The position numbers and the translations under genes were made by a program. The notes under the pieces are model-generated. The model had not been told where the DNA came from. It saw only the letters and a program-made list of their open reading frames with translations, and made no database searches. Of a DNA stretch of 64,000 nt, positions 1 to 64,000 are shown piece after piece. The stretch is from positions 186,001-250,000 of the forward strand of contig JAOZGC010000002.1 in assembly GCA_027491915.1 (NCBI GenBank). Direction: 5' to 3'. Numbering within the stretch: the stretch's first letter is position 1; the number at the start of each line of letters is the position of its first letter. This stretch comes from Thermoproteota archaeon (lineage in GTDB: Archaea; Korarchaeota; Korarchaeia; Korarchaeales; Korarchaeaceae).

Positions 1-2
1 AG

Positions 3-863
3 AAGAGGAGAAAGATAGCCAAGAGGGCCGTTCAGATAATAAAACAGTGGAGGGCCGAGTCTGCCGAGTCATACAGGGAGCTCATAGACCTGGTCATCAA
101 GGAGTCGGCCGAGGAGGAGATCATACTCTACGGCCCCGAGAGGCTGCCGGCCTCTCCCGGCATAGGGGAAGCCGAGAGCGTGATCGTCGTCGAGGGCAGG
201 GCCGACGTCGTGAACATGATGAGGTACGGTTGGAACAATGTGATATCGATAGGTGGAGCTGTGGAAAAGGTCCCGGAAACGGTGGTGAGATTGATAGGGG
301 AGAGGGAGGCGACCGCCTTCGTCGACGGCGATAGGGGGGGAGAACTCGTCCTCAGGGCCCTCTTGGAGCAGACCGACGTCGACTTCGTGGCCAGGGCGCC
401 GCCCGGAAAGACGGTGCAGGACCTGACCGCCAAGGAGATCAGGAAGGCCCTGGCCGCGGCCGAACCAGCGGAGGAGGTCAGGAGGAGGATGGGGATCAAG
501 GGTCCGAGTCCGGCGCCCGCCGCGGAGGCGGCGCCCCGGACCAGGAGCGCCGAGCCGGAGGTCAGGGACAGGAGGCTCGCCAGGCTCCCCCCCGGCATGA
601 GGGAGCTGTACAGGAAGGCGGAGGAGGAGGGAGTCGCCATCTTGGCGGACGAGGAGATGACCCCTCTTGCCTCGTTTCCGCTGAGCGATCTCTACGACTC
701 GATGGACAAGGTTGAGGGTGCGGCATACTTGGTCTACGCCGGTAACCTCACCCAGAGAATAGTGGACAAGGCCTTCAAGTCGGGCCTCAGGGCCATAGCG
801 GCGAGGAAGCTGTTCGACGTCACCCGGGTCCCGGCCGGGGTCAAGGTGTACACCGCTGAGTGA
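3..863 (+). CDS. dnaG: DnaG-type primase, 3' part (5' end outside window)
   Basis: The frame is open from the first bases, so the N-terminus lies before the window. Archaeal DnaG carries a Toprim domain and is linked to primer synthesis and to the exosome. Visible landmarks are the Toprim glutamate in VIVVEGRADVVNMM, the metal-binding FVDGDRGGE, the following ARAPPGKTVQDLT block, a charged low-complexity linker, and the archaeal C-terminal domain ending near VPAGVKVYTAE. It is followed after 3 bases by pelota, so the two are probably cotranscribed. The family assignment is firm; only the missing N-terminus limits it. Confidence 0.93.
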   Translation, partial: KRRKIAKRAVQIIKQWRAESAESYRELIDLVIKESAEEEIILYGPERLPASPGIGEAESVIVVEGRADVVNMMRYGWNNVISIGGAVEKVPETVVRLIGEREATAFVDGDRGGELVLRALLEQTDVDFVARAPPGKTVQDLTAKEIRKALAAAEPAEEVRRRMGIKGPSPAPAAEAAPRTRSAEPEVRDRRLARLPPGMRELYRKAEEEGVAILADEEMTPLASFPLSDLYDSMDKVEGAAYLVYAGNLTQRIVDKAFKSGLRAIAARKLFDVTRVPAGVKVYTAE

Positions 864-866
864 ACG

Positions 867-1961
867 GTGCCGAACTTGAGGATCCTCGTGCTGGACGAGC
901 GCAGGGGCACCGCGAAGCTGAGGCTCGAGGGGGTGGAGGACGTCTACTACCTCTACTCGGTCCTCTCCCCGGGAGACTACGTTAGGGTGAGGACGGCCCG
1001 GAAGGTGAAGGGAGATTCCTCGCGCCCGGACAGCGGTGAGAGGATCCCCATGACGCTGACCCTCGAGGTGGAGAAGCTGGAACTCAATCCAGAGGGAGGG
1101 GGGCTCAGGATACTCGGGATCATAAGGGAGGGACCGGAGAAGTACGGGATCCAGGGCAAGCACCACGCCGTGACCCTGGGCCCCAATCAGGAGGTATCCG
1201 TCAGGAAGACCAGGTGGGAGAAGGTCCACACGGACCTCCTCAGGGAGGCCGAAGGGAAATCTCAGAGGCCGAGGCTCATAGCCGTAGTGCTAGATGAGAG
1301 GAGGGCCATGATCGCCCCGATAACCGACTACAGGATAGAAAAACCGGTAGAGATCGTATCCAAAATACCTGGCAAGGCCGGCGATAGACAGAGGTTCAGG
1401 GATCGAGAAATCAGGAGGTTCTTCGAGGACGTGGCCGCGACGATAGTTGAGCTACAGAGGAGACACGGGGAGATCCCTGTGCTGGTGGCCGGACCGGGGT
1501 TCTTCAAGGAGGAGTTCCTTCGTTACCTGAGCTCCAACTTCCCAGAACTTTCTTCTCACTGTAGGCTAGCTCAGGCCTCCACGGCGACCAGGAGTGGATT
1601 GAGGGAGCTTGTAAGGAGGGGAGAGGTGGCGGCGGTCGTCCGGGATCTCTCCCTAGCCGAGGACGCCGCGGCGGTCGACGAGCTCATGAGAAGGATGGCG
1701 AGGGGATCCCGCCTTGTGGCCTACGGCGAACAGGAGGTCAGGGAGGCCCTGACCTTCGGCGCCGCGGATCTGCTTCTCCTGACCAGCAAATTCGTTTTTT
1801 CCGATGAGACCAGGGAGGTCGCCCTGAAGATGCTCGAGGAGGCCAGGTCCACGAGATGCAGGCACAGGATAGTGGACTCCTCGACGGAACCAGGGGAGAT
1901 CTTAGACGGGCTGGGTGGAGTTGCCGCCCTCCTGAGATTCGATTTCACTCGATCAGATTGA
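867..1961 (+). CDS. pelA: Pelota/Dom34 ribosome-rescue factor
   Basis: This is a 364-residue protein starting with GTG 3 bases after dnaG. Pelota recognises stalled ribosomes with an empty A site and, with aEF1-alpha and ABCE1, splits them. The N-terminal Sm-like domain contains the block running into KYGIQGKHHAVTLG. The central and C-terminal eRF1-like domains show PVLVAGPGFFKEEF, a YGEQEVREALTFGAADLLLL stretch, and the terminal STEPGEILDGLGGVAALLRF. There is no GGQ motif, as expected for Pelota rather than aRF1. Its end overlaps the convergent membrane protein by 9 bases. Confidence 0.95.
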   Translation: MPNLRILVLDERRGTAKLRLEGVEDVYYLYSVLSPGDYVRVRTARKVKGDSSRPDSGERIPMTLTLEVEKLELNPEGGGLRILGIIREGPEKYGIQGKHHAVTLGPNQEVSVRKTRWEKVHTDLLREAEGKSQRPRLIAVVLDERRAMIAPITDYRIEKPVEIVSKIPGKAGDRQRFRDREIRRFFEDVAATIVELQRRHGEIPVLVAGPGFFKEEFLRYLSSNFPELSSHCRLAQASTATRSGLRELVRRGEVAAVVRDLSLAEDAAAVDELMRRMARGSRLVAYGEQEVREALTFGAADLLLLTSKFVFSDETREVALKMLEEARSTRCRHRIVDSSTEPGEILDGLGGVAALLRFDFTRSD

Positions 1962-2240
1962 GGCTATCGCCTCCAGCACGAAGAACAGGATCACCCCGGC
2001 GGTTATCAGCTTCCTCCCCTTGTAACTGAAGACGTCGCTGGCCCACAGCACTACCCCTATCACTATGAGGGCCCCGGAGAGCACCCTGCCGAAGTCTATG
2101 AACCAATCCTTCAGCTCCAGGACGAACTCCTGTATCAAGCCCAGTTCCCTGAACACGGCGTCCCAAATCTGATTTCCCGGGGAGAGGTGAGGGATGAGGA
2201 GCTTCCCGATCTCCACGTTCACCCGACCTTCCACCCCCAT
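1953..2240 (-). CDS. Small two-helix membrane protein, unknown
   Basis: A 95-residue protein with an amphipathic N-terminal half and two predicted transmembrane helices in the C-terminal half (around VLSGALIVIGVVLWASDVF and LITAGVILFFVLEAIA). I do not recognise a family. Its 3' end overlaps the tail of pelota by 9 bases. It lies 35 bases downstream of the nucleotidyltransferase on the same strand and may be cotranscribed with it. A hydrophobic pattern consistent with two helices supports a real gene, but function is unknown. Confidence 0.6.
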   Translation of the reverse strand: MGVEGRVNVEIGKLLIPHLSPGNQIWDAVFRELGLIQEFVLELKDWFIDFGRVLSGALIVIGVVLWASDVFSYKGRKLITAGVILFFVLEAIASI

Positions 2241-2275
2241 CCCACCCCCCCATTTCGGGAAGTCTCCGGCCCCGA

Positions 2276-2974
2276 TCAGAAAACTTCTCCGATCCTCTTC
2301 CTGCTGAGCTTTCTGCTCCTCATCAAGAGGAGGAGCCCGTCCTCGAACTCTTGAAACTCGCCCAAGACTATGGAAGCATAAATTCCGGTCGTTCCAACGA
2401 CCCTGCGCCTGCCCAACACCCTGACCCTCTCCCTCACGGTCTCCACCGACACCCCAACAATTCTGGCCACCAGGGACTCCCTACCCGGCACGTCCAGTTC
2501 GGCGTGCCCGTCCGGAGTCGGGAACACGAGGATGAGGGACTTGTTGACCCCGGGCCTCCTCACCCCGCCCTCCAGATCTCTCTCGGAAACCACCCCCCCA
2601 AACCTGTAGAACTCCTCCTCCCTCGATCTGAGCGGAACCAGGGGGAAGGACACGGTCACCCTGTTCGGCAGAGTGATGTACCCCTTGACGGCGGAATTCG
2701 GAGTCGACTGGACTATCCTCCTCTCCAGCGGACACCCCAATCCGGAGAGGGCATCCTCCAAGATGGATATCGGTCTCGGAGGACGGGGGACGAACACGTC
2801 GACGTCGCTTCCCTCGCTGACGTCTCCTCTGGCCAAGCTTCCGTAGGCGAAAGCCTCAATTCTCAATTTTTTCAGGCTCCTCAGCACCTCTAGAGCCCTC
2901 TCCCTGAGGGAAGAGAGGAGGTTCCACCTGCGTCTATCGTAAAGGACCACCCTGTCCGGGTTAAAAGGCAGCAC
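2276..2974 (-). CDS. Predicted nucleotidyltransferase (archaeal COG1665-like)
   Basis: A 232-residue protein of the polymerase-beta-like nucleotidyltransferase fold. The diagnostic GSLARGDVSEGSDVDVFV (GS...D.D signature, about residues 45-62) is intact, so activity is plausible, but the acceptor substrate is unknown. The C-terminal half resembles the DNA-binding-like part of uncharacterised archaeal nucleotidyltransferases. The GTG start at 2974 lies 27 bases from an AT-rich block near 2996-3007, which fits a leaderless transcript. Assignment to COG1665 is from memory of the family layout and is moderately sure. Confidence 0.72.
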   Translation of the reverse strand: MLPFNPDRVVLYDRRRWNLLSSLRERALEVLRSLKKLRIEAFAYGSLARGDVSEGSDVDVFVPRPPRPISILEDALSGLGCPLERRIVQSTPNSAVKGYITLPNRVTVSFPLVPLRSREEEFYRFGGVVSERDLEGGVRRPGVNKSLILVFPTPDGHAELDVPGRESLVARIVGVSVETVRERVRVLGRRRVVGTTGIYASIVLGEFQEFEDGLLLLMRSRKLSRKRIGEVF

Positions 2975-3004
2975 ACCTCACCTCGGGGCGGGAGTCCGGA
3001 TAAA

Positions 3005-3673
3005 TTGAGTGGTGGGAGAACACCAGATAGGTGCTCGAGGTGCGGCGCGAGGCCAGCCGTCTACCGCAGGGTGTACTCCGGAGAGTTCCTGTGCCTCGAC
3101 TGCCTGAGGAGATCTGTCCTCCGCGGGATAAAGAGGGTGATATCCAGGTACGGGTTGCTGAGGGAAGACTCCCACATACTCCTGGTCATCCCGAGGTGGG
3201 ACGTGCACCGCGCGGCCGCCGAGCTGTTCGAGCTGGTGGAGGCCGCCTTCCCCAGGGTGAGACTGGATCTGGAAGATGCGCCTGATGTTGGGGGTGACTA
3301 CTGGAGCTCCCTCCTGGCCGCCGCGAAGCTCGCCGCCTCCGACGCCGGTGGCAGGGTGCCGGTGGTTCCGCTCACCCTGGACGACGCCCTGGGGTTCTTC
3401 CTCCTGTTCTACTCCGGTCGCCCGCTGGCCCTAGCAGTAGACGGCAGGTTGAGCCTTGGCCCCGCGGCCGCCGTCGAAGGGACTGTGGCGCTTCCCACCG
3501 TGGAGATCCCGATGGCCGAGATCCAGGTCCTCTTCAAAGTCCAACGTCCCGAGGACCCCATCCTTTCTGCCCTGGACCGGATGGAGGCGGCCGCGCCGGG
3601 GGCCAAGATGAACCTCCTGAGGACCTACCACAGGCTGGTGGCCCCGCGGAGGCGGGAACCGTTTTTTAAGTGA
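3005..3673 (+). CDS. TtuA/Ncs6-like protein lacking the PP-loop (probable pseudoenzyme)
   Basis: A 222-residue protein (TTG start) that aligns by eye with the TtuA/Ncs6 tRNA 2-thiolation family. The N-terminal zinc finger is intact (C10, C13, C30, C33, followed by a GIKRVISRYGLL segment). Where the family has the ATP-binding SGGKDS loop, this protein reads VIPRWDVHRAA. The central CxxC catalytic cysteines are also absent. The LDDALGFFLLFYSGRP segment matches the family's NLDDEAQTILMNLLRG, and the C-terminal GAKMNLLRTYHRL matches the family's end. So the fold appears kept while ATP and sulfur chemistry are lost. It may have a scaffolding or tRNA-binding role. It sits directly before proS. Confidence 0.7.
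   Translation: MSGGRTPDRCSRCGARPAVYRRVYSGEFLCLDCLRRSVLRGIKRVISRYGLLREDSHILLVIPRWDVHRAAAELFELVEAAFPRVRLDLEDAPDVGGDYWSSLLAAAKLAASDAGGRVPVVPLTLDDALGFFLLFYSGRPLALAVDGRLSLGPAAAVEGTVALPTVEIPMAEIQVLFKVQRPEDPILSALDRMEAAAPGAKMNLLRTYHRLVAPRRREPFFK
3662..3669 (+). promoter_or_regulatory. TATA box of proS
   Basis: A TTTTTTAA block lies 28 bases before the ATG at 3694. This spacing means the transcript should begin at or next to that ATG and supports choosing it over the GTG at 3670. Confidence 0.6.
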
Positions 3674-3693
3674 GGGTCGCCCGGTCGGGCGAT

Positions 3694-5136
3694 ATGTCCC
3701 ACAAGAAGGCCTTTGAACTTACTCCCAAGGAGGAGAACTTCTCTCAATGGTTTGACGAGACCCTGTTCAAGGCCGAGATACTGGACGAGCGGTATCCCGT
3801 GAAGGGAATGTATGTGTGGCTCCCGTACGGGTACGAAGTCATGGAGAGGATCATGGACATAATGGAGGAGCTCATGAGGAAGACCGGACACAGGCGGGTC
3901 TATTTTCCCGGGGTCGTTCCTGAGAGCGTCTTGGGGAGGGAATTCCGATTCATAAAGGGTTTTGAGGGCTCCGTCTACTGGATAACCATGCTAGGCCGGG
4001 GGCAGGCCCCCGAGAGGCTTGCCCTAAGGCCGACCAGCGAGGCCATAATGTACGAGGTCCTCTCCAGGTGGATCAAGAGCTACTCCGACCTGCCCCTCAG
4101 GATATATCAGATAGTCCCGGTATACAGGTTCGAGACCAAGGCCACTCGACCCATGATAAGGGTGAGGGAGATAGCCTTCTTCAAGGAGGGGCACACCTTC
4201 CACGCCACCTACGAGGAGGCGGTAGAACAGGTTAATCTGGGAGTTAGAATCTACAGGGAATTCTATGACAGGCTCTTGATACCATACTTGGTCGTCAAAA
4301 CCACCAGCTGGGACACCTTCCCCGGGGCGAGGTACAACTACGACCTCTTCACCATAATGCCGGACGGGAAGTGCCTCGAGCTCGGGAGCGTCATAAATTT
4401 CGGAGACCTCTTCGCCCGAACATACAATCTGAAGTACATGGACCGGGATGGGACGGAGAAAAACGTCAACACGACCTCCTTCGGCGTATCTGAGAGGAGC
4501 CTGGCCGCCGTCATAGCGATACACGGAGACGACAGAGGGCTGAGGCTCCCCCCCGAGATAGCCCCCATCCAGGTCGTGGTCGTCCCGATCCCGATCAAGG
4601 GGTCGGTCGGCGAGGTGATGTCGGCTGCCGAGAGGGCATCCTCACTCCTGAGCGAGGCGGGATTCAGGGTTGAGCTTGATGACTCTGACGACAGACCGGG
4701 CTACAAGTTCTACAAGTGGGAGCTCAAGGGGGTCCCGCTGAGGATAGAGGTTGGGCCCAAGGAGGCCAGGGGGGGATACGTGACCGCGGTCAGGAGGGAC
4801 GACGGCTCCAGGGAGGAGGTTCCCAACGAGAAGCTCACCGCCAGGGTGGGGGAACTATTGGAAGAGATTGCCTCTGGGCTTAGGACCCAGGCCCTGGAAT
4901 ACTTCGAGTCCAGGGTGGCGTCGGCCTCCTCCATCCAGGAGATAGAGGAGTTGGTAAGGGACAAGATCGTCTCATTCCCATGGTGTGGCAGAGAGTCTTG
5001 CGGTCACCGGGTGGAGGATCGTGTGGGCTACAGCATAATTGGGTATGAGGAGAACGAACTCGCAGGCAGCGGGGCGAGCTGTGTGGTCTGCGGCGGAGAC
5101 GCGCCGCACCGGGCCTGGATAGGCAGGAAGTACTGA
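3694..5136 (+). CDS. proS: Prolyl-tRNA synthetase, archaeal/eukaryotic type
   Basis: Class II synthetase of 480 residues that charges tRNA-Pro. Motif 2 and 3 regions are visible (LRPTSEAIMYEVLSRWI, TKATRPMIRVREIAFFKEGHT), along with the anticodon-binding domain (APIQVVVVPIPIKG) and the C-terminal zinc-binding extension with cysteines in FPWCGRESCG and SCVVCGG, ending in RKY as is usual for archaeal ProRS. I place the start at ATG 3694, preceded at 28 bases by a TATA block. A GTG at 3670 would add eight residues and overlap the previous stop. It is followed by its own promoter-bearing neighbour rps26e. Confidence 0.95.
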   Translation: MSHKKAFELTPKEENFSQWFDETLFKAEILDERYPVKGMYVWLPYGYEVMERIMDIMEELMRKTGHRRVYFPGVVPESVLGREFRFIKGFEGSVYWITMLGRGQAPERLALRPTSEAIMYEVLSRWIKSYSDLPLRIYQIVPVYRFETKATRPMIRVREIAFFKEGHTFHATYEEAVEQVNLGVRIYREFYDRLLIPYLVVKTTSWDTFPGARYNYDLFTIMPDGKCLELGSVINFGDLFARTYNLKYMDRDGTEKNVNTTSFGVSERSLAAVIAIHGDDRGLRLPPEIAPIQVVVVPIPIKGSVGEVMSAAERASSLLSEAGFRVELDDSDDRPGYKFYKWELKGVPLRIEVGPKEARGGYVTAVRRDDGSREEVPNEKLTARVGELLEEIASGLRTQALEYFESRVASASSIQEIEELVRDKIVSFPWCGRESCGHRVEDRVGYSIIGYEENELAGSGASCVVCGGDAPHRAWIGRKY

Positions 5137-5185
5137 CGGCGCCGATTTTTATAGTGCTCCCCCTCCTAGTCCTCGGGGCTAAGGG

Positions 5186-5533
5186 ATGCCGAAGAAGAGG
5201 AAGAACAGGGGCAGGAAGCTCTCTGGGTCCGGCCACGAGAGGGCGGTTCACTGCTCGGCCTGCGGGAGGCTCGTGCCGCTGGACAAGGCCGTCAAGATAA
5301 CCCGATGGGTCTCTCCCGTGGGAGGGACGATCGGGAGAGACTTGGAGAGGCAGGGCGCCTACATCTCGAGGAGGCTTGAGACCAGATACTACTGCGTCAG
5401 CTGCGCCGTCCACATGGGGCTCGTCAGGCCCAGATCCTACGAGGAGAGGAAGGTGGCCCGGCCCCTCCAGTCAAGGGGTCGCGGTAGGAGGAGAACCTCC
5501 TCCAAGGTCCCCCTCAAATTCATGAAGTTCTGA
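5186..5533 (+). CDS. rps26e: 30S ribosomal protein S26e
   Basis: A 115-residue basic protein. The start MPKKRKNRGR, the zinc-ribbon cysteines (HCSACGRLVP and YYCVSCAVHMGLVR) and the basic tail identify S26e, which sits at the mRNA exit channel of the small subunit. The ATG has a GGGGCTAAGGG leader and a TTTTTATAG TATA-like block about 35 bases upstream, so it has its own promoter. S26e is found in Thermoproteota, Korarchaeota, Thaumarchaeota and eukaryotes but not in Euryarchaeota, so it is a useful taxonomic marker. Confidence 0.93.
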   Translation: MPKKRKNRGRKLSGSGHERAVHCSACGRLVPLDKAVKITRWVSPVGGTIGRDLERQGAYISRRLETRYYCVSCAVHMGLVRPRSYEERKVARPLQSRGRGRRRTSSKVPLKFMKF

Positions 5534-5951
5534 GAGAAGGGGGAACCAGCCCAGCTGGCCCCGGCATCCTTCCAGGATCTGGTCGTACCGCGGCCGCGGG
5601 CGGGGCCGGATCGGTTCCCGCCCTCTCCTCCGCTCGGTTGGGGGGTCTCCCACCGCGTGGGCCTCCCAGGTCCGTGCCATTCCCCCGAGGGGGCCTCACG
5701 TCCCCTGGTGCCTCGCGCGTAGGCCGGCTCGGCCGAGATCCGGAGCCGCGTGGGGCGATCTTAAATAGGAGGACGTCCCGGTTAGATATAAATTGGAAGC
5801 CCTCGGGCTGGCGGCGATCCGTATTTTGTCCCGGATTTCCCGTCGAGCGGGCCGCTCTCGGTCGATCCAGCAGATCCGCAGGTGCGGGCGTCGGGCTCTG
5901 GATCTAGGATTGGGGGCGGGGTGAGATCCGCCCGGTTGGAGGCGAGATCCA
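5534..5951. other. 418-base GC-rich gap; possible structured RNA on the minus strand
   Basis: No convincing protein gene lies here: the short frames are arginine/proline/glycine-rich translations without family features. The minus strand has a TATTTAAG box at 5757-5767, which would start transcription near 5737. The following 200 bases are very GC-rich with several local hairpins (CCCCC-TC-GGGGG, CCCAC-GCG-GTGGG, ATCCT-GGA-AGGAT). I looked for the RNase P GAGGAAAGUC block, the SRP GGAAG...GCAGCC loop and tRNA T-loops on both strands and found none. The last 150 bases probably hold the PadR gene promoter (ATATAAATT near 5786). Confidence 0.4.
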
Positions 5952-6419
5952 ATGTCCGGCGAATTCAGACCCAGGGGTCTGGTTAGAACCCTGATACTCC
6001 TCTCGCTCTACAGGAGAAAGAGGCACGGTTACGGAATAATGGAAGACGTGGAGCAGGTAATCGGCAAGAGGCCGAGCGCCGGCGAGGTGTACCCCTTCCT
6101 CCGGAGGTTGGAGGAGGGCGGCTATGTGGTCGTGGAGAGGGATCCAACATGTGATCGGAGGAAGGTTTACTCTCTGACGGATAGGGGTAGGAAGCTGGTC
6201 GAGGACTCGATAGATCGGCTGTCCTCGATCTTCGAGGCCATAATAGAATCTAAGTTGTCCGTGTGCGTCAACTGCGGCGTTAAGATATACGAGGGAGGGG
6301 TGGAGGTCGAGTTGGATGGGGAAAAGATGATCTTCTGCTGCGAGCACTGCGCCGCCAATTTCCTGGCCCGCAGGGGGATCGTCAGGGCGGTACGCCCTGA
6401 GTCGGGCGGGGTGGATTAG
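5952..6419 (+). CDS. PadR-family regulator fused to a TRASH-like metal-binding domain
   Basis: A 155-residue two-domain protein. Residues 1-95 are a PadR winged helix (KRHGYGIMEDVEQVIGKRPSAG, GEVYPFLRRLEEGGYV, DRRKVYSLTDRGRKL). Residues 100-140 form a short cysteine domain with C-x2-C and C-C-x2-C (CVNCGVKIY... and FCCEHCAANFL), the layout of TRASH metal-sensing domains. In archaea such fusions commonly sense copper or other soft metals and control nearby transport genes. No metal transporter lies next to it here, so the target is unknown. The downstream neighbour is the convergent polB. Confidence 0.82.
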   Translation: MSGEFRPRGLVRTLILLSLYRRKRHGYGIMEDVEQVIGKRPSAGEVYPFLRRLEEGGYVVVERDPTCDRRKVYSLTDRGRKLVEDSIDRLSSIFEAIIESKLSVCVNCGVKIYEGGVEVELDGEKMIFCCEHCAANFLARRGIVRAVRPESGGVD

Positions 6420-6426
6420 AGATCTT

Positions 6427-8634
6427 TCAGAGGAAATCCTCCAATCCTCCCCCTCCTCCGCCCTCCTTCCCGACCTCAACCTCCCTGATCGCCCTCAAGG
6501 TTCTGTCCATGACTCCGTCGAACAGCTCCAGGTAGTAGCCGAAGTCCACATCATCAGGACTGACGAACTCCACCGGTCGGGCCCTCTCGTTCACGCTTCC
6601 CCTTCCCTTGACTATCACTATCCTCAGTACCTGGCCCCTGTGTATCTCTATCCCCCTCCCCTTCAGCCACATGCCAACCGCGTATCCCTTGGTCTTCCTC
6701 TGAAAATCCTCCAGCCTCTTGCCCACGGTCTCCACAATCACCAGGTCTTCCATATCCACCTCCCTCCTCTCCAACCTCTTCCTGGCGGAGGCGACAGTCC
6801 TCACTATCTCCTCCATGGGGGCCCCGCGCAGGGCCGCCTCGACGACCCTCCTCTGAGCCTTCTTCACGACGGCGGGATAATCCCTCCTAACGAACTCGAA
6901 GCCTCTGGCCTCCAGCCTCCCACCGACCAAGTGGGCGTACTTCTTCTTGGATAGGTAGAGGGCCGCGTCCGCCACGTATTGGAACTCCAGCGAGAGGGGG
7001 TACTCTGAATCTATCTCCTCGGCCAACCTCAGGTAATCCCCCTCGGAACCGCCGACGAGCTGTATTCCATCGGTGTCCACGTAGATGGGTTTCAAACCCA
7101 TCTCCTCCGCCCTCTTCATGACCTCCTTTATCAGCCTCCTCCCCACGGCGGCGGTCAGCTCGGCAGCCTCCCTACTCTTGAAAAGGGCCGACCCCCATCC
7201 CATGTAACCGTACAGGGCATTCGTCAAGACCTTGATGGCCTTTTCCACCGCCCTGAGTTTCTTAACCTCGCCCGGCCCCGCCGCCGACGACTCCTCTTTT
7301 ATGGCCGCCCTCTCCCTAATGAGCTCCTCGGCAATCCCCGATATTATCCCCCTGGGTTCCGTGCACACCTCCTTGATCGTCCCCTCTCCCTCGACCCTTC
7401 TGGTGGGACACTCCCCGCCGGGCGGGGAGACCGTCTCCGGGCTTATGTTGTAGCCGGCGATTATCGAAGGGTACATGCTCCTGAAATCCAGGTATCCGAC
7501 CTCCCTGTAGAGTCCCGGCCTGTCCAACCACACGAATCCACCCTTGAAATACCCGGCCGACCTTCTCCTCTCCGGGGGGGCCATTCCCTCCCTGAGGGCC
7601 CTCCTCAGCACGAGGGATTCGACGAGTTCACCGACGGGAGACCTGATAGTCTCGTGTATCGGTCTCAGACACCTCCTGGAGAGTTCCTCTTGGTGCGGCA
7701 GTAACCTCTTGGCCATTTCTCTTATGGTATCAACCTTATCCTCCATATATCTCAGAATTCTATCCCTCTCTCCCCTCCACATGTTTGGTATCTTATACTT
7801 CGGTATGGGATTTGGTCTCTCCACTCCAAGGGCGTCGGCCAACTCGTGCCAGGACCTGGTCGGAAGCTGCGGGAAATCTCTCCACGCCAGGGCGAATAGG
7901 TCCAGATCGGCCCTCCCGGGGATCACCCTCTCTACCAGTATGATCCCCCTGAAGAACCTGCCAGTCTCTCTAGGTTCCCCCCCGCCTCTCCCTCCGTCGA
8001 GGTTCACCCCCCCCCTCTCGGCCCTAGCCTGGATGTGGGCCAGCTCGTCCGCGTCCTGGCCGTACCCGACTATCACGTCTGGATCCTCTCTCCTGACGGT
8101 CTTCAAGAATTCTCCTATGATCTCGGAGTCGTCTCCCTCAGGCCCCTCCAGGGAGACGGGCTCCTCATCCCCGACGGCATAGGCCAGGGCTATTATTGGG
8201 CTCTCCCCGACCACCGGATACCCGAGCTTGCTGTACACCACCCCTGTAAAGTACATGATCTTGAGATCCTCGAGTCCGCCGATGCCCACCGGTTCCAGAT
8301 CCTCGGACAGGAGGCTGAAGGGCTCCAACCCCCTCTCCATCAGGAATTGGTGCCACGTCGGGATGTCCCCCGCCCTGACCCCCTTAACCTCCCTCGAAAT
8401 CCTCCTGCGATCCTCCTCCCTCAACCTGACCTTCCTGAACCTCTTCTCCCTGAGGGGATCCCTCAGGACGACCTCTTCCTCCGATAGAATCTTGTCCCTA
8501 AACCTCGCGGGTACCTCAGCCCCCTCGGGTACGAGGACGTAGGGGAGGTATTCGACCTCCTCCCTCCCGCCCCCTCCGACCCAGAGTCTGACCCCGCCGG
8601 GGATCTCCTCCATGTGGTAGAATGTTCCTCTCAA
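6427..8634 (-). CDS. polB: B-family DNA polymerase with degenerate proofreading exonuclease
   Basis: A 735-residue archaeal PolB with TTG start. Polymerase motifs are intact: motif A LDFRSMYPSII (382-392), motif B KAIKVLTNALYGYMGW (465-480) and motif C YVDTDG (518-523). The 3'-5' exonuclease motifs are not. Where Exo I should read DIE the protein has YFTGV (near 128-132), Exo II shows VGYGQDADE instead of N...FD, and the Exo III Tyr/Asp spacing is disturbed. DNA synthesis should be possible but proofreading unlikely. It is short compared with replicative PolB1 (about 850-900 residues), so a lesion-bypass or accessory role is possible. It shares an AT block (8662-8669) with thiI. Confidence 0.9.
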   Translation of the reverse strand: MRGTFYHMEEIPGGVRLWVGGGGREEVEYLPYVLVPEGAEVPARFRDKILSEEEVVLRDPLREKRFRKVRLREEDRRRISREVKGVRAGDIPTWHQFLMERGLEPFSLLSEDLEPVGIGGLEDLKIMYFTGVVYSKLGYPVVGESPIIALAYAVGDEEPVSLEGPEGDDSEIIGEFLKTVRREDPDVIVGYGQDADELAHIQARAERGGVNLDGGRGGGEPRETGRFFRGIILVERVIPGRADLDLFALAWRDFPQLPTRSWHELADALGVERPNPIPKYKIPNMWRGERDRILRYMEDKVDTIREMAKRLLPHQEELSRRCLRPIHETIRSPVGELVESLVLRRALREGMAPPERRRSAGYFKGGFVWLDRPGLYREVGYLDFRSMYPSIIAGYNISPETVSPPGGECPTRRVEGEGTIKEVCTEPRGIISGIAEELIRERAAIKEESSAAGPGEVKKLRAVEKAIKVLTNALYGYMGWGSALFKSREAAELTAAVGRRLIKEVMKRAEEMGLKPIYVDTDGIQLVGGSEGDYLRLAEEIDSEYPLSLEFQYVADAALYLSKKKYAHLVGGRLEARGFEFVRRDYPAVVKKAQRRVVEAALRGAPMEEIVRTVASARKRLERREVDMEDLVIVETVGKRLEDFQRKTKGYAVGMWLKGRGIEIHRGQVLRIVIVKGRGSVNERARPVEFVSPDDVDFGYYLELFDGVMDRTLRAIREVEVGKEGGGGGGLEDFL

Positions 8635-8661
8635 GGGCCCCCCCTTCCCAGCGGCCGGTTG

Positions 8662-8669
8662 ATTAATTT
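8662..8669. promoter_or_regulatory. Shared TATA block between polB and thiI
   Basis: ATTAATTT is the only AT-rich block between the divergent genes. It lies 31 bases from the polB TTG and would start thiI transcription near 8692. Confidence 0.5.
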
Positions 8670-8723
8670 CAGCTAGGCGGTTGTGGATCGGGTGTCCCTA
8701 TACCGGAGCGGACCGCGCTGCTG

Positions 8724-9821
8724 GTGAGATATTCGGAGATAGGCCTGAAATCTAAGAGGGTCAGGCCCCGGATGGAGGCCAGACTCGTCGAGAACTTGAA
8801 ATCCACCTTCCTGCACTCGGGGATATCTTTCTCCGGGATCGAGGTGGTCAGGGGGAGGATAATCGTCAGGACTAGGAGCGAGAGGGCCGAGGAGGCGGCC
8901 TCCAGGGTATTCGGGGTAAAGTCGGCCAGCCACGCCGTTGAGGTTCCGGCAGAGATGGAGGCCATAGAGAAGGCGGCCAGGGCCGTCGCCAGAGAGGGGG
9001 AGGGGTCCTTCGCCGTTAGGGCCCGGAGACTGACCAAGGACCTACCGATCAACTCCCAGGAGATAGCTCGGATCGTCGGGGCCGCAATAAGGGAGGAGAC
9101 CGGCAGGCCGGTCGACCTGTCCAATCCCGATCAGGTCATCGGTATAGAGGTGATTGGAGGCAGGGCCTACGTGTTCGACAGCAGGGTGGAGGGGCCGGGC
9201 GGGCTGCCGCTGGGGACCCAGGGGACCGCCGTGGCCCTGATATCTGGAGGAATAGACAGCCCGGTGGCCGCCTGGCTGATGATGAGGAGGGGAGTAGAGA
9301 TCCTCCCTCTCCACATGAAGGTGGGAGATCGATCGGAGGAGTCCTTTTATCGGGTTCTCCGGGTCCTCAGGGAGTACTCGCGCGGGGGAGAGAGGGATCC
9401 GACAGTCCTCGATCACGCCGAGACCATGACCCAGGTGACGTCCGCCCTGGCCGAGGTTGGGGAGCTGAGCTGGACCTGCCTGTTCTGCAAGAGGGCCATG
9501 TTGAAGGCAGCGGAGGAGGTTGCCCGGGCCAGGGGGGCCGAGGCCATAGTTACCGGAGAGTCCTTGGGGCAGGTGGCCTCCCAGACCCTGGCCAACATGT
9601 CGGTGATCTCCAGGGGATTGGAACTCCCCGTCCTCAGGCCACTGATCGGAATGGATAAGGAGGAGATAGTGTCCGTCGCCAAGAGGATAGGGACCTACCA
9701 GGTCTACGAGCGCCCTCCCCCCTGTCCCTTCAGGCCGAAGAGGGTGATCACGTCGGCCAGGTGGGATAAATTCGTTGAGGTGGCCAGGAAGTCCGGGTTA
9801 CACCACCTGCTCAGTCCCTGA
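8724..9821 (+). CDS. thiI: tRNA 4-thiouridine synthetase ThiI, no rhodanese domain
   Basis: A 365-residue protein with a THUMP domain (about 50-160) and a PP-loop ATPase domain with ALISGGIDSPVAAWLMMRRG. It activates U8 of tRNA for s4U formation and may also serve thiamine thiazole synthesis. Cysteines in WTCLFCKRAML and the SLGQVASQTLANM block are characteristic. There is no C-terminal rhodanese domain, as in many archaea. The GTG start immediately precedes RYSEIGLKS; family members usually have a few more residues (LLVRYSEI), and the codons before 8724 could encode them, but no ATG/GTG/TTG is in frame there. Confidence 0.92.
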   Translation: MRYSEIGLKSKRVRPRMEARLVENLKSTFLHSGISFSGIEVVRGRIIVRTRSERAEEAASRVFGVKSASHAVEVPAEMEAIEKAARAVAREGEGSFAVRARRLTKDLPINSQEIARIVGAAIREETGRPVDLSNPDQVIGIEVIGGRAYVFDSRVEGPGGLPLGTQGTAVALISGGIDSPVAAWLMMRRGVEILPLHMKVGDRSEESFYRVLRVLREYSRGGERDPTVLDHAETMTQVTSALAEVGELSWTCLFCKRAMLKAAEEVARARGAEAIVTGESLGQVASQTLANMSVISRGLELPVLRPLIGMDKEEIVSVAKRIGTYQVYERPPPCPFRPKRVITSARWDKFVEVARKSGLHHLLSP

Positions 9822-11043
9822 TGGACGAAACGTACCTGGAGATCCTGTCCAATCCCTCCCTCAACCTCCCCTCGTTCATGACCAGGGGGGCGAAGGACAG
9901 CCTTACCCACCCCTCCATCCCGAAGTCGACCCCGGGGGCCAGGGCCACCTGCCACCCCCTCAGGAGCTCCTCCGTGAACTCTTTTGATGTTTTTCCCGTT
10001 TCTCCTATATTGAAGAATACATAAAAACCGCCATCGGGTCTCAACGGCCTCAATTTTTCTATGCGTGCTATCCCGTCGTACGCCCTGGCGGCCGTCCTCC
10101 CGTACAGGGATGGGGTCTCGCTCAGCATGTACCTCTTTATTCTTGATCCGGAGGTGTTCTCCATCATCTTGACGAATCCCCTCTGGATTAGCCCCGACGG
10201 AGACAGAGTCCTTGCCTGCTGCACGGTCTCCACAGCCCTGAGGAGATACGGGTCTCCGTAAAGGTACGCGGCCCTCCACCCAGGTATCCTGAACTCTTTC
10301 GACAGTGAGGCCAACCACAACTCATTCTCCCTTCTCTTCCTCGAATAATACGCCGGAATGTCTCCGTAATGGAACATCCTGTAGGCGACATCTATCAGCA
10401 CCCACAGCCCCCTGTCCTCGGCTATGTCCACCACTCCAGAGAGGGTCTCATCGTCGTAGACCTGGCCGTCCGGGTTCCCGGGCGTGGTTATGACTATCAT
10501 CCTCGTATCTGGCGTGATTAATTCGTCCAGATCCCCCAAATCAGGATTAAATTTTCCCCCTTTAATGGTCCTCCACCTCCTGATCCTCGCACCCATGCCG
10601 CTCTCCACGAGGATCTGTCTCTCGTAGTTCAGGTAGAAGGGGGTGGCCATGATGACCTCCGAGCCCCTGTCTAGCGTGGCCAAGAACAATCCGCCGGATA
10701 TGTCCGTGCTCCCCAGACCCGAGAGCAGCTCTTCCGTCTCAATCTCCCTACCGAAGACGATCGACTCGTATTTCGCGATCGCCTCCAGGAACTCCGGGTC
10801 TCCCCTGGTTGGGGGGTACCGAGCGGAGTTCACCAGTTCCCCATCGTCTTCCAGGACAGCAGAGATTCCCTCCCTCAGGAACTCCGGGGGGGGATCCTGA
10901 GGCCAACCTCCGCCCATGTAGATGAGCGGCCTCGGGTACCTCTCCGGGTGTCTCCTGTAGTCGGCGACCAGGTTCATTATCTCCCTTATCGAGCTGGGGT
11001 TCTCGACGGCGAACTCGGCCGTCAAAGAGATCCGGCCGCGCAT
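9811..11043 (-). CDS. PLP-dependent class I/II aminotransferase
   Basis: A 410-residue fold-type I aminotransferase. The PLP lysine is in SLSKEFRIPGWRAAYL, the Asn/Asp cofactor residues in TTPGNPDGQVYDDETL and VLIDVAYRMF, and the substrate carboxylate Arg in GWVRLSFAP. The amino donor and acceptor cannot be told from sequence. Its 3' end overlaps thiI by 11 bases. A TTTTTAAC block at 11077-11084 is the probable promoter, with a GGTGGGG leader just before ATG 11043. Several stretches (9990-10060, 10510-10570) are clearly richer in A/T than the rest of the gene. Confidence 0.88.
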   Translation of the reverse strand: MRGRISLTAEFAVENPSSIREIMNLVADYRRHPERYPRPLIYMGGGWPQDPPPEFLREGISAVLEDDGELVNSARYPPTRGDPEFLEAIAKYESIVFGREIETEELLSGLGSTDISGGLFLATLDRGSEVIMATPFYLNYERQILVESGMGARIRRWRTIKGGKFNPDLGDLDELITPDTRMIVITTPGNPDGQVYDDETLSGVVDIAEDRGLWVLIDVAYRMFHYGDIPAYYSRKRRENELWLASLSKEFRIPGWRAAYLYGDPYLLRAVETVQQARTLSPSGLIQRGFVKMMENTSGSRIKRYMLSETPSLYGRTAARAYDGIARIEKLRPLRPDGGFYVFFNIGETGKTSKEFTEELLRGWQVALAPGVDFGMEGWVRLSFAPLVMNEGRLREGLDRISRYVSSIRD

Positions 11044-11114
11044 GGCCCCACCGTGCGCCCGGCGGAAGCTCTGTTAAAAATGGATCCCTGCTCACCGTCG
11101 GACGCGTCTCACAT

Positions 11115-11242
11115 GGGGGCTGGCAGCTTCCGCGTTTCCCGGACCCTTGCGGAGTCCAGTACTCCGCGGAACGTGGCCAGGCTTAACTTCCGGGTTCGGA
11201 ACGAGTCCGGGTGTGTCCCTGGCCACTATGGCCGCCCGCCCC
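11115..11242 (-). rRNA. rrf: 5S ribosomal RNA
   Basis: Read on the minus strand the sequence contains the 5S core GGCCATAGTGGCCAGGG, then CCGAACCCGGAAGTTAAGC, then GGAGTACTGGACTCCGC. The ends pair as helix I: GGGCGGGCGGC (11241-11231) with GCUGCCAGCCC (11127-11117), ten of eleven positions paired including one G-U. An ATTTAAAT box at 11265-11272 lies about 26 bases upstream. The gene stands alone, away from 16S/23S, as often in TACK archaea. Ends are estimated from pairing and may be off by a few bases. Confidence 0.93.
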
Positions 11243-11263
11243 GGTCGGGGGTGGGGAAAGGGG

Positions 11264-11273
11264 GATTTAAATC
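11264..11273. promoter_or_regulatory. Palindromic TATA box between 5S rRNA and ileS
   Basis: GATTTAAATC is a perfect palindrome. It is about 26 bases from the predicted 5S 5' end on the minus strand. On the plus strand it would start transcription near 11295, leaving a short ileS leader with GGGTGGTC before the TTG at 11311. Confidence 0.6.
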
Positions 11274-11310
11274 TACCGTAGCGCGATAGGCCGGCGGCGG
11301 GTGGTCTCGG

Positions 11311-14253
11311 TTGGCCCGTATCAAGAGCAGCCGGGAGAAGTTTGACCCAAAAAAATACGAGGAGGAAGTACTCCGATTCTGGGAAGAGGGCAAAATCTAC
11401 GAGAAGCTGAGGGAGAGACTCAGGGGAGGCCCCAAGTTCTTCTTCCTTGACGGTCCTCCCTACCCCTCTGCCGAGGAGCCCCACCCCGGAACCCTATGGA
11501 ACAAGATCCTCAAGGACTCCGTCATAAGATTCCGCAGGTCCCTGGGTTTCGACGTGCTCGACAGGCCCGGGTGGGACACCCACGGCCTGCCCATCGAGGT
11601 GATGACGGAGAGAAGGTTGGGCCTGAGGTCAAAAAGAGAAATAGAAGAGAGAGGAATAGATAAGTTTATTAATGATTGTAGGTCTTTAGCCCTTCATAAC
11701 ATAGAAAAAATGGGAGATTGGTTTAGAGAGTTCGGAGTATCTATGAGGTGGGACGACGCCTACTTGACCCTCAAGCCGGAGTACATAGACAGCGCGTGGT
11801 GGGGGATCAAGAGGATCTGGGAGCAGGGGCGGCTGAAGCGGGGCCTCAAGGTGGTCCACTGGTGTCCGAGATGCGAGACCGTGCTCTCGGACTACGAGGT
11901 GAACGAGTACAGGAACCTTAAGGACCCTTCCATATACGTGAGATTCCAGCTGGAGGGGAGGCCCGGCGAGTACATCCTCGTGTGGACGACCACGCCCTGG
12001 ACCATACCGGCCAACGTGGCCGTCATGGTGCACCCCAACTTCACCTACGTCAGGGTGAGGGTGGACGACTCCACCTACCTGCTGGCTGAGCAGAGGCTGG
12101 AGGCGGTTGCCAGAGACGTCGGATGGCAGGATTACGAGGTGGTGGAGAGGCTGCCCGGCTCCGCCCTCGAGGGCCTACGTTACGTTCACCCCCTGAGGGA
12201 CCTGATACCCGCCCTGAGGTCTCTCGAGAGGGCGCACTTCGTCATACTCTCCGAAGAGTTCGTCACGCTTGATGAGGGAACGGGATGCGTTCACTCGGCT
12301 CCCGGCCACGGCAGGGAGGACTTCGAGGCCGCCCACGAGAGATACGGCCTGCCCGTGATATCCCCCGTCGACGACAGGGGAAGTTACACGGACGAGGCCG
12401 GGCCCCTAGCAGGGTTGCAGGTCAGGGAGGCCAACGACAGGGTCATTGACATGCTCAGGGAGAGGGGGGCCCTGGTGGCCTCCGGCTGGATAGTGCACAA
12501 GTATCCGGTCTGTTGGAGGTGCGGCACCCCCCTCATCATAAGGGCGACCGAGCAGTGGTTCATCAGGCTCGTCGACCTGAAGGAGAAGCTGATCTCCGAG
12601 GTCAAGGGGGTTAGGTGGGTTCCGGAGTGGGCTGGAGCCCGGAGATTCGTCAACTGGCTGGAGGACCTGGAGGACTGGGTTATCTCCCGCCAGAGATACT
12701 GGGGAACCCCCCTGCCCATATGGGTGTGCGAGAATTGCGGAGAGACCGTGGCCGTCGGGGGACTCAGGGAGTTGGCAGACATGGCAGGCGAGGTTCCGGA
12801 GGATCCCCACAGGCCCTGGGTGGATGGGGTAACCCTGAGGTGCCCGAAATGCGGCGGGGAGATGAGGAGGGTGGAGGACGTGCTCGACGTGTGGTACGAC
12901 TCGGGCGCCTCCTTCTTCGCCTCCCTGGGATACCCCTCCAGGAGAGACGAGTTCGACAGGTGGAGTCCGGTCGACTTCATAGTGGAGGGTCACGATCAGA
13001 TAAGGGGGTGGTTCTTCTCCCTCCTCAGGCTGGGCGTCCTGCTGTTCGGGAAGGCGCCCTACCGGTCAGTCCTGATGCATGGCTTCATGCTGGACGAGAG
13101 GGGGCAGGAGATGCACAAGTCCAAGGGGAACTACGAGCCCCCTAGCAGGATAGTTGAGAGGGCCGGCAGGGACGCCTTCCGCATATTCGTCCTGTCCAAG
13201 GTCCAGTGGAACGACATAAGATTCGTCTGGAGGGAGCTAGAGAACGTAGTCAGGAAGATGGGAATCATCTGGAACGTCTACAGCTTTGCCGGCCTCTACC
13301 TGTCCGACCTAGATCTGCCGGACTCGCCCGAGGGGGAGCTGGACTACTCGGACAGGTGGCTGCTCTCCAGATTCGGGAGCCTCAGGAGGAGGTTCCACTC
13401 GGCCATGGAATCTCTCTCGGTCCATGAGGCGGTCAACTCCCTGCTCAACTTCTACCTGGAAGATCTCAGCCATGGCTACCTGACCTTCGTGAGGAGAGAT
13501 CTGCGCCGCGGGGAAGAGGCCGTCAGGAGGAGGAGGGGGTCCGTCCTCCTCTACGTGCTGCTGAATTCACTCCCCATGCTGGCCGTGATCGCCCCCATAA
13601 TGGCAGAGAAGATCTACCTCTCCTTCTTCTCTTCGGAAGACATGCCAAAGAGCGTGAACTTCCTCGACTTCCCGGACGAGTCGGTGGAATCTTGGATAGA
13701 TGAGGGGCTGGAGGCAGACATGGCCACCGCCATGGAGGTCGCGAGGGCCGCGGCGGCCGCGAGGGCCTCCGCCGGGATAAAGAGGAGGCAGCCGCTGAGG
13801 GAGCTGGTAGTGGTCAGCGCGGATCCGAGGGTTCGATCCTCCCTCGAGAGGTTCTCCGACATACTGACGCTCGAGGCTAACGTGCGATCCGTCAGGATGG
13901 CCGAGGGGCCGCCCGAGGGAGATGGGTGGATCTCGTCCGGGTTCGACCGGGGGGAGGTCTACCTGTACTCCGTGCTGGGCCCGGAGGAGGTGAGGGAGGG
14001 GCTCGCCCGGGAAGTCATAAGGAGGATACAGCAGACCAGGAAAGAGATGGGTCTGACCGTGGGGGTGGAGAAAGTCGAGGTCAGGATAGAGACCGACGAC
14101 GAGACCTGGGACCTCCTGAGCGGCTCGCTCGATCGGGTGGCTGAGGAGACAGATTCCGCGGTCGTGTACCGAGGAGGGCCTGATGAGGGATTCTCCGGTC
14201 GGGTTTGGGACGTTGATGGGAGGTCGATCGGAATTTGGCTGAGGAGATTGTGA
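11311..14253 (+). CDS. ileS: Isoleucyl-tRNA synthetase
   Basis: A 980-residue class I synthetase with TTG start. The HIGH motif appears as HPGT (residues 58-61) in DGPPYPSAEEPHPGTLWNKI, followed by PGWDTHGLPIE. The editing domain shows VWTTTPWTIPANVAVMVHP and DEGTGCVHSAPGHG with its catalytic aspartate region. The KMSKS loop is MHKSKGN (from residue 601). Zinc-binding cysteine pairs are in WCPRCET and RCPKCGG. A stretch of about 100 bases at 11630-11740 is strikingly A/T-rich while the protein stays conserved. The 3' end overlaps aspS by 19 bases. Confidence 0.95.
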   Translation: MARIKSSREKFDPKKYEEEVLRFWEEGKIYEKLRERLRGGPKFFFLDGPPYPSAEEPHPGTLWNKILKDSVIRFRRSLGFDVLDRPGWDTHGLPIEVMTERRLGLRSKREIEERGIDKFINDCRSLALHNIEKMGDWFREFGVSMRWDDAYLTLKPEYIDSAWWGIKRIWEQGRLKRGLKVVHWCPRCETVLSDYEVNEYRNLKDPSIYVRFQLEGRPGEYILVWTTTPWTIPANVAVMVHPNFTYVRVRVDDSTYLLAEQRLEAVARDVGWQDYEVVERLPGSALEGLRYVHPLRDLIPALRSLERAHFVILSEEFVTLDEGTGCVHSAPGHGREDFEAAHERYGLPVISPVDDRGSYTDEAGPLAGLQVREANDRVIDMLRERGALVASGWIVHKYPVCWRCGTPLIIRATEQWFIRLVDLKEKLISEVKGVRWVPEWAGARRFVNWLEDLEDWVISRQRYWGTPLPIWVCENCGETVAVGGLRELADMAGEVPEDPHRPWVDGVTLRCPKCGGEMRRVEDVLDVWYDSGASFFASLGYPSRRDEFDRWSPVDFIVEGHDQIRGWFFSLLRLGVLLFGKAPYRSVLMHGFMLDERGQEMHKSKGNYEPPSRIVERAGRDAFRIFVLSKVQWNDIRFVWRELENVVRKMGIIWNVYSFAGLYLSDLDLPDSPEGELDYSDRWLLSRFGSLRRRFHSAMESLSVHEAVNSLLNFYLEDLSHGYLTFVRRDLRRGEEAVRRRRGSVLLYVLLNSLPMLAVIAPIMAEKIYLSFFSSEDMPKSVNFLDFPDESVESWIDEGLEADMATAMEVARAAAAARASAGIKRRQPLRELVVVSADPRVRSSLERFSDILTLEANVRSVRMAEGPPEGDGWISSGFDRGEVYLYSVLGPEEVREGLAREVIRRIQQTRKEMGLTVGVEKVEVRIETDDETWDLLSGSLDRVAEETDSAVVYRGGPDEGFSGRVWDVDGRSIGIWLRRL

Positions 14254-15512
14254 GGGTGGGGGGATGGGTTGCCGAGGTTCACGACGTGGGGAGGAGGTTG
14301 AGGTTCATACTGCTGCGTAGGGGTGAGGAGAGGTACCAGCTGACCCTGAAGAGAGGGGTCGTCGCCGAAGACCTCTTCAGGCTCACGGAGGATCTGCCCC
14401 AGGAGAGCGTGATCGAGGCGGAGGGCAGGATCGTCTCCGAGAAGGTAGCCAGGGGAGCGGACTTGGAGATCGTACCGGAGAGAATAGTCGTGCACTCCCT
14501 GGCGGACAGGAAGCTCCCGCTCGATCCCAACTGGAAGGTCAAGGCCCTGCTCCCGACCCGGCTTGACAATAGACCCCTCGACCTCAGGAGGCCCGAGGTC
14601 CAGGCGATCTTCAGGATAACCGCCTCCCTGGTCAGGGGAATGACCGACTGGTTGGATGAGAGGGGGTTCGTCAGGCTGTTCACTCCGGCCATAATCGGGG
14701 GGTACAGCGAGAGCGGCGCCGAGACGTTCAGAGTCCGATACTTCGATCAAACGGCCTATCTGAGGCAGGATCCACAACTTCACAGGCAGCTCGCCATAAT
14801 AGGGGGATTCGACAAGTTGTACGACCTAGGGACCAACTGGCGCGCGGAGCCAAGCCACACCACGAGGCACATAACGGAGTTCAGATCCATAGCCGTGGAG
14901 ATGGCCTTCATAAGAGACGAGAGAGACGTGATGAGGGTGGAGGAGGAGATGATCCGGGCCGGCATCGAGAGGGTGGTCGAGGAGAGACAGAGGGAGCTGG
15001 AGATCCTGGGAGTGGATCTTACAGTCCCCCGGACTCCCTTCCCCGAGCTGAGGTTCCCCGAGGTGTACGACATCCTGAAATCGCGCGGTAAGGACATACC
15101 CTACGGGGAGGACTACGACACGGAGTCCGAGAGGATAATCTGCTCCTACGCCAGGGAGGAGCTTGGATCCGAGTTCGTCTTCGTCAACAGATTTCCTTTC
15201 TCGGCCAAGCCATTCTACGTGATGAAGGCCGATCCCCCTTGGGCCAGGAGCGTGGACCTACTATACAGGGGATTGGAACTGAGTTCTGGAGGACAGAGGG
15301 AGCACAGGCACGAAGTCCTGGTTTCCCAACTGGTGGAAAAGGGAATGAACCCCAAATCCATGGAGTGGTTCACTAAATTCTTCCGCTACGGCGCTCCTCC
15401 CCATGGGGGCTTCGCTCTGGGCATAGAGAGACTGATAACCCAGATGCTGGGACTCGGGAATATCAGAGAGGCGGCCCTCTTCCCCAGAGATCCCTCTAGG
15501 GTGCTTCCCTGA
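14235..15512 (+). CDS. aspS: Aspartyl-tRNA synthetase, archaeal type
   Basis: A 425-residue class IIb synthetase. An N-terminal OB-fold anticodon domain (VRVGGWVAEVHDVG) is followed by a catalytic core with motif 2 (YDLGTNWRAEPSHTTRHITEF) and motif 3 (YGAPPHGGFALGIERLITQM). The SVDLLYRGLELSSGGQREHR segment fits AspRS rather than AsnRS. There is no bacterial GAD insertion. I cannot say from this whether it is discriminating or also charges tRNA-Asn. The TTG start lies inside the end of ileS (translational coupling). The last 17 bases overlap the convergent AMP phosphorylase. Confidence 0.9.
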   Translation: MAEEIVRVGGWVAEVHDVGRRLRFILLRRGEERYQLTLKRGVVAEDLFRLTEDLPQESVIEAEGRIVSEKVARGADLEIVPERIVVHSLADRKLPLDPNWKVKALLPTRLDNRPLDLRRPEVQAIFRITASLVRGMTDWLDERGFVRLFTPAIIGGYSESGAETFRVRYFDQTAYLRQDPQLHRQLAIIGGFDKLYDLGTNWRAEPSHTTRHITEFRSIAVEMAFIRDERDVMRVEEEMIRAGIERVVEERQRELEILGVDLTVPRTPFPELRFPEVYDILKSRGKDIPYGEDYDTESERIICSYAREELGSEFVFVNRFPFSAKPFYVMKADPPWARSVDLLYRGLELSSGGQREHRHEVLVSQLVEKGMNPKSMEWFTKFFRYGAPPHGGFALGIERLITQMLGLGNIREAALFPRDPSRVLP

Positions 15513-17073
15513 GGACCTCCCTCCCTATGGTCCTGTCCCTGTACACCTCCAGCACCATCCCCTCGACCCTCACCGGCTCGGTGGATCTGGCCACCTCGAG
15601 GGCCTTCTGGAGCTTGGACTGCCGCTCGGCGTATATCTCTATAAGGGGATCACCCGCCTCCACCCTGTCTCCCCTCTTTGCGAAGATCTTCACCCCTGCC
15701 CCCTTGTCCCCCGGCGCCCCCGCGGCCCTAGCTATCCTGACTATCGCCCTGTTCGATACGGCGGCCACGTATCCGGAGCTCTTCGCCCTTATCTGCGCGA
15801 CGTGCTCTCCGACGGGCACATCCTCGGGCTTCACATCGGGATCTCCTCCCTGGGCCTCTATTATTTCTCTCATCTTCTCGTAGGCTCTCCCGGTCTCCAA
15901 AATCTCCTTGGCCATTTTCTCACCGGCGCCAATGGCCGCCGCGCCTCCCATCTCGAGCAGCATCCCGGCTATGGCCACCGCCTTCTCTATCACGCTCCTG
16001 GATCCCCTGCCCCCGCTGGACAGTATCTCCAGGGCCTCTCGCGCCTCGAGCGCCGGTCCCACGCACCTGCCAACCGGCTGTCCTCCGTAGGATATCGCCA
16101 CCTGGGTCTCTATACCGAGCCTCTCGCCGAGTTCTATCAGGTTCCTGGCCATCCTCCTGGCCTCCTTGAAAGACTCGACCTTGGCCTCGGAGCCGACCGG
16201 AATGTCGAGAACGAGCCTTTTGACCCCAGCCGCCCTCTTCTTCGACATTATAGAGGCGTATATCAGGCTCTCGGGGTCTATTGATAGGGGATACTCCACC
16301 TTCCTTATGAAGATCCCGTCCACCGGGGACAGGTTGGCCCCCGCGGCCCAGGAGATGGACCCGCCGACCCTCTTGGTTATCTCCACTATCTCGCCGGGAG
16401 TCAGGTCCACCGGGGCCAGGACCTCCATGGTATCGACCGTCCCGGCTGGGCTCATTATGGCCCTGGTGCTCGTCTTCGGCATGAAGAGGCCCGCGGCGGC
16501 GACTATCGGGACAACTATGAGAGCGTCCTTGCTGTTGCCCGGGACGCCGCCGACGCTGTGCTTATCCACCACCAGGTAATCCCCGAAGTCCAGCCTGCTC
16601 CCGACGTCCGCCATGGCCCTGGTGAGGGCCTCCACCTCCTCCATGCTCATCCCGTGGTGATCCAGGCTGACCACGAAGGCCGTCAGCTCGACGTCGCTCA
16701 GCATCCCGTCGTAGACGTCCCTCACCAGGTCGAATATCTCCTTCTCCTCGAGCCTCTCTCCGCGCATCTTTTTCTTCACTGTGGCCACGGAGGGCGGTGG
16801 TGGAATCACCTCCACCGTGACCCGGTCGCCCTCCCTCAGGGGGAGCCTCCTCAAGACGTCGGAGAAGACCCCGAGCTCTCCCCTGCCAACGACGTCGTCC
16901 GACTCGGCGACGCTCGTGAGCGCCACCGCGTAGCTGTCCCCCTTGGCCACCTTGACCCTGTCGTGGGGCGACGCCCCGACCGCCTCCGCATCGGCCGAGT
17001 TCATCACGACGCGGGACTCTCCTATGGACACGTTGAACCTCTTGACCGTCAGCTCCAGGTTATCCAGCCCCAT
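15496..17073 (-). CDS. deoA: AMP phosphorylase
   Basis: A 525-residue member of the thymidine-phosphorylase family with the archaeal N-terminal extension (residues 1-90) that distinguishes AMP phosphorylases. It releases the base from AMP to give ribose-1,5-bisphosphate, the first step of the archaeal pentose-bisphosphate route ending in type III RuBisCO. Visible blocks are DKHSVGGVPGNSKDALIVVP, PKTSTRAIMSPAGTVDTMEV and the C-terminal RAKSSGYVAAV. The RuBisCO and R15P isomerase partners are not in this window. ATG 17073 is 27 bases from the shared TATA block at 17097-17104, so it is probably leaderless. Confidence 0.92.
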   Translation of the reverse strand: MGLDNLELTVKRFNVSIGESRVVMNSADAEAVGASPHDRVKVAKGDSYAVALTSVAESDDVVGRGELGVFSDVLRRLPLREGDRVTVEVIPPPPSVATVKKKMRGERLEEKEIFDLVRDVYDGMLSDVELTAFVVSLDHHGMSMEEVEALTRAMADVGSRLDFGDYLVVDKHSVGGVPGNSKDALIVVPIVAAAGLFMPKTSTRAIMSPAGTVDTMEVLAPVDLTPGEIVEITKRVGGSISWAAGANLSPVDGIFIRKVEYPLSIDPESLIYASIMSKKRAAGVKRLVLDIPVGSEAKVESFKEARRMARNLIELGERLGIETQVAISYGGQPVGRCVGPALEAREALEILSSGGRGSRSVIEKAVAIAGMLLEMGGAAAIGAGEKMAKEILETGRAYEKMREIIEAQGGDPDVKPEDVPVGEHVAQIRAKSSGYVAAVSNRAIVRIARAAGAPGDKGAGVKIFAKRGDRVEAGDPLIEIYAERQSKLQKALEVARSTEPVRVEGMVLEVYRDRTIGREVLREAP

Positions 17074-17096
17074 CCCCCCCTCGCCGCCGGCCCGGC

Positions 17097-17104
17097 ATTA
17101 AATA
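17097..17104. promoter_or_regulatory. Shared TATA block for two divergent leaderless genes
   Basis: ATTAAATA is centred 27.5 bases from the deoA ATG at 17073 and 27.5 bases from the ATG at 17128. No other AT-rich block exists between them, so one TATA region appears to serve both directions. Confidence 0.65.
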
Positions 17105-17127
17105 CCTACGGCACCCACTTTGGAGAG

Positions 17128-19638
17128 ATGCCCAGGAACCCTTGGGCCGCCGCCCTCTTGGCGATGCTCCCGGCCGCAGCCGTACCGACCCACTCTGCCC
17201 CGCAGGTCGGTCCGCAGCATTTCGGGATTGCCGTGCCGGGAGGTTTTGCGGCCTACCTGCTGAGGGGGAGTCTCGACGGCGTTGCCGTCTCGGTGCCCGG
17301 CGCCGACTGGTCCGTCATGTCGAAGCCGGTCATCGCGATCAGGTCGGCGGGCGAGGTCTCCCTAGCAGAGGGATGGAACGATCTAGAACTCGAACCATCC
17401 ATCGGTTGCTCTGGCCTCTACGTCTCGTCCTCCGGTTCAGGGGGGCGCCACGAGATCTTCTGCTTCGAGAGGGTGGAGGTTCCCCTCCCCGGCGCGGTTG
17501 AGGTATCCAAGGTGCTGCTGAGCTTCAACCTCACGGGGGAGGGGAGGGAAATCTCCGTTGGAGTTAGGTCCCAGCCCATATCGGACTTTCAAGTGATCGC
17601 CGCCGAGGAGAACGGGACGGCCGAGGTGGAGGTCGGGGAGAGGACCTACAGGGGGAGGTGGATTGCGGCGCTCAGGGGGTGGCTCTTCTCCTCGTCTAGG
17701 AAACTCATGCTCCTCAGCCTGGGAGGGACGCTTCGAAACTATACGGTTCTTCTTCAGACCGTATCAAATTCTCCCATAGAGTTGGATCTCTCGGATAGAG
17801 TTTCCGGCGTCGTTGCGGTCATGTTGGAGCCGGCGCCCAACAAGACCGTCGTGAGAATAGCCCGAGGCGGCCCAATACCGGCGGGCAGAGACCTGTCTCT
17901 AAGCGGGGATATGCCCGGAATTTTCCTGTGGCTCTTGGGTGGGGAGGATTTCCCAACGGAAGCGGAGATACTATCGCTGGAATTGGAGAGGGACCTTTCG
18001 GAGCTGGTCGTCAAAGTACCGGACAACGTCACGGCGGGCGATTACGAAGTGCGGGCCGGCGGCGCCGACCTGGATCTCTCCGTGGTTCCCCGCCCCGGAG
18101 ATGGGGGGATGCGCGTTCAGATACCAACGAGGCTGTCCGCCGGATCCAGGTTCACGATGAAGATGTTACCCCCACCCAACCCCAACGGTTCCGAGATAAT
18201 CCTGCTCAGCGAGATACTCCCATACGCGATAGTGATGAACCTCTCGAGGCTCCCTCCATACGCCTTCGACGTCTCCATCGACATACCACACTCCTCCGTT
18301 GACCTGTCCTCCGAGGTTATGTTGTCGGTGCTCTCCGGGGGAGAGCTGGCGGTCCAGGAGAGGAGGCCGGTGTCCCTGTTAGGATCGGTCAGGGTGAGCG
18401 TCGGTGGTCCGGAGATTTACTCCCTGATTGGAGAACCCATCGAGTTGGAGATACTAAACATGGGAACCAGGCCGCTGACGGTGGTCAACGTCACGCCGGT
18501 GCTGGACGGCGAGCCCGGCGAGACCCTCGACGTGAACCTCACTATCGGCCCCATGACCTCCTCCGACCTGGAGTTGAACGTCGACGTCTCCCCAGGCGAA
18601 CACGAGCTCTCCGTCCTGCTGGGGGTTCAAGATCCCCCCTGGAGCGGGCTGCTGGGGCACGGTCCCGAAAGGCTGATCGCGGCGGAGGCCGCGGCGGAGG
18701 TATATTTGGTCGGAGGGGAGAGGCTCAGGATTGGTGAGCCGGTCAATCTGACCCTAGAGATACGCCCCAACGTTCCCATGAGCGAGCTATCGGTGAGTTT
18801 GAACGTAACCGGTGCGGAATTCAACCTGTCTGGGAGGAATCTGAGCTGGAAGGATCTATCTCCCGGGCGGAGCGTCTCGATCCCCATAATCCTGCTGTCC
18901 GAGGATCCGGGGTCCGCGGAGATAGCGGTCGAGGGGAGGTTCCTGATGCATGGGAGGGAGGGAGTCTTCACCCGGAAGCTGACGGTCGAGTTCGGTGGGA
19001 TAACCGGGAGGGCCGTGGCATCCGTCAATTCCTCCGTCGTTTCGCCCGGATCACCCATCTCGCTGAAGATATCCGTGCTCGGTCCTCCGGGGAGCGTAAC
19101 GGTCATCGTCCCGGAGGGGTTCACCTCGCCGAACGCATCCGATGGGGTCATCGAGCTCCCCTCACCCGGGACCTTCGAGATACCCCTGAGGGCGGAGGCG
19201 AGTCCGGGGACATACCTACTGCCGCTCATGGTCAGGATCGGGAACTCCTCCATTCCGGTCGATCCGGCCGAGATAGTGATCTCAGAATCGACGTCGGGAG
19301 AGGTCAAACACCTACTGGCGAGGCTCCTTGATCTGAAGCGACGGTACAACAGCCTGAGGGAGCTCGGCCGGGGTGAGATATACGTTGTCGTCGGCGGAAA
19401 GAACATGACAGCGGCTGCGGCCCTGTCTCTCGCGTCGAATCTAATAGACTCAGGCCGCTACTCGGAGGCGTCCGAGGTGCTCGACTCGATCGAGGACGGG
19501 CTGGGGGGAGGGGTCTGGGGGGGCCTTGAGTTGGACGAGCCTGACCTGCTCCTGGCTCTGACCGTCATTGGATCGGCCTTGATGATCCTCCTCTCGTCCG
19601 TGAGGAGGGTTTCGGATTGGGATGGTTCGAGGAGTTAG
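17128..19638 (+). CDS. Large exported, membrane-anchored beta-sandwich protein
   Basis: An 836-residue protein starting at ATG 17128, 27 bases from a TATA block. A frame remains open far upstream but that part lies antisense within deoA and is not coding. The N-terminus is a signal peptide (AAALLAMLPAAAVPTHS). The body is a series of beta-rich Ig/NEW3-like segments with many N-x-S/T sequons (for example NLTGEG, NVTAG, NLSGRNLS), suggesting glycosylation. A single C-terminal helix (LLLALTVIGSALMILL) and a short basic tail anchor it. This resembles archaeal S-layer-associated proteins. The substrate or partner is unknown. The end overlaps the next gene by 22 bases. Confidence 0.78.
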   Translation: MPRNPWAAALLAMLPAAAVPTHSAPQVGPQHFGIAVPGGFAAYLLRGSLDGVAVSVPGADWSVMSKPVIAIRSAGEVSLAEGWNDLELEPSIGCSGLYVSSSGSGGRHEIFCFERVEVPLPGAVEVSKVLLSFNLTGEGREISVGVRSQPISDFQVIAAEENGTAEVEVGERTYRGRWIAALRGWLFSSSRKLMLLSLGGTLRNYTVLLQTVSNSPIELDLSDRVSGVVAVMLEPAPNKTVVRIARGGPIPAGRDLSLSGDMPGIFLWLLGGEDFPTEAEILSLELERDLSELVVKVPDNVTAGDYEVRAGGADLDLSVVPRPGDGGMRVQIPTRLSAGSRFTMKMLPPPNPNGSEIILLSEILPYAIVMNLSRLPPYAFDVSIDIPHSSVDLSSEVMLSVLSGGELAVQERRPVSLLGSVRVSVGGPEIYSLIGEPIELEILNMGTRPLTVVNVTPVLDGEPGETLDVNLTIGPMTSSDLELNVDVSPGEHELSVLLGVQDPPWSGLLGHGPERLIAAEAAAEVYLVGGERLRIGEPVNLTLEIRPNVPMSELSVSLNVTGAEFNLSGRNLSWKDLSPGRSVSIPIILLSEDPGSAEIAVEGRFLMHGREGVFTRKLTVEFGGITGRAVASVNSSVVSPGSPISLKISVLGPPGSVTVIVPEGFTSPNASDGVIELPSPGTFEIPLRAEASPGTYLLPLMVRIGNSSIPVDPAEIVISESTSGEVKHLLARLLDLKRRYNSLRELGRGEIYVVVGGKNMTAAAALSLASNLIDSGRYSEASEVLDSIEDGLGGGVWGGLELDEPDLLLALTVIGSALMILLSSVRRVSDWDGSRS

Positions 19639-20633
19639 GATCGGCTGCCGCCGAGGCTATCACGAACTCGGCGGAGTCTTCTGGCCATCTGCTCGTCTTC
19701 TACCCTCCCTCTGTGGACGGGGTGGCGGCCGCCTTCCTGATCAGGGCCGCGCTGGAAGAGAGCTCCGTGGAAACGTCGTCGTTTCCGACCAGGCCGGAGG
19801 GCCTGCTCACCACTCTGGAAGAATCCCTTCGGATCGACTCGGAGGGCGCCGCCCTGGTGCTGTGCAATCCGCCTCCCCCCTCCCTGGCGCAACTCTCCAC
19901 GGAGGTCTTCCAATCCCTGGTGGTGTTGGACTCGAGCCTGCCTGGGGCCCCGGACCTCAGGGGCCTAGGGGTGAGGATCAACCCACTCCTCCTGGGCTGG
20001 CCGGAGCTCCCCTGCTCCCTCATATCCTTGGCCGCGGCCGTGCATATGGCGCCGGACACGGCCACCCTCTGCTGGATCGGCCTCTTGGGATTCATGTTCG
20101 AGGGAGAATACTCCTCCGTCGCGGGGGGAATTTCAATCCCAGGGAGGCCGCCGTCGTGGGGCGAGGTCCACCGACTGCGGACGATCCTCGCCGGCGCCCT
20201 TCTGGCGGAGCCGGAATCAGCCCCTCACCTGATCCAGGGGGTGCTGATGGAAGTCTGGGACGATCCATACCGCCTCCTAATTGGTCGGTCGGCGACCGTG
20301 GAGATCGTCAGGGCGAGTTCTCAGAAGGCCGCCGAGGGCGCGAGGAGGTCGGTCGCCGCGAGACGGATGGGTCCTTTCTCCGTCGTGGAGACCGAGCCGG
20401 ACCGTCGGCTGCCGCTGGCCGACCTCCTCGCCGGAGACGGCCCCGCCTTGATCTACGACGACGACGGGATAGTGGCCCATGCATCCGTGCGTAGACACGG
20501 AGTTTCCGCGATGGAGAGATTTCTCTCCCTGAACGTTGGAGATTTTTACGTGTCTGGTGGGGGCAGGGAGGCCGAGATCGTCGCGAGATCTTCCCTGATG
20601 GGTCTCATATTCGACGCGCTGCTGGGCCGGTGA
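19617..20633 (+). CDS. Divergent DHH/RecJ-like protein, probably inactive; Cdc45-like candidate
   Basis: A 338-residue protein (TTG start). The order of elements matches the DHH/RecJ family: a Rossmann start with VDGVAAAFLIRAAL (34-46), a position for the DHH triad that reads VVLDSSLPG (102-110), the following INPLLLGWPELPCS block (family: NPH.FG....G) and a C-terminal DHHA1-like GDFYVSGGGREAEIV. Most catalytic Asp/His residues are lost, so nuclease activity is unlikely. In Sulfolobus an inactive RecJ homologue is the Cdc45 partner of GINS and MCM, and this protein has similar size. This is an inference, not proven. It is translationally coupled to the upstream exported-protein gene. Confidence 0.62.
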   Translation: MGWFEELGSAAAEAITNSAESSGHLLVFYPPSVDGVAAAFLIRAALEESSVETSSFPTRPEGLLTTLEESLRIDSEGAALVLCNPPPPSLAQLSTEVFQSLVVLDSSLPGAPDLRGLGVRINPLLLGWPELPCSLISLAAAVHMAPDTATLCWIGLLGFMFEGEYSSVAGGISIPGRPPSWGEVHRLRTILAGALLAEPESAPHLIQGVLMEVWDDPYRLLIGRSATVEIVRASSQKAAEGARRSVAARRMGPFSVVETEPDRRLPLADLLAGDGPALIYDDDGIVAHASVRRHGVSAMERFLSLNVGDFYVSGGGREAEIVARSSLMGLIFDALLGR

Positions 20634-20702
20634 ACGCGCCGCGCTCAGGTATCGTTTTATCCTGTGCGGGTCAGCCGCCGCGGGCCTTGGGAGGTCGTGG
20701 CG

Positions 20703-21029
20703 TTGACTCTCCGGGTTGCTGTTGCGACCGATGATGGAAATAAGGTAAAGGAAGATGAGTTTCATAGGGCAAAATATTTTGCCATATTCGATTTAACAGG
20801 TAGGAGCCCGACGAGGGTGGAGCTCAGGGTCAACACGAGGAGGGACAGGAAGGAACCCGCCTCCGTGCTCGAGATACTAAGGGACTGCGAGGTCCTGGTG
20901 GCCGGCAGCATAGACGATGAGAGCAGGGAGATCATGGAGTCCCTCGGCGTGATCGCCCACGCGACCAAGCGGGAGTCAGTCGAATCCGCGGTTCTTGAGA
21001 TAGCGGAGGGAATCTCCAAGCTTTCCTGA
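20703..21029 (+). CDS. NifX/dinitrogenase FeMo-cofactor-binding family protein
   Basis: A 108-residue protein of the small alpha/beta NifX/NafY/YjfJ family (LRVAVATDDGNKV, FHRAKYFAIFDL, LRDCEVLVAGSIDDESREIM). Archaeal members occur widely without nitrogenase and their role is unclear; many bind metal clusters. The in-frame GTG at 20664 would add 13 unconserved residues. The TTG at 20703 has GGAGGT seven bases upstream and a TTTTAT block near 20655, so I prefer it. It lies between the RecJ-like gene and thg1. Confidence 0.75.
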   Translation: MTLRVAVATDDGNKVKEDEFHRAKYFAIFDLTGRSPTRVELRVNTRRDRKEPASVLEILRDCEVLVAGSIDDESREIMESLGVIAHATKRESVESAVLEIAEGISKLS

Positions 21030-21041
21030 ATTCTCCGATCG

Positions 21042-21854
21042 TTGGTGGGGGGTGTGACCCCTATAGGACCGCGCGGTGGAAACCTCTGGAAGGGGAGGGA
21101 GGTATACTCCGGCCTGTCCGTCCCGGGAGACCGCCCGGTCGTGGTCAGGGTGGACGGCTGGAACTTCCACTCCCTGGCGAGGGAGGTCGACCTGGCCTGG
21201 CCGTACGATGAGAGGCTGATCAGGGCGGCCGTGGAGGCCGCGGGAGAGGTGCTGAGGAGCGGCCTGCCGATATCGCTGGCCTACCTCTTCTCCGATGAGG
21301 TGTCCTACCTGATCGGGCCCCCTATCCCTTTCTCCGGTCGGGTCGAGAAGATAGTCTCCGTGGTGGCCTCCCTCACCTCCTCGGCCCTCTCGCTCTCCCT
21401 CTGGAGGGAGACCGGGAGGCCAAGGGCGGCGGCGATGGACGGCAGGGTAATCCTCCTTGACTGGGACGAGATCGGGGATTATCTATCCTGGAGACAGTCG
21501 GAGGCGTGGCGGAACCATCTCAACGCCTACGCCCAGCTGGCGCTCTTGAGAAAGGGTCTGAGTGGGAGAGAGGCGGCGGATCGACTGTCGGGCCTGAAAT
21601 CGAGCGATCTGCACGACCTCATATGGAGGGAGCTCGGGATCAATCCGACCGAGACCCCGAGCTGGCAGAGGAGGGGGGTGCTGGTGTACTGGGCCCGGGC
21701 CCCGAGACGCGCGGTCGATCCGAGGACCGAGAAGGAGGTCACCGTGTTCAGGCGGGCCCTCAGGATAGACTGGGAGATCCCAATCTTCTCATCCGAAGAG
21801 GGGAGAAAACTCCTGGGGTCGATATTAGGGTGGGCTCTGGGCGGTCCCGGGTAG
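21042..21854 (+). CDS. thg1: tRNA-His guanylyltransferase family (Thg1/TLP), 3'-5' polymerase
   Basis: A 270-residue protein with the Thg1 metal-binding motifs VVVRVDGWNFHSLARE and FSDEVSYLIG, and the WRQSEAWRNHLNAYAQ segment matching the family RQ...HxNxLY block. The family adds nucleotides in the 3'-5' direction, either G-1 of tRNA-His or in tRNA repair. Which role applies here cannot be decided. The TTG start is 12 bases after the NifX-like stop, suggesting one operon from 19617 onward. The last 30 bases overlap the convergent secreted-protein gene. Confidence 0.88.
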   Translation: MVGGVTPIGPRGGNLWKGREVYSGLSVPGDRPVVVRVDGWNFHSLAREVDLAWPYDERLIRAAVEAAGEVLRSGLPISLAYLFSDEVSYLIGPPIPFSGRVEKIVSVVASLTSSALSLSLWRETGRPRAAAMDGRVILLDWDEIGDYLSWRQSEAWRNHLNAYAQLALLRKGLSGREAADRLSGLKSSDLHDLIWRELGINPTETPSWQRRGVLVYWARAPRRAVDPRTEKEVTVFRRALRIDWEIPIFSSEEGRKLLGSILGWALGGPG

Positions 21855-23996
21855 TCCGAATCTGGCCACCGTTAGGATCTCTCCCAGCTCCACGACCCCG
21901 TTCCCATCATCGTCCACCCACCTGAGGACGTAACCCGTCCCGGGAGAGATCTCCTCCAGGTTGGCCGCCATCCATACCGACGCCGCCATGGTCCCATACC
22001 TGGTGATCCCCATGCCAGCGTAGACTATCCCCCCTCCCTCTTCCCTGTAAGCGAAGACGGCAGCGTAATCCCTCCTGGCCCAATCCCCCCCAGTTACGCT
22101 CCACCCCACCTCTAAGGACTCCACCCACAGCGTGTACGTCCCGTTCTCGCTGGTGAACATGATCCCTCCCACCTCCGCGGCCTCCGCCCCTTCCGGTATG
22201 GCTGAGGGCCCACCCAGCACGATCCTGCTTGGGATGGCCCCAAACCACCCCGCACCGCCGAGGGAGGATAACACCTCCGCGGCCGCCCTGTCCGTCCGCG
22301 CCGACACTATCCTGAGCTCGGTCCCGTTTGGTGCAGCCTCCCCGCCGACCTCCTCCGAGGCGTTTGCTGGCCGAGACTCGCCTCCTACTCCCCCGATCGT
22401 CCCCCTGTCGAACCCCCCTCCAGTCTCGACTTCTGCGGCGGGGACATCCCGCCTCGGATAGCACCCGAAGTACTTCTCCACGACCTCCCCCGGCGGCGAC
22501 CAAGAGTAGAAAGCGAGCCTATTCTGGGGGGACACGGCCGCCGGATTCAGACTGCTCCAATAATCGTGGAGTCCCAGGAAACCCAGCTCAGAGGTCAGCC
22601 TGCAGCACTTTCCAGGCTCCGTCCTCAGGCAGATCCCTCCTCCCAGCTCGTACAGTCCGAACGTCCTCCACCGACCGCACTCGACCGGTCCGCACTCCCC
22701 GTTTCCCGCGTCAGGCTCGACGCTAGTCAACACCCAGGTGAGATTTCCCACCTGCCTCACCTCACCCAGCGGCCAGCTCCCGTTCTCGTCGATGGAGTAC
22801 CAGTAAGGCCCGGCGGCGGTCCCGTTCCACAGCGTGATGGAAGAGATCCCATACCTGGCCTCGGCCACCCTCAGCCACCCCCCGAGGGGGAGGGCGAAGG
22901 GCCCGACCCTCGTCCCGTTTATCCTCAGGTATCCGACCATGAGGGGTCCTTTCTCTCCCTCTAACAGGAACCAGTCGTAATTCGACGGTGGCGCGTCGCG
23001 CGGCCACGTCTTCCCCACCTCCGTGACGTCGGGGATTCCGTCGCCGTCCCGATCAACCCTAAGCAGGACCGAGTTGTCTACCCACGGGCCGCTGAGGACG
23101 ACCTCCATGAACCTCTGGTCAACGTTGTCGACCCTAAGCACGTCCAGGAAGAAGATCACCGGAAAGTCGTCTATCCTGATGCGTGGGCCGCCCAAGTCGT
23201 TCAAGTACACGAACAGCTTTCCCACGTGCCCCGTGGCCGGATCGACCGCCGAGGAGTATTCCAGGAACAGCATCGTCTCGAGCTCACCTCCTCGGTAGAC
23301 CACTATGGTGGCGTTGAGCAGGTTGATGTCCTCCACGAACAACGTCCTGTTCAGGAAGGGGACGTCGTAGCTGGCCCCTTCGTACAGTATCGCGGTTCCG
23401 TGCCCGGTGGTGTCAAAGATCGGGGCGAATCCCGGCTTATTTAGGCTGTAGTACTCGGTTCTCCCCGTGAATATGTCGGTCGCGTTGATCTCCTGATCGC
23501 CCGTCCCTCCTATGTAGAAGAGACCGTCGTCGTATCTGACGGTCACGGGCTCCCAGGCGCCGGGATTCGTGTCTTCGTCCTTGTAGGCCGGGAGCCACGT
23601 CGTTCCCGAGAGGCGGGCGAGCATCACACCCTCCGGAATCTCCTCTATAAGCCTTCCCAGCGAGTAAGACAGAACAGGATAGCGGCAGGTCTGCCCGCCG
23701 ATCGCTGGGCACGAGGGACACGTCCCTGTCTCCAGGGTCTCATTTTCGTACCCTCTGGGAACCAGGAGGAAAGGCGGCGGGGATCCCTCCCCGAGGGGAT
23801 AGGCCACCTGCTCCGGGAACGATCCGGAGAAGGGCGGGTGCGTCGCGCCCCACCCATACCCGAAGGCGAGGCCCACCCCCCCCGGCAGGGATATGGACCC
23901 CACCCTTATCTCCCCCGGCCGGGACGTGAGGACCCGGCCCGCCGGCTGGGTCAAGACGGCAGCGCACACCAGCGCCAGGAAGACCCGCCGACTCAT
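21825..23996 (-). CDS. Large secreted protein with EF-hand-like calcium loops
   Basis: A 723-residue protein with a signal peptide (VFLALVCAAVLTQPAG) and no obvious C-terminal anchor. Two loops look like calcium-binding EF-hand/dockerin motifs: DRDGDGIPDVTEVG and DDDGNGVVELGEIL, the second near the C-terminus. Cysteine-rich patches (CPSCPAIGGQTC, CGPVECG, CCR) suggest disulfides and an extracellular location. Many N-x-S/T sites are present. I do not recognise a catalytic domain. It may be a surface or polymer-binding protein. An ATTAAT block near 24023 is about 29 bases before the ATG, fitting a leaderless mRNA. Confidence 0.75.
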   Translation of the reverse strand: MSRRVFLALVCAAVLTQPAGRVLTSRPGEIRVGSISLPGGVGLAFGYGWGATHPPFSGSFPEQVAYPLGEGSPPPFLLVPRGYENETLETGTCPSCPAIGGQTCRYPVLSYSLGRLIEEIPEGVMLARLSGTTWLPAYKDEDTNPGAWEPVTVRYDDGLFYIGGTGDQEINATDIFTGRTEYYSLNKPGFAPIFDTTGHGTAILYEGASYDVPFLNRTLFVEDINLLNATIVVYRGGELETMLFLEYSSAVDPATGHVGKLFVYLNDLGGPRIRIDDFPVIFFLDVLRVDNVDQRFMEVVLSGPWVDNSVLLRVDRDGDGIPDVTEVGKTWPRDAPPSNYDWFLLEGEKGPLMVGYLRINGTRVGPFALPLGGWLRVAEARYGISSITLWNGTAAGPYWYSIDENGSWPLGEVRQVGNLTWVLTSVEPDAGNGECGPVECGRWRTFGLYELGGGICLRTEPGKCCRLTSELGFLGLHDYWSSLNPAAVSPQNRLAFYSWSPPGEVVEKYFGCYPRRDVPAAEVETGGGFDRGTIGGVGGESRPANASEEVGGEAAPNGTELRIVSARTDRAAAEVLSSLGGAGWFGAIPSRIVLGGPSAIPEGAEAAEVGGIMFTSENGTYTLWVESLEVGWSVTGGDWARRDYAAVFAYREEGGGIVYAGMGITRYGTMAASVWMAANLEEISPGTGYVLRWVDDDGNGVVELGEILTVARFGLPGTAQSPP

Positions 23997-24077
23997 CCTC
24001 GGGGACCGGTGGGACCTGACCTATTAATCCATCCCTAGACGGAATCTAAAGGGTCATTCCGCGGGGGACGGAACATC

Positions 24078-24110
24078 AAAAAAGGCGGGCAGGCGGGCGA
24101 TGGCCCGCCT
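24078..24110 (-). terminator. Hairpin plus T-run after gdhA
   Basis: On the minus strand, about 20 bases after the gdhA stop, AGGCGGGC-CATC-GCCCGCCT forms a perfect hairpin. A second GCCCGCC and six Ts follow. This is intrinsic-terminator-like; archaeal termination mainly needs the T-run. Confidence 0.65.
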
Positions 24111-24127
24111 AGAGAGGGAGAGGTGGC

Positions 24128-25456
24128 TCACGGCCAGATGCCGCGCCACTTCATGGCGCTGACGACCCGGTCTATGGCGAGCCAGAGGGCCGCCGTCCTC
24201 ATGTCAATCTTCTTCTCCTCGTGCAGGCTGTAGACGTCCCTGAAGGCCCTGGTCATCTTTGCCCTGAGCTTGTTCCTGACGGTCTCCAGGTCCCACCACT
24301 CCCTGTACCTGGCCTGAACCCACTCGAAGTAGCTGACGGTGACCCCCCCGGCGTTGGCCAGTATGTCCGGTATCATGAGGACGCCCTTCTCGTGCAGTAT
24401 GTCGTCGGCCTCCGGGGTGGTCGGCCCGTTGGCCGCCTCGGCTATCAGCTTGGCCTTTATCCTGTCGGCGTTGTCCTTCGTTATGACGTTCTCTATGGCC
24501 GCCGGTATGAGGACGTCGACGTCGAGCTCCAGCAGCTTGGCGTTGGCCGCCTTGGCGTCTTTATCCAAATTGGTTGCCCCCGGGAAGTCTCTGACGCTCT
24601 TATCATCGCTCTTCTGCTTGTGAGCCAGCACCGCATCCGGATCCAGTCCGTCGGGATTGTATATGCCTCCCTTGCTGTCGCTGACCGCCACAACCTTCAT
24701 GCCCAACTCGTGCATGAACTTGGCCGCGAAGTACCCGGCGTTCCCGTATCCCTGAACCGCTGCGGTGGCCCTCTTCGGATCTATGTTGAGGACCCTTATG
24801 GCCTCCTCGACGGTGTACTGCAGTCCCCTGGCCGTGGCCTCGTTCCTGCCCTCGCTGCCGCCCACCTCCAGCGGCTTGCCGGTGACCACGCCCGGCTCCG
24901 GATAGCCCACAATCTGGCTGTAGGTGTCCATTATCCAGGCCATCTCCCTGGGTCCGGTGTAGACGTCGGGGGCCGGTATGTCCCTGTTGACTCCTATTAT
25001 GGGGGATATCATGAAGGCGTATCTCCTGGTCAGCCTCTCCAGCTCTCCCTGGCTTAGGGCGTGCGGATCCACCTTTATCCCGCCCTTCGCCCCCCCGTAG
25101 GGTATGTCAACCACGGCGGTCTTCCAGGTCATCCACATAGCCAGGGCCTTCACCTCGTCCCTGTGGACGCCTGGGTGATACCTTATCCCGCCCTTGCACG
25201 GCCCCCTGGCGTCGTTGTGCTGGACCCTCCAACCGAGGAAGACCTCTATGCTGCCGTCGTCCATCCTAACAGGTATCTGGACCTCAAGCACCCTCTTCGG
25301 GGTCGCGAGTATCTTGTGATAGCTTGAATCGAGGTTCATGGCCTCAGCGGCCTTGTCCAGCTGCCTGAGGGCGTTGTACCAGGGATTCACCTCGGGGGGA
25401 GGGGTCGTCCCGAGGACGGCGTACGCCTCCCCTATGGGCACCCTCTTCTCGGTCAT
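24128..25456 (-). CDS. gdhA: Glutamate dehydrogenase
   Basis: A 442-residue hexameric-type GDH that interconverts glutamate and 2-oxoglutarate plus ammonia. Key blocks are the substrate-binding GPCKGGIRYHP, the catalytic lysine loop DIPYGGAKGGIKVDP, PAPDVYTG and the Rossmann motif VQGYGNAGYFAA. The NAD/NADP preference cannot be read safely. The ATG has a strong Shine-Dalgarno (GGGGTGATC) and a TTTTAA box 46 bases upstream, so unlike many neighbours it has a leader of about 20 bases and its own terminator. This fits a highly expressed monocistronic gene. Confidence 0.96.
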   Translation of the reverse strand: MTEKRVPIGEAYAVLGTTPPPEVNPWYNALRQLDKAAEAMNLDSSYHKILATPKRVLEVQIPVRMDDGSIEVFLGWRVQHNDARGPCKGGIRYHPGVHRDEVKALAMWMTWKTAVVDIPYGGAKGGIKVDPHALSQGELERLTRRYAFMISPIIGVNRDIPAPDVYTGPREMAWIMDTYSQIVGYPEPGVVTGKPLEVGGSEGRNEATARGLQYTVEEAIRVLNIDPKRATAAVQGYGNAGYFAAKFMHELGMKVVAVSDSKGGIYNPDGLDPDAVLAHKQKSDDKSVRDFPGATNLDKDAKAANAKLLELDVDVLIPAAIENVITKDNADRIKAKLIAEAANGPTTPEADDILHEKGVLMIPDILANAGGVTVSYFEWVQARYREWWDLETVRNKLRAKMTRAFRDVYSLHEEKKIDMRTAALWLAIDRVVSAMKWRGIWP

Positions 25457-25498
25457 TCAGATCACCCCTCTGGGGCGGGTGATCGAGACGGTCGATTC

Positions 25499-25504
25499 TT
25501 AAAA
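25499..25504 (-). promoter_or_regulatory. TATA box of gdhA
   Basis: TTTTAA on the minus strand with an A-rich flank. It predicts a start near 25476 and a short leader carrying GAGGGGTGATC just before the ATG. Confidence 0.6.
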
Positions 25505-25527
25505 GTTTTTACATTTAATCATTAGAC

Positions 25528-25549
25528 GATGGAGGGGCGTCCCTCCATC
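25528..25549. repeat. Perfect 9-bp inverted repeat upstream of the gdhA promoter
   Basis: GATGGAGGG-GCGT-CCCTCCATC lies 25-45 bases upstream of the gdhA TATA box and about 85 bases beyond the geranylgeranyl reductase stop. It could be an operator or activator site for gdhA, or a hairpin ending the reductase transcript. No T-run follows it. Confidence 0.5.
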
Positions 25550-25633
25550 TCTGTATCGTTAGAACTGGCCCTTTTAGATGAAACTACCTGATCTAATATC
25601 AGATCTAATTCTTATAACCTACGAAAATTGGAT

Positions 25634-26764
25634 CTACGGCGAGACGAGGGTCTTCAACCAGGCCAGCGGCAGCCTCCTCTTTGCCCACCTCCAGAACCCG
25701 GAGAAGCTGATCTTTCCTATGGCATAGTCTGTAAATTTTTCTGCTATTGGCCTGTAAACCATCATTATCTCAAAGAATTTTCGGATTCTAGGGAGAACTA
25801 TCTTTGAGACCTTGAGCCTGACGCCGGCCTCCTCCAGGACCGAGGACATCCCATCGACGTAGGACCGGACAGGATCTCCTCCCCCCCGGCGGCGGAGGAG
25901 GGATCTCGCGGCCACCTCCGCGCTCAGGACCGCGTAGTATATGCCCTCCCCCGTGAACGGATCCGCCAGGCCGGCGGCGTCCCCAACCAGCATGACCCTG
26001 TTCCCGGCCACCACGCGGCGGGCCCCGACCGGTATCACCCCTCCCCTGGCCTCCCACCCGTCCGGCTCTCCCAGCCAGCTCAGGTGGGCCCTCAGGGCCC
26101 GGGCCAGGTCCATCCCGGGGTGAGGGATGCCCCCCACCCCGATGTTCAGACCTCCGTCGAACGGGAAGACCCAGCCGTACCCCCCGTCGACGGCGTCCAT
26201 CTTGAACACGAGGTCGTCCCCCGACCTATCCTGGAGCACCACGTCGAGCGCGAGTATGAGCTCGGAGGTCGTCCAACCCGACCTCAGGCCGGCCAACAAC
26301 CCGGTCTTCCCCGCCGCCCCGTCGGCCCCGACCACGTAGTCCGCCTCCAGGATCCCGCCGTCGAACCTCACCTCCCAGCCTCTGGCGATCCGCCTCATCC
26401 CCCTGAGGGAGGTTCCCTCCAACACGTTGGCTCCCCTACTTTCGGCCTCCCTGGCGAGCCACTCGTCGAATTTCGCCCTGTCCGTGACCGCCACGGCGAA
26501 CGGCCTCCTATCCAGCGTTCCCTCCTTACCCCAGCCGATCAGCCTTATCCTCGATATCTTCTTCACCCTCGGTATGCCCTCGACCCGGAAGCCCAGCTCC
26601 CTCAACAGGTTCCAGGTCTTGAGCGTCAGCCCTCCCCCGCACGGCTTTACCCTAGGGATGCCCTCCCTCTCCAGCACCGTCACCCTGAGGCCGGACTCGG
26701 CCAGAAGCGCGGCCGTCACGGATCCGGCCGGACCGGCCCCCACAACCGCCACGTCGCACCTCAA
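25634..26764 (-). CDS. Geranylgeranyl reductase family flavoprotein
   Basis: A 376-residue FAD-dependent reductase that saturates geranylgeranyl chains of archaeal membrane lipids or quinone tails. The N-terminal dinucleotide fold VAVVGAGPAGSVTAALLAES, the conserved KPCGGGLT and the second FAD motif VMLVGDAAGLADPFTGEGI are clear. I place the start at TTG 26764, about 29 bases from a TATATTA block (26791-26797). A GTG at 26776 is also possible and would add four residues. It may act with the UbiA/UbiD pair nearby in quinone synthesis, but that link is only positional. Confidence 0.9.
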   Translation of the reverse strand: MRCDVAVVGAGPAGSVTAALLAESGLRVTVLEREGIPRVKPCGGGLTLKTWNLLRELGFRVEGIPRVKKISRIRLIGWGKEGTLDRRPFAVAVTDRAKFDEWLAREAESRGANVLEGTSLRGMRRIARGWEVRFDGGILEADYVVGADGAAGKTGLLAGLRSGWTTSELILALDVVLQDRSGDDLVFKMDAVDGGYGWVFPFDGGLNIGVGGIPHPGMDLARALRAHLSWLGEPDGWEARGGVIPVGARRVVAGNRVMLVGDAAGLADPFTGEGIYYAVLSAEVAARSLLRRRGGGDPVRSYVDGMSSVLEEAGVRLKVSKIVLPRIRKFFEIMMVYRPIAEKFTDYAIGKISFSGFWRWAKRRLPLAWLKTLVSP

Positions 26765-26846
26765 GGCGCCGCACACCGCTCGGTCCTTCCTATATTAGGG
26801 TTGGCCCGCTCATCATCATTAAAAGGGCGGCCGCCCGCGGGACTGG

Positions 26847-28004
26847 ATGCCGACCGCCGTCTTGCCCTTTTTCACGGCAGGCGATCTAGAATCAACCGAG
26901 TTCTCCGACCTGGCGGCCGCGCTGGCTTGGGTCTCCTCGAAGAGGGATAGGGGAGGTGGATTCCTCAGGAGGAGGCCGCCCGAGGAGCTGGATAGGATGG
27001 TCAGGCTGTGTCTCCGACTCGAGCCGCTGAACGTTGGAGAGGGCGGATTGGAGGGATGCGCGCTCTTCGATCCGTCGAACCTCTTTCACCTCAGAATCAA
27101 GATCACCAGCCATCGCCTGATCTCCCCTCCTTCCCTGCAGACCGCGATCCTCACCTCTCCGGACCTCCATACCTTGGCGGCCAGGGCCCGCGCGGCGGCG
27201 GACGCCATATCTACCTCCGCGAGGGAGATGGACTTCCCGGGTCTCGTCCCCGGCCGGGCGGCCGCCGCCGTGTTGAGGGAGGCGAGGGAGGGGGAGTGTC
27301 GCGGGGCGGTTCCCCCTAGATCCGGCGGGGTAGATTCACGCGGGGAGCTTGAGAGGGCTGTCGATCTGGCAAAGAAGTTCGAGCGGGAGCTGCCCAGCAT
27401 CGAGGCGGCGCTGGCCGCCGTCAAGTCAACCATGGAGGCGTGGTCCTCGAGGTTGGCAGACAAGGAGAGGGAACTGATGGAGGGGGGCGATAATTCTGGA
27501 AGCGATCTGCACGACCGTGCGGCGGCCGAGAAAAGTTTGATCTTAGGTTCCCTCGGCAGGCTCAGATCTGTACTGGAATCCGAGGTCTCGAACAGGAGAG
27601 AGCTAATCTTTGCGCTGTCTTGGGACGGGAGCTGTCCTGAGAGGCTCGACTTCCCAGCCTACGTCGCCCTGCTCAGGGGAAGGCGGAGGAGGATCATGTT
27701 CGTACCCCCCCTGGGTCGTGAGAAAGGAGGATTGGGGGAGTCCTTAAAGAGGTTGCTCGGGAGGGCCTCCTACTCCCTGAGGCCGAGAATCCCGACGGCG
27801 GATCTGGTCAACAGGGCTGAGGAGGCCCTGGGCCCCGGGGGATCCATGTGGGAGTGGTTCCGCGATGAGACAGGGAGGTGGGACGAGCTTCCCCTATCAC
27901 CGGACGGCGAGAGGGAGGTGTCAATCTCCCTGGCCAACATGACCCGGGCGGGAATCCTCAACGACAGGGCGGCCTCGGAGACTCTCGAGGTAATCCTGTC
28001 CTGA
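26847..28004 (+). CDS. Hypothetical protein with central coiled coil
   Basis: A 385-residue protein I do not recognise. It starts MPTAVLPFFTAGD about 27 bases after a TTAAAA block (26819-26824), so it is probably leaderless. A helical, charged middle region (about 150-265: ELERAVDLAKKFERELPSI, AAVKSTMEAWSSRLADKERE) looks like a coiled coil. The C-terminal third is basic then mixed, with RGRRRRIMFVPPLGREKGG. There is no signal peptide or membrane segment, so it is likely cytoplasmic. It lies upstream of OsmC-UbiD-UbiA on the same strand with its own gap. Confidence 0.62.
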   Translation: MPTAVLPFFTAGDLESTEFSDLAAALAWVSSKRDRGGGFLRRRPPEELDRMVRLCLRLEPLNVGEGGLEGCALFDPSNLFHLRIKITSHRLISPPSLQTAILTSPDLHTLAARARAAADAISTSAREMDFPGLVPGRAAAAVLREAREGECRGAVPPRSGGVDSRGELERAVDLAKKFERELPSIEAALAAVKSTMEAWSSRLADKERELMEGGDNSGSDLHDRAAAEKSLILGSLGRLRSVLESEVSNRRELIFALSWDGSCPERLDFPAYVALLRGRRRRIMFVPPLGREKGGLGESLKRLLGRASYSLRPRIPTADLVNRAEEALGPGGSMWEWFRDETGRWDELPLSPDGEREVSISLANMTRAGILNDRAASETLEVILS

Positions 28005-28047
28005 TCCTCAATTTTAATCTCCCTGCAGTCAACTGACGGCGGTCGCT

Positions 28048-28467
28048 ATGAGGGTCGAGGTGGCTTCCGGCGGGGGCTCCTACTTCGTCGGCTTTGGGGA
28101 CTCCGGTCACGGAGTCGTGATGGATTCCTCCAAGGAAGAGGGGGGGACCGACCTGGGCCCCAGACCCATAGAACTCTTCCTCATGGCGGCGGCCGGCTGC
28201 ACGGCCTTCGACGTGGCGCAGATCCTCTCCAAGAGCGGAGCCGAGTTCGACGAGATCCGGGTCATCGCCGATGCCGAGAGGGCGCCTGATCACCCGAGGA
28301 TCTTCGTCTCCGTCAGGTTTCACTACGTGATCGTCGGTGACGTCGACCCGAGTTTGGTGGAGAGGGCCATCTCGCTGTCCCAGCGCAGGTACTGCTCGGC
28401 CAGCGCCATGATCAGAAGGTCCGGCGCGGAAATCTATACCTCCTTCGAGTTGATCGGGAGGAAATGA
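28048..28467 (+). CDS. OsmC-family protein
   Basis: A 139-residue OsmC/Ohr-fold protein. The two family cysteines are present in AAAGCTAFDVAQIL and RRYCSASAMI, so thiol-dependent peroxidase chemistry is possible, although archaeal members often have unknown substrates. An ATTTTAAT block near 28010 is the likely promoter. It is followed one base later by ubiD, so the two are cotranscribed. A second OsmC-type gene lies at 39451. Confidence 0.85.
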   Translation: MRVEVASGGGSYFVGFGDSGHGVVMDSSKEEGGTDLGPRPIELFLMAAAGCTAFDVAQILSKSGAEFDEIRVIADAERAPDHPRIFVSVRFHYVIVGDVDPSLVERAISLSQRRYCSASAMIRRSGAEIYTSFELIGRK

Positions 28468-28468
28468 G

Positions 28469-29944
28469 ATGGCCCACAGGGACCTGAGGGAGTACCTGGC
28501 AGCCTTGGAGGAGAGAGGGCTCCTCAGGAGGGTATCTGTTGAGGTGGATCCAATCCTCGAGGCGGCCGAGATCCTCAGGAGGGTCATGTACTCCAGTGGT
28601 CCGGCAGTCCTCTTTGAGAGGCTGAAGGGCCACCCGGGGTGGAAGCTGGTCGGGAACCTGTTCGGGGGCGACGAATTCTTTGAGGCGGCCTTCGGGGCCA
28701 GGAGGCTGGAGTCGCTGGGCGAGAGGCTGACCGGCCTCCTGGCCTCCCCTCCCCCGTCCGGCCTGCTGGAGAAGGTCAGGGGTCTGACTAAGGTGGCGGG
28801 CCTCGCATCTTACCTACCCAGGCCGACGTCCGGGGGTCCCGTAAAGGAGGTCAGACTGGATCCGAGCGAGGAGGGACTCCTCTCTCTCCCCGCCTTGAAG
28901 ACCTGGCCCGGAGATGCCGGCAGGTTTCTCACCTATCCCCTCGTCTTCACCAGAGATCCGGAGACCGGAATCACCGATGTGGGGGTCTACAGGATGCAAA
29001 TATACGACAACGAGACGGCGGGAATGCACTGGCACATCCACAAGAGGGGGGCGGCGTACTCCGAAGCCGCGCTGAGGATGGGGAGGAGGGAGATAGAGGT
29101 CGCGGTCGTCGTGGGTGCGGATCCCGCCACCGCCCTCGCCGCCGCTGCCCCCGTGCCCCACCCTATCGACAAGCTCCTGTTCGCCGGCCTGATCGCCGGT
29201 CGGGGCATTGAGGTCGTTCGGGCCGACTTGGTTGACCTGTGGGTCCCCGCCCGCGCCGAGCTTGTCCTGGAGGGCCGCGTTTCCCTGGAGGAGACGAGGA
29301 TCGAAGGTCCTTTCGGGGACCACACCGGGTACTACACTCCGCCGGCCCCCTACCCCGTCTTCCACCTCGAGAGGATTACCCGGAGGAGGGACCCGATCTT
29401 CCACGCCACCGTCGTGGGCAGGCCCCCCCTTGAGGACGCGCGCATAGGGAAGGCGATAGAGAGGATTTTCCTCCCCCTCCTGAGGACCCTCCTTCCTGAG
29501 GTGGTGGACATCAACCTCCCCGAGTACGGCCTCTTCCAGGGGGTGGCCGTGGTCTCGATAAGGAAGAGGTACCCGGGCCAGGCCAAGAGGGTAATGATGG
29601 GCCTGTGGGGGTTGGGTCAGTTCTCCCTCACCAAGATGATAGTGGTGGTTGACCAGGACGTTGACGTGCACGACCTGAACGAGGTCTTGTACGCCGTGTC
29701 GACCTGCGTCGATCCGGAGAGGGACGTGCTCATAGTGGAAGGGGCTCCGACCGACGTGCTCGACCACTCCTCTCCGGAAGTCGGGTACGGCAGCAAGCTG
29801 GGCATAGACGCGACCCGAAAGCTCCCAGAAGAGATGGACGGGAGGGAATGGCCCGAGCCAGCGAGGCCGGATCCCGAGACCGTGAGGCTGGTGGACGAGA
29901 GGTGGGGTGAATACGGGCTTGGAGATACGGTGGGACCCGGGTGA
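28469..29944 (+). CDS. ubiD: UbiD-family prenylated-FMN decarboxylase
   Basis: A 491-residue UbiD-type (de)carboxylase. It carries GMHWHIHKRGAAYSEA near the prFMN site, the catalytic EGPFGDHTGYY glutamate region, and the C-terminal GSKLGIDATRK block. With a UbiA prenyltransferase overlapping its 3' end, a role in quinone or related aromatic prenyl lipid synthesis is likely. No UbiX flavin prenyltransferase is in the window. It overlaps ubiA by 38 bases. Confidence 0.9.
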   Translation: MAHRDLREYLAALEERGLLRRVSVEVDPILEAAEILRRVMYSSGPAVLFERLKGHPGWKLVGNLFGGDEFFEAAFGARRLESLGERLTGLLASPPPSGLLEKVRGLTKVAGLASYLPRPTSGGPVKEVRLDPSEEGLLSLPALKTWPGDAGRFLTYPLVFTRDPETGITDVGVYRMQIYDNETAGMHWHIHKRGAAYSEAALRMGRREIEVAVVVGADPATALAAAAPVPHPIDKLLFAGLIAGRGIEVVRADLVDLWVPARAELVLEGRVSLEETRIEGPFGDHTGYYTPPAPYPVFHLERITRRRDPIFHATVVGRPPLEDARIGKAIERIFLPLLRTLLPEVVDINLPEYGLFQGVAVVSIRKRYPGQAKRVMMGLWGLGQFSLTKMIVVVDQDVDVHDLNEVLYAVSTCVDPERDVLIVEGAPTDVLDHSSPEVGYGSKLGIDATRKLPEEMDGREWPEPARPDPETVRLVDERWGEYGLGDTVGPG

Positions 29945-30821
29945 GTCTCTTGGCGGGGGGCTGAGGGCCTACCTCAGGTTGATCCGCCTCGAGCACACCC
30001 TGTTCAGCCTCCCCTTCGCCTACGCTGGCGGGGCCCTGGCGGTTGGCAGACTGCCAGCGGCGCGGGAGGTTCTCTGGATGACCCTGGCCGTCTTTGGGCT
30101 CAGGTCCGCGGCCATGGCCTACAACAATCTGGCCGATCTGGACATAGACTCCGCCAATCCCAGGACCAGGGGGAGACCCCTGGTAACCGGCGCGGTGACC
30201 CGGCGGGGGGCCTGGGTCGTGGTGGCCCTGGGGAGCATAGTATACTACCTCTCGTCGGCCGCCCTTAACCTCTACGCCGCAGAGCTCAGCCCGATCCTGT
30301 GGGCCCTGGCCATGAGCTACCCCCACTCCAAGAGGATCCACCCTCTTCCCCACCTCCACCTGGGGCTCGTCCTAGGGGCCGTCGTCATGGGCGGCGCGAT
30401 CGGGTGCTCCGGAGACGAGGTCTCCAACCTCTGGGAGGCGATGTCGTCGGTCCCGTGGGGCTACCTGGCGGCCGTGACCCTCTGGGTGGCCGGGTTCGAT
30501 GTCTTCTACTCCATAATGGACATGGACTTTGATAGGTCCATCGGCCTGAAGAGTCTCCCCGCCCTCTTGGGGGTGAACGGAGCCAGGACGGCATCGTCCC
30601 TCATGCACGCCGCTTCTTCCACCCTTCTGCTAGCATCTCCCCGGTTGTACGGGTTGGGGAGCGCGGCGCTGGCGGCGGGATTGCTGGCGGCCGCCGTGAT
30701 GGCGGCGGAGCAGGCGCTCGTATGGCGCGACCTGGATGAGATACCCCGGGCCTTCAACCTGAACCTTGGGCTCGGGTGGGTGATCTCGCTGGGGATCCTC
30801 TTGGACGTCGCCTGGTGGTAG
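29907..30821 (+). CDS. ubiA: UbiA-family aromatic prenyltransferase
   Basis: A 304-residue membrane protein with about eight or nine helices. Both Asp-rich motifs that bind Mg-prenyl diphosphate are present: NNLADLDIDSANPRTRGRPL and SIMDMDFDRSIGLKSLP. It attaches a prenyl chain to an aromatic ring, consistent with quinone synthesis next to ubiD. The GTG start lies within ubiD; the first 15 residues are not membrane-like and the start could be slightly later. The regulator at 30824 begins two bases after its stop. Confidence 0.9.
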   Translation: MNTGLEIRWDPGESLGGGLRAYLRLIRLEHTLFSLPFAYAGGALAVGRLPAAREVLWMTLAVFGLRSAAMAYNNLADLDIDSANPRTRGRPLVTGAVTRRGAWVVVALGSIVYYLSSAALNLYAAELSPILWALAMSYPHSKRIHPLPHLHLGLVLGAVVMGGAIGCSGDEVSNLWEAMSSVPWGYLAAVTLWVAGFDVFYSIMDMDFDRSIGLKSLPALLGVNGARTASSLMHAASSTLLLASPRLYGLGSAALAAGLLAAAVMAAEQALVWRDLDEIPRAFNLNLGLGWVISLGILLDVAWW

Positions 30822-30823
30822 GC

Positions 30824-31588
30824 TTGAGCGGTACGGACGAGGCCCTGAGGATCCTGCGGAAGCTTGGGCTGTCGGGATACGAGTCCAGGGTTTACCTGTC
30901 CCTCTTAGGGGGGGCGTCCACCCCCAGGGAGATATCCGAGATTTCCGGAGTTCCCACGTCCAGGGTCTACGACGTCCTCTCCAGGCTCGCGGAGAAGGGC
31001 TTTGCAGTCAGGGTGTCGAGGTCTTCCTACTCCCCGGTGAGCCCCGCGGCGGCTGCCGCCTCCCTGGCCGCCAGGATAAGGGCCGCCGCCGACGTCCGGG
31101 CCGCGGAGGTGGAGTCGGCCGCCAGGAAGCTGGCTTCAATGCTCGAGCCGACCGAGGTCCCCAGGACAACGCTGGAACTGCTCAGGGGACTGCCCCAGAT
31201 AACGGCGAGGGTCATCTCCATCTCTAAGAGGGTGGATCGGATGTATTTCATCGTGAGGAAGGCCCTAGAGGCCCTCCCAGAGCTGAGACCTATGGTCGGC
31301 TCCATCGGTCGGAGGGGGATCGACATAAGGGTCATAGTCCCCCCGGATCCGGGGCTTTCCGACCGAGAGCTCGCCCTGGCGAGGGAGGCAGACATCGAGG
31401 TGCGGGTGTCCGCCGAGACCCCCTTCGACGCGGCGATCGCCGGGGGGAGGTACTTCCTGCTGGGCATACCAGATCCCGCTTATCCCCTCCCGGACAAGGC
31501 GGTCGCGATACTGATAGACGACGTTCCCTTTGCCTCCACGGTCGAGAGGTACTTCCTCCGACTCTGGGGGGAGTCTCGACCACCGTAG
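30824..31588 (+). CDS. TrmB-family transcriptional regulator
   Basis: A 254-residue regulator with TTG start. The N-terminal winged helix (LRKLGLSGYESRVYLSLLGG, PREISEISGVPTSRVYDVLS) is typical of TrmB, followed by a helical linker (60-110) and a C-terminal effector-binding-like domain (VDRMYFIVRKALEAL, RGIDIRVIVPPDP). TrmB proteins usually control sugar or other ABC transporters. The ABC importer starting 50 bases downstream, with an inverted repeat at its promoter, is the obvious candidate target. Cotranscription with ubiA is possible. Confidence 0.85.
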   Translation: MSGTDEALRILRKLGLSGYESRVYLSLLGGASTPREISEISGVPTSRVYDVLSRLAEKGFAVRVSRSSYSPVSPAAAAASLAARIRAAADVRAAEVESAARKLASMLEPTEVPRTTLELLRGLPQITARVISISKRVDRMYFIVRKALEALPELRPMVGSIGRRGIDIRVIVPPDPGLSDRELALAREADIEVRVSAETPFDAAIAGGRYFLLGIPDPAYPLPDKAVAILIDDVPFASTVERYFLRLWGESRPP

Positions 31589-31597
31589 CCGGCCAAA

Positions 31598-31621
31598 CTT
31601 TTTTACCACTATTCGGTGGTA
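31598..31621 (+). promoter_or_regulatory. ABC-operon promoter with overlapping inverted repeat
   Basis: CTTTTTTA (31599-31606) is TATA-like. Immediately after it TACCAC (31604-31609) and GTGGTA (31616-31621) form an inverted repeat with a six-base spacer. A regulator bound here would block the TATA region and start site; the adjacent TrmB-like protein is the natural candidate. Confidence 0.55.
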
Positions 31622-31637
31622 ATGAGGGCAGGTGTGC

Positions 31638-32600
31638 ATGAGCCGCGGGACCGCCGTCCTCCTCTCCCTGATTATGGCCGTCTTCCTGGCCTCATACCTT
31701 CTAATCTCCCCGCCGAGAGAAAAACAGATCAGGATCGGAACGATACTGGGGGGAGTTTCCACCCTGGACGTCATGGCGGGGGAGGGTCCACTGGGGGACT
31801 CCCAGGTGGAGGTGAGGGAGATCCAATTCGAGAAGACCCTGGACCTGGCCCGGGCCCTCTCCACCGGAGAGGTCGACGTCGCGGTCATCCCCATTGAGAT
31901 GGCGGCCAAGCTCAGGCAGGGGGGGGCCGACGTTCTGGTCGTCGCGGTCGACATGTTTCAGAATCAGGCCGTGTTGGTCGGACGGGAGTCCGACATACGC
32001 TCGCCCGGCGATCTCGCCGGTAGGGTCGTCGGGGTTTTCACCCCCACCGGAACCTACGCCATGTTCAGGGCCTACATGAGGGAGATATACGGGATCGATC
32101 CAGAGGAAGACATGATCCTCGTGGACGAACCTCCTCCCTCCCTGATCCAGGCCTTCTCCGACGGAGAACTCGACGCCGTCGTCCTGTGGGAGCCCCTCGT
32201 CTCCAAGGCGCTGGCCTCCGGCGGCAGGATGCTGGTAAACTTCTCGGACCTCTGGTCGGAGTGGGCCGGCGGGGGGAGGCCGGTCATGATAGTCTACGCG
32301 GCCAACGGGAACTTCGTCAGGTCTCACCCGGACCTGCTGGACGAACTCGTGGGACTCAGGATGGAGGCGGCCCGATTTTGGAACTCCCACAGGGAGTCGA
32401 TCCTCGACATGCTGGAGGAAAATTACGGCCTGACGCGGCCCGCGGCGGAGTCGGCTTACGACAGGGTGTCGATATGGGAAGGTCCCCTGACGGACGACGT
32501 GGTGCGGGCCTCCATGAAGGTTCTGAGGCTGGCCTGGTTGGGCGGCTACCTCCGGGAGGATCCGGAGGGTCTGGGAGAGACCTTCTTCTGGAGGGGGTAG
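31638..32600 (+). CDS. ABC transporter substrate-binding protein, NMT1/taurine-nitrate type
   Basis: A 320-residue periplasmic-binding fold protein anchored by an N-terminal helix (AVLLSLIMAVFLASYLLI). The body has the type II binding fold pattern of the NMT1/SsuA/TauA family: IRIGTILGGVSTLD, GEVDVAVIPIEMAAKL, LAGRVVGVFTPTGT, DGELDAVVLWEPLVSKAL. Family substrates include nitrate, sulfonates, taurine and thiamine precursors; which applies here is unknown. ATG 31638 follows an AGGTG ribosome site; a GTG at 31632 would add two residues. First gene of a three-gene importer operon. Confidence 0.85.
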   Translation: MSRGTAVLLSLIMAVFLASYLLISPPREKQIRIGTILGGVSTLDVMAGEGPLGDSQVEVREIQFEKTLDLARALSTGEVDVAVIPIEMAAKLRQGGADVLVVAVDMFQNQAVLVGRESDIRSPGDLAGRVVGVFTPTGTYAMFRAYMREIYGIDPEEDMILVDEPPPSLIQAFSDGELDAVVLWEPLVSKALASGGRMLVNFSDLWSEWAGGGRPVMIVYAANGNFVRSHPDLLDELVGLRMEAARFWNSHRESILDMLEENYGLTRPAAESAYDRVSIWEGPLTDDVVRASMKVLRLAWLGGYLREDPEGLGETFFWRG

Positions 32601-32641
32601 GCTGGATCTCGGCAGTCGCCACCCTCCTGCTCGGATGGGAG

Positions 32642-33322
32642 GTGATCGCCGACGTCACCAGGTCGATCCCCGGCCCCTGGAGGACTGCCCTCTACCTGGC
32701 GAGCGCAGATCCGGCAGTCCTGGCTCGGGCAGCGTTCATCACCCTGAGAAACGCCTTCCTCGGCTTCTCTCTCGCCGTGGCCGCGGCCGCCATCCTGACC
32801 TTCATCTCCCGGCTTAGTCCCCTGGCGGCGCGCTACGTCCTCGCCCTGAACACCATCGTGCAGAGCGTTTCGGTCCTCGTGTGGGCCATAGTGGCCATCA
32901 TGATATTTGGGGTGCTCAGTCCGGTTCCGCCGGTGCTCGTGTCGGCGGCGGCCGTCTTCCCCCCGACCCTCTCCAACTTCTTGGAGGCGCTCAGGGCTGT
33001 GGACCGCAGGCTCATGGACCTGGCCAGGATACTCGGCGCCGGAAGGTTGGACGAGTTCAGGCACATAATAGTGCCAGCCAGCGTTCCATACCTTGCGGCC
33101 GCCACCAGGAGCGGCCTCGGACTGGCCCTGAGGATAAGCGTCGTCGCCGAGGCCTTCGGCGGATCTGGCGGGGTGGGATTCATGATAGTTCGCAGCTACA
33201 ACCTGATGGAACCGGCCGGGGTCCTCGCGTGGGCCTCCCTCCTGGTCGTCATCATGGTCCTCATGGACGGGCTCTTCCTCACGAGGTTGGTCGGGGTGGC
33301 CGAGAGATGGAGATTGCCGTAG
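32642..33322 (+). CDS. ABC transporter permease, start uncertain
   Basis: A permease of the TauC/SsuC/NrtB family with about five or six helices. The coupling-loop motif is visible in LMDLARILGAGRLDEFRHIIVPASVPYLAAA. The first canonical start in frame is GTG 32642, but homologous-looking membrane sequence (WISAVATLLLGWEVIADV) begins at about 32603, right after a GGAGGGGG ribosome site and the previous stop. No ATG/GTG/TTG exists there, so the true start may be a rare codon. The gene's end overlaps the ATPase gene by 16 bases. Confidence 0.8.
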   Translation: MIADVTRSIPGPWRTALYLASADPAVLARAAFITLRNAFLGFSLAVAAAAILTFISRLSPLAARYVLALNTIVQSVSVLVWAIVAIMIFGVLSPVPPVLVSAAAVFPPTLSNFLEALRAVDRRLMDLARILGAGRLDEFRHIIVPASVPYLAAATRSGLGLALRISVVAEAFGGSGGVGFMIVRSYNLMEPAGVLAWASLLVVIMVLMDGLFLTRLVGVAERWRLP

Positions 33323-33984
33323 AGGCGGCCGGCGTCTCCAAATCCTACTCGGGCAAGGAAGTCCTCTACGGGGTGTCCATGACCGTCGGCAGGGGGGAGG
33401 CGGTCGGAGTGGTCGGACCAAACGGGTGCGGAAAGACGACCCTGCTGAGGATACTCGCTGGGCTCGAGAAGCCGGACTCCGGCGAGGTCCGCGTGCTCGG
33501 GAGGGTGGGTATGGTCTTCCAGGAGGACCTACTCCTACCCTGGAAGAGCCTGGCCGACAACATAGGTCTGGGATTGACCTTCCGCCGCGCGCCCTCGGAG
33601 GAGGTCAGAAGGATCGTGCACGCCCTGGCGGAGGACCTCGGGATCTCACAGTACCTTGGCCTCTACCCGCACCAGGTCAGCGGGGGGACCGCCAGGAAAG
33701 CCGCGCTCGCCCGCGCGCTCGCGACCGATCCGGACGTCCTCCTCCTGGACGAGCCCTATGCTGGCCTGGACGCGGACTCCCGGGCCTCCCTCAACCTGAG
33801 CCTCTCCTCCCTCGCGCGGGGGGGGACGACGATGCTGCTGGTCTCGCATCAGCTGGACGAGCTGCTCTGGCTGGTGGACCGAATGTACGTCCTCACCCCC
33901 CCTCCGGCCCGGGTCAGGGCGGAGGTGAGGCTCAGGGGAATGGACTGGGATGAGAGGAAGAGGGCGATCTTGGAGGTCATCTGA
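33307..33984 (+). CDS. ABC transporter ATP-binding protein
   Basis: A 225-residue ATPase of the nitrate/sulfonate/taurine group. Walker A is GPNGCGKTTLL, the Q-loop is VFQEDLLLPWKS, the signature is VSGGTARKAALARAL (a variant of LSGGQ.QR) and Walker B is VLLLDEPYAGLD, with the switch histidine in LVSHQLDE. The start overlaps the permease gene. The last eight bases overlap the convergent HD-domain gene. Confidence 0.93.
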   Translation: MEIAVEAAGVSKSYSGKEVLYGVSMTVGRGEAVGVVGPNGCGKTTLLRILAGLEKPDSGEVRVLGRVGMVFQEDLLLPWKSLADNIGLGLTFRRAPSEEVRRIVHALAEDLGISQYLGLYPHQVSGGTARKAALARALATDPDVLLLDEPYAGLDADSRASLNLSLSSLARGGTTMLLVSHQLDELLWLVDRMYVLTPPPARVRAEVRLRGMDWDERKRAILEVI

Positions 33985-35227
33985 GCGCCCCCCCGACCTC
34001 CCCCGTCGTGGGGGCGCCCAATTCGCGGACGGCCCTGGCGACCTCCCCCGCCACCTCGGCGAGGGCGTACACCCTGAGCACGTCGGGGACCTCGGCGATC
34101 CTCCGGGACATGAGGCCTCCAGGGGCCTCATCCAGCGGGACGAGCTCTCCCCCCGGCAGCTCCACCAGGATCTGCTCCACCTTGGACCTCCTTATTCCCG
34201 GCCTGCCGACAAAGATGAATTCCCTCTCAACTCCTGCCCCGATCGATATTACCCCCGGGAGGTCTTCGATCTCAGAGAACCTCTCATACGCCTCATCCCC
34301 CTCCGTGAGTTCGGCGACGAGCCTCGGAGGGATCCTCTCGAGCAGGCACGTGGCCGTCCTGTCCGACCCGGCCCTCTCCCTCACGATCCGCCAGAAGGCG
34401 TGGTCGTCGAACCTCTCCCACCCACCCGACCTAACGAGGTTGACCAGCGACCTGCCAGCGGGCATCTCCCCCTCTTGGACGGCCTCGCTGTACAGCTTCC
34501 GCGCGAGCAGTTCGAAGGCAACCACCGTCCGGTGATGGTAGACCGCCCTGAACATGAATCTCCTGGCGAGGAGGAAGTGTTCGACCGCGTGCATGGCCCT
34601 GAGACCGACCTTCAGCCTGGGCCTACCGCCCACGTTCGCCGCCGACACGACCCTCAGCAGCCTGTCGACGTCCGGCCTGCCGTACACCGCCCCGGTGTGC
34701 AGGCTGTCCCTGAGGAGGTAATCTATCCTATCGGAGTCCAGGGCCGAGGACACTATCAGCGAGGTTACCCCAGGATTCGGCCCCCAGGCTATCCGCGCCA
34801 CTTCCCTCGGGTCGTACCCGCCGTCGGATAAGATCTCCCCCAAGGAAGTCCCCAGGACCACCTCCCTCCCGAGGTCCTCGTGGGAGATCCCGGCCGCCGC
34901 CTCCAGGGTGTGCGACAGGGGGAGCTGACCGACGTCATGGAGCAGGGCCGCGATGCGGACGAGCTCTATCTCCTCCGGGTCTTCCAACCCCACCACCGTC
35001 CTGGCCATCCTGTCGGCGACGAACATCGTACCGAGGGAGTGAGCGAACCTGGTGTGGGTGGCTCCCGGGTACACCAGGTGCGCCAGCCCCAGCTGAGCCA
35101 CCCGCCTCAGCCTCTGAAACTCCGGGGAGTCTATTATCCTCCTCTCCAGCTCCGTGACCTCTATCGGACCGTGGACGTTGTCGTAGATGTAGACGCGGTC
35201 GCGTCCCTCGCCGGGGAGGGGGGACAT
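33977..35227 (-). CDS. SAMHD1-like HD-domain phosphohydrolase
   Basis: A 416-residue HD-superfamily protein of the dNTPase/SAMHD1 type (COG1078). Metal and catalytic residues are visible in HTRFAHSLGTMFVAD, LLHDVGQLPLSHTLE and SALDSDRIDYLLRDSLHTG. Family members hydrolyse dNTPs or other phosphoesters. It starts four bases after the stop of an exported-protein gene which itself follows a transglutaminase gene by four bases. A cytoplasmic nucleotidase in an operon with two cell-surface proteins is unexpected. Confidence 0.9.
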   Translation of the reverse strand: MSPLPGEGRDRVYIYDNVHGPIEVTELERRIIDSPEFQRLRRVAQLGLAHLVYPGATHTRFAHSLGTMFVADRMARTVVGLEDPEEIELVRIAALLHDVGQLPLSHTLEAAAGISHEDLGREVVLGTSLGEILSDGGYDPREVARIAWGPNPGVTSLIVSSALDSDRIDYLLRDSLHTGAVYGRPDVDRLLRVVSAANVGGRPRLKVGLRAMHAVEHFLLARRFMFRAVYHHRTVVAFELLARKLYSEAVQEGEMPAGRSLVNLVRSGGWERFDDHAFWRIVRERAGSDRTATCLLERIPPRLVAELTEGDEAYERFSEIEDLPGVISIGAGVEREFIFVGRPGIRRSKVEQILVELPGGELVPLDEAPGGLMSRRIAEVPDVLRVYALAEVAGEVARAVRELGAPTTGEVGGALR

Positions 35228-35231
35228 TCCC

Positions 35232-36344
35232 TCACACCTCGACCACCATGAGATCCTCTCCCTTTCTCCCTTCCTTTTCCCCCTCTAAGCCCTCCCCCGG
35301 CAGGGCGAAGGCCCCCACCACGGCCGCCACGCCTGAGAGGAGCAAGATCGCCCTAACGGAGTCCATCCACGTCGGCGGACCGGCGCCTCCTCCCTGAGCC
35401 TGCTCGGGTCCAGCCTCACCCTCAGAGACGTTTATCGTGGTCTCCGCTATAACCTCGCCGTTGCTGAGCGCCTGGACGGTCATAGTCGGAGCCGTTGCCG
35501 GAAACGTCAGGTTCAGGACCTCCCCGGCCTCCAGGTATATCTTCCTGGCCTGTTCCTCCCCCCCACCGGACACCCTCAGGATCACGGAGCCGGCGCCGCC
35601 CCTGTTGACCACCTCCACCACGGCCTCGCTCCCCGATATCCTCCCGGAGAGACTCACCTCCATCCCTGCCCTGGCGGCCACGAAGTTCGGGAGGCCCAGC
35701 AAGAAGACGTACCTGTCGGGGGCTTCTGGCTCGTTGTAGTTCTCCCAGAGGAGATACCTCTCCCCCTCCTGCGTCGGCCCGTGGGCCGACGTCGGTTCCC
35801 AGGTGAAGTTAACCACCTCAACCCCATCTCCGAACTCGAACGATATGACGTCTATCCAGCTCCTCGGATCTATGCTGGTGAAGCTGTCCCTGACCGTCAC
35901 CTCGTATCTCCCTCCCCCCAGGTCCCTGAGGAACTCCGACGTGTTCAGGTACACCCTCAGCCTGAGCACGACGGCCCCGTCAAACTCGTCCATCTCCCCC
36001 CTGTTCAACGCGTCGCAGAGGACGGTCTCGTTCTCCATGAGCGAGAAGTGGGACAGGACGTCGTACCTCACCTTGGTCGGATCGGAGGCGAACATTAGGA
36101 GGACGTCCCTTACCGCGCCCTCCTCCTCCCTCATGAGTCGGGAGACAACCTCCTCATCTTCTATCAGGCTCCTCCCCCGCAAGTCGAAGGGGTGCTCCTT
36201 GACCTTGACCACGGTGGTTCCGTCCGCCGCGAACGCGACGTCGAAATTGAGCGCTATCCAAAACCTCTCCTGCTGCGCCCGGACGGAGCCGGCCGGGAGC
36301 GCGAGGACGAGCAGGGTGATCGCGATGGGGATTCTCTCGTCCAA
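35232..36344 (-). CDS. Exported, C-terminally anchored protein of unknown function
   Basis: A 370-residue protein with a signal peptide (IPIAITLLVLALPAGSVRAQ), a beta-rich extracellular region with N-x-T/S sites, a Gly/Pro linker (EQAQGGGAGPPTW) and one C-terminal helix (VRAILLLSGVAAVVGAFAL) before a charged tail. I do not recognise a domain. It has a TTG start with GGAGGG just upstream. It lies between the transglutaminase and HD genes with 4-base gaps, so all three are one operon and the first two may work together at the surface. Confidence 0.75.
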   Translation of the reverse strand: MDERIPIAITLLVLALPAGSVRAQQERFWIALNFDVAFAADGTTVVKVKEHPFDLRGRSLIEDEEVVSRLMREEEGAVRDVLLMFASDPTKVRYDVLSHFSLMENETVLCDALNRGEMDEFDGAVVLRLRVYLNTSEFLRDLGGGRYEVTVRDSFTSIDPRSWIDVISFEFGDGVEVVNFTWEPTSAHGPTQEGERYLLWENYNEPEAPDRYVFLLGLPNFVAARAGMEVSLSGRISGSEAVVEVVNRGGAGSVILRVSGGGEEQARKIYLEAGEVLNLTFPATAPTMTVQALSNGEVIAETTINVSEGEAGPEQAQGGGAGPPTWMDSVRAILLLSGVAAVVGAFALPGEGLEGEKEGRKGEDLMVVEV

Positions 36345-36348
36345 GCGA

Positions 36349-37431
36349 CTACCCTCCCTCCCCAGAGGAGAACTCGAACCTCATGTAGATCAGCTCAGAG
36401 TATCCCGGAATGCAGTAGTCGGCTATCGTGGATCCCCTGAACTTTCTCTCCTCCACCGAGTACAGGATGTGCCTCCACGAGTAATCCCCCACCTTGGGCT
36501 GCAGGTACTCCAACATCTCAACGTCGATCCAACCCCACGGGGGGATGTAAACCTGAGGCCATGTGTGCCCCCCCCAGTGGGAGACCACCTCCTGACTCTC
36601 GTTGTCTTCCAGGCTCAAGTTCAACCAGTAGACCTGATGCTCCCTGTTCTCCAGCAGAAATCCGAATACGGTCCTCGCTGGGACTCCGGAGATCCTCATC
36701 ATGGTGACGAACGTGTCGGCCACCTCGTTGCAGTCCCCCTCTATCTGTGGGATTCCGTCTATCTTTTTTATGGCCCGGTCCACCCCCTTCCTGGGGCCAA
36801 CCTCGTAGTTCACCCGCTCCGTTATCCACTCGGCCACCCGCTCCGCTATCCTGACCGGATTGTCCTCACCGTCGACCACGGATCTCGCGAGACGCCTCAC
36901 GGTCTCGTTGTCCACGTCCCAGAACATGGTCTTGCCAGTGTACCTCTCGACCACGTCTGCGGGGGGCCACCTGGCGGCGGCGTAATTGTAGTGGATCTTG
37001 TACGTCTCGACGGTGACCCTGAAGGTGACGTTGAGCCAGATGCTCTCGCCCGGGTCGAAGCGATACTCATAGAGGGCGAATGGATTCCCCTCCTCATCTT
37101 GCTGTATCGAGCTGACGGGGAGGGTAGATTCCACCATCACCGCGTGCTGGTGGGACGAGTTCTGTGGCATTGGGAGGTATATGAAGTCGTTGAGGGAGGA
37201 ATTCAGCTCGTTCCTGAGGAGGAAACTCTCCCTGACGAGGTAGGTCACGTTCTCCTCCTCCACGCTCCCAGGATCCGTCGGCGGTGGGGTCCAGTTGCCG
37301 CCCCCGGGGATCTGGGGCCGATGGGGTGGTCTAGTCTGATTCCCCCCGGGCCGGGGGGTCAGCAGACCGGTAGCGTACCAAGACGATATCAGCAGGATCC
37401 CCAGAAAGAGAACCGCCTTGTTAATCCTCAT
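36349..37431 (-). CDS. Membrane-anchored transglutaminase-like protein
   Basis: A 360-residue protein with an N-terminal signal-anchor (AVLFLGILLISSWYATGLL), a Pro/Gly/Thr-rich linker with sequons, then a transglutaminase-like cysteine-protease fold. The triad is C234 in EGDCNEVADTFVTMMRISG, H289 in GGHTWPQVYIPPWGW and D303 in WIDVEMLEY. Function may be peptide-bond cleavage or crosslinking on the cell surface. The ATG at 37431 is 29 bases from a GATATACC box (37457-37464), which favours it over a start eight codons earlier. First gene of the operon ending with the HD protein. Confidence 0.88.
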   Translation of the reverse strand: MRINKAVLFLGILLISSWYATGLLTPRPGGNQTRPPHRPQIPGGGNWTPPPTDPGSVEEENVTYLVRESFLLRNELNSSLNDFIYLPMPQNSSHQHAVMVESTLPVSSIQQDEEGNPFALYEYRFDPGESIWLNVTFRVTVETYKIHYNYAAARWPPADVVERYTGKTMFWDVDNETVRRLARSVVDGEDNPVRIAERVAEWITERVNYEVGPRKGVDRAIKKIDGIPQIEGDCNEVADTFVTMMRISGVPARTVFGFLLENREHQVYWLNLSLEDNESQEVVSHWGGHTWPQVYIPPWGWIDVEMLEYLQPKVGDYSWRHILYSVEERKFRGSTIADYCIPGYSELIYMRFEFSSGEGG

Positions 37432-37533
37432 GTCGGGCCCCGGCGCCGCCCCCACTGATATACCTTCCCTTCACCCTGGCCGCCTCGGGGCGCGATCGAT
37501 CGAGGAAAAAGAGAGGGGAGGGAGAAGGGGTCC

Positions 37534-39183
37534 TCACGTGGGCGGGATCTCCTGAAACAGGGTCTTCACGTCCACCCCCCTCTTCTGGTTGTAGACCACG
37601 TACCCCACGAACACGGCGGCCCCGATGGAGTAGAACAGAGCTATCCAGAACATGTCCGATATGGTGGCGTTGGCCCCGACGAGCGCGAGGTAGAGCCACA
37701 GGTTGAACAGGACCGTCAGTATCCCCGCTATGGACATCACGGGGACGCCGGCCACCTCGTGCCTCAGGGGGCTCCTCTCGTAGAGGTCTCTCCTCATGAA
37801 CGGGAGCACGACGGCCGCCATCCCGCCGAACACCGAGGGGAACCACCAGAGGTAGGTGGATATGCCGTCCATGGTGTTGATGAATCCGACGGCCCCCGAG
37901 TATCCTATCTTCTCCGCGAGCCACCACCATATAACGCTGATCTCACCTATCGCCGTCGCCAGCATCACCGAGTAGGTGGGAGAGCCGTACTTGTTGACCT
38001 CGGCGAACTTCTCGGGGAAGAACCTGTCGAAGGACCACGCGAAGGGCAGCCTGGTGCTCACCAGGTAGAAGGCGGGGACGTCGTTGAGGAGCCAGAGGGC
38101 CGCCATCAGCGCCACTATCAGCTGGAGCGCGGGCTGCCCGGGCAGGAGTCCCGCCGCGAACAGGGGGAGCATGGGCCTGCCTGAGTAGGGCATTATGGAT
38201 GCCAGGACCTGCTGAGTCTCTTTGGAGTGCATGAACAGGTACGTGTAGGCGCTGACGAACTCGCCGAACGCACCGTATAGCAAGAAGGCCGCGCCCACCA
38301 TGTATACGGCTATCACCACCACCGCCAGGACCCCACCCCAGACGGCGCTCCTCTTGACGTCTTTCACCTCCCCGCCTATGTAGGTCACCATGGCCCAGCT
38401 CCCGACGAACGCGAACATGGGGGACAGGAGAGCGCCGGCAGTCGCGTCCCAGCTGAACGTCGTGTAGGTCGCGGGATCCCAACCGGCCTCTTGGGCTGCC
38501 TGGAGTATCTGCTGCCATGTTCCCGCGCCGAATGTGGCATCCCACAGGGCCTGCGCCCCTCCCTGACCGGCCAGCATGGCACCGAAGAAGACCAGGCTGC
38601 CGACCACGGGTATGGCGAAGAGGACCCATATGAGCCTGCTGTACGCCCTGAGCCCGAATATTGAGACGAGCCCCATGCCCACCGTGAAAACGGTCCCCAG
38701 AATCAGCATCGCGTCAGCGTTGGTGGCCAGCTGATTCCCCAGATCGAGCATCGCCCTATCGCCCAGGGCGGCTCCGCCGATCTGAAGCGAGAGCCCCCAG
38801 TACCAAACGTCCCAGAAGGCTATGGTTCCGACCGCTATGGCGGTGGCTATCCAGTATCCCCAGGATAGGACGAACCCCAGCAGGGGGTTTATCCCCCTGG
38901 TCATGTAGACGTAGTCCCCGCCCGTCCTGGGCATGCTCATTAGCAGATACGTGTACGCCACGGCGGTGATGACGCTCGCTATCCCCACTATGAGGAAGGC
39001 CAGGGGGACGTTGGCCCCGGGGTAGTCGTAGGAAACCTTGACCAGGAGCCAGTTGACCCCTCCCCCTATGGTCCACGACAGGGCCGTGGCCAGGGCTGTC
39101 CAGGGGCCGACGGTCCTGACGAGCCCGGAGGCTCTCCTGACGAACAGGGTCGGAGTCTCCCCACTCACCCGGAACACCTCCAC
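37534..39183 (-). CDS. APC-superfamily amino-acid/organic-cation permease
   Basis: A 549-residue transporter with about 12 helices. The N-terminal signature of the APC fold (GPWTALATALSWTIGGGVNW, MSMPRTGGDYVYMTRGINPLLGFVLSWGYW) is clear. The substrate is unknown. Its probable transcript starts near 39345, giving an unusually long leader (about 160 bases) with a strong nested hairpin at 39267-39348. The gap after its stop is short and pyrimidine-rich (CTCTTTTTCC on the minus strand), perhaps a termination region. Confidence 0.9.
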   Translation of the reverse strand: MEVFRVSGETPTLFVRRASGLVRTVGPWTALATALSWTIGGGVNWLLVKVSYDYPGANVPLAFLIVGIASVITAVAYTYLLMSMPRTGGDYVYMTRGINPLLGFVLSWGYWIATAIAVGTIAFWDVWYWGLSLQIGGAALGDRAMLDLGNQLATNADAMLILGTVFTVGMGLVSIFGLRAYSRLIWVLFAIPVVGSLVFFGAMLAGQGGAQALWDATFGAGTWQQILQAAQEAGWDPATYTTFSWDATAGALLSPMFAFVGSWAMVTYIGGEVKDVKRSAVWGGVLAVVVIAVYMVGAAFLLYGAFGEFVSAYTYLFMHSKETQQVLASIMPYSGRPMLPLFAAGLLPGQPALQLIVALMAALWLLNDVPAFYLVSTRLPFAWSFDRFFPEKFAEVNKYGSPTYSVMLATAIGEISVIWWWLAEKIGYSGAVGFINTMDGISTYLWWFPSVFGGMAAVVLPFMRRDLYERSPLRHEVAGVPVMSIAGILTVLFNLWLYLALVGANATISDMFWIALFYSIGAAVFVGYVVYNQKRGVDVKTLFQEIPPT

Positions 39184-39266
39184 ACGGTTAGGGAGAAAGG
39201 AAATGAGGGCGCCACCAGAGGACTAGGAAGGTGAGGAGCGGAAACCCACCCCTCATGGAAGGCATC

Positions 39267-39348
39267 GACCCCAAGAAAGGGCGCCCTGGGGAGATCCCCG
39301 TCCAAAAGTCGCTACCAGGTCGACAGATCTCCCCTCCATCTTGGGGTC
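39267..39348 (-). promoter_or_regulatory. Nested hairpin in the leader of the APC permease mRNA
   Basis: Outer arms GACCCCAAG (39267-39275) and CTTGGGGTC (39340-39348) are perfect complements. Inner arms GGGGAGATC (39288-39296) and GATCTCCCC (39326-39334) are also perfect. The outer internal loop contains the 10-bp palindrome AGGGCGCCCT (39278-39287). With a minus-strand TATATAAT box centred at 39372, transcription should begin at about 39345, so the RNA would start almost exactly with the outer arm. This may be a riboswitch-like leader or a small RNA; no known class is recognised. Confidence 0.5.
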
Positions 39349-39368
39349 AGGCCCTGGGGCTGACCAAC

Positions 39369-39376
39369 TATATAAT
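39369..39376. promoter_or_regulatory. TATATAAT box between the APC permease and OsmC genes
   Basis: A strong TATA consensus. On the minus strand it predicts a start near 39345 for the permease. On the plus strand a second T-rich block (CTTTTTT near 39410) is better placed for the OsmC gene. Confidence 0.55.
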
Positions 39377-39450
39377 GCTTCCGGCCCGGGCCCGCCCAAT
39401 TCCGACAACTTTTTTCCGGTCGAGGCGGAACTCAGCGGAGGTGGACCTGT

Positions 39451-39879
39451 ATGGCTAAGCTGGGCGCGAGGGCCGTGCTGGTTGAGGGGTTCAGGTCCGT
39501 GGTCGATAACCTCAGGGGACACAGCGTCGTACTTGACCTCCCGGACTCGAGCGGCGGCGGGGACACCGGAGCCACCGCCCTGGAGCTGGCTGTCATGGCC
39601 CTGGCCGGCTGCCTGAGCACCGTATTCTCCGTGGCCTGCAGGAACAGGGGCATCCCGATCGAGAGATTCGAAGTCAGAATCTCAGCGGAAAAGCCAGATA
39701 AGGAACAGACCGTCACCTCCTGTCGCGTGTTGGCGGTGGTGTCCAGTCCGGCTTCGAGAGACAGAATAGAGAGGGCGTGGGAGGGGACCCTGAGATCTTG
39801 TCCCGTTGGGGAGCTCTTCTCCAGGGCCGGAGTCGGGCTCGATTTCCACCTGGAGATTGAGGGAGACGGGAACCAGTGA
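39451..39879 (+). CDS. OsmC-family protein (second copy)
   Basis: A 142-residue OsmC-fold protein. The family helix with its cysteine is ALELAVMALAGCLSTVFSVACR; a second cysteine lies in LRSCPVGELFSRAG. It is distant from the OsmC at 28048. The ATG has a good ribosome site (GGAGGTGG). It is followed by a 196-base gap before the SHOCT-repeat gene. Its role (peroxide or other electrophile handling) is not determined. Confidence 0.82.
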   Translation: MAKLGARAVLVEGFRSVVDNLRGHSVVLDLPDSSGGGDTGATALELAVMALAGCLSTVFSVACRNRGIPIERFEVRISAEKPDKEQTVTSCRVLAVVSSPASRDRIERAWEGTLRSCPVGELFSRAGVGLDFHLEIEGDGNQ

Positions 39880-39885
39880 AGGCCC

Positions 39886-39962
39886 GGTCGGACCGCCGAC
39901 CGACGCCGGGCGGCCCCCTCCCCCTCCCCCCGGAGGCGTCTTCAAAACGTCGCGGTCCGACC
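39886..39962. repeat. 11-bp inverted repeat in the gap after OsmC
   Basis: GGTCGGACCGC (39886-39896) and GCGGTCCGACC (39952-39962) are perfect reverse complements 55 bases apart, starting seven bases after the OsmC stop. The first arm also overlaps a smaller local hairpin. No T-run follows. It could be a processing or termination structure. Confidence 0.4.
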
Positions 39963-40033
39963 GTCGGGGTGGCGAGGTTGTGAAGGGACTCCCATCTCGA
40001 CCGGCGAGAGATCGCGGCGCCCCGGTTCGAGGG

Positions 40034-40044
40034 TATATATTTTT
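40034..40044 (+). promoter_or_regulatory. TATA box of the SHOCT-repeat gene
   Basis: TATATATTTTT is a strong AT block 37 bases before the ATG at 40076, which also has a GGCAGGTGGAG ribosome site. Confidence 0.55.
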
Positions 40045-40075
40045 CAGTAACGCTCTCCGGATTGGGCAGGTGGAG

Positions 40076-40852
40076 ATGGCGGTCAACCTGCCCGGCGAGT
40101 CCGAGCTTAGGAACCTCCTCCTAAAGCTGGACGAGGATTACCTCCTAGGGAGAATAACCAAGAAGGAGTACGACACCAAGAAGGGAAAGATAGAGGCTGC
40201 CCTGAAGCTCCTCAGACTGGAGGCAGATTTTAGGGAGGGTAAGATCTCCGAGGAGGACTACAATAGTAGGCAGGCCGCCCTGATGGGGCAGATAGGGGAC
40301 CTGTCTGAGATAATCCCCAAGCCGGCTGCCCCTGCGGAAGGGAGGGTCCCCGGTGGACTCCCCTCTCCAGAGGGCGAGATCGAGGCCGCCGAGGCCGCAC
40401 CCACCCCTCTCCCAGCCCCGCCGCGGGAGGCCCCTAGACCCCCCGCCCCTGAGAGGGCGGAGGAGATACCATCAACCCTCGAGGGGCTGGTGAAAGAGCT
40501 GGAGAATCTAGACGCGAAGCGAAAGAAGCTCTCGGACTTGTTCAGATCCGGGGAGATAAGCGACGAGACCTTCGTCAATATGTTCTTGGAGTACAAGAGC
40601 CGCAGGGAGGAGCTGGTCGGCAGGCTGAAGTCCGTCGAGGGGGAGGTGGAGGAGAGGTTGTCGGATCTCCTCTCGGAGCTGGAGGAGATAGAGGGTAGGC
40701 TCGAGCTCCTCAAGGCCAGGGCGGCGCTTGGGGAGATCGACCGCCCTTCGTACGAGAGGGAGAGGGGGCGCATGGAGGACAGGAGGAGGGAGGTAGAGGA
40801 GGAGCTCTCCCTGCTCAGGAAGGCCTTGGACAGGATATCCGGTCGGGGATGA
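40076..40852 (+). CDS. Cytoplasmic coiled-coil protein with four SHOCT-like repeats
   Basis: A 258-residue, highly charged protein without signal peptide or membrane helix. Four short repeats follow the pattern L....-φ-x-x-G-x-I-[TSD]-x-x-x-[YF], as in SHOCT domains: YLLGRITKKEYDTKK, FREGKISEEDYNSRQ, LFRSGEISDETFVNM and AALGEIDRPSYERER. Repeats 1-2 and 3-4 are separated by a Pro/Ala/Glu-rich linker (about residues 80-130). The C-terminal half is a long coiled coil (KSVEGEVEERLSDLLSELEE). SHOCT modules are thought to mediate oligomerisation or membrane association. The convergent neighbour is a Yip1-like membrane protein. Function unknown. Confidence 0.72.
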   Translation: MAVNLPGESELRNLLLKLDEDYLLGRITKKEYDTKKGKIEAALKLLRLEADFREGKISEEDYNSRQAALMGQIGDLSEIIPKPAAPAEGRVPGGLPSPEGEIEAAEAAPTPLPAPPREAPRPPAPERAEEIPSTLEGLVKELENLDAKRKKLSDLFRSGEISDETFVNMFLEYKSRREELVGRLKSVEGEVEERLSDLLSELEEIEGRLELLKARAALGEIDRPSYERERGRMEDRRREVEEELSLLRKALDRISGRG

Positions 40853-40866
40853 GCGAATAGGTATCC

Positions 40867-41538
40867 TCAGATCCAAAGAGACAGGATGGCCTTGAGGCCG
40901 GTCAGAAGAATGGCGATCAGCAGGGACCTCCTTCTCTCCCCGCCGGAGGAGGTGAGGGCCGCGTATATCAGGTACCCCTCCCACAGGAGGAAGGTGGAGG
41001 TCATCAGCCTTAGCGCCGCGGGATCAGAGTAGGACCTCCTCACCGAGGCGCCGAATGGCCCGCCGGACAGGTCCACCGTGATCACTACCTTGTCCGGGAG
41101 GGCCAGCCCGTAGTACACCAGCCTCAGCGCCTGCGCTATCGAGTCCGGGAGCGTCGCCGCCCCGGCCACGGCCACCGATCCGGAGAGCGGGAGGCGTCCG
41201 CCGGCGGCCGCCGCCCCCAGCCAGAGCAGGATCCCGCCCACCGCCACGGCCGCGGCCGCGCCCAGCAGGGATTCGGACACCACGAACAGCGGATTTCCCT
41301 GAATCCGTTGGAAAGAAGAGATGGCCTGGGACACCGACGGTTCGGCGCCCACGATCCTGACGACCGTCCTGCTGGCCGGGAGATAGCCAGCCAGACCGGA
41401 GGCCATCCCCAAGATTATCATCGAGTAGAGGGCCAGCGAGGGCCTCGGGTTCTCCCCGAGCGCGGAGAAGGTGTCGGTCGGGTCTCCGAACGGGGAGAAT
41501 AGGAACTCCCTCAGTCCGACCTTCTCTCCCCTGCCCAC
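40867..41538 (-). CDS. Yip1-like integral membrane protein
   Basis: A 223-residue protein with about five helices. A short cytoplasmic start (FLFSPFGDPTDTFSALGENPRPSL) leads into membrane segments in the Yip1/DUF-like arrangement, including GAAAAVAVGGILLWLGAAAAGGRLPLSG. Yip1-domain proteins in prokaryotes have no settled function. The gene starts immediately after the stop of the upstream MobB/Fe-S gene (no gap), so they form one operon. Confidence 0.7.
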   Translation of the reverse strand: MGRGEKVGLREFLFSPFGDPTDTFSALGENPRPSLALYSMIILGMASGLAGYLPASRTVVRIVGAEPSVSQAISSFQRIQGNPLFVVSESLLGAAAAVAVGGILLWLGAAAAGGRLPLSGSVAVAGAATLPDSIAQALRLVYYGLALPDKVVITVDLSGGPFGASVRRSYSDPAALRLMTSTFLLWEGYLIYAALTSSGGERRRSLLIAILLTGLKAILSLWI

Positions 41539-42216
41539 CTAAAGGTTCCCCCCCTCGAGGTTCATCTTGAGGACAACCCTCCTCGGATTATTTGGGACCC
41601 CTTTGAGCGTGCTGAGGTAGGCCAGCGCAAGTGTCCTGAGCTGGGCCTCCATGAAGGGGACGAGCTGCACCCTCCTCTCGTCGACCTCCAGGTCGATCAA
41701 CCTCTGCTCGACGACGCACCTAACTTCCCTCCCCCTGACCGCCTCTCTCAGGAACTCGGCGCACGTCCTGTAACCGCACTCGCCGCAGTTGAGCATGGCC
41801 GGGTACTCCGGGACCCTCTCCATTATGAACCTCCCCACCTCGCCGGGTTCCACTACCGGCGCGGCCCCCCAGCCCGGGGGGGCGGGCCCGACCACTCCGA
41901 CGAGGTATGGGACCTCCCCCAACGAGGAGGGATCCGAGTCCGCCACTATGGTCGGCGCGAAGGCTGGCCCGTCTATCAGGACGACGCGGCACCCCTCCGT
42001 AGACAGTATTAGGTCCGGGAGGCCGCCTTTGAAGGGCCTCACCTCGCACACCTCTCCGTCGCCGAACCACACCTCCCTCCTGACTCCCGACCTCGACTTG
42101 GGAGGAGGCCTCAGCCTGAAGAGGCAAATTTCAACGTCTCTCAGCTCCTCCAGGACGGAGGATATGACCTCCTCACTCCTATCTCCCAGGAGGGCGACCA
42201 CCTTGGGCCTGGGCAT
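41539..42216 (-). CDS. MobB-like/4Fe-4S protein with degenerate P-loop
   Basis: A 225-residue protein. The N-terminal half resembles the MobB nucleotide-binding fold (PKVVALLGDRSEEVISSVLE; VVLIDGPAFAPTIVADSD), but the GxxxSGKT loop is missing. The C-terminal half has a 4Fe-4S motif (NCGECGYRTCAEFLREAV...C) and ends with a VQLVPFMEAQL...STLKGV block, as in MobB-Fe-S proteins of methanogens linked to molybdenum or tungsten enzymes. The nearby moa/moe genes support this link. A TTTAAAAAG box 25 bases upstream of ATG 42216 fits a leaderless transcript. The family name is a moderate-confidence recognition. Confidence 0.62.
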   Translation of the reverse strand: MPRPKVVALLGDRSEEVISSVLEELRDVEICLFRLRPPPKSRSGVRREVWFGDGEVCEVRPFKGGLPDLILSTEGCRVVLIDGPAFAPTIVADSDPSSLGEVPYLVGVVGPAPPGWGAAPVVEPGEVGRFIMERVPEYPAMLNCGECGYRTCAEFLREAVRGREVRCVVEQRLIDLEVDERRVQLVPFMEAQLRTLALAYLSTLKGVPNNPRRVVLKMNLEGGNL

Positions 42217-42348
42217 CTGGGGGGCGGCCGACCATCATTTAAAAAGCGGCGGGGGGCCGGCGCCCGGCGGCGCGGTGAGGAGGCGAACATCACCCTACCC
42301 GCGAGGGGATGCGGATCCCAGCTCACCCCGAGCGCCGCCGGATCCTGA

Positions 42349-43302
42349 TCACCCGCCGGGCCGGCGCCCGCACTCATCCTCCTCCACGACCCACCGGGCG
42401 GAACTCTCTATCGAGAAGGAGAACTCCCACGTGCACCTGAAACCCCGGTGCCTCGATCCGTCAGGTTTGAAGAACGAGCCGGAGGGATCCATCGGGATGA
42501 GGGTTGCGTGGATCCTCCACGTCCGCGTCACCGAACCGCCGCACTCCCACCTCGTGATCTCCGTGCTTCTCGCCGCGACCTCCAACTCCCACCCGACCTC
42601 CAGCCCCTCGGACTCCGCCTCACCGGCCAGCCTCCTCGCTTCGGACCTAGCAGCCCTCACGGCGCTCGACATGGCCCTCTCAGTTAACCTGAGGGCCCCC
42701 TCCAGGCTGGAGGCCGTGAAGCGCGAGCGATTGACCTCTCCGGCGGCCCCGCGAATGAGCCTCTCTCCCCGTAGCGCCAGGTCCCAGAGCTCGTATATCC
42801 TGATGCCGTAGACCGCGGTCCCCGACTCGTCCAACTCGGCCGACGCCATCCCCCCGGAGTGCTCGAACCTGGCGGAGACGGCCCAGTCTATCTTGACGGC
42901 CCCCCTCCCCGGCCGACCCTCTTCTCCCATGAGGAGCCGGATCTTGGAGGGAGAGACCCCTCCCCGGCCGACCTCGTACGCGGATAACCTCGCCTCCGCC
43001 CGGTTCACCCTCAATAGAATGCCCTTGACCCCGGCGAATCTCGTCATTTCCTTCTCCCACCTTCCAAGGGGAATCGAGCTCGGGGGCAGCCTGCAGGTCT
43101 TCCCGTTCTCCATCAACATCCACCTGTCCAGCCAGCTCCTGACGTAGAATATGAGTCTGGGCACCGTGGTGTTCCTCTCCAGGTACACCTCGGCGGCCTG
43201 CATCGCCGTCGGGGATACCAGCTCGGTAAAGCTTCCCGGGGCCGGGAAGAGGGCCGCGGAGGATAGTATCAGTATGCTGGCCGCGGCAGCAGCCTCCTTC
43301 AA
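42349..43302 (-). CDS. Exported protein of a five-gene pilin-like operon (fifth gene)
   Basis: A 317-residue protein with a TTG start at 43302 that overlaps the previous stop (TTGA). The N-terminus is a signal or anchor helix (AAAAASILILSSAALFPAP). The rest is extracellular-like with scattered cysteines (GKTCRLPP, RWECGG, GFRCTWEF, DECGRRPGG) and an alpha-helical Ala/Arg/Glu-rich segment (MSSAVRAARSEARRLAGEAE). No family is recognised. Because the four upstream genes encode small single-helix exported proteins, this may be the tip, adhesin or effector of the same assembly. Confidence 0.68.
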   Translation of the reverse strand: MKEAAAAASILILSSAALFPAPGSFTELVSPTAMQAAEVYLERNTTVPRLIFYVRSWLDRWMLMENGKTCRLPPSSIPLGRWEKEMTRFAGVKGILLRVNRAEARLSAYEVGRGGVSPSKIRLLMGEEGRPGRGAVKIDWAVSARFEHSGGMASAELDESGTAVYGIRIYELWDLALRGERLIRGAAGEVNRSRFTASSLEGALRLTERAMSSAVRAARSEARRLAGEAESEGLEVGWELEVAARSTEITRWECGGSVTRTWRIHATLIPMDPSGSFFKPDGSRHRGFRCTWEFSFSIESSARWVVEEDECGRRPGG

Positions 43303-43568
43303 CCCCGCGCCCTCCCCAGGTAGACCTCGCCCCAAGCCGTCGGAATGGCGAGATCCGCCTCGTCCGGCGACCTCGAGAGTCTCATCCCGGGAGGTATCCC
43401 CTGACCAAACACGACTCTGTACCCCCCTCTCCAGATGGCCCTGGAGATCTCGCCCCGAGAGGCCGCCGCCAGGAGGGCCCTCTCCGGGGCGGAGGATCTG
43501 GATCTCACCGCGCCGGCCGCCACCGCCGCGGCGGCCGCCGCCAGCGCGAGCGCCACCACCGCCCTCAA
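43299..43568 (-). CDS. Small exported protein (fourth gene of the five-gene operon)
   Basis: An 89-residue protein with TTG start overlapping the upstream stop by four bases. An N-terminal hydrophobic Ala/Val segment (VVALALAAAAAAVAAGA) is followed by a polar domain ending AWGEVYLGRARG. It is pilin-like in size and topology, but no class III cleavage site is obvious. Unknown family. Confidence 0.58.
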   Translation of the reverse strand: MRAVVALALAAAAAAVAAGAVRSRSSAPERALLAAASRGEISRAIWRGGYRVVFGQGIPPGMRLSRSPDEADLAIPTAWGEVYLGRARG

Positions 43569-43693
43569 GGTCCACCCCCCACGAGGGACTCGCTCAGTCC
43601 CGACAGGCTCACCTCGGAGTGGGACGATAGGGCGACCAGCAGCAGGAGCCAGGCCGCCACGAGGAGAAGGGCCTCGATCTCCTCCAAGGTCAT
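43565..43693 (-). CDS. 42-residue single-helix protein (third gene of the operon)
   Basis: ATG 43693 overlaps the previous stop as ATGA and its own stop overlaps the next start as TTGA, which supports a real short gene. The sequence is an acidic start (MTLEEIEALLLVA), one transmembrane helix (AWLLLLVALSS) and a short Ser/Gly tail. Single-helix subunits of this size occur in pilus, secretion and membrane complexes. A longer frame extending upstream to 43822 is not favoured because it lacks the overlap logic. Confidence 0.55.
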   Translation of the reverse strand: MTLEEIEALLLVAAWLLLLVALSSHSEVSLSGLSESLVGGGP

Positions 43694-44019
43694 CCCCCCA
43701 AGATCACCTCTTCTCCGGGTCCGTACCACCCCTCCGGGATCCGGGCCCGACACCAGGTCTGGACCTCGCAGAGGGGACGGCAGTCGATCACCAACGTGTT
43801 CCCGAAGGATCCAAGTCTGCACGGTCCCCTCGGCAGCCTAAACCTCAGAGAGATGGATCCCCTGTCGGCCACCTCGGCCAGCTCGCAGACGTCCACCCCC
43901 ATCTCCGACGCGTATCCGACGCACCTGCGCCCGACTATCACGGCCGCGGCGGCGGCCGAGGAGAAAACCATCCCCGCCATGGCCGCCGCCATCAGGTAGG
44001 CCCTCAACCCCCGAGCCAC
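43690..44019 (-). CDS. Small cysteine-containing exported protein (second gene of the operon)
   Basis: A 109-residue protein with GTG start inside the end of the first gene (16-base overlap). The N-terminus is a hydrophobic helix (YLMAAAMAGMVFSSAAAAAVI). The extracellular part has six cysteines (RRCVGY, VDVCEL, GPCRLG, IDCRPLCEVQTWC), suggesting a disulfide-stabilised domain. No family is recognised. Confidence 0.62.
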   Translation of the reverse strand: MARGLRAYLMAAAMAGMVFSSAAAAAVIVGRRCVGYASEMGVDVCELAEVADRGSISLRFRLPRGPCRLGSFGNTLVIDCRPLCEVQTWCRARIPEGWYGPGEEVILGG

Positions 44020-44384
44020 AGCCTGACCGACCCCCCTTCCCCCCTCTCGGCCCTGATCTCCACCGACCCGGAGAGTATCCCGGACTCCACCGTGATCGGG
44101 ACCCCCACGTTCAGCACCCTCGAGAATCCGCCCGAACTCAGTACGATGGATCTCCCCCCTCCCGAGACCTCAACCTCGCAGCTGAGGAAGGCCTCCGCCC
44201 TCCCGAAACCGGACGCCTCCGCCTCCGCGGCCGCCGACCTCAGGGCCGACTCGAGCGCCATGACGCACTCCCTCCTGGACTCCGCCTCGATGAGGTTCAA
44301 CTCTCCCAGGATCCTCGGGGCCGCGGCCAGCAGCACCCCAACCGACAGGAGCCCCAGGGCCGCGTACTCGACTACCTCCTCCAC
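44004..44384 (-). CDS. Pilin-like protein (first gene of the five-gene operon)
   Basis: A 126-residue protein from GTG 44384, with GTGGGGGTG ribosome site just before it. The N-terminus EEVVEYAALGLLSVGVLLAAAPRI is a long hydrophobic alpha-helix of the kind found in type IV pilins, continued by an amphipathic helix (AESRRECVMALESALRSAAAEA) and a beta-rich C-terminus (VPITVESGILSGSVEIRAERG). This layout resembles the archaeal minor pilin-like proteins encoded at 52-55 kb. The first gene of the operon; it shares an AT block with moaB. Confidence 0.65.
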   Translation of the reverse strand: MEEVVEYAALGLLSVGVLLAAAPRILGELNLIEAESRRECVMALESALRSAAAEAEASGFGRAEAFLSCEVEVSGGGRSIVLSSGGFSRVLNVGVPITVESGILSGSVEIRAERGEGGSVRLWLGG

Positions 44385-44426
44385 ACCCCCACGCCGCGAG
44401 AGGGGAGCAATCGGCCGCGGCGGCGG

Positions 44427-44437
44427 AAAAAGTAATA
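44427..44437. promoter_or_regulatory. Shared AT block between moaB and the five-gene operon
   Basis: AAAAAGTAATA is centred near 44432. It is 29 bases from the moaB GTG at 44461, predicting a leaderless moaB transcript. On the minus strand it predicts a start near 44406, leaving a 20-base leader with a ribosome site for GTG 44384. Confidence 0.5.
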
Positions 44438-44460
44438 CGCCCGCCGCCCCCAGCCGGCGC

Positions 44461-45003
44461 GTGCCCTCCACGGTTGAGGATCACCGAGAGAGATCGAAGA
44501 CCACCCTCAGGTTTGCCGTGGTGACCGTGAGCTCCTCCAGGGCCGCGGGTCGACCCGAGCCGGATGTGTCTGGGAGCCTCGCGGAGAGGTTGATCCGGGA
44601 GGCCGGCCACGAGGTGTCCGTGAGGGCCGTGGTGCCCGACTCCGTGGTGGCGATCAGGAGGACCGTCTCCCTCTGCGCCTCCGAGTCGGACGTGGTCCTC
44701 CTACTGGGGGGGACCGGGATTCACCCCCAGGACGTCACCCCGGAGGCCTGCAGATCCCTGTTCTCTGTGGAGATGCCGGGATTCGGCGAGATCTTCAGGA
44801 CGATCAGCTTCGAGGAGGTGGGATCCGCGGCCTTCCTGAGCAGGGCGTGCGCCGGGAGGATCGGGGGGTCGGTGGTGTTCTGCCTTCCGGGATCCCCGGG
44901 GGCGGTGGAGGTGGCCCTCAGGAGGCTGATAATCCCCGAGGCGGCCCACGCCGTGTGGACCGCCCGGGGCTACTCCAAGGTGAGGTCCAGGCCCGGGGGG
45001 TAG
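44461..45003 (+). CDS. moaB: MoaB/MogA-family molybdopterin adenylyltransferase
   Basis: A 180-residue MoaB-fold protein that activates molybdopterin by adenylylation. The LRFAVVTVSSSRA start of the fold, VVLLLGGTGIHPQDVTPEA and FCLPGSPGAVEVALR are diagnostic. I choose GTG 44461 because it lies 29 bases after an AT block; longer upstream extension in the same frame runs antisense through the five-gene operon and is not coding. Its end overlaps the convergent moeA fusion gene by 34 bases. Confidence 0.9.
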   Translation: MPSTVEDHRERSKTTLRFAVVTVSSSRAAGRPEPDVSGSLAERLIREAGHEVSVRAVVPDSVVAIRRTVSLCASESDVVLLLGGTGIHPQDVTPEACRSLFSVEMPGFGEIFRTISFEEVGSAAFLSRACAGRIGGSVVFCLPGSPGAVEVALRRLIIPEAAHAVWTARGYSKVRSRPGG

Positions 45004-46961
45004 ATCACCCGACCGGTCTCGGGCCCCACCTCCATACCCGGCAGGGACTCCAGCGCCTCGGCGAACTTCCCAGACCTCAGGATCCTGATGGCGGCCCTCA
45101 CGCCCTCCTTACCCAGCCTGTCCCTCCTGACCAGCAGGTCGTACCACTCCTCGGCCAGGGGGATGAAGTCCAGTCCGTAGGCCGCGGCAGCCGCCTCTAT
45201 CCCCACGCCAACGTCGGCCAAGCCGGCCCTCACCGCGGCCGCCACGGCCCCGTGGGACTTGGCCCCGGTGGTGTATCCCCTTATAGCGGAGGCGGCGCGC
45301 TCCGAGTCTACCCCCTCCATCTCCAGCAGCCGATCCAGGAGCATCCTGGTGCCGGACCCGGGGTTCCGGTTGATCATGGTCAGGTCCCCCCTGAGCAGGT
45401 CTCCTATCCCACCGACGCCCTTGGGGTTTCCCGGAGGGACCATGAGGCCCTGTCTCCTCTTGTAACCCCTGACTAGTATGGCCTTGTCCTTCAATCCGTA
45501 TCTCCCGATGTAGGGGACGTTGTACTCCCCCGTCTCCGGGTCCAGCGCGTGGACCCCCGCCAGGTCGGCCTCCCCCCTCCTCACCGCCGAGAAACCCCCC
45601 GTCGTCCCGACCGCCACGAACTTGACCTTCATCCCGGTTTCAGACCTGAGGATGTAGATCAGCCTCTCCAGCCCGATGCAGTGGCTGCCCACGACGCTGA
45701 GATCGGCCACCCGGATCCCTGGAGAAAACAGCCTGACGGTGATCCTGCTTCCCTCCCCGAGGAAACTGATCCCCTCCCTCTTCTCCACGAACCCGTCGGC
45801 CCTCGCCAGGGTCGATATGGCCTCGGATCCCGTGGGGACCGGGAAGGCCAGGAACCCCCCATCCGAGTCCCTCACCAGGTGGACCGGCAGGAAGCCGCGC
45901 CTTCCCACGTCCCCCTCTATCCTCTCGGCGGCCGTCGCCTCCACCTCGCCTCCCGGCGGGGACTCGCCGAGGCCGGCCATCCTCCTGACCGCCAGAGAGG
46001 CCAGCAGCCTGTAGGCCGTTAGCGAGCTGGTCGGGTTGCCCGGCAGCCCGAATATGAGCTTCCCCCGGGCGGCTCCGACGACGGTGGGCTTGCCCGGCTG
46101 GATGGCCACCCCGTGTATCAGGATCCCCGGGGGACCCAGCCTGTCCACGACCCTGTACATGACGTCTCCGGCCCCGGCGCTGGTGCTCCCGGAGAATATC
46201 ACCAGGTCGGCGACCTCCAGCCCCCTCCGGACGGCCCCCTCTATCTCCTCTTCGTCGTCCGGCACTATGCCGAGGTCGATGGGCACCCCTCCATCCCTCC
46301 TGACGGCCGCCGATATGACGTACCTGTTCACGTCCCTTATCTGGCCGTACTCGAGCTCCTCCCAGGGCTCCCTCAGCTCGTCTCCCGTGCTCCCGACGGC
46401 CACCCTGGGTTTGGCGAAGACCCTAACCCTCCTCCTCCCAGAGGCGGCCAGGATCCCCACCTCAGCCGGGCCGAGGAGGGAGCCGGCCGTCAGCACGGTC
46501 TCTCCCACCCTCACGTCCCCGCCGGCGGACTGAACGTTCTCCCCCGGGGTGACAGATCGATACACCATGAGCTCATCTCCCAACCTGTGGGTCCTCTCCA
46601 CCATGACGACGGCGTCAGCGCCCCGGGGGATGGGCGCCCCCGTGGCTATCTCCACGGCCTCGCCCTCTCCGACCTCTCCGAGATAGGGGTGCCCGGCGCT
46701 CGCCCTCCCAATCACCCTGAGGGAGATCGGCCTGTCCTCGTCGGCCCCGTAGGTGTCGGCTGCCCTCACGGCGAACCCGTCCTTGGTGGACCTGTCGAAG
46801 GGCGGGACGTCCACCTCGGAGTAGACGTCCTCGGCGAGCGCCCTCCCCAGCACCCCATCCAGGCTCACCTCTTCCACCTTCGGCTCGGGGACGTTCTCCC
46901 TGATGATCGCGATGGCCTCCTCCAGGGAGGCCAACCTCCTGTAGACCCTCCTCCCGCCCAC
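44970..46961 (-). CDS. moeA: MoeA fused to a periplasmic-binding-protein-like domain
   Basis: A 663-residue two-part protein. Residues 1-405 are MoeA, the molybdenum/tungsten insertase (PPFDRSTKDGFAVRAADTYG, IATGAPIPRGADAVVMVE, FSGSTSAGAGDVMYRVVD, IFGLPGNPTSSL). Residues about 415-663 are a substrate-binding-like domain (VVGSHCIGLERLIYIL, FVAVGTTGGFSAVRRGEADLAG, NRNPGSGTRMLLDRLLEM, ADVGVGIEAAAAAYGLDF). The fusion is known in archaea and may bind oxyanion or cofactor directly. A second, unfused MoeA gene lies 13 bases upstream, so the cell has two insertases in one operon, possibly one for Mo and one for W. Confidence 0.93.
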   Translation of the reverse strand: MGGRRVYRRLASLEEAIAIIRENVPEPKVEEVSLDGVLGRALAEDVYSEVDVPPFDRSTKDGFAVRAADTYGADEDRPISLRVIGRASAGHPYLGEVGEGEAVEIATGAPIPRGADAVVMVERTHRLGDELMVYRSVTPGENVQSAGGDVRVGETVLTAGSLLGPAEVGILAASGRRRVRVFAKPRVAVGSTGDELREPWEELEYGQIRDVNRYVISAAVRRDGGVPIDLGIVPDDEEEIEGAVRRGLEVADLVIFSGSTSAGAGDVMYRVVDRLGPPGILIHGVAIQPGKPTVVGAARGKLIFGLPGNPTSSLTAYRLLASLAVRRMAGLGESPPGGEVEATAAERIEGDVGRRGFLPVHLVRDSDGGFLAFPVPTGSEAISTLARADGFVEKREGISFLGEGSRITVRLFSPGIRVADLSVVGSHCIGLERLIYILRSETGMKVKFVAVGTTGGFSAVRRGEADLAGVHALDPETGEYNVPYIGRYGLKDKAILVRGYKRRQGLMVPPGNPKGVGGIGDLLRGDLTMINRNPGSGTRMLLDRLLEMEGVDSERAASAIRGYTTGAKSHGAVAAAVRAGLADVGVGIEAAAAAYGLDFIPLAEEWYDLLVRRDRLGKEGVRAAIRILRSGKFAEALESLPGMEVGPETGRVIYPPGLDLTLE

Positions 46962-46974
46962 CCGGCCTCCCCCC

Positions 46975-48282
46975 TCAGGGCGACGGCAGCCCCTGGATCT
47001 CGAGGCGAGTATACCTCCTGAGCAGCAGGGCGTCGACGGTGGATCCTGCGGGGAGGCCCTCCACGTCTCCCGGAACCACCACCACGGCGTCCGCGGCCGT
47101 CAGGGATGAGAGTATCCCGGAACCGGAGACCCTGACCGGATCGGCCCAGATCCCACCCCCCTCGTCGGCGCTCAACCTCACCCGGACGAAGTGGGTCATC
47201 CCGACCCTGGTGGTCACGGGGCGCGTCAGGCGCGCCTCCACGACCGCCGGCGCCGGCCTACCGGAGACGCCCCTGAGCCTGTCCAGGGTCGGCCCGACGA
47301 ACAGCCAGAGGTCGACGGCGGCCGCCACGGGATATCCTGGGAGGGCTATGAGGGGGCGGCCGCGCGGGAGCCTGGCCAGCAGGACCGGCCGCCCGGGCAT
47401 CGCGGCCACGCCGTGGACCAGCACTTCTCCCCCAATCTCCTCCACCGCCCTGAAGATCAGGTCTCCCCTCCCCACGCTGGTTCCCCCGGTGGTCAGGATC
47501 ACCTCGTGACCGTCCTCGGCCGACTCCAGGATCTTGGCTATCTCCCCCGGATCGTCCCCTACCATCCCCAGGTAATCGAGATCCGCCCCCCTCTCCCTCA
47601 CCCAAGATCCCACCAGATACCTCAGGGAGTTGGGGACCTTCCCGGGGACCCAATCCCCCCCCACCTCGAATATCTCGTCTCCGGTGCAGATTAGCGCCGC
47701 CCTGGGCCGGAGGTAGACTTCCACGGAGTCCACGTTGAGCTGGGCGAGCAGGCCCAGCTCGTATGGGCCCAGGACCCTCCCCCCCTCAAGGACGACGCTT
47801 CCCCTCTCCACGTCCTCCCCGGGCCTGGCCACGTTGGCCCAGGGGGGGACCTGGGAGTACACCTCGACAGCGCCTCCCACCTCCTCCGCCTGCTCCACCG
47901 GAACCACCGCGTCGCACCACTCAGGCAGGTAGGCCCCTGTGTATATCCTGATGGCCCCCATCTTCCCCCCATCTCCGGATCGGCGCGGAATCTCCCCCGG
48001 TCTGACCTCCCCCTCCAGCCTCAGGATCACGGGGGCCTGCCTGGAGGCCCCGTACGTGTTCGCCGCCCTGACCGCGTACCCGTCCATGGCGGCCCTAGGC
48101 GCGGGTGGTACTTCTACCGGAGACCTGAGGTCTCCGGCGAGCACCCTGCCGAGGGCCAGTTCCAGCGGGACCACCTCTCTCCCCCTCGGGGAGAGATCGA
48201 ACTCGGAGGAGAATCTCTCCCAGGCCTCTTCTATACCCATCAGCTCGCCGAACCCCCTCCACACGTGGCCCAGGGCGATCAC
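46975..48282 (-). CDS. moeA: MoeA molybdopterin molybdenumtransferase
   Basis: A MoeA insertase of 435 residues counted from GTG 48282. Key blocks are PPAPRAAMDGYAVRAANTYG, TGAYLPEWCDAVVPVEQ, TTGGTSVGRGDLIFRAVEE, HGVAAMPGRPVLLA and IALPGYPVAAAVDL. The start is uncertain: GTG 48282 is 28 bases from the palindromic TATA block, GTG 48264 also fits the VWRGFGELMGIEEAW beginning, and ATG 48240 would remove 14 residues. It forms an operon with the MoeA-PBP fusion and is divergent from the DUF364 gene. Confidence 0.93.
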   Translation of the reverse strand: MIALGHVWRGFGELMGIEEAWERFSSEFDLSPRGREVVPLELALGRVLAGDLRSPVEVPPAPRAAMDGYAVRAANTYGASRQAPVILRLEGEVRPGEIPRRSGDGGKMGAIRIYTGAYLPEWCDAVVPVEQAEEVGGAVEVYSQVPPWANVARPGEDVERGSVVLEGGRVLGPYELGLLAQLNVDSVEVYLRPRAALICTGDEIFEVGGDWVPGKVPNSLRYLVGSWVRERGADLDYLGMVGDDPGEIAKILESAEDGHEVILTTGGTSVGRGDLIFRAVEEIGGEVLVHGVAAMPGRPVLLARLPRGRPLIALPGYPVAAAVDLWLFVGPTLDRLRGVSGRPAPAVVEARLTRPVTTRVGMTHFVRVRLSADEGGGIWADPVRVSGSGILSSLTAADAVVVVPGDVEGLPAGSTVDALLLRRYTRLEIQGLPSP

Positions 48283-48302
48283 CCGCCGCCCGCCCGATCC
48301 CC

Positions 48303-48317
48303 CCGATTTTAAATCGG
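48303..48317. promoter_or_regulatory. Palindromic TATA block shared by moeA and DUF364
   Basis: CCGATTTTAAATCGG is a perfect odd-length palindrome centred on 48310. It is 28 bases from the moeA GTG (48282) and 27 bases from the DUF364 GTG (48337). One element can therefore drive two leaderless transcripts in opposite directions. Confidence 0.65.
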
Positions 48318-48336
48318 TCGCCCCGGACCAGTCCCC

Positions 48337-49077
48337 GTGGGCGGCACCCTGCTCGAGATCCTGTCGGAGGTAGCCGCGGAGACCTCGGGGGAGGCCGTCG
48401 CGTCGGAGGTTATCGTGAGCTTCCCATACACCGGCGTCCTGTCGGAGTCCGGGCTTGGGGTCTCTCCCACCATCCTGGAGCCCCCCAGATCCTTGAGCAT
48501 CGAGCCCGGAACCGCGTCGGGCAGGCCGCTGGGGGACCTGCTTAGACTGGCCTCCTCCCCCCTGGGGATGGACTCCTCCCTGGCCCTGGCGGCCGTTAAC
48601 TCTGCGATCCAGCCGCCTCCCGAGGCCGAGCCCCTCGACGCGCTGGAGGCCGTGGGCCTGAACCCTTCGGACGAGGTCTGCGTCATAGGAGGCTTCCCCG
48701 AGGATTACCTGGCAGCGGCGAGGAGGAGGTGTCGGAGGCTGTGGGTCTTCGAGAGGCCTCCGAGGATGAGGAGGGATACCCTGCCCGACTGGGCCGAGGA
48801 GATGCTGGTCCCGAGGTGCACCGTCCTCCTCGCCACCGGGCTGACGGTCGCCAACAGGACCATAGACAGGCTTATCGAGCTCGCGTCCAACGCCAGGGAG
48901 GTGGCCCTGATCGGCCCGAGTGTCCCCATGCACCCGGACTCCCTGAGGGAGGCGGGTATCACGGTCGCCGCGGGCGCGAGGTTCACGGACCCCCGCGGGG
49001 CCGCGGTCGCCGTGAGGGAGGGAGGGGGCACCCCCTCCCTGAGGAGGTTCTCCGAGAAGGTGGTTCTGAGGCTGTAA
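48337..49077 (+). CDS. DUF364 family protein (putative heavy-metal chelation)
   Basis: A 246-residue protein with the DUF364 two-part layout: an N-terminal enolase-N-like segment (SGRPLGDLLRLASSPLGMDSSL, LAAVNSAI) and a Rossmann-like C-terminal half (DEVCVIGGFPEDYLAAAR, VLLATGLTVANRTIDRLIELA, VALIGPSVPMHPDSLREAG). The family is proposed to bind metals and often neighbours molybdenum/tungsten genes, as here. GTG 48337 is 27 bases from a TATA block, so it is probably leaderless. Its end is four bases from the convergent pilus platform gene. Confidence 0.82.
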   Translation: MGGTLLEILSEVAAETSGEAVASEVIVSFPYTGVLSESGLGVSPTILEPPRSLSIEPGTASGRPLGDLLRLASSPLGMDSSLALAAVNSAIQPPPEAEPLDALEAVGLNPSDEVCVIGGFPEDYLAAARRRCRRLWVFERPPRMRRDTLPDWAEEMLVPRCTVLLATGLTVANRTIDRLIELASNAREVALIGPSVPMHPDSLREAGITVAAGARFTDPRGAAVAVREGGGTPSLRRFSEKVVLRL

Positions 49078-49081
49078 TGCC

Positions 49082-50650
49082 TCAGTGGACGAAGAAGAGC
49101 ATCACGAAGGTCCCCAGCGGTAGGAAGGCCAACTCCCTGAGGGAGGACGTGACGTGGCCCGTCCTGACCGTCCCCAGGCTGAGGGCCATGACCACCGTCT
49201 GGACCACGGCCTGCATCATCAGGGCCCCCCTTATGGACTCGGTCGCCATCTGCGATATGGATTCGAGGTTCATCACGTTGAACAGCAGGGTGTAGGACCC
49301 GAGGACCAGCAGGAACGCGACCGTGGCGGTCAGATAGTTCCCCGTCTTCGTCCCCTCGGTCTCTATCCAGAGCTCCCTAATCCTGGTCGAGAAGCTGGCT
49401 ATGGTGGCGAAGGTCTCCTCCAGGTCGGCCCCGGCCTCCAGGGCCTTTATTATCAGGAGGGCGCTCATTCTGGACACGCTGTACCTGAGCTCCTCCGCTA
49501 TCCTGGACAGGATCAGGGGGTAGGGGAGCTTCAGGCTGGCCCATGCCTTCATCTTCGTGCCGAGGGTCTTCAGGTGCCTGTAGGGTATCTTCATCTCCCT
49601 TATGGCGTCGCCGAATGCCCTGCCCCCCCTGAGCTCCGAGAACAGGTCCGCCAGGAGGAGGGGAAAGTCGAAGGACTGCCCCCTGAAGGTGACCTCCTCC
49701 CCCCTTATCGTCAGCCACCCGGCCAGCCCGCCCGCGGCCACCGCCGCCGAAATCGCGTGATATATCGTCATCTGCGCCGGGAGGATCCCCCTGTCCAGGG
49801 CGAAGAACATCCCGGCGAACGTCATCAACCCTACCCCGAACGCCGTCGCCCACCCGTGCACCACCGTCTCGCTCCTGAAGCTGAAGAACCTCACCGAGAA
49901 GATCTTGAACATGCTCACGAAGATCGGGGTGGGGACCAGGGTCGTCAGGAGTGTGGAGTACATGGCCTCGGTCGGGACCTGGCCCTGCTCTACCAGGGCC
50001 TGGAAGGCGAACATCATCATCATCACGAACGGGAAGACCGTGGAAGATAGGGTGTATATGATCAGTATCATCATCAGCCTCTCCGTGGTCTGCCTCATGG
50101 CAATCATGGACCTCTCGACCGACTCGTCCAGCTCGGTCTTGAGCATCTCCTCGACCGCCTCTCCCCTGGTGGCCAGGTAGTCGGCCAGCCTGGAATATAT
50201 CCTGGCCCAGAACCTGGACGGAGAGAGCCTCCTGTTTATGGCCAACCCCTTCAGGGTCCCCGCCCCCTCCAGCCTGCCCGCCGCCCTGGTGAAGTACTCC
50301 CTGGCCTCCGGGTCGGGGGATATGGATCCTGCCGCCCTGAGGCTGCTGCTGACGGATCTGCCCACCTTCTGGAGCACCCATATGGTGGCCAGGTAGGCCC
50401 AGAGGTCCTTCTCTATCTTGCTGGCCATGTTCATTGAGTTCAGGAAGGGGGTGAGGGCGTACATCCCAGGTATCATGACGGCCACGACCGCGGCGTAAAG
50501 GGGGTTCTCCATGGACCCCCAGAGCGCGAGGACGGCCGCCAGGGCCGCCGAGGCGGCCGCTATCAGGAGGACCCTCCTGGTGAAGCTCTCGGCCGTCGTG
50601 TCGAACATCCCCGCCTTTATGAGCCTCTCCTCTGATATCAGGGCCACCAT
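49082..50650 (-). CDS. Archaeal type IV pilus/TadC-FlaJ-type membrane platform protein
   Basis: A 522-residue membrane protein with a duplicated GspF/TadC-like arrangement. Cytoplasmic helical segments (EKDLWAYLATIWVLQKVGRS, ADLFSELRGGRAFGDAIREM) alternate with pairs of membrane helices (LMMILIIYTLSSTVFPFVMMMMF; LTATVAFLLVLGSYTLLF). It is the inner-membrane base on which pilins assemble and works with the ATPase encoded four bases upstream. Size and duplication fit archaeal FlaJ/TadC proteins. Confidence 0.9.
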   Translation of the reverse strand: MVALISEERLIKAGMFDTTAESFTRRVLLIAAASAALAAVLALWGSMENPLYAAVVAVMIPGMYALTPFLNSMNMASKIEKDLWAYLATIWVLQKVGRSVSSSLRAAGSISPDPEAREYFTRAAGRLEGAGTLKGLAINRRLSPSRFWARIYSRLADYLATRGEAVEEMLKTELDESVERSMIAMRQTTERLMMILIIYTLSSTVFPFVMMMMFAFQALVEQGQVPTEAMYSTLLTTLVPTPIFVSMFKIFSVRFFSFRSETVVHGWATAFGVGLMTFAGMFFALDRGILPAQMTIYHAISAAVAAGGLAGWLTIRGEEVTFRGQSFDFPLLLADLFSELRGGRAFGDAIREMKIPYRHLKTLGTKMKAWASLKLPYPLILSRIAEELRYSVSRMSALLIIKALEAGADLEETFATIASFSTRIRELWIETEGTKTGNYLTATVAFLLVLGSYTLLFNVMNLESISQMATESIRGALMMQAVVQTVVMALSLGTVRTGHVTSSLRELAFLPLGTFVMLFFVH

Positions 50651-50654
50651 CCCT

Positions 50655-52100
50655 CTAACCCGCCCTTGCCTCTATCTCCGGCCCGAGCTTGGCCCCCCTC
50701 GCCACCATATCCTCGAGCCTCTCGGCCTTCTCCAGCAGCTCCTCGGCGATGTCCTGTATGTGTCTATCCTCCTTCTTTGCTATCTCCCTCAGCAGGTAGC
50801 TGTCCCTCAGCGGGTTTCCTATCAGCTCCCCCATCTTCCTGGTGAAGACGTCTCTCAACTCCACATCGCCGTCCACGTACTCTATCTCGGCTATCCTGAC
50901 CACGTACCTGTTTCCCCCCTCCCTCCTGAGCAGGGCGGCCACCTTGAAGTCCGCCACCCTCTCGAGCGGGAGGTTGATGGGGTCGCTCGTCAGCCTGGCT
51001 ATGACCCCCTCCAGGGTGTCCGAGTGGAAGGTGGTTAGGGCCGTGTGGCCCAGGTTGATGAACTGAACCAGGAGTCTGGTCTCCACCCCCCTGCTCTCTC
51101 CCACGACCACGTAGTCGGGTCTCATCCTAAGCACGTCCCTCATCAGGTCCGCTATGCTGAGCCCCGAGGCCGCCGTCCCCGGGGGCTGACCTATGAGCGA
51201 CGTCCAGTTCTTGTGCCTGGGGAGGTATATCTCCGGGGTGTCCTCAACGGTCACTATGTGCCTGTCGGTGGGCAGCAGCGAGAGGAGCGCGTTGAGGAAG
51301 GTGGTCTTCCCGGAACCCGTCTCCCCGACTATGAAGCCGGACATGCCGTGCTCGGCCAGGAGCCAGAGATAGGCTGCGGCCTCCACGGTTATGGTTCCCC
51401 CCGATATGAGCTCCGCTATCCCGGGCCTCTTGACGAACTTCCTTATCGTGAGCGTGGTCCCCCCCTCGCTCGCGACCTGTCCGAACAGGGCGTGGACCCT
51501 GCTCCCATCCGGGAGCTTCCCCTCGAGTCTCGGCTTCGCCAGGGACACCTGCCTGCCAACCCTCTCGGCCAGCTTCAGGACCAGGAGCCTCGCCTCATCC
51601 TCCGTGACCTCTATGTTGGTCTCGTACCATCCCGGCTTGCCCGACAGGACGACGAAGAACCTCTTCGACCCCCTGGCCGGGAGGGTAACGTCCTCCACGT
51701 ACGGGTCCATCATTATGGGCTCGAGCGGGCCGAGTCCCTCGACGTTCCTCCTCAGATAGTACTTGAGCGCCTCCACCGCCCTGTCGAACCTCTCTCCCTT
51801 GGCCTTTGCCTTCCTCTTCTTCAGGACCCTCCTGGCGGCCTCGTCGTACAGCCTCTCCATGGCCTCCAGATCCTCGGGGGTTACCCTGGCCAGCACGTAC
51901 TCCTCCGCCTCCGAGAGGACATCCTCCGGCGGAATTGGGGGCTCGACGACGACGTACCTCTTGCCGACGAGCCCCCTCCAGACGAGCCCCGGGACGAGCT
52001 CCACAACCTCCTCCATCTCCGAGAGGGACCTCCTCCTCTCGTCCCAGGAGTCGGCGAACCTCAACACGTCCTCCCTCTTCTTGCCGCCGAACAATCCCAT
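50655..52100 (-). CDS. Type IV pilus assembly ATPase (GspE/TadA/FlaI type)
   Basis: A 481-residue secretion ATPase powering pilus assembly. An N-terminal domain with a YYLRRNVEGLGPLEPIMMDP segment leads to Walker A GETGSGKTTFLNAL (259-272), an Asp box VTVEDTPEI (283-291), Walker B DYVVVGESRGVET and a His box TALTTFHSDT. It is cotranscribed with the platform protein and pilin-like genes; its ATG begins right at the upstream stop. Which filament it builds (adhesion pilus versus other) is not determined, but no archaellum-specific genes (flaH, flaG) are seen. Confidence 0.93.
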   Translation of the reverse strand: MGLFGGKKREDVLRFADSWDERRRSLSEMEEVVELVPGLVWRGLVGKRYVVVEPPIPPEDVLSEAEEYVLARVTPEDLEAMERLYDEAARRVLKKRKAKAKGERFDRAVEALKYYLRRNVEGLGPLEPIMMDPYVEDVTLPARGSKRFFVVLSGKPGWYETNIEVTEDEARLLVLKLAERVGRQVSLAKPRLEGKLPDGSRVHALFGQVASEGGTTLTIRKFVKRPGIAELISGGTITVEAAAYLWLLAEHGMSGFIVGETGSGKTTFLNALLSLLPTDRHIVTVEDTPEIYLPRHKNWTSLIGQPPGTAASGLSIADLMRDVLRMRPDYVVVGESRGVETRLLVQFINLGHTALTTFHSDTLEGVIARLTSDPINLPLERVADFKVAALLRREGGNRYVVRIAEIEYVDGDVELRDVFTRKMGELIGNPLRDSYLLREIAKKEDRHIQDIAEELLEKAERLEDMVARGAKLGPEIEARAG

Positions 52101-52565
52101 TCAACCGCCTCCCTCCTTGGAGCCTATCACGTTGGCTATCCTAATCTGGAAGGTGCCGTTGTAGGGTCCCATGACCACGTAGATCCTCCCCCCGTACAGC
52201 TTGGGCGGGGCCATCACCGGTATGCCAGAGTAATAGGTGGCCTCCGCCTTGACCCTCGTCTCCCCGAGCACGGTCCTCCCTACGACCCAGACCTCCAGCT
52301 TCCCGGTCCCGTTGACCGGCTGATCCACGTGCACCTCGTAGTGCTTGTCCCGGCTCTCGGGCACCGTTATCTCCGAGACCATAGTCACCACACCGGACTC
52401 GAAGCTCCTCGCCACGAAGGTTATCTCGGCCGCCAGCTTCTCGGCCAGGTCGTTTGCCTCCTGCTGGAGCCTCATGTTGACGAGGGCCGGCCTTATTCCC
52501 AGCAGGTAGAGGGCCATGGTGGAGGCGATGAGCACCAGGACCGCCCACGTGATGGCCGACCTCAA
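52101..52565 (-). CDS. Pilin-like protein of the pilus locus
   Basis: A 154-residue protein with an N-terminal helix (AITWAVLVLIASTMALYLLGI) that continues into an amphipathic helix (MRLQQEANDLAEKLAAEITF), followed by a beta-rich C-terminus ending QIRIANVIGSKEGGG. This is the minor-pilin layout. No clear prepilin cleavage motif. Its start overlaps the upstream gene by four bases and its stop touches the ATPase ATG. Confidence 0.75.
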   Translation of the reverse strand: MRSAITWAVLVLIASTMALYLLGIRPALVNMRLQQEANDLAEKLAAEITFVARSFESGVVTMVSEITVPESRDKHYEVHVDQPVNGTGKLEVWVVGRTVLGETRVKAEATYYSGIPVMAPPKLYGGRIYVVMGPYNGTFQIRIANVIGSKEGGG

Positions 52566-53674
52566 GCCCTCGCCCCCGCCTCCACCCTGACTATCAGTAT
52601 GTAGGGGCGGACCATGACCACGTTGTAAGCCCTGGGCCCGCTGGGTCCGACCGCCTCTACCACGAAGATGCCCGGCGTCACCCCGAACGGGTCATCCAGA
52701 TCCCAGATCAGGGCGTTGGAGTCGTTGAGGGTGAGGATCACCAGCCCGTCGGACAGCCTGCGCACGGTCCAGTTCGCCGGGTATATGGGATGGTAGGTGA
52801 GGTGGACCGTCTCCCCCGCGGTGTAAGAGTGATCGGCCGCGTCGAGCCAGTAACCTCCGGGGCTGGCCTCCACGACGGCGGCCACCCTGGAAACCTTCAG
52901 GTTTGCCCCACCCGGGTCGTAGGTGGCCGTCACGTTCACCTGCCCGGCCAGGGGGCAGACCAGTATCGTGTCCCCCGTCCCTGAGTCGGTGCAGGTGACC
53001 ACGTCCTTGGTCTCGTTGAACTCGTATATCATCCCCACGTCGGTCGCGTTGCCCTCCAGGGTCGGGTCTATCAGGGAGCAGACCGCCGGGTTGGCGCACC
53101 TGCCGGCGCAGGTCGTCGCCTCCATGCACTCGAACTTGGCGGATACCGTCACGCTGGAATTCTCTATCGGGAGGCCGTTCCTGGCGTCGTAGTAGACCAC
53201 CATCAGCCTCAGGGGGTCCATGGTCCCAGACTGGGCGCTGGCGTTGTACCACTCCCTCTCGAAGACGATCTCGCTGAGGACCGTCCCGTTCGGCATCACG
53301 TAGACGGGACACGGCTTCTCGGCGATCGACAGCCCGGCGGCCTCCGACCGGTTCAGGTTGTCGAACACCACCGCGGATCCGACGACGGCCGAGCCGTTCG
53401 ACAAGGATAGGTTGACCCTGAGCATGAGCCCCGAGTCCCTGGATATCGCGTCGGCCCACTCGGCCAGGGTCTGGTTCACGTCGGACGCCGGATTCGGGGA
53501 GTAGGCGAACATCCTGACGTAGGCGTACCCCAGCACGGAGGCGGCGCTCCTGGCCACGGCGTACCTGCCCTGGGCCACGTCCACCTGGACCTGGGGCCTC
53601 AGCATGACCACCCCCACCAGGGCGGCCCCTATCAGGGCGACCCCGACTATCGCCTCTATCGGCTCCACGTCCAC
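52562..53674 (-). CDS. Large pilin-like/extracellular protein with Cys-rich loop
   Basis: A 370-residue protein. It begins with a short acidic stretch and a pilin-like helix (EAIVGVALIGAALVGVVML). The extracellular part contains a cysteine-rich loop (FECMEATTCAGRCANPAVC) and beta-rich segments with many N-x-S/T sites, and ends RPYILIVRVEAGARA. GTG start. A likely minor subunit or tip adhesin of the pilus. Overlaps the next gene by four bases. Confidence 0.74.
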   Translation of the reverse strand: MDVEPIEAIVGVALIGAALVGVVMLRPQVQVDVAQGRYAVARSAASVLGYAYVRMFAYSPNPASDVNQTLAEWADAISRDSGLMLRVNLSLSNGSAVVGSAVVFDNLNRSEAAGLSIAEKPCPVYVMPNGTVLSEIVFEREWYNASAQSGTMDPLRLMVVYYDARNGLPIENSSVTVSAKFECMEATTCAGRCANPAVCSLIDPTLEGNATDVGMIYEFNETKDVVTCTDSGTGDTILVCPLAGQVNVTATYDPGGANLKVSRVAAVVEASPGGYWLDAADHSYTAGETVHLTYHPIYPANWTVRRLSDGLVILTLNDSNALIWDLDDPFGVTPGIFVVEAVGPSGPRAYNVVMVRPYILIVRVEAGARA

Positions 53675-53680
53675 CCCGCG

Positions 53681-54205
53681 TCACCCCCCGAACAGGGTCA
53701 CCTCCGCCCTGTAGAGTCCCTCCCCCATGGTGTTCCCGTTCACGGTCGCGTCCCCGGCCAGGTAGACGTACACCTTCTGTCCCACGGCGAACCCCCTGGT
53801 AACCTTCGATCCGAGGATCAGGGACGCCCTCCGGGAGAACTCCCCGGACGACTCGTTGAACCGGTAGAAGGACACCCTCACGTCCAGCCCCCCGGTGGGT
53901 AGGGCCGACTTGAACTGGCCGTAGGTCATGTTGGCCGCCCGCTCCAGCTTGACTGGGTCCACCACGTAGGGCCATATTATCGAGTAGTTGACGCCCTCGT
54001 CCACCAGGGCTAGGCCGACCCTCATCTCCGTGGAGTTCCAGTTGCCAGGTCCCTCGAACACCTGCGCGACCACCAGGCTGGCCGTCTCCTGCATGGCCCT
54101 GGGATTCCTGACCGCCTGGCCCTGCATGATCGACATCGCGAAGGCCCCGAACACGAGCACCGGTATGAGGGATGCCAGAAATGCCACGGCCTTCCTCGTC
54201 CCCAC
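53681..54205 (-). CDS. Exported pilus-locus protein
   Basis: A 174-residue protein with an N-terminal hydrophobic helix (AVAFLASLIPVLVFGAFAMSI) after a short basic start, and a mixed extracellular part with sequons, ending VYLAGDATVNG...RAEVTLFGG. Starts with GTG overlapping the previous stop as TAGTG. A minor pilin-like role is inferred from position and topology. Confidence 0.72.
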   Translation of the reverse strand: MGTRKAVAFLASLIPVLVFGAFAMSIMQGQAVRNPRAMQETASLVVAQVFEGPGNWNSTEMRVGLALVDEGVNYSIIWPYVVDPVKLERAANMTYGQFKSALPTGGLDVRVSFYRFNESSGEFSRRASLILGSKVTRGFAVGQKVYVYLAGDATVNGNTMGEGLYRAEVTLFGG

Positions 54206-54696
54206 TACCCCCCGAATGTTATAGATATCGTCATATTACCTTTGTTCTCTATCCTGACCGGGACCTGCTCCCCGGACGGGGCCAGGCCGCTGACCAATAT
54301 CCTCCAGCTCCCGACGGCCGCTATCCTGAACAAGACGGCGTTCCCGGTCGCTGACTGATTCAGCACGCTCACCGCCCCCCTGGCGAGCGTCATGGTGCCT
54401 ACGGCCTCCGGCGGGTTGTAGAGCACTATCTCCAGGGACCTGTTCTCCCAGGGGCCGGATCCCCCTCTCATTACCACCTCTGAGGGGACGTTGACCCCCA
54501 GGGTGGTCATGAACCCGCTCCCCGACAGGGCCGCGCTCTCGAGGGCCTCGTGTATCTCGAAGGCCACGTTCTTGGCCTGGGAATACCTGGCCTCCCTGGT
54601 CTTCTCCTCTATCATGGGGTAGACTATCGAGTAACCCAGCAGGATTATCGCCAGTCCCAGCACGATCATTACGGCGGCCTCGACGCTGGCCTCCAA
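54205..54696 (-). CDS. Pilin-like protein of the pilus locus
   Basis: A 163-residue protein starting MEASVEAAVMIVLGLAIILLG, a hydrophobic N-terminal helix leading into an amphipathic helix (MIEEKTREARYSQAKNVAFEI) and a beta-rich domain ending IENKGNMTISITFGG. The two-helix start is typical of archaeal minor pilins and of the protein at 44004. It is the first gene of the tight downstream block 54696-49082, separated from the upstream pilin by a terminator. Confidence 0.74.
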   Translation of the reverse strand: MEASVEAAVMIVLGLAIILLGYSIVYPMIEEKTREARYSQAKNVAFEIHEALESAALSGSGFMTTLGVNVPSEVVMRGGSGPWENRSLEIVLYNPPEAVGTMTLARGAVSVLNQSATGNAVLFRIAAVGSWRILVSGLAPSGEQVPVRIENKGNMTISITFGG

Positions 54697-54810
54697 TCAC
54701 AAAACCCCCCACTCGGCTTCAGGGGAGATGGGGGAGGAGGGCGGATGCGGCGGGAGGGGACGAGCGGGGGACCAACCGAACAAGACGAATAGGGAAAGGG
54801 CAATAGAAGG

Positions 54811-54841
54811 AAAAAAGGGAGCCCCTCCCCCGAGAGGCTCC
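54811..54841 (-). terminator. Hairpin plus T-run after the 54.9-kb pilin gene
   Basis: On the minus strand GGAGCC...GGCTCC (54841-54836 with 54823-54818) encloses a 12-base loop and is followed by C and six Ts (54816-54811). It sits 17 bases after the pilin stop and would allow high pilin expression relative to the assembly genes downstream. Confidence 0.6.
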
Positions 54842-54857
54842 GGCGGGCTGAAGGCCC

Positions 54858-55325
54858 TCAAGGCCTGTATATCTGCTCGGCCCTGGTGCCCTCCGGCCCG
54901 TAGACTATGACGGTGAAGGTAGAGGTCGCGGGCTGGCCCTGGCCGTTCATCGTGAACTGCCAGGCCGTGCCGACGGTCATGTCCGCGGTGGACGCCACGG
55001 CCCCACCTCCGACCTGGGTTATGCTGCTCGGGTGCACGGTGTACTCGCCGGTGCTGTTCTTTATGACCACGGACCAGCTGGCGGTATCTCCGGCCTCCGC
55101 CAGGTCGTTCGGCCCCTGGTTCTTCACCGTTATCACGAGGTTGTTGCTGCCGTCGTTTGGATTTATGCTGATGACCTCCAGCTGCGTGGTCCCGCCGACC
55201 GAGGTGGTCCTCCCGAGGGCGGAGAATATGAAGGAGCCGACCGGGGAGAATATGAGCAGCGCCAGCGCCACCGCGAGCACCAGTATGACGACCTCCACGG
55301 CGACCCTCGAGACGCCAGCCCTCAT
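54858..55325 (-). CDS. Major-pilin candidate (paralogue of 57175)
   Basis: A 155-residue protein. The N-terminus MRAGVSRVAVEVVILVLAVAL is a short basic leader and hydrophobic helix; the rest is a beta-rich domain ending VYGPEGTRAEQIYRP. The start (G-V-S-R-V-A-V) and the end (VYGP.GTRA...Y.P) are shared with the protein at 57175, so the two are paralogues. A strong A/T-rich promoter region at 55376-55392, a GAGGGGGTG ribosome site and a terminator right after the gene suggest high expression, as for a main filament subunit. Confidence 0.8.
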   Translation of the reverse strand: MRAGVSRVAVEVVILVLAVALALLIFSPVGSFIFSALGRTTSVGGTTQLEVISINPNDGSNNLVITVKNQGPNDLAEAGDTASWSVVIKNSTGEYTVHPSSITQVGGGAVASTADMTVGTAWQFTMNGQGQPATSTFTVIVYGPEGTRAEQIYRP

Positions 55326-55375
55326 TCCATTTCACACCCCCTCACGTCCGCGAGGTATGTCACAGTCGCGCGGTT

Positions 55376-55392
55376 CTAAATAAAAATATACC
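55376..55392 (-). promoter_or_regulatory. Long AT-rich promoter of the 54.9-kb pilin gene
   Basis: On the minus strand TATATTTTTATTTAG is the longest AT block among the promoters of this window. It predicts a start near 55358 and a leader of about 30 bases with a ribosome site. Confidence 0.55.
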
Positions 55393-55573
55393 CCCGTGGC
55401 CGATCGTATGTTTCCTTTGATGGCTCAACAGTCGTACCGATCGCTTATCTCCCGCCGCGATCCTCGGCTTTTACCTCGGGCTTGAATGAGGTGGACGGAC
55501 GGCCCGTGGGGGAAGACAAAAGAGGGGGCCGGGTCGAATGGACCCTTTCAGGTTGAGGCCGACCGCTCCCGCC

Positions 55574-57058
55574 TCACCACCCCGAGCCGCACCCCTCGGG
55601 CCCGGGGCACTCGCCGCACCTGATCCACTCTATCGTCAGGGTGTCCGAGTAGTCCGGACCCGAATAGGTGCCGTTCAGCGGATACACCAGGATCGTCGAC
55701 TCGTTGAGCCCCTGGAGGGCGTCGCTGTTGAATATGAAGAAGGCCACCACCGCCTTGGTCCTGCCGCTCATCTCGAACTCGAATTTGTTCCCCGACTCCC
55801 TTATCACCCGGAACGGGGAGAACACGGTTATGTGGGCCCCCACCACTTCCGGCCCTCCCTGCACCCTGACCATCACGGGCTCGTAGAGCCTGTTCTTCAG
55901 GAAGGCCGCCCTTATGACCTTGAAGTCCCCGCCGCTGGGCACGTGGGCGCGTATCCTGCTCGGGCTCCACTTTACGGGTGGCAGCTGGGCGGATCCCTGA
56001 CCGCCTCCCCCTCCGCCGCCGGATCCGCAGCTCTCCGCCGGGAACTCGAACTCCCCAACCTGAACCTGATCTGCGCACCCCTCCGTCTTCAGGTAGAAGA
56101 GCACCCAAGAGAACCCGGCGAACTCCACCTCACCCCTCCTCATGTGGTTTATCTTTACGTTGACCCCGCTCGGGTCCGACCCGCCGGGGAAGCTCCACTC
56201 CTGCTCCCCGTCGGTCACCCTCGCGTTGAGGTCGCCGGCGTCTAGGTGGTAGACCATGTTGACGTCCGCCTTCAGGCTGCCGTCCTGGTACTTCCCGCTC
56301 ATCAGGATGGCCCAGGTGCGCCCCTCCGTTATCTCCTCCCCGTTGACTGTTATGGAGGTGACCCACACCTTGCCGATCCCGAGGCTGCCTACCACGACCT
56401 CCCCGTGGTTGAACTTCAGGTACGCGAATCCGTCGTTCTCGGCCAGTTCTATGCGCACCTCGTCTCCCGGGGAGACGCGGTACTTCTTGAAGCGCCAGCT
56501 CCTCCACATCCTTATATCGAAGGAATTGGAGGCCCTGAATTCCAGGGACCCCGTCAGTCCGAAGCTGCCGCGCGACACGGACTCTATGTTGAACTCGACC
56601 GCGCAGCTCTCATTCAGGACGCACGGCCCTCCTCCTCCCCCGCCACCTCCGTTTCCGCCTGATCCGCCGCCGCCCCCGCCGCCCCCGGATCCTACGGGGA
56701 ACTTCACGGGGATTATCCCGACGGCCGAGCTGTTCCCGTGCTCGACGTAGTACCACACGTCCCCGGTATCATTGTCCGGGAAGAAGGCCACCGTGACCCC
56801 TCTATCGGCCATCCGCTCCCTGTAGGAGCTGAGCGAGGCGTTCACGAAATCCATCCTCTCGCTTGGGGGCAGGTAGGAGGCCTCGGCCGCGAGGCCGGCG
56901 GCGAAGTCCCTCATGTCGTATGAGACCCAGTGGAACGTCTCATCCGCCGACACCTGGGTCGGCACCAGGAGCGGAACGGAGGAGACCACCAGGACCGCGA
57001 ACGCGAAAGCCACCAGCAGTATGCCGCCGGCCCCCCTCCTCCTGACCAAATATCCCAC
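55574..57058 (-). CDS. Exported protein with poly-glycine linkers (possible pilus adhesin)
   Basis: A 494-residue protein with a signal or anchor helix (ILLVAFAFAVLVVSSVPLLV). Two glycine-rich linkers (about residues 122-144 and near 345) divide it into three extracellular regions. Paired cysteines flank the linkers (PCVLNESC; AESCGSGG) and a CGECPGPEGC motif lies at the end. The middle and C-terminal regions are beta-rich. It lies between two paralogous pilin genes and is probably a large filament-associated or adhesive subunit. An ATTATATATT box near 57085 is the likely promoter. Confidence 0.74.
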   Translation of the reverse strand: MGYLVRRRGAGGILLVAFAFAVLVVSSVPLLVPTQVSADETFHWVSYDMRDFAAGLAAEASYLPPSERMDFVNASLSSYRERMADRGVTVAFFPDNDTGDVWYYVEHGNSSAVGIIPVKFPVGSGGGGGGGGSGGNGGGGGGGGPCVLNESCAVEFNIESVSRGSFGLTGSLEFRASNSFDIRMWRSWRFKKYRVSPGDEVRIELAENDGFAYLKFNHGEVVVGSLGIGKVWVTSITVNGEEITEGRTWAILMSGKYQDGSLKADVNMVYHLDAGDLNARVTDGEQEWSFPGGSDPSGVNVKINHMRRGEVEFAGFSWVLFYLKTEGCADQVQVGEFEFPAESCGSGGGGGGGQGSAQLPPVKWSPSRIRAHVPSGGDFKVIRAAFLKNRLYEPVMVRVQGGPEVVGAHITVFSPFRVIRESGNKFEFEMSGRTKAVVAFFIFNSDALQGLNESTILVYPLNGTYSGPDYSDTLTIEWIRCGECPGPEGCGSGW

Positions 57059-57174
57059 CCGGCGCGGGACAACCCCTGCTCCAATATATAATCTTATTGG
57101 CGCCGCCGGCCGAAAACTTCTACCCGGCGCGGGAGATTTCCACGAATTTCAGAAATAAGGCCACCGCCGACATC

Positions 57175-57651
57175 TCACGGGGAGTACCCAGCCCGCGCCC
57201 TGGTGCCGTAGGGACCATACACCGCTATGTCATGGGGCTCGTCGCCGACCCCCGAGCTCAGCCACAGAACGAACACCTCGTTCACGTCCGCTGTGTGGGA
57301 CGGCGGGAGGTTGATCCCATTCGCGTCGGTTATCCTGCTGACCGAGTAAACCTGTCCGTCTATGAAAACCTGCCAGGCGTTCGTCCCCTTCAGCGGAAGC
57401 CCCTCGGGTCCGACGTTCCTTATCGTTATGTTCGCGCTGACCGGGTGGGGGCCGAAGGCCAGGATCTCTATGTTGGTCTTCGGGGCGGCCGACTCGGCCA
57501 CCCCCATAAAGTGGGTCAGGGCCCCGCCGGCCAGCACGAACACCATGCTGGCGGCCGCCACCCCGAGGACTATTAGGACGGCGGTCACCGCCACTCGGGA
57601 TATCCCCGGGGACGTGCGACGGGCGCCGCCTCGGTGCGTGAAGATCCCCAT
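57175..57651 (-). CDS. Pilin candidate (paralogue of 54858)
   Basis: A 158-residue protein with a basic 16-residue leader, then GISRVAVTAVLIVLGVAAASM, a hydrophobic helix matching the pilin at 54858, and a beta-rich domain ending VYGPYGTRARAGYSP. The longer basic leader suggests a class III prepilin processed by the peptidase encoded divergently at 57708. ATG 57651 lies 27 bases from the shared AT block. Confidence 0.8.
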   Translation of the reverse strand: MGIFTHRGGARRTSPGISRVAVTAVLIVLGVAAASMVFVLAGGALTHFMGVAESAAPKTNIEILAFGPHPVSANITIRNVGPEGLPLKGTNAWQVFIDGQVYSVSRITDANGINLPPSHTADVNEVFVLWLSSGVGDEPHDIAVYGPYGTRARAGYSP

Positions 57652-57673
57652 TATCGGCGCCGACGGGCCGGAG

Positions 57674-57682
57674 TAAAAATAA
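57674..57682. promoter_or_regulatory. Shared TATA block for pilin and prepilin peptidase
   Basis: TAAAAATAA centred at 57678 is 27 bases from the pilin ATG (57651, minus) and 30 bases from the peptidase ATG (57708, plus). Both transcripts should be leaderless and co-regulated. Confidence 0.6.
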
Positions 57683-57707
57683 GGATTCCCCCCGACGCGG
57701 CGCGCCC

Positions 57708-58409
57708 ATGTACGCGATCCGGCTGGCAGCGTCCCTGGCCTGCCTCGCCGTCGGCTCGTATCAGGACGTCAAGAGCAGGGAGATAGAGGACACCGTGTGG
57801 GCGGTCGGGGGGATCTTGGGGGCGGCCGCCTCGGCCGCCGAGATCGCGATCGACGCCGGGGCCGCCCAGAGACTGCTCCACTCATATCTGAGCGCCCTCC
57901 CACTGTTCGCCATACTGGCGGCGGCCTGGCGCTGGAGGCTCATGGGGGAGGCGGACGTGCTGGCGTACCTCACGGTGGCGGCCCTCCTCCCAGAGTACGG
58001 GCCTGGAATCGACTGGATACTTCCCCCGGTCTTCTCCACCTTCATATACTCCAAACTCGCCCTCCTGCTCGCGCCCGCGGCCCAGCTGACCTACAACCTA
58101 CTCAAACTGATCAGAAACCCGGAGATACTCGCCGGATTTGACGAGCCTACCTGGAGGAAATTCCTGGCCATGCTCTTCCTGTCCTACTCCGAGGGACACT
58201 CGCCCTACGCCACCCCCGCCGTCGGCCTCTCTCCCGACGGGAAGAAGAAGTTCAAACTCTCCGCCGTCCTATCCTCCCCCTACGGTCGGGGGGCCGAGGG
58301 ACCGGGGTGGGTCGTCCCGTCTTATCCCATGATCCCCCTGATACTGGCGGGCGTCGTCGCCACCGCCCTCTTCGGCGACCCGACGCTCGCGGTAGCCCGG
58401 TGCCCCTGA
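57708..58409 (+). CDS. Prepilin peptidase (A24/PibD-FlaK type)
   Basis: A 233-residue membrane aspartyl protease that cleaves class III signal peptides. The first catalytic Asp is in SYQDVKSREIEDTVW and the second in MGEADVLAYL, a GxxD variant of the family's GxGD. Several membrane helices follow, with a long cytoplasmic insertion (about 125-190: NPEILAGFDEPTWRKF and so on). It is divergent from the pilin gene at 57651 from one promoter block and so belongs to the pilus locus. Confidence 0.88.
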   Translation: MYAIRLAASLACLAVGSYQDVKSREIEDTVWAVGGILGAAASAAEIAIDAGAAQRLLHSYLSALPLFAILAAAWRWRLMGEADVLAYLTVAALLPEYGPGIDWILPPVFSTFIYSKLALLLAPAAQLTYNLLKLIRNPEILAGFDEPTWRKFLAMLFLSYSEGHSPYATPAVGLSPDGKKKFKLSAVLSSPYGRGAEGPGWVVPSYPMIPLILAGVVATALFGDPTLAVARCP

Positions 58410-58475
58410 TCCCAGGCGCGGCCACGTTCAAATACTACCGGCCGGCGCGCCCCGACTCGAGGTGTCTCGGGGAGC

Positions 58476-58760
58476 TTGACCAGGAGATACAGACTAGCGG
58501 AGAGCGCCCGCCTGGAGGGCAACCTACTGATCGTGGAGGGATCGGAGGATGCCTACGAGCTGAGCGAGGAGGGCGCCGTCGTCCTCTCCCTGATAGAGGG
58601 CGCCTGGATGACTCCGATGGAGATAGCGACCCTCCTGTCCGAGGAGTGGGAGATGGAAGATCCGAGCGATGCGGTGAGGGACATAAGGGATTTCTTGGAT
58701 TCGCTGGTCCGAGAAGGAGTCGTGATAGTCGATGGGAAAGAGGGAAATGACCCTAGATGA
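58476..58760 (+). CDS. PqqD-like (RRE) protein
   Basis: A 94-residue protein with the PqqD/RiPP-recognition fold pattern: YRLAESARLEGNLLIVEG, AYELSEEGAVVLSLIEG, TPMEIATLLSEEW, FLDSLVREGVVIVDG. PqqD-like proteins present precursor peptides to modifying enzymes. No radical SAM or other RiPP enzyme is visible nearby. It overlaps tatC by four bases. TTG start. A co-operonic link to Tat export is suggested by position only. Confidence 0.78.
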   Translation: MTRRYRLAESARLEGNLLIVEGSEDAYELSEEGAVVLSLIEGAWMTPMEIATLLSEEWEMEDPSDAVRDIRDFLDSLVREGVVIVDGKEGNDPR

Positions 58761-58765
58761 GGGCG

Positions 58766-58774
58766 GGAGGTGAT
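58766..58774 (+). promoter_or_regulatory. Full-consensus Shine-Dalgarno of tatC
   Basis: GGAGGTGAT is fully complementary to the archaeal 16S 3' end and lies three bases before GTG 58778. It decides the tatC start in favour of that GTG rather than ATG 58757. Confidence 0.65.
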
Positions 58775-58777
58775 CTG

Positions 58778-59647
58778 GTGTCCGCCCCTCCAGAAGACGT
58801 CCCGAGGCCTCTCCAGGAGCACCTGATAGAGCTGCTCGAGAGACTGAGGAGGGCACTCATAGCCCTCGGGATAGGATCAGCTGCCATATCGGCGGTTCCC
58901 GCCTCCCTGGTCTCCCCGCACCCCAGCTTCGACTTCCGCGGCTACACCCCCTTCGTCATGGCGGTCATAAACAGGATGAGGGACGACCTCCTCGGCATGA
59001 CGAACTCCTTCGCCGAATCCCTCTCTCCCGTCCTGGGGATACCGGAGGTGCACGTCCAGCTGATCGCCTACAGTTGGATGGACTCGGTGGAGGTCCTGAT
59101 GTACGTGGCTGTCCTGCTCGGGGCCCTTGTAACCTCGCCCTACATAGGGTACCAGCTCTACATGTACCTGAAGCCGGCCCTCTATCCCCACGAGAGGAAG
59201 GCCATACTCTCTTTCTCCGTGGGATTCGCCGCTCTCTTCCTCTTTGGGGTGGTCTACGCCTACTACACGATCCTGCCGATAACGTTCGCCTTCCTGACCT
59301 GGCTCTTCGTCGGGGCCGGGGCCGCCCCAACCCTATCCATAAAGGAGTTCTTCTCCTTCGCCATAATGGGGATGGTGGCCACGGGGCTCTTCTTCACGTT
59401 CCCCCTCGCCATAGCGCTGGCGGCCAAGTTGGGCCTCGTATCGGCCGCCAGCCTGAGGAGGAGGTGGAAGGAGGTCTTCTTCGTAGTGACCGTCATAGCC
59501 GCGGCCATAACTCCAGATCCGACTCCGGTGAGCATGTCCCTCCTAGCCCTGCCCTTCTTCGCCCTCTACGCACTTGCCACCCTCCTGGCCGGGATCATGG
59601 AGAGGAGGTCGGGTGGAGGGGGAGGTAAGCCGGGGGAGAGGGGGTAA
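58778..59647 (+). CDS. tatC: Sec-independent protein translocase TatC
   Basis: A 289-residue TatC with six helices, the core of the twin-arginine translocase receptor. Family landmarks are the N-terminal QEHLIELLERLRRAL (the HL.ELR.R signature), SPYIGYQLYMYLKPALYPHER, and the later AAITPDPTPVSMSLLALPFFALY. The first periplasmic loop is longer than usual (about 60 residues). The start at GTG 58778 is set by a perfect ribosome site. It overlaps the pqqD-like gene by its alternative upstream start. Convergent with tatA. Confidence 0.93.
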   Translation: MSAPPEDVPRPLQEHLIELLERLRRALIALGIGSAAISAVPASLVSPHPSFDFRGYTPFVMAVINRMRDDLLGMTNSFAESLSPVLGIPEVHVQLIAYSWMDSVEVLMYVAVLLGALVTSPYIGYQLYMYLKPALYPHERKAILSFSVGFAALFLFGVVYAYYTILPITFAFLTWLFVGAGAAPTLSIKEFFSFAIMGMVATGLFFTFPLAIALAAKLGLVSAASLRRRWKEVFFVVTVIAAAITPDPTPVSMSLLALPFFALYALATLLAGIMERRSGGGGGKPGERG

Positions 59648-59776
59648 ACCCTCGAATCGGGAACCGACCGCGGCGAATGGGCGGGACGAGGCCGCCGAGG
59701 ACGGGGCGGGGGACGGACCTCCGCGGGCGTGGGATTCGGGGCGAGCGGAAATCCTCTTGGGAGGGACGGTCTGAGA

Positions 59777-60112
59777 TCAGCTCCCCTTCTTCCCCTTGAC
59801 GGCCGCCGCTATCTCGGCGGCCAGCTCCTCATCCGTCTTTCCGGTGGTGTCTATCCCGAGCTCCTCGGCCAGCTCCCTTACGGTCTTCCCCTTCTTCTTG
59901 GTCTCCACCTCCCTGACCTCGGCCTTGGGGGGCTGTCCGCTGGTCGACCTCTTGAATTCGTTTATGGCCTCGCCCAGGCTCCTGGCCAACTCCGGCAGTT
60001 TGCTCGGACCAAATATTATCAGAGCGAGCAGGAATATCAACAGGATCTCCCAGATTCCTAGCCCGAAGAACCCTTGAGCCGCCTGAACGTGGGTCGAAGT
60101 GAACCAGATCAC
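59777..60112 (-). CDS. tatA: TatA/E-type translocase subunit
   Basis: A 111-residue protein. The classic TatA start is GLGIWEILLIFLLALIIFGPSKLPELARSLGEAINEFK, a membrane helix, FGP hinge and amphipathic helix. The C-terminal part is charged, with a small helical module (RELAEELGIDTTGKTDEELAAEI). The start is GTG 60112, with AGGTG six bases upstream; GTG 60121 is an alternative. With tatC it supplies a minimal Tat system. A GATATATG box near 60150 is the likely promoter. Confidence 0.9.
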   Translation of the reverse strand: MIWFTSTHVQAAQGFFGLGIWEILLIFLLALIIFGPSKLPELARSLGEAINEFKRSTSGQPPKAEVREVETKKKGKTVRELAEELGIDTTGKTDEELAAEIAAAVKGKKGS

Positions 60113-60243
60113 CAGAGCCACCTCTCCCCCACAGGTCGGGGGACCTGGCATATATCCTTTGTCCTCGAATCCTCCGTCGCCCCCGCCCGGACCCAATATT
60201 TTAAATACCCCGGCCCGGGGGAGGACCTAACAACAACGAGCGC

Positions 60244-60693
60244 GTGGCGAGCCAGATGTCGACTACGAAGAAGATTTTGGATCTGCGGCCCGGCGAGGAC
60301 GGCGTCAACGTCAGGGGCCGCGTTCTTGACGCGGGGGACACCCGCGTCGTCGAGACGAGATCCGGAACGAGGACTCTCTCCGAGGTTACCCTCGGCGACG
60401 AGACCGGCCGCGTGACCCTCACCCTCTGGGGGGAGCACGCCGGGACGCTCGAGCCGGATCAGGTGGTGGAGATCCAGAACGGATTCACCACCGTGTACAG
60501 GGGCCGGGTTCAGCTGAACGTCGGCTCCAGGGGGGCCGTGCGAGTCCTCTCCGGTGAGGACTTCGTCGGGGCGGATCAGATCCCCGATGAATTTCCGGAG
60601 GCCCCAGAGGACTACCAGCCCAGGAGGAGGGGCGGCTACCGGAGATACGGTTATAGGAGCCAGTCGAGCTCCTACAGGCGGCCCAAGTGGTGA
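60244..60693 (+). CDS. ssb: Single-OB-fold single-stranded DNA-binding protein (Sulfolobus type)
   Basis: A 149-residue protein very close in layout to Sulfolobus SSB: an OB fold (LRPGEDGVNVRGRVLDAG, TLGDETGRVTLTLWGEHAG, VVEIQNGFTTVYRGRVQLNVG) and a flexible Arg/Gly/Tyr-rich tail. It protects and organises ssDNA in replication and repair. A TATTTTAAATA box near 60197-60207 is the promoter. GTG 60244 is the longest start; ATG 60256 would remove four residues. A good TACK-lineage marker. Confidence 0.92.
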   Translation: MASQMSTTKKILDLRPGEDGVNVRGRVLDAGDTRVVETRSGTRTLSEVTLGDETGRVTLTLWGEHAGTLEPDQVVEIQNGFTTVYRGRVQLNVGSRGAVRVLSGEDFVGADQIPDEFPEAPEDYQPRRRGGYRRYGYRSQSSSYRRPKW

Positions 60694-60784
60694 TCTCCGG
60701 GGGCGACCCCCCCGAATCTCCCTTTTTCTTCCGTCGGCGCTAAGTTATTTAACAATTGGGTTAACCCCTTACCGGTGTTCACGG

Positions 60785-62092
60785 TTGACCAGGGAAGAGC
60801 TCCCGGTGGCCTTTGACTTCGCCACCTGGACCAGATTGGTCCCCGAATCGGAAATAAGGAGGCTGCTCAGGGTCAAGGCCAGGTACTACTTCGCCGGAGG
60901 GAAGCCCGGTGTGCTTCCGCTAGATGTCCTGCCCAAGCTGCTGGTCGAGCTGGGCGTGGACGAGTTCGAGTACATCCTGAGGGGAGACAGGAGGACCGTC
61001 ATAGAACACTTCAACTACGGTCCGACCGAGGGGATCCCCGAGCTGAGGAAGGTCCTTGCCTCCAAGATGCTGTCGGCCAGGGACGGCATACCCATAGATC
61101 CTAGGGAGGGTTGGAGAGACGTCATAGTCACCACGGGATCCCAGCAGGCCATCTTCGCCATACTGGACGCCCTCATAGATCCTGGGGACGTTATAATAAC
61201 TCAGAGGCCCGCCTACCTGGGGTTCGTCAACACCGCGGCGAAGTTCAGGTCGAGGATAGTAACGGTCCCGGCCGACGAGGAGGGGCTCGTGCCGGAGTAC
61301 GTTCAGAGGGCCTTTGACCTGGCCAGGAGGGAGCTGGGGAAACCCCCGGAGCTGATCTACGTCGTCCCCGACTCGGACAATCCCACCGGGACGACGATGC
61401 CCCTCAAGAGGAGGAAGGAGATCTACGAGATAGCGGCGGCCGAGGGGGCCCTCATAGTGGAGGACGCGGCCTACAGGGAGATACAGTTCAGGGGCGAGAG
61501 GCTCCCCCCGATAAAGGCCCTTGACTCCGACAACGAGAGGGTGATATACCTGAGGACCACCAGCAAGGAGGTGGCCGTGTTCAGGATAGGCTACAGCGTG
61601 ATGCCCCCGGACGTGAGGGAGCAGGTGGTCAAGCTGAAGGGCTACCTGGATCTGTGCACCCCCACCCTGATGCAGAGGATCGTGAAAGCCTACTACGAGA
61701 AGTTCTTCGACGAGAACATCCTGAGGGTGAGGGAGGAGTACAAGAAGAGGTGCGAGGCCATGGAGGCCGCCATGGACGAGTACTTCCCGCCCGGTCACAG
61801 GACCGAGCCCACGGGCGGGTTCTTCATATGGTGGTCCTCCGACGATCGGGAGTTCGACTCCTCCGAGTTCCTTGAGAGGGTGGCGATCCCGAGCGGCGTG
61901 GCGTACGTGCCGGGATCGGCCTTCTACCCACCCTTCGGCTACTCTTACGAGCCGGAGCTGAACGCGCTAACCGAGCTCAGGCCGAGAAAGCACGGCATGA
62001 GGTTGGGATACAGCTACCTGGAACCGGACGAGATATACGAGGGTGTGAGGATCCTGGGCCAAAAGCTGAGGGAGCGGGAGAGTGGGGGATGA
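60785..62092 (+). CDS. PLP-dependent aminotransferase, 2-aminoadipate/MocR-like class
   Basis: A 435-residue aminotransferase resembling LysN/ARO8-type enzymes. It has NYGPTEGIPELRKVLASKM, TTGSQQAIFAILDALIDPGD, VVPDSDNPTGTTMPLKRR, the PLP lysine in LRTTSKEVAVFRIGYSVMP, and GGFFIWWSSDD. Substrate unknown (aromatic, branched or 2-aminoadipate). The TTG start follows a TATTTAA block by about 35 bases. It overlaps the fumarase alpha gene by 11 bases, suggesting an operon with central metabolism. Confidence 0.88.
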   Translation: MTREELPVAFDFATWTRLVPESEIRRLLRVKARYYFAGGKPGVLPLDVLPKLLVELGVDEFEYILRGDRRTVIEHFNYGPTEGIPELRKVLASKMLSARDGIPIDPREGWRDVIVTTGSQQAIFAILDALIDPGDVIITQRPAYLGFVNTAAKFRSRIVTVPADEEGLVPEYVQRAFDLARRELGKPPELIYVVPDSDNPTGTTMPLKRRKEIYEIAAAEGALIVEDAAYREIQFRGERLPPIKALDSDNERVIYLRTTSKEVAVFRIGYSVMPPDVREQVVKLKGYLDLCTPTLMQRIVKAYYEKFFDENILRVREEYKKRCEAMEAAMDEYFPPGHRTEPTGGFFIWWSSDDREFDSSEFLERVAIPSGVAYVPGSAFYPPFGYSYEPELNALTELRPRKHGMRLGYSYLEPDEIYEGVRILGQKLRERESGG

Positions 62093-62972
62093 TCCCGGCT
62101 TGCTCGAGGACTCTATCGTCGCCGGCCTGAGGGAGGTAATATCCAGGGCGGCGGTCTCCCTTTCGAGAGACGTTGTCTCCGCCCTCAAGGCGGCCAGAGA
62201 GAGGGAAGACTCTTTCCTCGCCAGGGAGATACTGAACTCCATCCTGAAAAACATCGAAGAGGCCGAGAGGAGGGGGCTGCCCCTATGCCAGGATACGGGG
62301 ACCCCCACATTCTTCGTCCACCTGGGGGACGGCTTCCCGGTGAGGTCGCGCCTCGGGGACCTCATAGCGCGCGCCGTCAGGGAGTCAACCCCCTCCGTCC
62401 CCCTGAGGCCTAACACCGTCGATCCGTGGACGGGGCGGAACTCCGGGGACAACACCGGACGGGGGGTCCCAGTCATCCGCTGGTTCCCCGTGGAGGGCGA
62501 CGAGCTGAGGGTGATCTACCTGGCCAAGGGTGGGGGATCGGAGAACGTGAGCAGGCTGTTCATGTTGAATCCGACCGAGGGAGTCGAGGGAATCCGGCGA
62601 GCCGTCCTCCGGGCCGCGATCGACGCCGGGGGGAAGCCCTGCCCCCCGGTCATATTGGGGGTGGGCGTCGGAGGGGGGGCGGATGCGGCCCTGGAGGCGG
62701 CGAAGGCCGCGACCCTGAGGAGGGTTGGATCGCGGTCGGGAGATCCGGCGGTCGCCGAGCTCGAGGAGAGGCTCCTGGAGGACGTTAACTCCCTCGGAAT
62801 AGGTCCGATGGGCCTCGGGGGGAGGACCTACGCCCTGGACGTCCACGTCGATTGGATGCACAGGCACCCGGCTAGCCTGCCAGTCGCGGTGAGCATGCTG
62901 TGCTGGGCCGCCCGCCGGGGGGAGGTGGTCTTCCACCCCGACGGGAGCTACGAGGTGCTGGAGCCCGGGTGA
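62082..62972 (+). CDS. Class I fumarate hydratase/tartrate dehydratase, alpha subunit
   Basis: A 296-residue Fe-S hydro-lyase alpha subunit. Cluster cysteines are in GLPLCQDTGTPTFFV and near KPCPPVILGVGVGG; LAKGGGSENVSRLFML and a late SMLCWAARRGE also match the family. It converts fumarate and malate in the TCA cycle or its reverse. GTG start inside the aminotransferase end. Its stop overlaps the beta-subunit start (TGATG), so the two are coupled. Confidence 0.92.
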   Translation: MGDDPGLLEDSIVAGLREVISRAAVSLSRDVVSALKAAREREDSFLAREILNSILKNIEEAERRGLPLCQDTGTPTFFVHLGDGFPVRSRLGDLIARAVRESTPSVPLRPNTVDPWTGRNSGDNTGRGVPVIRWFPVEGDELRVIYLAKGGGSENVSRLFMLNPTEGVEGIRRAVLRAAIDAGGKPCPPVILGVGVGGGADAALEAAKAATLRRVGSRSGDPAVAELEERLLEDVNSLGIGPMGLGGRTYALDVHVDWMHRHPASLPVAVSMLCWAARRGEVVFHPDGSYEVLEPG

Positions 62973-63565
62973 TGGGTTTGAGGGAGTGGAGGGTGAGCAC
63001 GCCCCTGTCCGAGGAGACGGTAAGGGGGATGAGGGTCGGGGACCTGGTCTGGCTCTCCGGCAGGGTGGTCACCGCCAGGGACCAGGCCCACAGGAGGGCC
63101 CTGGATCTCGCGTCGTCGGGCGGGGAGCTGCCGGTCGACCTGAGCGGAATCGCGGTGTACCACTGCGGCCCGATAGCCAGGAGGGAGGGGGAGGTCTGGA
63201 GGATATACGGGTTCGGCCCGACCACCAGCGCCAGGATGGAGCCCATGGAGGCCGAGTTCCTGAGGACCTTCGGGGTCAGGATGATCGTGGGGAAGGGCGG
63301 GATGGGGGGGAGGACGGCCGACGCCCTGGCCGAGGTGGGGGCCGTCTACGCGGCCTTCACCGGGGGGGCGAGCGTCCTGGCCACAGATTCCGTGGAGAGG
63401 GTGATCTCCGTTAATTGGCTCGACTTGGGAATCCCGGAAGCCCTCTGGGAGGTGGAGGTCAGGGATCTCGGTCCCCTGATAGTTGCGATGGACTCGGTCG
63501 GGGGGAACCTCTACAGGGAGGTCGCGTCCCACGCGGCCGAGAGGATGGGCAGGCTGCTGGGATGA
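62972..63565 (+). CDS. Class I fumarate hydratase, beta subunit
   Basis: A 197-residue beta subunit (FumB C-terminal type) with LREWRVSTPLSEETVRGMRVG, GELPVDLSGIAVYHCGPI, FGPTTSARMEPMEAEFLRTFG, IVGKGGMGG and the ATDSVERVISVNWLDLGIPEALW block. It forms the active enzyme with the alpha subunit. ATG 62972 shares bases with the alpha stop. The two-gene form is typical of archaea. Confidence 0.93.
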   Translation: MGLREWRVSTPLSEETVRGMRVGDLVWLSGRVVTARDQAHRRALDLASSGGELPVDLSGIAVYHCGPIARREGEVWRIYGFGPTTSARMEPMEAEFLRTFGVRMIVGKGGMGGRTADALAEVGAVYAAFTGGASVLATDSVERVISVNWLDLGIPEALWEVEVRDLGPLIVAMDSVGGNLYREVASHAAERMGRLLG

Positions 63566-63576
63566 TGAGGGGCTCA

Positions 63577-63585
63577 CTTTTTTAC
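63577..63585 (+). promoter_or_regulatory. TATA box of the DedA gene
   Basis: CTTTTTTAC is centred 27 bases before GTG 63608, so the transcript should be leaderless. Confidence 0.55.
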
Positions 63586-63607
63586 CCGCCGCGCGGCGCC
63601 GGGGCCC

Positions 63608-64000
63608 GTGGGCCCCCTGACCCGGGTGGTCGAGTCCGCCCTGGAGCTCCTGACGTCCGCGGTATCCCGGGGATCTTACCCGGCGATCCTCTCCCTGATG
63701 GCGCTCGAGAGCGCCCTGATACCGGTGCCCAGCGAGATCGTGATGCCCCTATCCGGATTCCTGGTCGTCAGGGGGGAGATGACTTTTTGGGGTGCGGTGA
63801 CGGCTGGGGTCTTGGGCAACCTGATCGGCTCCCTGGCGGCCTACCGCCTCGGGAGGACCTTCGGTTGGGACGGGCTCGCCAGGCTGATCGGCGGGCTGCC
63901 CTGGGCCCCCCGAGAGTTGGAGAGGGCGGATCTCTTCTTCAGGAGGTGGGGGAGACACGCGGTCTTCCTGGGGAGGATGATGCCCGCGGTCAGGACTTTC
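63608..64000 (+). CDS. DedA-family membrane protein, 5' part (runs off the window)
   Basis: The frame is open to the last base, giving at least 131 residues. Typical DedA features are a membrane start (ILSLMALESALIPVPSEIVM), GFLVVRGEM, GNLIGSLAAYRLGRTFG and a conserved GRMMPAVRTF at the window end. DedA proteins are lipid scramblases/transporters (undecaprenyl or polyprenyl phosphate in bacteria; role in archaea less clear). GTG 63608 is 27 bases from a TATA block. Confidence 0.88.
   Translation, partial: MGPLTRVVESALELLTSAVSRGSYPAILSLMALESALIPVPSEIVMPLSGFLVVRGEMTFWGAVTAGVLGNLIGSLAAYRLGRTFGWDGLARLIGGLPWAPRELERADLFFRRWGRHAVFLGRMMPAVRTF

Follow-up and report, generated by a model that had tools for sequence, protein, structure and literature searches.

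Five intact minus-strand genes, here called A to E, lie head to tail at positions 42349-44384 of the window, by which is meant the whole stretch of 64,000 nucleotides that was analysed (G000:C4:186001-250000), taken from an archaeal genome of 1.12 Mb that is 91% complete. Consecutive genes overlap throughout, A and B by 16 bases and the remaining pairs by 4 bases each (ATGA for B/C, TTGA for C/D and for D/E), and a single hydrophobic stretch stands at the N-terminus of each of the five proteins (mean KD 1.7-2.4 over 19 residues). An earlier note on this DNA had described such a chain, and its coordinates, strand, lengths, junctions and single N-terminal hydrophobic helices were all found to be as claimed. 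The note had also recognised no family for any of the five; this was borne out, as Pfam gave no match at E<0.01 and NCBIfam no meaningful match, and scans of both collections with the five proteins and with the alignments of A and E returned nothing above noise. The genes are listed in the Table together with parts of two pilus machines, namely System I, encoded by the operon at 49-58 kb of the window, and System II, the name used here for the machine with a divergent clade of pilus ATPases that is linked to A-E in relatives.

Table. Coordinates of A-E and of related features (window positions unless a contig is given)
Feature	Position	Strand	Description
Gene A	44004-44384	-	126 aa, GTG start; leaderless pilin homologue on profile comparison, with a predicted long N-terminal helix and antiparallel beta sheet
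Gene B	43690-44019	-	109 aa, six Cys; exported, with one helix; probably a distant relative of A
Gene C	43565-43693	-	42 aa, ATG start; single-helix micro-protein
Gene D	43299-43568	-	89 aa, TTG start; small single-helix exported protein
Gene E	42349-43302	-	317 aa, TTG start; membrane-anchored, alpha/beta outer domain; universal single-copy marker of A-E
TATA-like stretch TATTACTTTTT	44427-44437	-	upstream of gene A; possible A-E promoter, read from the sequence without a statistical test
Pilin-like gene of the separate System I operon	54205-54696	-	A homologue outside the A-E set; orthologues in L188, L190 and L191
System II core of the window genome	G000:C4:65157-68310 (locus L021)		ATPase, two overlapping platform halves, A24-type peptidase, 91-aa pilin

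Upstream of A-E, in divergent orientation, lies a gene for a molybdopterin-binding protein (44497-45003, PF00994), and beyond it are MoeA genes, one of which (44970-46961) is fused with a periplasmic-binding-protein-like domain (PF12727). Molybdenum-cofactor genes adjoin A-E both in the window (molybdopterin-binding gene and MoeA, 44497-48933) and in genus g5 (MoaA and MoaC; L172 1378-2776, L173 5019-6381). At the other end of the set the stretch CTTTTTAAAT (42237-42246) resembles a TATA box placed approximately 25 bases upstream of the ATG of the next gene (42216), as for a leaderless transcript. If this element serves the next gene, A-E would be a separate transcription unit.

Conservation of A-E in the phylum

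Gene E was found as a single copy by profile search in all 21 genomes of the phylum, very probably Korarchaeota, that are at least 80% complete, and in 26 of 29 once less complete genomes were included, the three that lack it being 63-78% complete. Beyond the phylum just three weak matches to the E profile were obtained from 365 archaeal genomes. Those in G314 (3.5e-4) and G175 (0.009) were not accepted as homologues, and no pilus genes were found at the G314 locus. Thirteen loci from five family-level groups were read gene by gene, and the order A-B-C-D-E was seen in every one of them, with junctions that overlap or nearly touch. B and D keep their position in all 13 and a single-helix gene of 27-85 aa (C) sits between them in 12, gene C not being identified in the G003 locus. 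This arrangement is far beyond chance. Loss of the cluster from close relatives had been named in the earlier note as an observation that would speak against its reading; A-E proved to be universal in the phylum. In pairs of close relatives dN/dS is between 0.13 and 0.44 for A, B, D and E; for C it is 0.19 in one close pair, the other pair being uninformative for that gene.

In genera g4 and g5 the set is extended behind E by a sixth gene (L020 7827-8120, L173 8323-8667, L174 1459-1755), which encodes an exported protein of 97-114 aa with two hydrophobic helices and a VirB2/TrbC-like topology. It belongs to no Pfam family and is absent after E in the window.

Gene A and its companions

The proposal in the earlier note that the first gene is pilin-like gained support from both profile comparison and modelling. 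The A profile aligns with the System I gene at 54205-54696 and its orthologues over 76 columns (94.7%, E 6e-8), and control families, the platform family among them, scored below 1% against it. When an HMM of A was built without a 131-aa gene of G038 that lies close to the System II-like ATPase there, it recovered that gene at 4e-8; its matches also include three genes of System I (1e-5 to 4e-4). The alignment of A with the System II pilin is weaker and runs along the helix (73%, E 3e-5; 65% with sub-sets). The AlphaFold model of A consists of a continuous helix (residues 2-58) and an antiparallel sheet (pLDDT 91.9). Judged by these sequence comparisons, A is a pilin homologue. A search of the PDB with the A sequence profile yielded nothing sensible, and comparison of the model with solved structures (Foldseek) gave no match with E<1e-3, no solved pilin being significant; the predicted pilin fold of A is founded on layout and homology, not on a match to a solved structure.

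No class III leader was seen on any A sequence examined. In most genomes the start codon of A lies just a few residues ahead of the hydrophobic core, and in 7 of 13 the frame upstream is closed by a stop within 0-5 codons, which makes a class III leader impossible for A in those seven genomes. A single upstream GTG in the window would lengthen A by 29 residues, yet the TATA-like stretch at 44437-44427 lies between this GTG and gene A. Near its residue 6 A carries a glutamate (e.g. MEEVVE, MILSIE) at the place where processed System II pilins have theirs (VTQTVE).

Gene B is a probable relative of A by sequence, the two profiles aligning over 77 columns (hhalign, 57%, p 1e-4). D has a possible short prepilin-type start, [KR][GA], in three loci (L015, L032, L035). 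The AlphaFold model of E (pLDDT 85.9, pTM 0.74) combines an anchoring helix with another long helix and an outer domain of alpha/beta type, and residues R55, D59, G134 and D272 are invariant in the E alignment. Neither the E profile searched against the PDB by sequence, which gave nothing sensible, nor the E model (Foldseek, no match with E<1e-3) found a relative there, and an internal duplication of E received no support from profiles. The 487-498 aa proteins of G295 and G040, from another phylum (L170, L175), were considered as possible counterparts of E on the strength of a suggestive place and motif but are not counted as such (hhalign 12.6% against 11% for controls; HMM E 0.009). The same two loci hold a similar but unrelated-looking pilin-like set with clear class III starts, which adjoins a fused platform gene and an ATPase of 707-742 aa.

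Two pilus machines and the probable partner of A-E

The earlier note had suggested that the five proteins form a surface complex that uses the ATPase, platform and peptidase encoded 5-15 kb away. The tie to a pilus machine was upheld, the choice of that particular machine was not. The operon at 49-58 kb is a machine separate from System II: in the ATPase tree the System I ATPase, at 50.7 kb, falls in a clade of its own (support 100/100), and the System II ATPases form one deep clade (100/99). A scan of named genomes with the ATPase returned a few phylum genomes and then mostly bacterial ATPases. It is the System II clade that A-E adjoins in relatives. E lies within 5 kb of a System II ATPase in 11 of 26 genomes, and near a System I ATPase in the window genome only. 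In G026 and G027 (L033, L034) the ATPase, two platform genes and A-B-C-D-E are all on one strand, and in G028 and G024 (L035, L032) ATPase, platform and an A24 prepilin peptidase are followed by A-B-C-D-E, so that in two families the set comes directly after genes of all three kinds. The System II ATPase is 1.8-2.5 kb from E, in some cases on the opposite strand, in G001/G005, G006, G003/G007 and G009/G011. In G008 a short System II pilin adjoins A-E, with the ATPase on another contig, and in about half of the phylum genomes A-E and System II are far apart or on different contigs.

The full System II core is present in the window genome. Its ATPase (L021 8158-9570) matches PF00437 (T2SSE, E 1.8e-13). 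For the platform halves Pfam gives no direct match in most genomes, that of the window included; they are connected through genes of G026-G028 to a gene of G038 that passes the T2SSF cut-off (profiles: 96.6%, E 6e-10; 89.5%). The peptidase (G000:C4:67626-67892, 124 aa) gives a weak A24 match (E 0.002), and matches above the cut-off were obtained for the System II loci of G005, G006 and G028. G000, G005, G006, G024, G025 and G028 have a dedicated peptidase in their System II locus, and none was found in the loci of g4, G026 and G027. The short pilin, which in the window genome starts ...RDERG/VTEVLDEALLVALG..., has a weak match to Flp_Fap (E 0.019). Of the features by which members of the type IV filament superfamily (archaeal T4P) are recognised, System II has the secretion ATPase, the platform and the A24 peptidase. 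With this core in the window genome, the lack of an ATPase beside A-E is a local displacement. The remark in the earlier note that the group has no ATPase of its own holds locally but not for the genome, in which the cognate System II ATPase is found approximately 160 kb away; just A-E has been displaced, by that distance, and now lies no more than 8 kb from the System I ATPase. A sister of System II was observed in G038, a member of another phylum (L036 7400-12852), with an ATPase, a split platform, a 61-aa pilin and a MinD-like ATPase; an A homologue is present there and no B-E were recognised.

Because the order of the set is constant in 13 of 13 loci, E occurs in 21 of 21 genomes, A-E is linked to the System II ATPase in relatives and A is homologous to pilins, A-E is assigned to System II, probably as the minor-pilin and envelope-assembly set of this divergent archaeal type IV filament machine. 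Counting against the assignment are the absence of linkage between A-E and System II in the window genome and the proximity there to the System I ATPase, the separation of A-E from System II in about half of the phylum genomes, and the lack of a significant structural match for A among solved pilins and for E in general; B, D and E, moreover, showed no homology to known pilus parts. That A-E instead serves the System I machine at 49-58 kb would fit the distance of just approximately 8 kb between the two in the window genome, the homology of A to the System I pilin-like gene and a passage in the literature (PMC6491452) counted for this reading. It is an unlikely explanation, given that the System I ATPase, platform and peptidase recur together with a pilin-like set of their own, kept alongside in relatives (L188, L190, L191), that E is near the System I ATPase in no other genome as against 11 near that of System II, and that a System II core exists in the window genome. 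The set might conceivably be shared by both machines. It is very improbable that A-E is a membrane complex unrelated to pili whose position near pilus genes is fortuitous. In many genomes A-E is indeed unlinked to pilus genes, and its neighbours in the window and in genus g5 are molybdenum-cofactor genes, but the operon with ATPase, platform and peptidase recurs in deeply separated families, and A is a pilin homologue.

If A-E does belong to System II, its products may act within the filament or beside it. FlaF and FlaG are single-helix beta proteins without a class III leader, and A resembles them in having a single N-terminal helix, no such leader and an outer beta domain. The possibility that A-E is an envelope stator or anchor of System II comparable to FlaF and FlaG of the archaellum, and not a set of minor pilins in the filament, is accordingly a substantial one, though the less favoured; the sizeable outer domain of E agrees with it as well. 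The alignment of A with System II pilins along the helix and its pilin-like glutamate point the other way, and FlaF/FlaG appeared in the fold search with A only at E 1.7, which is not significant. Between a minor-pilin or priming role and a stator or anchor role, which agrees with the missing leader about equally, we lean modestly towards the former. In the minor-pilin reading A, and probably B, would be pilin-like subunits whose first residues correspond to the start of a mature, cleaved pilin. They would be accompanied by the micro-protein C, by D, which is small and exported, and by E, which would be anchored by one helix and carry a larger domain outside. An orientation with the N-terminus on the inner side of the membrane and the remainder outside is expected for all five, and together they would probably build a single envelope complex at the platform of System II, where it would start or anchor the filament. 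The System II ATPase would polymerise this filament from the short Flp-like pilin after its cleavage by the System II A24 peptidase.

The short pilin of System II itself occurs in two forms. It is leadered (RG/V start) in G000, G005, G006 and G008 and, by genus, in g1, g2, g3 and g5, and in genus g4 it has no leader and starts MxxTxETILL (L016 8166-8402, L018 11289-11516, L025 11451-11720 and L026 6526-6789; compare L021 11036-11311). The two forms are homologous (96.2%, E 2e-9). The g4 protein is a putative major pilin that starts at the mature position. Genera g1, g2 and g3 have a dedicated A24 peptidase at System II, and none was found there in g4; G008 is an exception in that it has a leadered pilin and a single peptidase elsewhere. 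A System II filament built at least partly from leaderless pilins that need no prepilin peptidase is a speculative proposal, which we consider rather doubtful.

Comparison with known systems

System II and A-E share with archaeal type IV pili, as described in sections of Makarova et al. (2016; PMC4858521), a secretion ATPase, a TadC-like platform, an A24 peptidase, a short pilin and small exported proteins with one helix, which several families encode in a single operon. They differ in that the System II ATPases form their own deep clade, A-E fall in no described family, and a class III leader is missing from A. The same source (Makarova, Koonin and Albers, 2016) predicted that TACK archaea have uncharacterised minor-pilin sets and that pilin sets and motors are mixed, and the korarchaeal set is not described in the sections mentioned. 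With respect to those sections, A-E with System II is best classed as a variant of archaeal type IV pili not previously described. Conserved minor pilins initiate the assembly of bacterial type IV filaments, at whose tip they are located (PMC10191384).

Resemblances to the Tad (T4cP, Flp) pilus are a short major pilin with an RG/VT..E start, platform genes that are split, a MinD-like ATPase in the neighbourhood of some loci, and accessory genes that follow the platform with the largest last. Membership of the Tad family was rejected: A, B, D and E all scored below 1% against TadE, TadF and TadG (hhalign), and the System II ATPases fall outside the TadA clade, Tad being separate (100/100) among other archaeal ATPases. 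A plasmid collection yielded only bacterial Tad loci, which served as controls. No match of A-E to FlaF or FlaG was found by sequence, the best structural one being the E value of 1.7 given above. Among haloarchaeal families, one E orthologue reached DUF7261 below threshold (E 0.032) and an A-like gene of another archaeal lineage reached DUF7266 (E 0.21), both far below the curated cut-offs; no window protein passes the Pfam cut-off for either, and DUF7261 was present in none of the phylum genomes searched. PF23947, taken up as a further haloarchaeal comparison, is DUF7281 and irrelevant.

The analysis offers a class of function for five families that are unnamed in Pfam and NCBIfam yet universal in a deep archaeal phylum, and connects these families with a second pilus machine, a very divergent one. 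It also illustrates that a motor gene can be the closest one without being the partner, since comparison among relatives pointed to a motor approximately 160 kb away. Finally, the leaderless pilin homologues would make it possible to test the idea of filament subunits that escape prepilin processing.
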